A stretch of 13,398 bases of DNA, taken from NCBI GenBank assembly GCA_903920405.1, contig CAIXMC010000144.1:1-13398 (forward strand). Reading direction: 5' to 3'. Positions 1-13,398 of the stretch are shown here, piece by piece (the first letter of the stretch is position 1; every line of letters begins with the position of its first letter). This DNA comes from an uncultured beta proteobacterium (lineage in GTDB: Bacteria; Pseudomonadota; Gammaproteobacteria; Burkholderiales; Burkholderiaceae_C). The position numbers and the translations under genes are program-made. The notes beneath the pieces were generated by a model. The model was not told the DNA's origin and searched no databases. It was given only the letters and a program-made list of their open reading frames with translations.

Positions 1-136
1 CCATTTGGCCGTCAGAGTTGGGATGCAATGCTAGGCGCAAATCGCGCGGTGTGGCCATGCCACATAAGCGATTTGTAACGACGCAGTGCGCCCAAATCTG
101 ACGAGCCAAATGGGGAACTTATTACTGACCACATCC
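1..136 (+). mobile_element. Family A palindromic MITE-like element, copy A1 (cut by window start)
   Basis: This is a non-coding element whose outer arms pair with each other; the first ~22 bases are missing because the window starts inside it. The right arm ends in ...CTGACCACATCC, followed by TTA (137-139). It is nearly identical to 13226-13361 and is the reverse complement of the type seen at 7512-7671. The centre forms a hairpin (GTGGC-cat-GCCAC, near 51-63). No transposase is encoded, so if mobile it must be moved in trans. It sits inside the arm of a family B element: the intact arm reads CACTTAAGGCGGG, and here the element ends exactly at TTA followed by AGGCGGG. Confidence 0.85.
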
Positions 137-282
137 TTAAGGCGGGACAGGGTGAAGTCAGTTGCATGCGCTTGTTACGGCTAATCAACCAAATGGGTGA
201 GCTTCCCCTGCCAAGAAAACCACGTGAGCGAATCAACCGTAACCCATTGATATTGCATTTGTCCCGCCTTAAGTGGGAAGCC
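137..282 (-). mobile_element. Family B palindromic MITE-like element, copy B1, interrupted by A1
   Basis: The inner ends are TTAAGGCGGGACA (137-149) and TGTCCCGCCTTAAGTGGGAA (260-279), which are inverted repeats of each other. The right end (to 282) matches the arm of copy B2 at 3859-3961. The outer part of the left arm is displaced by the family A insertion at TTA. The interior is longer than in B2 but shares a GCAACTGACTTC block (reverse strand, near 159-170). It also contains an imperfect internal inverted repeat (GTTACGG near 175 and CCGTAAC near 237). No ORF of its own is convincing. The element breaks an Rpn-like gene. Confidence 0.75.
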
Positions 283-353
283 TTAAAAACAAAATCGTTT
301 TTGGGGTCAAGCAGGGTGTGACTGTTTGTGGTGGGTGCTTCGGGCGGATTCAT
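283..353 (-). pseudogene. 5' remnant of an Rpn / PD-(D/E)XK nuclease-family transposase-like gene, disrupted by a family B element
   Basis: The ATG at 353 opens a frame whose first ~24 residues include LDPKNDFVFK. That is the characteristic N-terminus of the Rpn/PDDEXK_2 family (recombination-promoting nucleases, often annotated as PD-(D/E)XK nuclease family transposases). Directly after the K codon the frame enters the family B arm at 282. The frame stays open through both inserted elements until about position 12, but the residues there are translated repeat, not nuclease. The catalytic domain is therefore missing or lies outside the window. No clear Shine-Dalgarno sequence is visible. The family call rests on this short motif only. 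Confidence 0.65.
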
Positions 354-400
354 GGTTAATCGTCAGATGGGAATGAAAGGCGTATTGTGCAAGAAGCTGC

Positions 401-1990
401 TCACGCCCCCCAAACGCCAATCACTCTTTGCCCCACTACCTCATCGTGCTGCCAGATGCGTTCTTCCCAAGAGACGCCCGGGTGGCGGTCAAAAATGATC
501 AAATGCGATTCATCTGCGCCGCAGCGGTCGGCATAGTCAGCGGTTTGCACCAAGCCCTGTTTCGTCGTGGCTTCTAAACCTTGGTGCAAAATTTTGAGTT
601 CAATCACCACGCGCTGCACCGTGCCAAGGTAGCCCAAAGATTCATCGACAGGCCACTCCAGAAAGAGGTCGGTGCGCCTGCGCCCTAAGCCATATTCGCG
701 GTTGATTCGACCGCCGCCGTTCACAATGCGCTGCAAAAAGGCTTGCAGCAGCAATTGCGGGCCAGCCTCTTTGTAGTCAAACTTTTCCAGCCAGGCGTCC
801 GAGTTTTCTCGAAAGAACTGTTGGAATGCACTCAGAAGTTTTTTCATATCCAAATGGCGACGGGCATCCAGATACCAGGGTTGCTGGTGGGTGATGCGAG
901 TTTGGGCTATCAGTGTCAGTTCGCGGGGGATGATTTCTTGATAGATGCGGTTGGCAATGCGCACTTGAGGGCGTGTGGTAATCAGCCCCAAGTCTTCAAC
1001 ATACTGCTGATCGTCGGTGGTCACGTCGATACTTGTTGTTTCGCTTTCCAGCAGCGCCGCCACAATGCCATGCACCCTTGGTTCTTTCAATTTGTCGGCC
1101 AGTTGATCCAGGTGCGTGGCACGGCTTTGAATCAATTGTTCACGAGCTGCACGGTAGCGCTCCAGCGTGATGGGGGTGTTGCGGTCACGCGCTGAGCGGT
1201 CATTCCAGGTCACTTCATACCCCAAAGCATTGACCAGCCAGGGTTGTCCGGTGGTGTCTTGCCACAGTTCAGAATAAATGGCCTTGTCTATCAACTGGCC
1301 GGTAGCATCTTCATGCTGCTGCCATAGCGCTTGTGTTTCATCGGAGGTGAGATTGCTCAGGCGAAGCGATACGGCCTTGATATTAAAAGCCGATCCGCCG
1401 GTGATGATCTCGTGGTGGGCGGTGTGAATGCGGTAGTCGCGCACATCACGAACGCCGCACAAAATCATGGCCTGCGGAAAAGCCTCCGGCCGTTGGGCGT
1501 AACCCGCACGAATCTGGCGCAAGAGCGAAATCAAAGTGTCGCCGACTAAGGCATCGACTTCATCGAGCAACAAAATCACAGGCTTATCCGTGATTTGTGC
1601 CCAGTGCGCCAACATGGCCGTCAGTCGCTCATTGGGGTCAATACCGCTGTTCTTTTCCAGCCATGACTGAAGATGCAAGTCTTTGAGGTAATACGCCGTT
1701 TGACGGGCAATGGCCTGGGTGATGGCGGACATGCCGCTTTCAATATGGCTTCGCGCCGCTTGCGCGCCTTCAATGTTGGCATAAAGTGCACGGTACTGCC
1801 CTTTGGCATTGATGTGATGCATCAGCGCGAGCAGTGAGGTCGTCTTGCCGGTCTGCCTGGGGGCGTGCAACACAAAGTAACGCTTGTCATCGATCAGCGA
1901 TTCAATTTCTGGCAAATCAAAGCGCGTGAGCGGGTCAATCATGTAGTGGTCATCTGCGATGGATGGGCCTGCGGTGTTGAATTTTTTCAT
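401..1990 (-). CDS. P-loop ATPase with C-terminal PD-(D/E)XK nuclease-like domain, paralog 1
   Basis: This 529-residue cytoplasmic protein has no signal peptide or membrane segment. Domain order: a P-loop ATPase with Walker A APRQTGKTT (43-51, the PRQxGKT form) and Walker B VILLLDE (138-144). A conserved ILCGVRDVRDYR stretch follows near 177-187. A probable winged-helix segment comes next (about 328-358, YVEDLGLI...IYQEIIPREL). The C-terminal domain carries RTDLFLEW (D441) and IELK (E464, K466), fitting PD-(D/E)XK catalytic residues. Such ATPase-nuclease proteins are common, often multicopy accessory genes; their function is generally unknown, with defence or DNA-processing roles only suspected. 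It lies downstream of a close paralog on the same strand, 202 bp away. There is no recognisable ribosome-binding site before the ATG; MKKFNTAGP is shared by both paralogs and supports this start. I have no assigned gene name. Confidence 0.9.
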   Translation of the reverse strand: MKKFNTAGPSIADDHYMIDPLTRFDLPEIESLIDDKRYFVLHAPRQTGKTTSLLALMHHINAKGQYRALYANIEGAQAARSHIESGMSAITQAIARQTAYYLKDLHLQSWLEKNSGIDPNERLTAMLAHWAQITDKPVILLLDEVDALVGDTLISLLRQIRAGYAQRPEAFPQAMILCGVRDVRDYRIHTAHHEIITGGSAFNIKAVSLRLSNLTSDETQALWQQHEDATGQLIDKAIYSELWQDTTGQPWLVNALGYEVTWNDRSARDRNTPITLERYRAAREQLIQSRATHLDQLADKLKEPRVHGIVAALLESETTSIDVTTDDQQYVEDLGLITTRPQVRIANRIYQEIIPRELTLIAQTRITHQQPWYLDARRHLDMKKLLSAFQQFFRENSDAWLEKFDYKEAGPQLLLQAFLQRIVNGGGRINREYGLGRRRTDLFLEWPVDESLGYLGTVQRVVIELKILHQGLEATTKQGLVQTADYADRCGADESHLIIFDRHPGVSWEERIWQHDEVVGQRVIGVWGA

Positions 1991-2192
1991 GGTGTGCGGG
2001 GTGCGTTTGGAATTCTGGCACTCACAAGTCAGTGTGCAATAAAAATGGCATCCAGCATGGGCGCGTCAATCATCGCCAATATCCAGTGACCAAGTTGTTC
2101 TGGTATAGCCCTTTGGATTTACTCTATGTTTACATGTTGGAGTCTTCGGGTGGTCGTCCTTTGGGGTGCAGGCGTGTTGTGCAAGAGTCTGA
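1991..2192. other. Intergenic region between the two ATPase paralogs
   Basis: There is no clear promoter, hairpin terminator or RNA gene here. On the minus strand a short open stretch (about 2029-2115) could encode ~29 residues ending IFIAH and a stop. It has no recognised homolog and no start codon at its head; the first ATG is at 2073. It may be the tail of a decayed gene. Homology between the two paralog units continues about 14 bp past each stop codon (387-400 versus 2179-2192) and then stops. Confidence 0.4.
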
Positions 2193-3785
2193 TCACGCCC
2201 CCCAAACACCAATCACACGCTGCCCCACCATTTCATCGCGCTGCCAAATCCGCTCATCCCATGACCTATCGGGGTGGCGGTCAAAAATGATCAAATGTGA
2301 TTCATCTGCACCGCAGCGGTCAGCATAGTCAGCCGTTTGCACCAAGCCCTGTTTCGTCGTGGTTTCCAGACTTTGGTGCAAAATTTTGAGTTCAATCACC
2401 ACGCGCTGCACCGCACCCAAATAGCCCAAAGCCTCATCGACAGGCCATTCCAGAAAGAGGTCGGTTCGTCTGCGCCCCAGGCCATATTCGCGATTGATTC
2501 GACCGCCGCCGTTCACAATGCGCTGCAAAAAGGCTTGGAGCAGCAATTGCGGGCCGGCTTCCTTGTAGTCAAACTTTTCCAGCCAGGCGTCCGAGTTTTC
2601 TCGAAAGAACTGTTGGAATGCAGTCAGCAGTTTTTTCATATCCAAATGGCGGCGGGCATCCAGATACCAGGGTTGTTGGTGAGCAATGACCACCTGCGCC
2701 GGCCAGGTGAGTTCACGCGGAATGATTTCACGGTAGATGCGATTGGAAATGGTCAGCATGGGCCTTTGGCAAATCAGCCCCAGGTCTTCAACGTATTGCA
2801 GGTCATCGGTTGAAAAATGGTCAGATACAAACTCGCCTTCCAAAAGCGCCGCCACAATGCCATGCACCCTTGGTTCTTTCAATTTGTCGGCCAGTTGATC
2901 CAGGTGCGTGGCACGACTTTGAATCAGTCGTTCACGAGCCGCTTTGTAGCGCTCCAATGTGATGGGTGTGCTGGGGTCACGCGCTGAGCGGTCGTTCCAG
3001 GTCACTTCATACCCCAAGGCATTGACCAGCCAGGGTTGTCCTGTGGTGTCTTGCCACAGCTCTGGGTAAATGGCTTTGTCTATCAACTGGCCAGTGGCAT
3101 CTTCATGCTGCTGCCACAGCGCTTGTGTTTCATCGGGGGTGAGGTTGCCCAGACGAAGCGACACGGCCTTGATGTTAAAAGCCGAACCGCCGGTGATGAT
3201 CTCGTGATGGGCGGTGTGAATGCGGTAATCGCGCACATCACGAACGCCGCACAAAATCATCGCCTGCGGAAAAGCCTCTGGCCGCTGGGCGTAACCGGCG
3301 CGAATCTGGCGCAAAAGCGAAATCAAAGTGTCGCCCACCAGTGCATCGACTTCATCGAGCAACAAAATCACAGGCTTATCGGTGGTTTGCGCCCAGTAGG
3401 CCAGCAGGCGCGACAAGCGGTTGCCCGCAGGAGTATGTTCGCCTTCTTGTTCCAGCCAGTCAATCAATCGATTGTTTTTCAGGTAAAGACCGGCTGCATG
3501 GGCAATGACATTACCAATAATCGCCACGCCAGCACTCATATCACCCCGCGCCGCTTGTGCGCCTTCAATGTTGGCATAGAGTACACGGTACTGCCCCTTT
3601 GCGTTGATGTGGTGCATCAGTGCCAACAGAGAGGTCGTCTTGCCAGTCTGCCTGGGGGCGTGCAGAACAAAGTAACGCTTGTCATCGATCAGCGATTCAA
3701 CTTCTGGCAAGTCGAATCGCGTGAGCGGGTCAATCATGTAATGGTCGCCTACGATGGACGGGCCGGCTGTGTTGAATTTTTTCAT
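2193..3785 (-). CDS. P-loop ATPase with C-terminal PD-(D/E)XK nuclease-like domain, paralog 2
   Basis: This 530-residue protein has the same architecture as the downstream paralog: PRQTGKTT P-loop (about 44-51), LLLDEVDAL Walker B, central winged-helix-like segment, and C-terminal RTDLFLEW plus VVIELK nuclease motif. By eye it is about 95% identical to paralog 1 over most of its length, but two segments differ strongly. These are residues ~81-130, between the P-loop and Walker B, and ~316-368, flanking the winged-helix-like region. All visible catalytic motifs are intact in both, so neither copy looks dead. The ATG at 3785 follows CACACACCTCC, which is not a usable Shine-Dalgarno sequence. 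A family B element lies 73 bp upstream and may contribute the promoter region; that is inference. Confidence 0.9.
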   Translation of the reverse strand: MKKFNTAGPSIVGDHYMIDPLTRFDLPEVESLIDDKRYFVLHAPRQTGKTTSLLALMHHINAKGQYRVLYANIEGAQAARGDMSAGVAIIGNVIAHAAGLYLKNNRLIDWLEQEGEHTPAGNRLSRLLAYWAQTTDKPVILLLDEVDALVGDTLISLLRQIRAGYAQRPEAFPQAMILCGVRDVRDYRIHTAHHEIITGGSAFNIKAVSLRLGNLTPDETQALWQQHEDATGQLIDKAIYPELWQDTTGQPWLVNALGYEVTWNDRSARDPSTPITLERYKAARERLIQSRATHLDQLADKLKEPRVHGIVAALLEGEFVSDHFSTDDLQYVEDLGLICQRPMLTISNRIYREIIPRELTWPAQVVIAHQQPWYLDARRHLDMKKLLTAFQQFFRENSDAWLEKFDYKEAGPQLLLQAFLQRIVNGGGRINREYGLGRRRTDLFLEWPVDEALGYLGAVQRVVIELKILHQSLETTTKQGLVQTADYADRCGADESHLIIFDRHPDRSWDERIWQRDEMVGQRVIGVWGA

Positions 3786-3858
3786 GGAGGTGTGTGGTTG
3801 GGCTGCGTCCGAATGTGGGGGTACTATCTCACACCAACTTAAGTTCTTTCAGATTGTG

Positions 3859-3961
3859 GGCTTCCCACTTAAGGCGGGACAAATTGCAATGTAGCGACGG
3901 CAACTGACTTCGTATGAATCGGCTTGCGACTTCATTTTTGTCCCGCCTTAAGTGGGAAGCC
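3859..3961. mobile_element. Family B palindromic MITE-like element, copy B2 (complete)
   Basis: This 103 bp element has 25 bp perfect terminal inverted repeats: left arm 3859-3883 (GGCTTCCCACTTAAGGCGGG then ACAAA), right arm 3937-3961. The ~53 bp interior carries the GCAACTGACTTC block also found in B1. It has no coding capacity. No target-site duplication is evident in the flanks (...AGATTGT and AGTTTTTTGG). It stands between the ATPase pair and the lptE side of the window, upstream of ATPase paralog 2. I do not recognise the arm as the end of a known IS. Confidence 0.8.
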
Positions 3962-3969
3962 AGTTTTTT

Positions 3970-4038
3970 GGTATAACAAATCGGCCTCTAGCGCCCGTCC
4001 TGCTTGCATAGTTAGCTATTTTTTTAATAGTAAAAATA
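3970..4038. repeat. Dispersed ~60 bp repeat (TAGCGCCCG...GCTTGC...TAGCTAT type) with terminal hairpin
   Basis: The core TAGCGCCCG (3989-3997) is followed at fixed spacing by GCTTGC and TAGCTAT (4015-4021). The same arrangement, without gaps, lies inside leuS at about 5234-5297. On the right, CTATTTTT (near 4017-4024) and AAAAATAG (4032-4039) can form a hairpin. I recall repeats of this kind as abundant in Comamonadaceae genomes; that is memory, not a search. Its placement downstream of lptE could let the hairpin act in transcript 3'-end formation, which is inference. Confidence 0.6.
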
Positions 4039-4056
4039 GGCAAACACATTCGCCAA
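4024..4056 (-). CDS. Possible 10-codon mini-ORF with a good Shine-Dalgarno sequence
   Basis: On the minus strand AAGGAGA (4062-4068) is followed after a normal spacing by TTG at 4056. That opens a frame encoding MANVFAYFYY and ending in TAA at 4024. The ORF overlaps the hairpin of the dispersed repeat. A strong ribosome-binding site before so short a frame may be coincidence, a leader peptide, or a remnant of a gene start that once followed lptE. There is no homology evidence, so treat it as a candidate only. Confidence 0.2.
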   Translation of the reverse strand: MANVFAYFYY

Positions 4057-4110
4057 ACTCGTCTCCTTGTATGCGGCCAAGTTGACTTCTCCACATCACT
4101 TTGAATCGCA

Positions 4111-4176
4111 CCTAATCCTAATCCTAATCCTAATCCTAATCCTAATCCTGATCCTGATCCTGATCCTGATCCTGAG
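4111..4176. repeat. Hexanucleotide microsatellite, 11 units
   Basis: Six CCTAAT units (4111-4146) are followed by four CCTGAT units (4147-4170) and one CCTGAG (4171-4176). On the coding strand of the neighbouring genes this reads ATTAGG/ATCAGG. It begins only 6 bp past the lptE stop codon. The two blocks of unit types fit slippage after a T-to-C (or reverse) change in one unit. A 6 bp unit does not shift a reading frame, so it is not a classic on/off phase-variation tract, but its length could alter the lptE 3' end. Confidence 0.97.
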
Positions 4177-4182
4177 TTGCCA

Positions 4183-4713
4183 TCAAAATAGCTTGACTGT
4201 CGCCAAACGGCGCATGATTTGTTGCACGATGTCGGTCTGCATATCGCGGTAGAGCAAAATTTCTTCAGCCTCTTTGGCAAGGGCGGCGGACTCGTTGTAG
4301 CTGATGTCACGCTGCTGCAAAATCTCATTTTCAGCCCATATCTCTCGGCCTTGTGGCGTTGTCAGACTGAATTTGACACGGTTGCGCAACTGAAATTCGC
4401 GAACCTGACCTGACGCATTCACCCCCACCACTGTTTTTTCTCGCTGCTCACTCAACACGTTCATGACCAATTGAGCTTGCGTCAGCGGATCATGGGGTTT
4501 GAGAACGTTGACCGCGCTGCCCAAGGAACGCCGCAGTTCTTGTGCCACGGCACTGCCCGGGTAGGGCGTGATGGCAATGCTGGAGAAGGCGAATGCCAGG
4601 TTGCCGCGCAGATGAAAGCCGCAGCCAGTCAATAGCCCCAACACCAAAAGTGCCCACACCAGACTTAGTTTGGGCAAGCCCATATTTCCAATGCCGACAA
4701 GACAAAACTTCAT
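4183..4713 (-). CDS. lptE: LPS assembly outer-membrane lipoprotein LptE
   Basis: LptE is the lipoprotein plug of the LptD/LptE outer-membrane translocon that inserts lipopolysaccharide. The protein (176 residues from the ATG at 4713) begins with a hydrophobic signal segment ending in the lipobox LTGC, with the acylated cysteine at residue 31, followed by GFHLRG, the typical mature start. I chose ATG 4713 over an in-frame GTG at 4719 because AAGG (4721-4724) is 7 bases before the ATG but only 1 base before the GTG. leuS ends at 4723, so the two are tightly coupled. holA (DNA polymerase III delta subunit) normally follows lptE in Betaproteobacteria but is not present here; repeats begin at once after the stop codon. 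Confidence 0.93.
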   Translation of the reverse strand: MKFCLVGIGNMGLPKLSLVWALLVLGLLTGCGFHLRGNLAFAFSSIAITPYPGSAVAQELRRSLGSAVNVLKPHDPLTQAQLVMNVLSEQREKTVVGVNASGQVREFQLRNRVKFSLTTPQGREIWAENEILQQRDISYNESAALAKEAEEILLYRDMQTDIVQQIMRRLATVKLF

Positions 4714-4722
4714 GGTCACACC

Positions 4723-7422
4723 TTACACCACCAGATTGACCAGTCTGCCCTTCACCACAATCACCTTTTTGGGGATAGCCCCCGGTGCCACTCTTCTAAA
4801 AACATCGCTGTGAATAGCCGCCTGCTCAATGGCTGTGGTGTCGGCGCTTGTACTCACCACAATGGAGCCGCGCAGTTTGCCATTGACTTGCAGCATCATT
4901 TCAATGTCATCTTGCACCAGGGCCTGTGGGTCCACCCTGGGCCAAGAGGCATCAAGCAAATCGCCCATCACATGGGCATAACCCAACGCTTCCCACAAGA
5001 CATGGGCAATGTGCGGGGTAACAGGGTACAAGCAGCGCAACAAAATAGAGAAACCTTCCATCAGCGCCTCTTTGGCACCTGCGTTGTCTGTGGCCTTAAA
5101 GTCATCGAGCGCGTTGATCATTTTCATGACACCGCTGACGACTGTGTTGTATTGCATGCGCTGATAGTCGTTGTCCACCTGTTTGAGAACACTGTGAATG
5201 GTGCGCCGCAATGCCTTGGCTTTAGTGCCAAAATTTATATCAAAAAGGGCTGTAGCGCCCGCCAGGCTTGCGTTGGTAGCTATGTTATCAGTAGCGTATA
5301 GCTTGACGGCAAAGTTCCAGACGCGACGTAAAAATCTGTAACTGCCCTCGACTGAGGCATCGTTCCATTCAAGCGTGGCTTCAGGCGGGGCGGTGAAGAT
5401 GGTGTAGATGCGTGCTGTATCTGCTCCATACTTTGCGATCAAATCCTGCGGATCCACCCCGTTGTTTTTGGATTTTGACATGGTGCCTATGCCTTCATAG
5501 TCAATGGGCGTGCCCACAGGCAAATCGCCCACAGTGTGGATGAGCCTGGCATTTGTGACCCTGCCGGCTTCATCACTCACCTGTTCCACGTCATGGGGCC
5601 AAAAATAATCCTTGCCACCTTGATGGGTGCGGCGTGAATAGATATGGTTGAGCACCATGCCCTGGGTTAGCAATTGGGTGAAGGGTTCGTCCACTTTGAC
5701 CAAGCCCATGTCTCGCATGACCTTGGTCCAAAAACGTGCATACAGAAGATGCAAAATGGCGTGTTCAATGCCGCCAATGTACTGGTCCATCGGCATCCAG
5801 TAGTCTGCCCCAGCGCCGACCATGGCCTGGTCATTGTGGGGGTCGCAGTAGCGCATAAAGTACCACGCGCTATCGACAAAGGTGTCCATGGTGTCGGTTT
5901 CACGTCGCGCTTTTTTGCCGCAGAGGGGACAAGTCACACCCGCATGAAAGCCTTCGTGCCGGTGCAGTGGATTGCCAGAGCCATCAGGAATGCAATCTTG
6001 GGGCAATACCACCGGCAGGTCTTTTTCAGGCACGGGAACGGCACCGTGTTCGTCACAGTGGATGATGGGAATGGGGGTGCCCCAATAACGCTGGCGCGAT
6101 ATACCCCAGTCGCGCAGCCGCCAGGTGACTTTTTTCTCGCCCAGCCCCATGGCGGTCAAGTCAGACAGAACGGCCTTGACACATTCACTAAAAACCAGCC
6201 CGTCATATTTGCCCGAGCAGATGGCGACACCGCTGCCTTTTTCGGCATACCAGTCTTGCCAGACCGAAGTATCAAACGCCTGATTGGCCACACTCACGAC
6301 TTGCTGAATGGGAAGTTGGTATTTCAAGGCAAAGGCAAAATCGCGTTCGTCATGCGCTGGTACGCCCATCACAGCACCATCGCCATAGCTCATCAGCACA
6401 TAGTTGCCTACCCACAGGGCCACAGGCTCTTGTGTTAAGGGGTGTGTGACAAACAGGCCGAGGGGCATGCCTTCTTTTTCCTTTTGGGCAAGTTCGGCCT
6501 CGGTCGTCCCGCCTTTTTTGCATTCTTCAATAAACGCTGCCAGAACAGGGTTGGAAGCTGCTGCGTGCGTGGCTAAGGGATGCTCTGGAGCGACTGCGCA
6601 AAACGTGACGCCCATGATGGTGTCGGCGCGGGTGGTAAACACAAACATACGGCCATTACCAATCAAAGCGCCATCTGCACTTTGAATGTCATGCGTGAAG
6701 GCAAAGCGAACGCCTTCGCTTTTGCCAAGCCAGTTGTCTTGCATCAGTTTGACGCGATCAGGCCAGCCGGGCATATTGTTGCCGGTGACATTGGCCAAAA
6801 GCTCTTCAGCGTAGTCAGTGATTTTGAGGTAATAACCCGGAATTTCACGCTTTTCAACCACTGCGCCTGTGCGCCATCCCTTGCCGTCAATCACCTGTTC
6901 GTTGGCTAGCACGGTTTTGTCAATGGGATCCCAATTAACAATTTGAGTTTTGCGGTACGCAATGCCACGTTCGAGCATCTTCAAAAACAGCCACTGATTC
7001 CACTTGTAATACTCAGGCGTGCAGGTGGCAATTTCACGGCTCCAATCAATGGCCAAGCCCATCGCATTCATTTGTTGGCGCATGGTGGCAATGTTGTCAA
7101 ACGTCCACTGGGCAGGAGGCACACCGTTTTTCAGCGCTGCATTTTCAGCAGGCAAACCAAAAGCATCCCACCCCATAGGCATCAACACGTTGTAGCCATT
7201 CATGCGCAAATAGCGTGTGAGCATGTCGTTGATGGTGTAGTTGCGCACATGGCCCATGTGTAGCTTGCCGCTGGGGTAGGGCAACATGGAGCAGGCGTAA
7301 AACTTCTTTTTGGGCTGGCCCTGGGCATTTTGCGCGTTTTCGGTCACCCGATAGGCGTCCATGGCCTGCCAATGTGCCTGCGCTGTTTTTTCAATGTCTT
7401 GAGGGAGGTATTTGTCTTGCAT
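4723..7422 (-). CDS. leuS: Leucyl-tRNA synthetase
   Basis: This class I synthetase charges tRNA-Leu with leucine in the cytoplasm. The 899-residue protein carries the HIGH-type motif HMGH (55-58) and an editing domain with the threonine-rich TTRADT (near 262-267) and VPAHDERDF (near 355). A zinc-binding-like insertion includes CPLC, and the KMSKS-type motif is MSKSK (648-652). The C-terminal part holds the anticodon-binding domain. It is somewhat longer than the ~860 residues usual in Enterobacteria. Part of the excess is a block near residues 708-732 ([14 protein letters not shown]...) that is encoded by a dispersed repeat. The start fits the family ([11 protein letters not shown]). lptE follows after 3 bp. 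A family A element lies ~90 bp upstream, between leuS and phoB. Confidence 0.98.
5234..5297. repeat. Dispersed ~60 bp repeat inserted in frame inside leuS
   Basis: The core TAGCGCCCG (5253-5261), then GCTTGC and TAGCTAT (5277-5283), aligns without gaps to the intergenic copy at 3970-4038. On the coding strand it adds about 20 residues (around [18 protein letters not shown]) between the conserved VWNFAVKLY and KALRRTIH segments of LeuRS. The frame is kept and no stop is introduced. Confidence 0.7.
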
Positions 7423-7511
7423 GGCAATCCATCGTGGGGGCTTGATAAGGCGAAAAGAGGTGAGAGCGTTGTCCGCAGCAACAATCTATGAAGATATCAG
7501 CGTTGATTTTA
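7423..7511. other. leuS upstream region
   Basis: This 89 bp stretch lies between the leuS start and the family A element and should hold the leuS promoter if leuS is not read from phoB. I see no convincing -35/-10 pair and only a weak purine stretch (GATGG) before the ATG. No T-box or leader peptide rich in leucine codons is visible. Confidence 0.35.
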
Positions 7512-7671
7512 GGATGTGGTTTGCAATAAGTTGTGCATTTGGCTCGTCAGATCTGGGCGCACTGCGTCGTTACAAATCGCTTATGTGGCTAGGCCACACC
7601 GCACGATTTGCGCCTGGCATTGCATCTTTAACTCTGACGGCCAAATGCACAACTTATTGTTGACCCTATCC
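7512..7671 (-). mobile_element. Family A palindromic MITE-like element, copy A2 (complete, inverted relative to A1 and A3)
   Basis: This 160 bp element begins GGATGTGG and ends CCCTATCC, with TTA directly repeated on both sides (7509-7511 and 7672-7674), as expected for a 3 bp target duplication. The arms pair over about 40 bp. A central hairpin is formed by TGTGGC and GCCACA (near 7581-7595). Compared with A1 and A3, the arm carries TTGTGCATTTGG on one side and CCAAATGCACAA on the other, so the difference is mirrored in both arms. It sits 37 bp past the phoB stop codon, where phoR would be expected. Its strong hairpin could end pst-pho transcription, which is inference. Confidence 0.88.
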
Positions 7672-7708
7672 TTAGTTCATCGTACAGATGGCAGAATTCT
7701 GGCAAAAG

Positions 7709-8404
7709 TCAAGGCACTTGCGTGGTGATTCGATAACCCGCACCGCGAACGGTTTCAACCATGCAAGCAGCAGGCTCACCTAGGGCTTCTCGCAGGCGTT
7801 TGACGTGAACATCTACGGTGCGTTCCTCAATAAAAACATGGTCGCCCCACACTTTGTCCTGCAATTGCGAACGGCTGTGAACGCGCTCGGCGTGGGTCAT
7901 CAGGTAGTGCAGTAATTTGAATTCGGTTGGCCCCAATTTGATGAATTGGTTATCAAACGTCACGCGGTAAGTGGCAGGATCCATGCCCAGTTTGCCCAAG
8001 GTAACAACAGCCACATCCTGTTCAGGGGAACGCCGCCGCAAAACGGCACGAATGCGAGCGATCAGTTCTTTGGTTGAAAAAGGTTTGGCAATGTAATCAT
8101 CAGCACCAGCCTCCAACCCCGCCACGCGGTCAAACTCTTCGCTGCGTGCTGTGAGCATGATGATGGGAACGGCTTTGGAGCGCGGGTGGGCGCGCCAGCG
8201 TTTGGCCAGCAACAAGCCGGACTCACCAGGCAACATCCAGTCCAACAAAATCACATCGGGCAAAACGGCATTGATTTCGGCTTGCGCCGTGACACCGTCC
8301 ATCGCCCAGACAGGACGAAAACCACTGTGGCGCAAATTGACAGAAATCAACTCAGCAATGGCAGGCTCGTCTTCAACAATCAGCACACCGGGTAAATACT
8401 TCAT
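7709..8404 (-). CDS. phoB: Phosphate regulon response regulator PhoB
   Basis: PhoB is an OmpR-family transcription factor that binds Pho boxes when phosphorylated under phosphate limitation. The 231-residue protein has a receiver domain with the acidic pair E11/D12, phospho-acceptor D55 (VILLDWMLPG), T85 and K107. It also has a C-terminal winged helix with TVDVHVKRLREAL (197-209). The start codon overlaps the phoU stop as ATGA, indicating translational coupling. The cognate kinase gene phoR, usually next, is not here; a family A element follows instead. The closest target in the window is the Pho box upstream of pstS, giving positive autoregulation of its own operon. Confidence 0.95.
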   Translation of the reverse strand: MKYLPGVLIVEDEPAIAELISVNLRHSGFRPVWAMDGVTAQAEINAVLPDVILLDWMLPGESGLLLAKRWRAHPRSKAVPIIMLTARSEEFDRVAGLEAGADDYIAKPFSTKELIARIRAVLRRRSPEQDVAVVTLGKLGMDPATYRVTFDNQFIKLGPTEFKLLHYLMTHAERVHSRSQLQDKVWGDHVFIEERTVDVHVKRLREALGEPAACMVETVRGAGYRITTQVP

Positions 8405-9102
8405 TGGATTACCGATTCAATTTTTTCCATGGAGGTATGCCGAATGTCAGCCCCTTTGACAATATAAATAATCAGCTCGGCAATGTTTTTGGCATGGTCG
8501 CCTATGCGTTCAATGGCTTTAGCCAAAAACAAAAGATCAAGACTAGGCGAAATGGTTCGCGGGTCTTCCATCATGTAAGTGATGAGTTTTCGCACAAAAC
8601 CATCAAACTCTTTATCAATCAAATCGTCTTCTTTCAAAATAGCCAAGGCTGCGGTGGTATCCAGCCGTGCAAAGGCATCGAGTGCCTTGCGAAGTAGTCC
8701 AGAAGCCAAATCAGAGGCTACCCGCAGCTCTAGCGACGGAAGTGATCGTGGGGCATTGTTGTGGATGATGGAAAGCACCATACGTGCTATTTTTTCGGCT
8801 TCATCTCCCACTCTTTCCAAATTAGCCGTGGCTTTCGAGATGGCCATCAACAAACGCAAATCGCTGGCCGTGGGTTGGCGGCGTGCAATGATGCTGGACA
8901 ATTCACGGTCAATTTCAACCTCCATGGCATTGACCCTGACCTCGGTACCCGTGACTTGTTCAGCCACTTCAACACTTAAACGGGACAAGGCATACATGGC
9001 TTGGTGAATTTGAGACTCTACAAGTCCGCCGAGTTCCATCATGCGGGTGGAGACGGCGTTCAGTTCAGTATCAAACTGTGTGGATAAATGTTTTTCAGAC
9101 AT
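8401..9102 (-). CDS. phoU: Phosphate signalling protein PhoU
   Basis: PhoU is a peripheral cytoplasmic protein that links the Pst transporter state to Pho signalling and keeps the regulon off when phosphate is plentiful. The 233-residue length is normal, and the sequence is the expected two-fold repeat of helical bundles. Metal-binding-type motifs are visible in each half, ISKATANLERVGDEAEKIA and LAKAIERIGDHAKNIAELI. It lies 42 bp after pstB and overlaps phoB by 4 bp. I see no strong Shine-Dalgarno sequence before the ATG. Confidence 0.96.
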   Translation of the reverse strand: MSEKHLSTQFDTELNAVSTRMMELGGLVESQIHQAMYALSRLSVEVAEQVTGTEVRVNAMEVEIDRELSSIIARRQPTASDLRLLMAISKATANLERVGDEAEKIARMVLSIIHNNAPRSLPSLELRVASDLASGLLRKALDAFARLDTTAALAILKEDDLIDKEFDGFVRKLITYMMEDPRTISPSLDLLFLAKAIERIGDHAKNIAELIIYIVKGADIRHTSMEKIESVIQ

Positions 9103-9144
9103 GGGGATATTGCTTTCAATAAGGTGGATACAAAGCCAATAATA

Positions 9145-9924
9145 TTAGCCAAACCGGCCTGTAATGTAATATTCTGTCTCTTGCCGCGTGGGTTTGAAAA
9201 ATATTTGTTCGGTCGTGCCAAATTCCACTAAATCTCCCAGATACATATAGGCCGTGTTGTCACTGCAACGAGCTGCCTGCTGCATATTGTGGGTCACAAT
9301 CAGCACGGTGTAATCTTGTTTGAGTTCAATGATCAGCTCTTCAATTTTGGCAGTCGAGATAGGGTCCAACGCTGAACAAGGCTCATCGAGCAGCAAAACT
9401 TCGGGCTTGATGGCCACACCCCGCGCAATGCACAAGCGCTGTTGCTGACCACCCGACAGACTAGAACCACTTTGATTGAGCTTGTCTTTGACCTCGCCCC
9501 ACAATGCAGCCTTGCGCAGCGCCCATTCCACACGTTCTTCCAAGTCTGCAGTGCTGAGTGATTCAAATAATTTCACCCCAAAGGCGATATTGTCAAAAAT
9601 CGACATGGGAAACGGCGTAGGCTTTTGAAATACCATGCCAACCCTGGCACGAAGCAGAGCAACATCTTGTTTGCTGGTGAGTAAATTTTCACCATCCAGA
9701 ATCACTTCACCGGTGGCACGCTGATCGGGATACAACTCAAACATGCGGTTAAACACACGCAATAATGTTGATTTTCCGCAGCCTGATGGGCCAATAAATG
9801 CAGTCACCTTGTTGTCAGGAATATCAAGGTTGATTTTTTTGAGCGCGTGAAATTTTCCATAATAAAAATCAAGATTTCTGACGGAAATCTTGAAGCGTTC
9901 GTTATTGACATTCGTTGCAGTCAT
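9145..9924 (-). CDS. pstB: Phosphate ABC transporter ATP-binding protein PstB
   Basis: PstB is the cytoplasmic ATPase subunit that powers phosphate import through PstCA. The 259-residue protein has Walker [10 protein letters not shown] (45-53), Q-loop Q100, ABC signature LSGGQ (156-160), Walker B VLLLDE (176-181) and H-loop H212, so it should be active. AAAGG lies a few bases before the ATG. It starts 26 bp after pstA and belongs to the same operon. Confidence 0.98.
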
Positions 9925-9950
9925 TCACAACCTTTAGACATAAAATAATT

Positions 9951-10805
9951 TCAAATCTTTTGCCGCGTCACTATGCGCGCCAAAATATTCAATGCCAAAA
10001 CTGCCATGGTCATTAAAAATACACCCGCCCAAGCCAATTTTTGCCAATTTTCAAAAGGACTCATGGCAAATTTGAAAATGGTGACCGGCAAACTGGCCAT
10101 CGGCTCGTTCAAACTTGATGTCCAGAATTGATTGCTTAATGCCGTAAATAACAAAGGTGCAGTTTCACCGGCAATACGCGCCACAGCCAGCAAAACACCT
10201 GTGACCACACCAGAACGCGCTGATCGCATGGTGATGCTTAGTATCACCTTCCACTTCGGCGCACCCAAAGCGTAAGCGGCCTCACGCAAAGAGGCAGGTA
10301 CCAAGCGAAGCATGTTTTCAGTGGTACGCACCACCACCGGAATCACAATCAAAGTCAATGCCATGATGCCGGCATACGCTGAAAACGACCTAAACCTTGT
10401 CACCACCACCGCATAAACAAACAAGCCAATCACAATGGACGGTGCGGATAACAAAATGTCATTGACAAAGCGCGTGACCGAAGCCAAAGTGCTATCACAG
10501 TCATATTCGGCCAGGTAAATACCGGCCATCGCACCGATCGGTGCACCCACACAGGTAGCGAGCGACACCATCACCAATGAGCCGTAGATGGCGTTCAGCA
10601 ACCCGCCTTCATCATTAGGGGGTGGGGTCATTTGGCTCAGTGTGACCCAGGTTAATCCCGCAAACCCCAAACGAACGGTCTCCAACAAAATCCAGAACAA
10701 CCAAAATAACCCAAACGCCATGGCCAATAATGACAACACCAGCGCGAAAAAATTCACAAGTTTGCGTTGCGCGTACCGCCGCTCACGTGCTGTGGAAATC
10801 GTCAT
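9951..10805 (-). CDS. pstA: Phosphate ABC transporter permease PstA
   Basis: PstA is one of the two inner-membrane channel subunits of the Pst importer. The 284-residue protein has about six hydrophobic segments. It shows the EAA-type coupling motif ([17 protein letters not shown], about 172-188) that contacts PstB. Its ATG overlaps the pstC stop as ATGA, so the two permeases are translationally coupled. Confidence 0.96.
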
Positions 10806-11767
10806 GATGGCAAGCCTTCATTTTTGCGAAGCTGACTTAATAATAGTTTTGACAGTGACAACACCACAAATGTAATAAAAAACAAAACCAGACCCAGGTA
10901 CATCAACGAGGCTTGGTGTAGCCCTTCTCCAGCTTCAGCAAATTCATTGGCCAAAGCGGAAGTAATGCTGTTGGCGGCCTGAAATAAACTCAATGAATCC
11001 AGTTGATTGAAATTTCCAATGACAAACGTAACGGCCATGGTCTCGCCAATGGCACGCCCTAATCCCAGCATGATGCCACCAATCACACCGGTTTTGGTAT
11101 AAGGCAAAACGACGGTCAAAATAACCTCCCAGGTGGTGGCACCCAAACCATACGCTGACTCTTTGAGCAGCGTGGGTGTGACTTCAAACACATCACGCAT
11201 GACGGCTGCAATAAACGGAATAATCATAATGGCCAAAATAATACCCGCCGACAAAATACCAATACCCACAGGGGGGCCTGAAAACAGAGCTTCAAGGTAA
11301 GGTACACCCCGAAAAATCTCTTGCAATGGTTTTTGAACATAACAAGAAAGCAAAGGACCAAATACCAGCAAACCCCACATGCCATACACAATCGAGGGAA
11401 TAGCGGCCAGTAATTCAATGGCGGTTCCCAAGGGGCGTTTTAACCAGGTAGGAGATAACTCCGTCAAAAAAAGCGCAATGCCAAAACTCACAGGCACTGC
11501 AATCAACAATGCAATCAGTGAAGTCATCAAAGTGCCGTAAATCATGACCAATCCACCAAACTCCTCCTTGACGGGGTCCCACGTTGCATGGGTCAAAAAA
11601 CTCAGCCCATAAGCATGAATGGCAGGCCAGGCATTGACAGTGAGCGAAGCCAAAATGGCAACGAGTGAACCCAGGGTGAATAACGCAGCACCTTTAGCCA
11701 GCCAGGCAAAAATAAAATCAGCCAATCGACACGACTTGGCCAATTTCATGAAGGAATAATAGGTCAT
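10802..11767 (-). CDS. pstC: Phosphate ABC transporter permease PstC
   Basis: PstC is the partner channel subunit of PstA. The 321-residue membrane protein has several hydrophobic segments and the coupling motif [18 protein letters not shown]. Two starts are possible, ATG 11767 or an in-frame ATG at 11749 (MKLAKSC); neither has a clear ribosome-binding site. The longer form is listed. It is separated from pstS by 109 bp of AT-rich sequence with hairpin potential and a family A end relic. Confidence 0.95.
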
Positions 11768-11784
11768 ACAAAAGTAAATTTGAT

Positions 11785-11828
11785 ACGTATTAATACGTTT
11801 AAGTTATATTATAAATAAATGACTTAAA
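11785..11828. promoter_or_regulatory. AT-rich inverted repeats between pstS and pstC
   Basis: A perfect 14 bp palindrome ACGTATTAATACGT (11785-11798) is followed by a pair TTTAAGT (11798-11804) / ACTTAAA (11822-11828) with a 17 nt loop. In the mRNA these could fold between the pstS stop and the pstC start. Such a structure could protect the pstS message or reduce read-through, which would fit a need for more binding protein than permease. No U-run typical of an intrinsic terminator follows on the coding strand. Confidence 0.4.
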
Positions 11829-11847
11829 AGAAAAAGTAGATGTAAAA

Positions 11848-11866
11848 TTTATTGTTGACCATATCC
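11848..11866 (-). repeat. Solo terminal fragment of a family A element
   Basis: The stretch TTTATTGTTGACCATATCC followed by TTA (11867-11869) matches the right end of copy A2 (CTTATTGTTGACCCTATCC, then TTA) with two mismatches. Only ~19 bp remain and no opposite arm is present nearby. It lies just past the pstS stop codon and is probably a decayed insertion; chance similarity is possible but unlikely at this length. Confidence 0.6.
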
Positions 11867-11876
11867 TTACTCTGGC

Positions 11877-12923
11877 TTATTTCCAGGTGATATATTTTCC
11901 GGATGTGTCTTTGACATTGCCCCATGCTTTTTCAACCGTGGTTATTACACTGTCAGGCAAGGCCACATAATCCAGACTGGAAGCAGTTTTGTCGCCATAT
12001 TGATAAGCCCACGAAAAGAATTTAAACGCTGTAGCGGCTTTTTCAGGTTTGTCCTGGATAACGTGCATCAAAATAAATGTGGCCGTTGAAATAGGCCATG
12101 TAGCTTTGCCGGGCTGATCCGTAATCAACTGGTAAAAGGACTGATTCCAGTTAGCGCCTGCAGCAGCAGACTTAAAAGCATCTTCACCAGGAGCAACAAA
12201 AGCGCCGTCTTTATTTTTCAACAAGGTATAAGTCATCTTGTTTTGTTTGACATACGCATACTCAACATAACCAATCGAGTTAGGCAGACGATTCACAAAA
12301 GCAGCCACTCCTTCATTGCCCTTGCCACCTGCACCCACAGGCCAGTTTACGGCTGTGCCTTCGCCTACTTTGCTTTTCCACTCGGGATGAACGCGGCTCA
12401 AATAATTGGTAAAGTTAAACGTGGTACCCGAACCATCTGCACGGCGCACAGGAGCAATGGCTGCATCTGGCAAAACCAAACCAGGGTTCAATGCTTGAAT
12501 GGCAGCATCATTCCATTGGGTGATTTTGCCTAGGTAAATGTCGCCAAGCACTTGACCATCGAGCTTCATTTGCCCAGGTGCAATGCCTTTGATGTTGATG
12601 ACCGGCACCGTGCCTCCAATGACAGTAGGAAACTGAAACTGGCCTTTGGTTTTCAAAACTTCATCAGTTTGAGGCATGTCAGATGCCCCAAAATCCACAG
12701 TTCTGGAATCAATCTGTTTGATGCCAGCACCAGAGCCTACCGATTGGTAATTGACCTTGACACCGGTGGCCTTGTAGTAGTCAGATGCCCACTTGGCATA
12801 AAGCGGTGCTGGAAAAGTGGCACCTGCACCGGTAATTTCTTGCGCAATAGCCAAGCCAGTGATCTGAACTGCTCCGAAAAATACCGTGGTTGCCAACATC
12901 GTCTTGATTGGGCTTGAATTCAT
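11877..12923 (-). CDS. pstS: Periplasmic phosphate-binding protein PstS
   Basis: PstS captures phosphate in the periplasm and delivers it to PstCA. The 348-residue precursor has a Sec signal peptide with a likely cleavage after AIA (25-27). The mature protein begins QEITGAGATFPAPLY and shows phosphate-site segments SVGSGAG (61-67), DFGASD (77-82) and RADGSGTT (161-168). AAGGA (12930-12934) stands about 6 bases before the ATG, a good ribosome-binding site. It is the first gene of the pst-pho operon, with a Pho box upstream. Confidence 0.98.
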   Translation of the reverse strand: MNSSPIKTMLATTVFFGAVQITGLAIAQEITGAGATFPAPLYAKWASDYYKATGVKVNYQSVGSGAGIKQIDSRTVDFGASDMPQTDEVLKTKGQFQFPTVIGGTVPVINIKGIAPGQMKLDGQVLGDIYLGKITQWNDAAIQALNPGLVLPDAAIAPVRRADGSGTTFNFTNYLSRVHPEWKSKVGEGTAVNWPVGAGGKGNEGVAAFVNRLPNSIGYVEYAYVKQNKMTYTLLKNKDGAFVAPGEDAFKSAAAGANWNQSFYQLITDQPGKATWPISTATFILMHVIQDKPEKAATAFKFFSWAYQYGDKTASSLDYVALPDSVITTVEKAWGNVKDTSGKYITWK

Positions 12924-12983
12924 CTCTTGTCCTTTGGTTAATTAGTGGTTTGTCGCGTTCCTGAGGGTACGACAAAGACGAAT

Positions 12984-13013
12984 TTAATACAAGATTGTGA
13001 CAATGATGTGACA
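12984..13013 (-). promoter_or_regulatory. Pho box and probable promoter of the pstS operon
   Basis: On the minus strand two TGTCACA units (13013-13007 and 13002-12996) are exactly 11 bp apart, which is the spacing of PhoB direct repeats. A weaker third unit TGTATTA (12991-12985) is in the same register. A -10-like TATTAA (about 12989-12984) lies where it would be expected if PhoB replaces the -35 element. The pstS ATG is ~60 bp further on. This places pstSCAB-phoU-phoB under PhoB activation. Confidence 0.8.
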
Positions 13014-13021
13014 CAGTAAAG

Positions 13022-13041
13022 TGAACCCCGAATTTGAGACA
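13022..13041 (+). repeat. Probable left inverted repeat of an IS3-family insertion sequence
   Basis: TGAACCCCGAATTTGAGACA resembles IS3-family termini (TG at the tip, a CCC run, ending in GACA). It lies ~40 bp before a matching orfA start. It begins only 8 bp from the outer edge of the pstS Pho box, so the IS landed, or a deletion ended, almost at the regulatory site. The right end is not in the window. Confidence 0.5.
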
Positions 13042-13079
13042 ACAATTCAAGATATCCTCAAAACCAAGAGTACAAAAAA

Positions 13080-13183
13080 GTGAGCGAAACCAAGAAACAC
13101 AAAATACACACGCCAGAGTTCAAAGCCAGGTTTGGCTTGGAGGCTTTACGTGGTGACAAGACCATCCATCAGATGGGTCAGAC
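13080..13183 (+). pseudogene. Truncated IS3-family OrfA (helix-turn-helix transposase subunit) remnant
   Basis: A GTG at 13080 opens a frame with HTPEFKARFGLEALRGDKT and then IHQMGQ, the typical OrfA N-terminus of IS3-family elements. It is recognisable for ~34 residues. At about 13183 the sequence changes into the interior of a family A element, and the frame ends at TAA 13215-13217. The rest of orfA and all of orfB are missing. It is the only gene remnant on the plus strand. Confidence 0.8.
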
Positions 13184-13202
13184 CGTCGTTACAAATCGCT
13201 TA
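13184..13202 (-). repeat. Left fragment of an older family A copy, split by A3
   Basis: CGTCGTTACAAATCGCTTA matches the interior of copy A2 (7566-7584) up to the TTA just before its central hairpin. The continuation of that copy (TGTGGC...) resumes at 13365, after copy A3. The outer arm of this older copy is missing on the left, where IS3 orfA sequence abuts. Confidence 0.75.
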
Positions 13203-13361
13203 GGATATGGTCAGTAATAAGTTCCCCATTTGGCCGTCAGAGTAGGGATGCAATGCTAGGCGCAAATCGCGCGGTGTGGCCATGCCACATAAGCGATTTG
13301 TAACGACGCAGTGCGCCGAATTCTGACGAGCCAAATGCGGAACTTATTACTGACCACATCC
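13203..13361 (+). mobile_element. Family A palindromic MITE-like element, copy A3 (complete)
   Basis: This 159 bp element begins GGATATGGTCAGTAATAAGT and ends in the near-perfect inverse. The two ~39 bp arms differ at two positions and one indel. Between the arms are two unpaired 22 nt stretches, an AAATCG/CGATTT stem and the central hairpin GTGTGGC-cat-GCCACAT, so the whole element can fold as one long hairpin. TTA precedes it (13200-13202) and TTT follows (13362-13364). The surrounding sequence is an older copy whose uninterrupted form reads CGCTTATGTGGC, consistent with insertion at TTA. No ORF is convincing. Confidence 0.88.
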
Positions 13362-13364
13362 TTT

Positions 13365-13398
13365 TGTGGCTGGGCCACACTGCGCGATTTGTAACGAC
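13365..13398 (-). repeat. Right fragment of the older family A copy (runs off window)
   Basis: TGTGGC and GGCCACAC form the central hairpin of a family A element and are followed by GCGATTTGTAACGAC. That last 15-mer is the exact inverse of 13186-13200, the other side of the split copy. The window ends inside it. Confidence 0.75.

Follow-up and report, generated by a model that had tools for sequence, protein, structure and literature searches.

The window studied here is a 13,398-nt stretch of DNA from an uncultured beta proteobacterium. Using named loci of relatives, it was placed among Rhodoferax (Comamonadaceae), with L149 (apparently from the sister genome G087) as its nearest relative. 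The features that matter for the analysis are the following.

4723..7422, minus strand: leuS, leucyl-tRNA synthetase (LeuRS), an intact open reading frame of 899 codons
about 5236..5295, minus strand: in-frame copy of a dispersed repeat in leuS, LeuRS residues about 710-730, repeat forward frame 1
3966..4040, minus strand: intergenic copy of the same repeat, belonging to a young own-genome subfamily (45.1 bits; covariance-model match 3973-4032)
3859..3961, no strand assigned: inverted-repeat unit of 103 bp, its 25-bp ends perfectly inverted (GGCTTCCCACTTAAGGCGGGACAAA)
4183..4719, minus strand: lptE-like gene downstream of leuS, open reading frame of 178 aa

The leuS product has Leucine--tRNA ligase 6q89 as its top solved homologue (1040 bits). 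For the lptE-like gene the name is one that we presume from sequence and gene order. Directly downstream of it, tandem 6-bp units (CCTAAT, then CCTGAT) occupy 4111-4176. Two adjacent and similar minus-strand genes at 401-1990 and 2193-3785 (529 and 530 aa, with repeat blocks 73-91% identical) look, by eye, as if they encoded AAA-ATPase-type proteins. A repeat of 116-138 nt was seen at 1-138, 7508-7626 and 13226-13363. Its first and last occurrences lie at the two ends of the contig, the middle one separates leuS from a phoB-like gene, and the repeat is probably the reason why the contig ends there.

A repeat search of the window revealed that positions 3972-4030 and 5236-5294 are 75% identical over 59 nt without a gap. 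This agrees with a preliminary description of the DNA, in which about 60 bp of leuS had been found to match the intergenic repeat with fixed spacing. The leuS copy was scored with a profile (C) made from 32 dispersed copies at loci L091-L118 in other genomes of the genus. This profile holds no leuS, own-genome or sister-genome loci, and one of its 32 copies is a native MutL look-alike. Here, the leuS copy reached 32.0 bits (E=1.7e-7, 160 leuS loci searched), and the match covered offsets 33-83 of the junction, corresponding to about 5246-5295. The first profile had held the sister genome's leuS copy and the native MutL motif (L102/628-675). A further profile (D), derived from alignment A2 without the MutL piece and without the copies of the Rhodoferax genome G032, was used for the counts in G032, in the own genome and in RlmI, and for ranking the LeuRS rows by codon positions 1 and 2.

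Within the own genome, the best non-self match of the leuS copy was 82% identical over 49 nt (E=3.6e-7, among the best 40 of 46 candidates). Agreement of the window copy with the repeat consensus, counted on the 126-nt junctions and out of 18 in each case, is 13 at codon position 1 and 12 at each of positions 2 and 3. The 36 rows at or above 14 bits, which were picked by DNA match, agree on average at 11.6, 12.9 and 11.5 of 18. Since agreement extends to all three codon positions, the homology exists at the DNA level and goes beyond peptide likeness. The leuS segment, which lies in frame, thus represents one copy of a dispersed repeat about 64 nt long. Excess third-position conservation at the junction was considered as a sign of gene conversion and set aside. 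Four-fold identity was 0.731, compared with 0.479-0.732 in eight other leuS stretches (duplicates and rows under 14 bits left out), and nothing was drawn from these values because the rows had been preselected by repeat match.

An alanine-rich loop might resemble the repeat simply by accident of composition. The LeuRS junction is indeed alanine-rich and variable, and the native MutL motif had entered the first profiles as just such a look-alike. However, the E-value given above was obtained with a leuS-free profile, and third codon positions match as well. A reversed-sequence decoy made from G032 contig C2 (its first 800 kb) gave no match at or above 12 bits. In 400 kb of the repeat-poor Rhodoferax G016 a single match of 20.2 bits was found, with no open reading frame over 120 aa across it. 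We therefore regard a chance resemblance as hardly credible.

In the AlphaFold model of LeuRS, computed from a 31-row alignment, the segment links two helices formed by residues 688-709 and 733-754. A short helix (714-720) and coil lie between them. The mean pLDDT is 71.6 for the model and 57 for the blocks 711-720 and 721-730, and in the nearest solved LeuRS homologue a somewhat shorter stretch is aligned at the segment. We take the two helices to be the first two of the LeuRS anticodon-binding bundle. As two bundle helices flank it, the segment is not situated at the junction of the catalytic body and the anticodon-binding domain, where it had originally been placed. It lies in a variable loop; its limits, first given as residues ~708-732, had to be corrected to about 710-730.

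Across 60 copies from G032, information is raised from the first model position to about 63-64, which sets the length of the repeat. The consensus has AT-rich ends, 48% GC, two of six frames open and a conserved TAGC/GCTA pair without covariation. Its fold is restricted to a 4-bp stem (-0.43 kcal/mol), none of whose 4 pairs is changed on both sides in a 28-copy alignment. Copies are dispersed in large numbers. A covariance model found at least 149 matches in one of five Rhodoferax genomes and at least 150 in each of the other four (E<=0.05). Using a hand-made consensus in BLAST, the repeat was detected in 63 of 80 genus genomes (E<=1) and in 27 of 120 genomes sampled from the GTDB family (E<=0.01). 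A search of window positions 3801-5500 against Rfam returned 4 matches at E<=5, all under the gathering score.

Y1 transposases were checked in 80 genomes, and no helper for the spread of the repeat was found among them. RAYT (Y1) transposases are not supported in this role: PF01797 is present in 71 of the 80 genomes, several of them without a repeat match, and G087 carries the repeat but lacks PF01797. One of the two Y1 loci of the own genome has a weak repeat match of 13.5 bits nearby.

The own genome contains a young subfamily; with the intergenic copy as query, identities were 91-100% among the best 40 of 106 candidates. Many of these young copies (L002-L006, L008, L060, L087, L066, L089) have further bases in common on one or both sides, and these common flanks show that the 64-nt repeat here belongs to a longer unit that has been amplified. 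Next to the intergenic copy of the window, the 103-bp unit stands in place of the flank common to most other copies (flanks of 14 copies). It may have been inserted into the longer repeat unit to which the other copies belong. One end of the 103-bp unit recurs at 257-282. Given such young copies, the leuS segment could likewise be a recent insertion in the window's own lineage. Yet its identity with the young intergenic copy is no more than 75%, and the sister genome as well as many Rhodoferax carry the leuS copy at identical codons. A recent insertion is thus very improbable.

Among the 160 leuS loci, 46 match in the LeuRS junction, 40 of them at 12 bits or more, and 45 have a 126-nt junction; a few genomes are counted twice here, by a G locus and a named locus. 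All 45 junctions match in a single register and frame; they come from Rhodoferax and some other Comamonadaceae. The old copies hence share position, frame and register. L210, from a Polaromonas MAG, has a 147-nt junction and a weak match of 15.0 bits located 12 nt further on than in the other junctions; this may be a copy that arose independently in that loop. For the LeuRS tree (FastTree, junction left out) rows with more than 35% gaps and identical rows were dropped, leaving 145 rows in which a few genomes still occur twice. Repeat DNA is present in 34 rows at or above 12 bits, a line of our own choice; 54 rows lack it at equal or nearly equal length, and 57 are shorter. Repeat-bearing rows are located in several separate parts of the Comamonadaceae, including Rhodoferax antarcticus, R. 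bucti, a Curvibacter MAG and a groundwater Burkholderiales MAG. The well-supported branches of the tree cannot be reconciled with fewer than 13 changes of matching state, and a single acquisition consequently has repeated re-acquisition as a competitor.

Same-length junctions without repeat-like DNA were found in Acidovorax, Delftia, Variovorax and others, and shorter junctions (99-117 nt) occur in some Rhodoferax. All 12 rows from other families of the order are short: the anchors are 87-114 nt apart, which is 4-13 residues fewer, and there is no peptide trace. Ranking each gene's stretches for repeat likeness at codon positions 1 and 2 put the junction first in 23 of the 59 same-length rows without a DNA match, within the top five in 36 and outside it in 23. 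It ranked first in 7 of 61 short rows, Polaromonas among them, and reached the top five in none of the 12 other-family rows (ranks 10 to 472). The net gain at the LeuRS site amounts to about 7-9 residues (about 24 nt) over 8 of the 12 outgroup rows. This is far below the length of the element, so that plain insertion alone is insufficient for the site. About 20 added residues peculiar to this lineage, as first proposed, do not fit these data: all 45 matching 126-nt junctions share one register, and many repeat-free relatives are equally long, often with a peptide trace. Conservation of the segment in distant repeat-free relatives, which had been named as an argument against insertion, was encountered in part, as far as length is concerned, in Acidovorax, Delftia, Variovorax and others, but 23 of 59 such rows keep the top codon signal there.

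The LeuRS copy is one of many copies of the repeat inside genes. With a profile lacking G032 copies, the first 800 kb of G032 contig C2 yielded 77 copies at or above 20 bits: 36 in genes, 13 at gene edges and 28 intergenic. Genes were taken from a simple gene caller with a coding fraction of 0.889; compared with this fraction, genes are avoided relative to chance but are far from spared. At least 15 residues remain on both sides in 32 of the 36 in-gene copies, and 24 of the 36 are read in the two frames that are open in the consensus. Spread of the repeat through coding sequence, as the preliminary description had supposed, is supported by these in-frame copies. In-frame protein repeats are best known from Rickettsia. 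In this one Rhodoferax, the density over the 800 kb counted is about one copy per 10 kb, close to half of the copies lie in genes, and they reach enzymes of replication, repair and translation.

Thirty of the 32 copy-bearing G032 genes were compared with NCBIfam, leaving out AddB, which crosses the fetched boundary, and RlmI. A family was obtained for 17 of the 30 proteins; for 13 there was none at cut-offs of 1e-70 or 1e-40. The families include MoeA, DnaX, AddA (three copies), XseA, an RND adaptor, CoaBC, MutL, an acyl-CoA ligase type, PepN, guanine deaminase, UvrD, TrpF, a HemD type, DNA polymerase IV, KefC and AroE, some of these assignments being below the family cut-off. The copy in PolA is weak (21.4 bits). 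Replication and repair are prominent among the copy-bearing genes, with dnaX, uvrD, mutL, xseA, addA, DNA polymerase IV, polA and, by eye, an addB-like gene.

A sample of the own genome (40 contigs, 234,477 bases) contained 20 copies, of which 4 lie in genes, 1 at an edge and 15 between genes. Other in-gene cases of this genome, at loci chosen by likeness to the leuS copy, are MetH, HrpA and GspL. RpoN is likely to be a further one: NCBIfam points to an excess of 25 residues, and the case is unproved because the solved homologue does not align at the site. In MetH (own genome) and in XseA (another Rhodoferax), the repeat peptide corresponds to residues absent from solved homologues. In ProA (50 orthologues from 80 loci), L163 and L171 carry repeat DNA in a loop of which most other orthologues have a short form. 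In L152 there is a comparable insert at the peptide level only, and the longer loops of L165, L169 and L202 are of uncertain origin. MetH, XseA and ProA all show clear net length gains.

A different picture emerged for RlmI, which in the own genome carries a 37.8-bit repeat copy on a native helix. This site is the gene's top repeat-like stretch (codon positions 1 and 2) in 26 of 28 complete Rhodoferax rows. A 29th, truncated Rhodoferax row ranks 44, and 12 outgroup rows rank 6 to 165. At the site the outgroups L391 and L396 are equal in length, and other outgroups are longer or shorter. Since the repeat in RlmI brings no net gain over equal-length outgroups, insertion alone is no explanation. 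AroE, TrpF, CoaBC and a conserved MutL motif resemble RlmI (20 to 36.5 bits), all four with little excess over the family profiles despite the repeat match. These data suggest that replacement rather than insertion took place at some sites, RlmI among them.

Transferred to LeuRS, this would mean that repeat DNA took the place of a native loop of equal length, possibly several times, through short-DNA recombination with partly matching sequence. The equal length of many LeuRS relatives without repeat DNA is in line with such an event, as are the RlmI helix with its two equal-length outgroups and the small excess at the other same-length sites, the conserved MutL motif included. The clear net gains in MetH, XseA and ProA speak against it, however, and some of the weaker same-length matches, at 20-23 bits, may be native look-alikes. 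We consider replacement in leuS rather unlikely, and are equally doubtful that conversion contributes to the spread of the repeat alongside insertion. Only tentatively can we propose that it spreads in part by overwriting loosely similar coding sequence in register with gene length unchanged (RlmI, AroE, TrpF and part of LeuRS). If this were true, pieces of the core proteome, essential proteins included, would have been rewritten in genus or family ancestors by conversion-like spread. RlmI makes the choice between insertion and replacement directly testable.

That leuS and rlmI both match in frame genus-wide, and that same-length relatives without repeat DNA exist, could also be read as a sign that the repeat family began as a mobilised piece of one of these genes. 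Several genes match equally well, however, so that at most one could be the source. The segment is moreover absent from the 12 LeuRS rows of other families, and the repeat occurs in 27 of the 120 sampled GTDB-family genomes. An origin in leuS or rlmI is thus improbable.

We favour as the probable explanation that the leuS segment is an old repeat copy that an ancestor of much of the Comamonadaceae acquired once and in frame, at a small net gain, and that has been tolerated and eroding since. A non-autonomous dispersed repeat of about 64 nt would have entered leuS there, adding about 7-9 residues, and the segment would have been retained as a tolerated connector joining two helices of the anticodon-binding bundle. 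The copy would still be recognisable as DNA in many Rhodoferax, including the window. In GC-rich relatives, synonymous sites would have drifted and left at most peptide traces, and elsewhere the LeuRS loop would have been shortened. The family would have been spreading ever since by a helper acting in trans, often into genes in frame, while selection would keep in-frame copies in tolerant places and presumably purge others. We infer that the acquisition was single, that the segment is neutral and that the spread of the repeat depends on a helper. As the LeuRS and RlmI copies can be traced from DNA-recognisable to peptide-only, the turning of selfish DNA into ordinary protein sequence becomes observable.

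Known systems are compared here on the basis of parts of the cited sources. REPs are described inside open reading frames of several bacteria, among them genes for tRNA synthetases and many that serve DNA replication and repair (PMC3733652, Di Nocera 2013). In-frame REP-like repeats, tRNA synthetases included, are hence already known. A repeat in a tRNA synthetase is accordingly not unusual, contrary to what was first thought: three other bacteria have REPs in such genes (PMC3733652), and many other genes carry the same repeat here. Our repeat has both traits of the broad kind of in-frame intragenic dispersed repeats (RPE/REP-like), namely many copies per genome and in-gene, frame-keeping copies. 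With GTAG/CGTC REPs it shares the intragenic position and the occurrence in repair genes (PMC3733652), here uvrD, mutL, xseA, addA, dnaX, DNA polymerase IV and, weakly, polA. It differs in having no strong stem-loop (4-bp stem, -0.43 kcal/mol) and in that Y1 transposases do not track it; on the consensus, read by eye only, no GTAG/CGTC tag was recognised at the stem foot. The main text of PMC3733652 contains no occurrence of Rhodoferax, Acidovorax, Polaromonas or Comamonadaceae.

RPE are, like our repeat, short dispersed repeats found in frame in many unrelated genes (PMC10969869, PMC3733652). By description they are set apart by their length of about 150 bp and their obligate intracellular hosts, compared with about 64 nt, a weak palindrome and Comamonadaceae in our case. 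BRE is a betaproteobacterial dispersed repeat of Bordetella, Polaromonas, Rhodoferax ferrireducens and others, and some of its copies also lie in coding sequences (PMC3110155). Its description gives 75-91 bp at full length, 69% GC in Bordetella and 4 copies in R. ferrireducens (PMC3110155), which distinguishes it in length, GC and copy number from a repeat of about 64 nt with 48% GC and at least 149 matches in each of five Rhodoferax genomes. Enterobacterial ERIC and RU elements are likewise MITE-like with reported intragenic copies (PMC10969869, PMC2759123), but RU elements are described as longer (103-168 bp) and from other hosts. The mentions of 'palindromic' in the available part of the R. 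ferrireducens genome paper concern CRISPR (PMC2755013). In the portions of the literature searched, no description of the 64-nt family was found.

A second variable insertion site in LeuRS was seen near window residues 376-386 in L039-L042 and L044, and also in L017, L018, L019 and L043. The inserts at this site in several Rhodoferax, for example PGSSDASSTSSPG, are unlike the 64-nt repeat.
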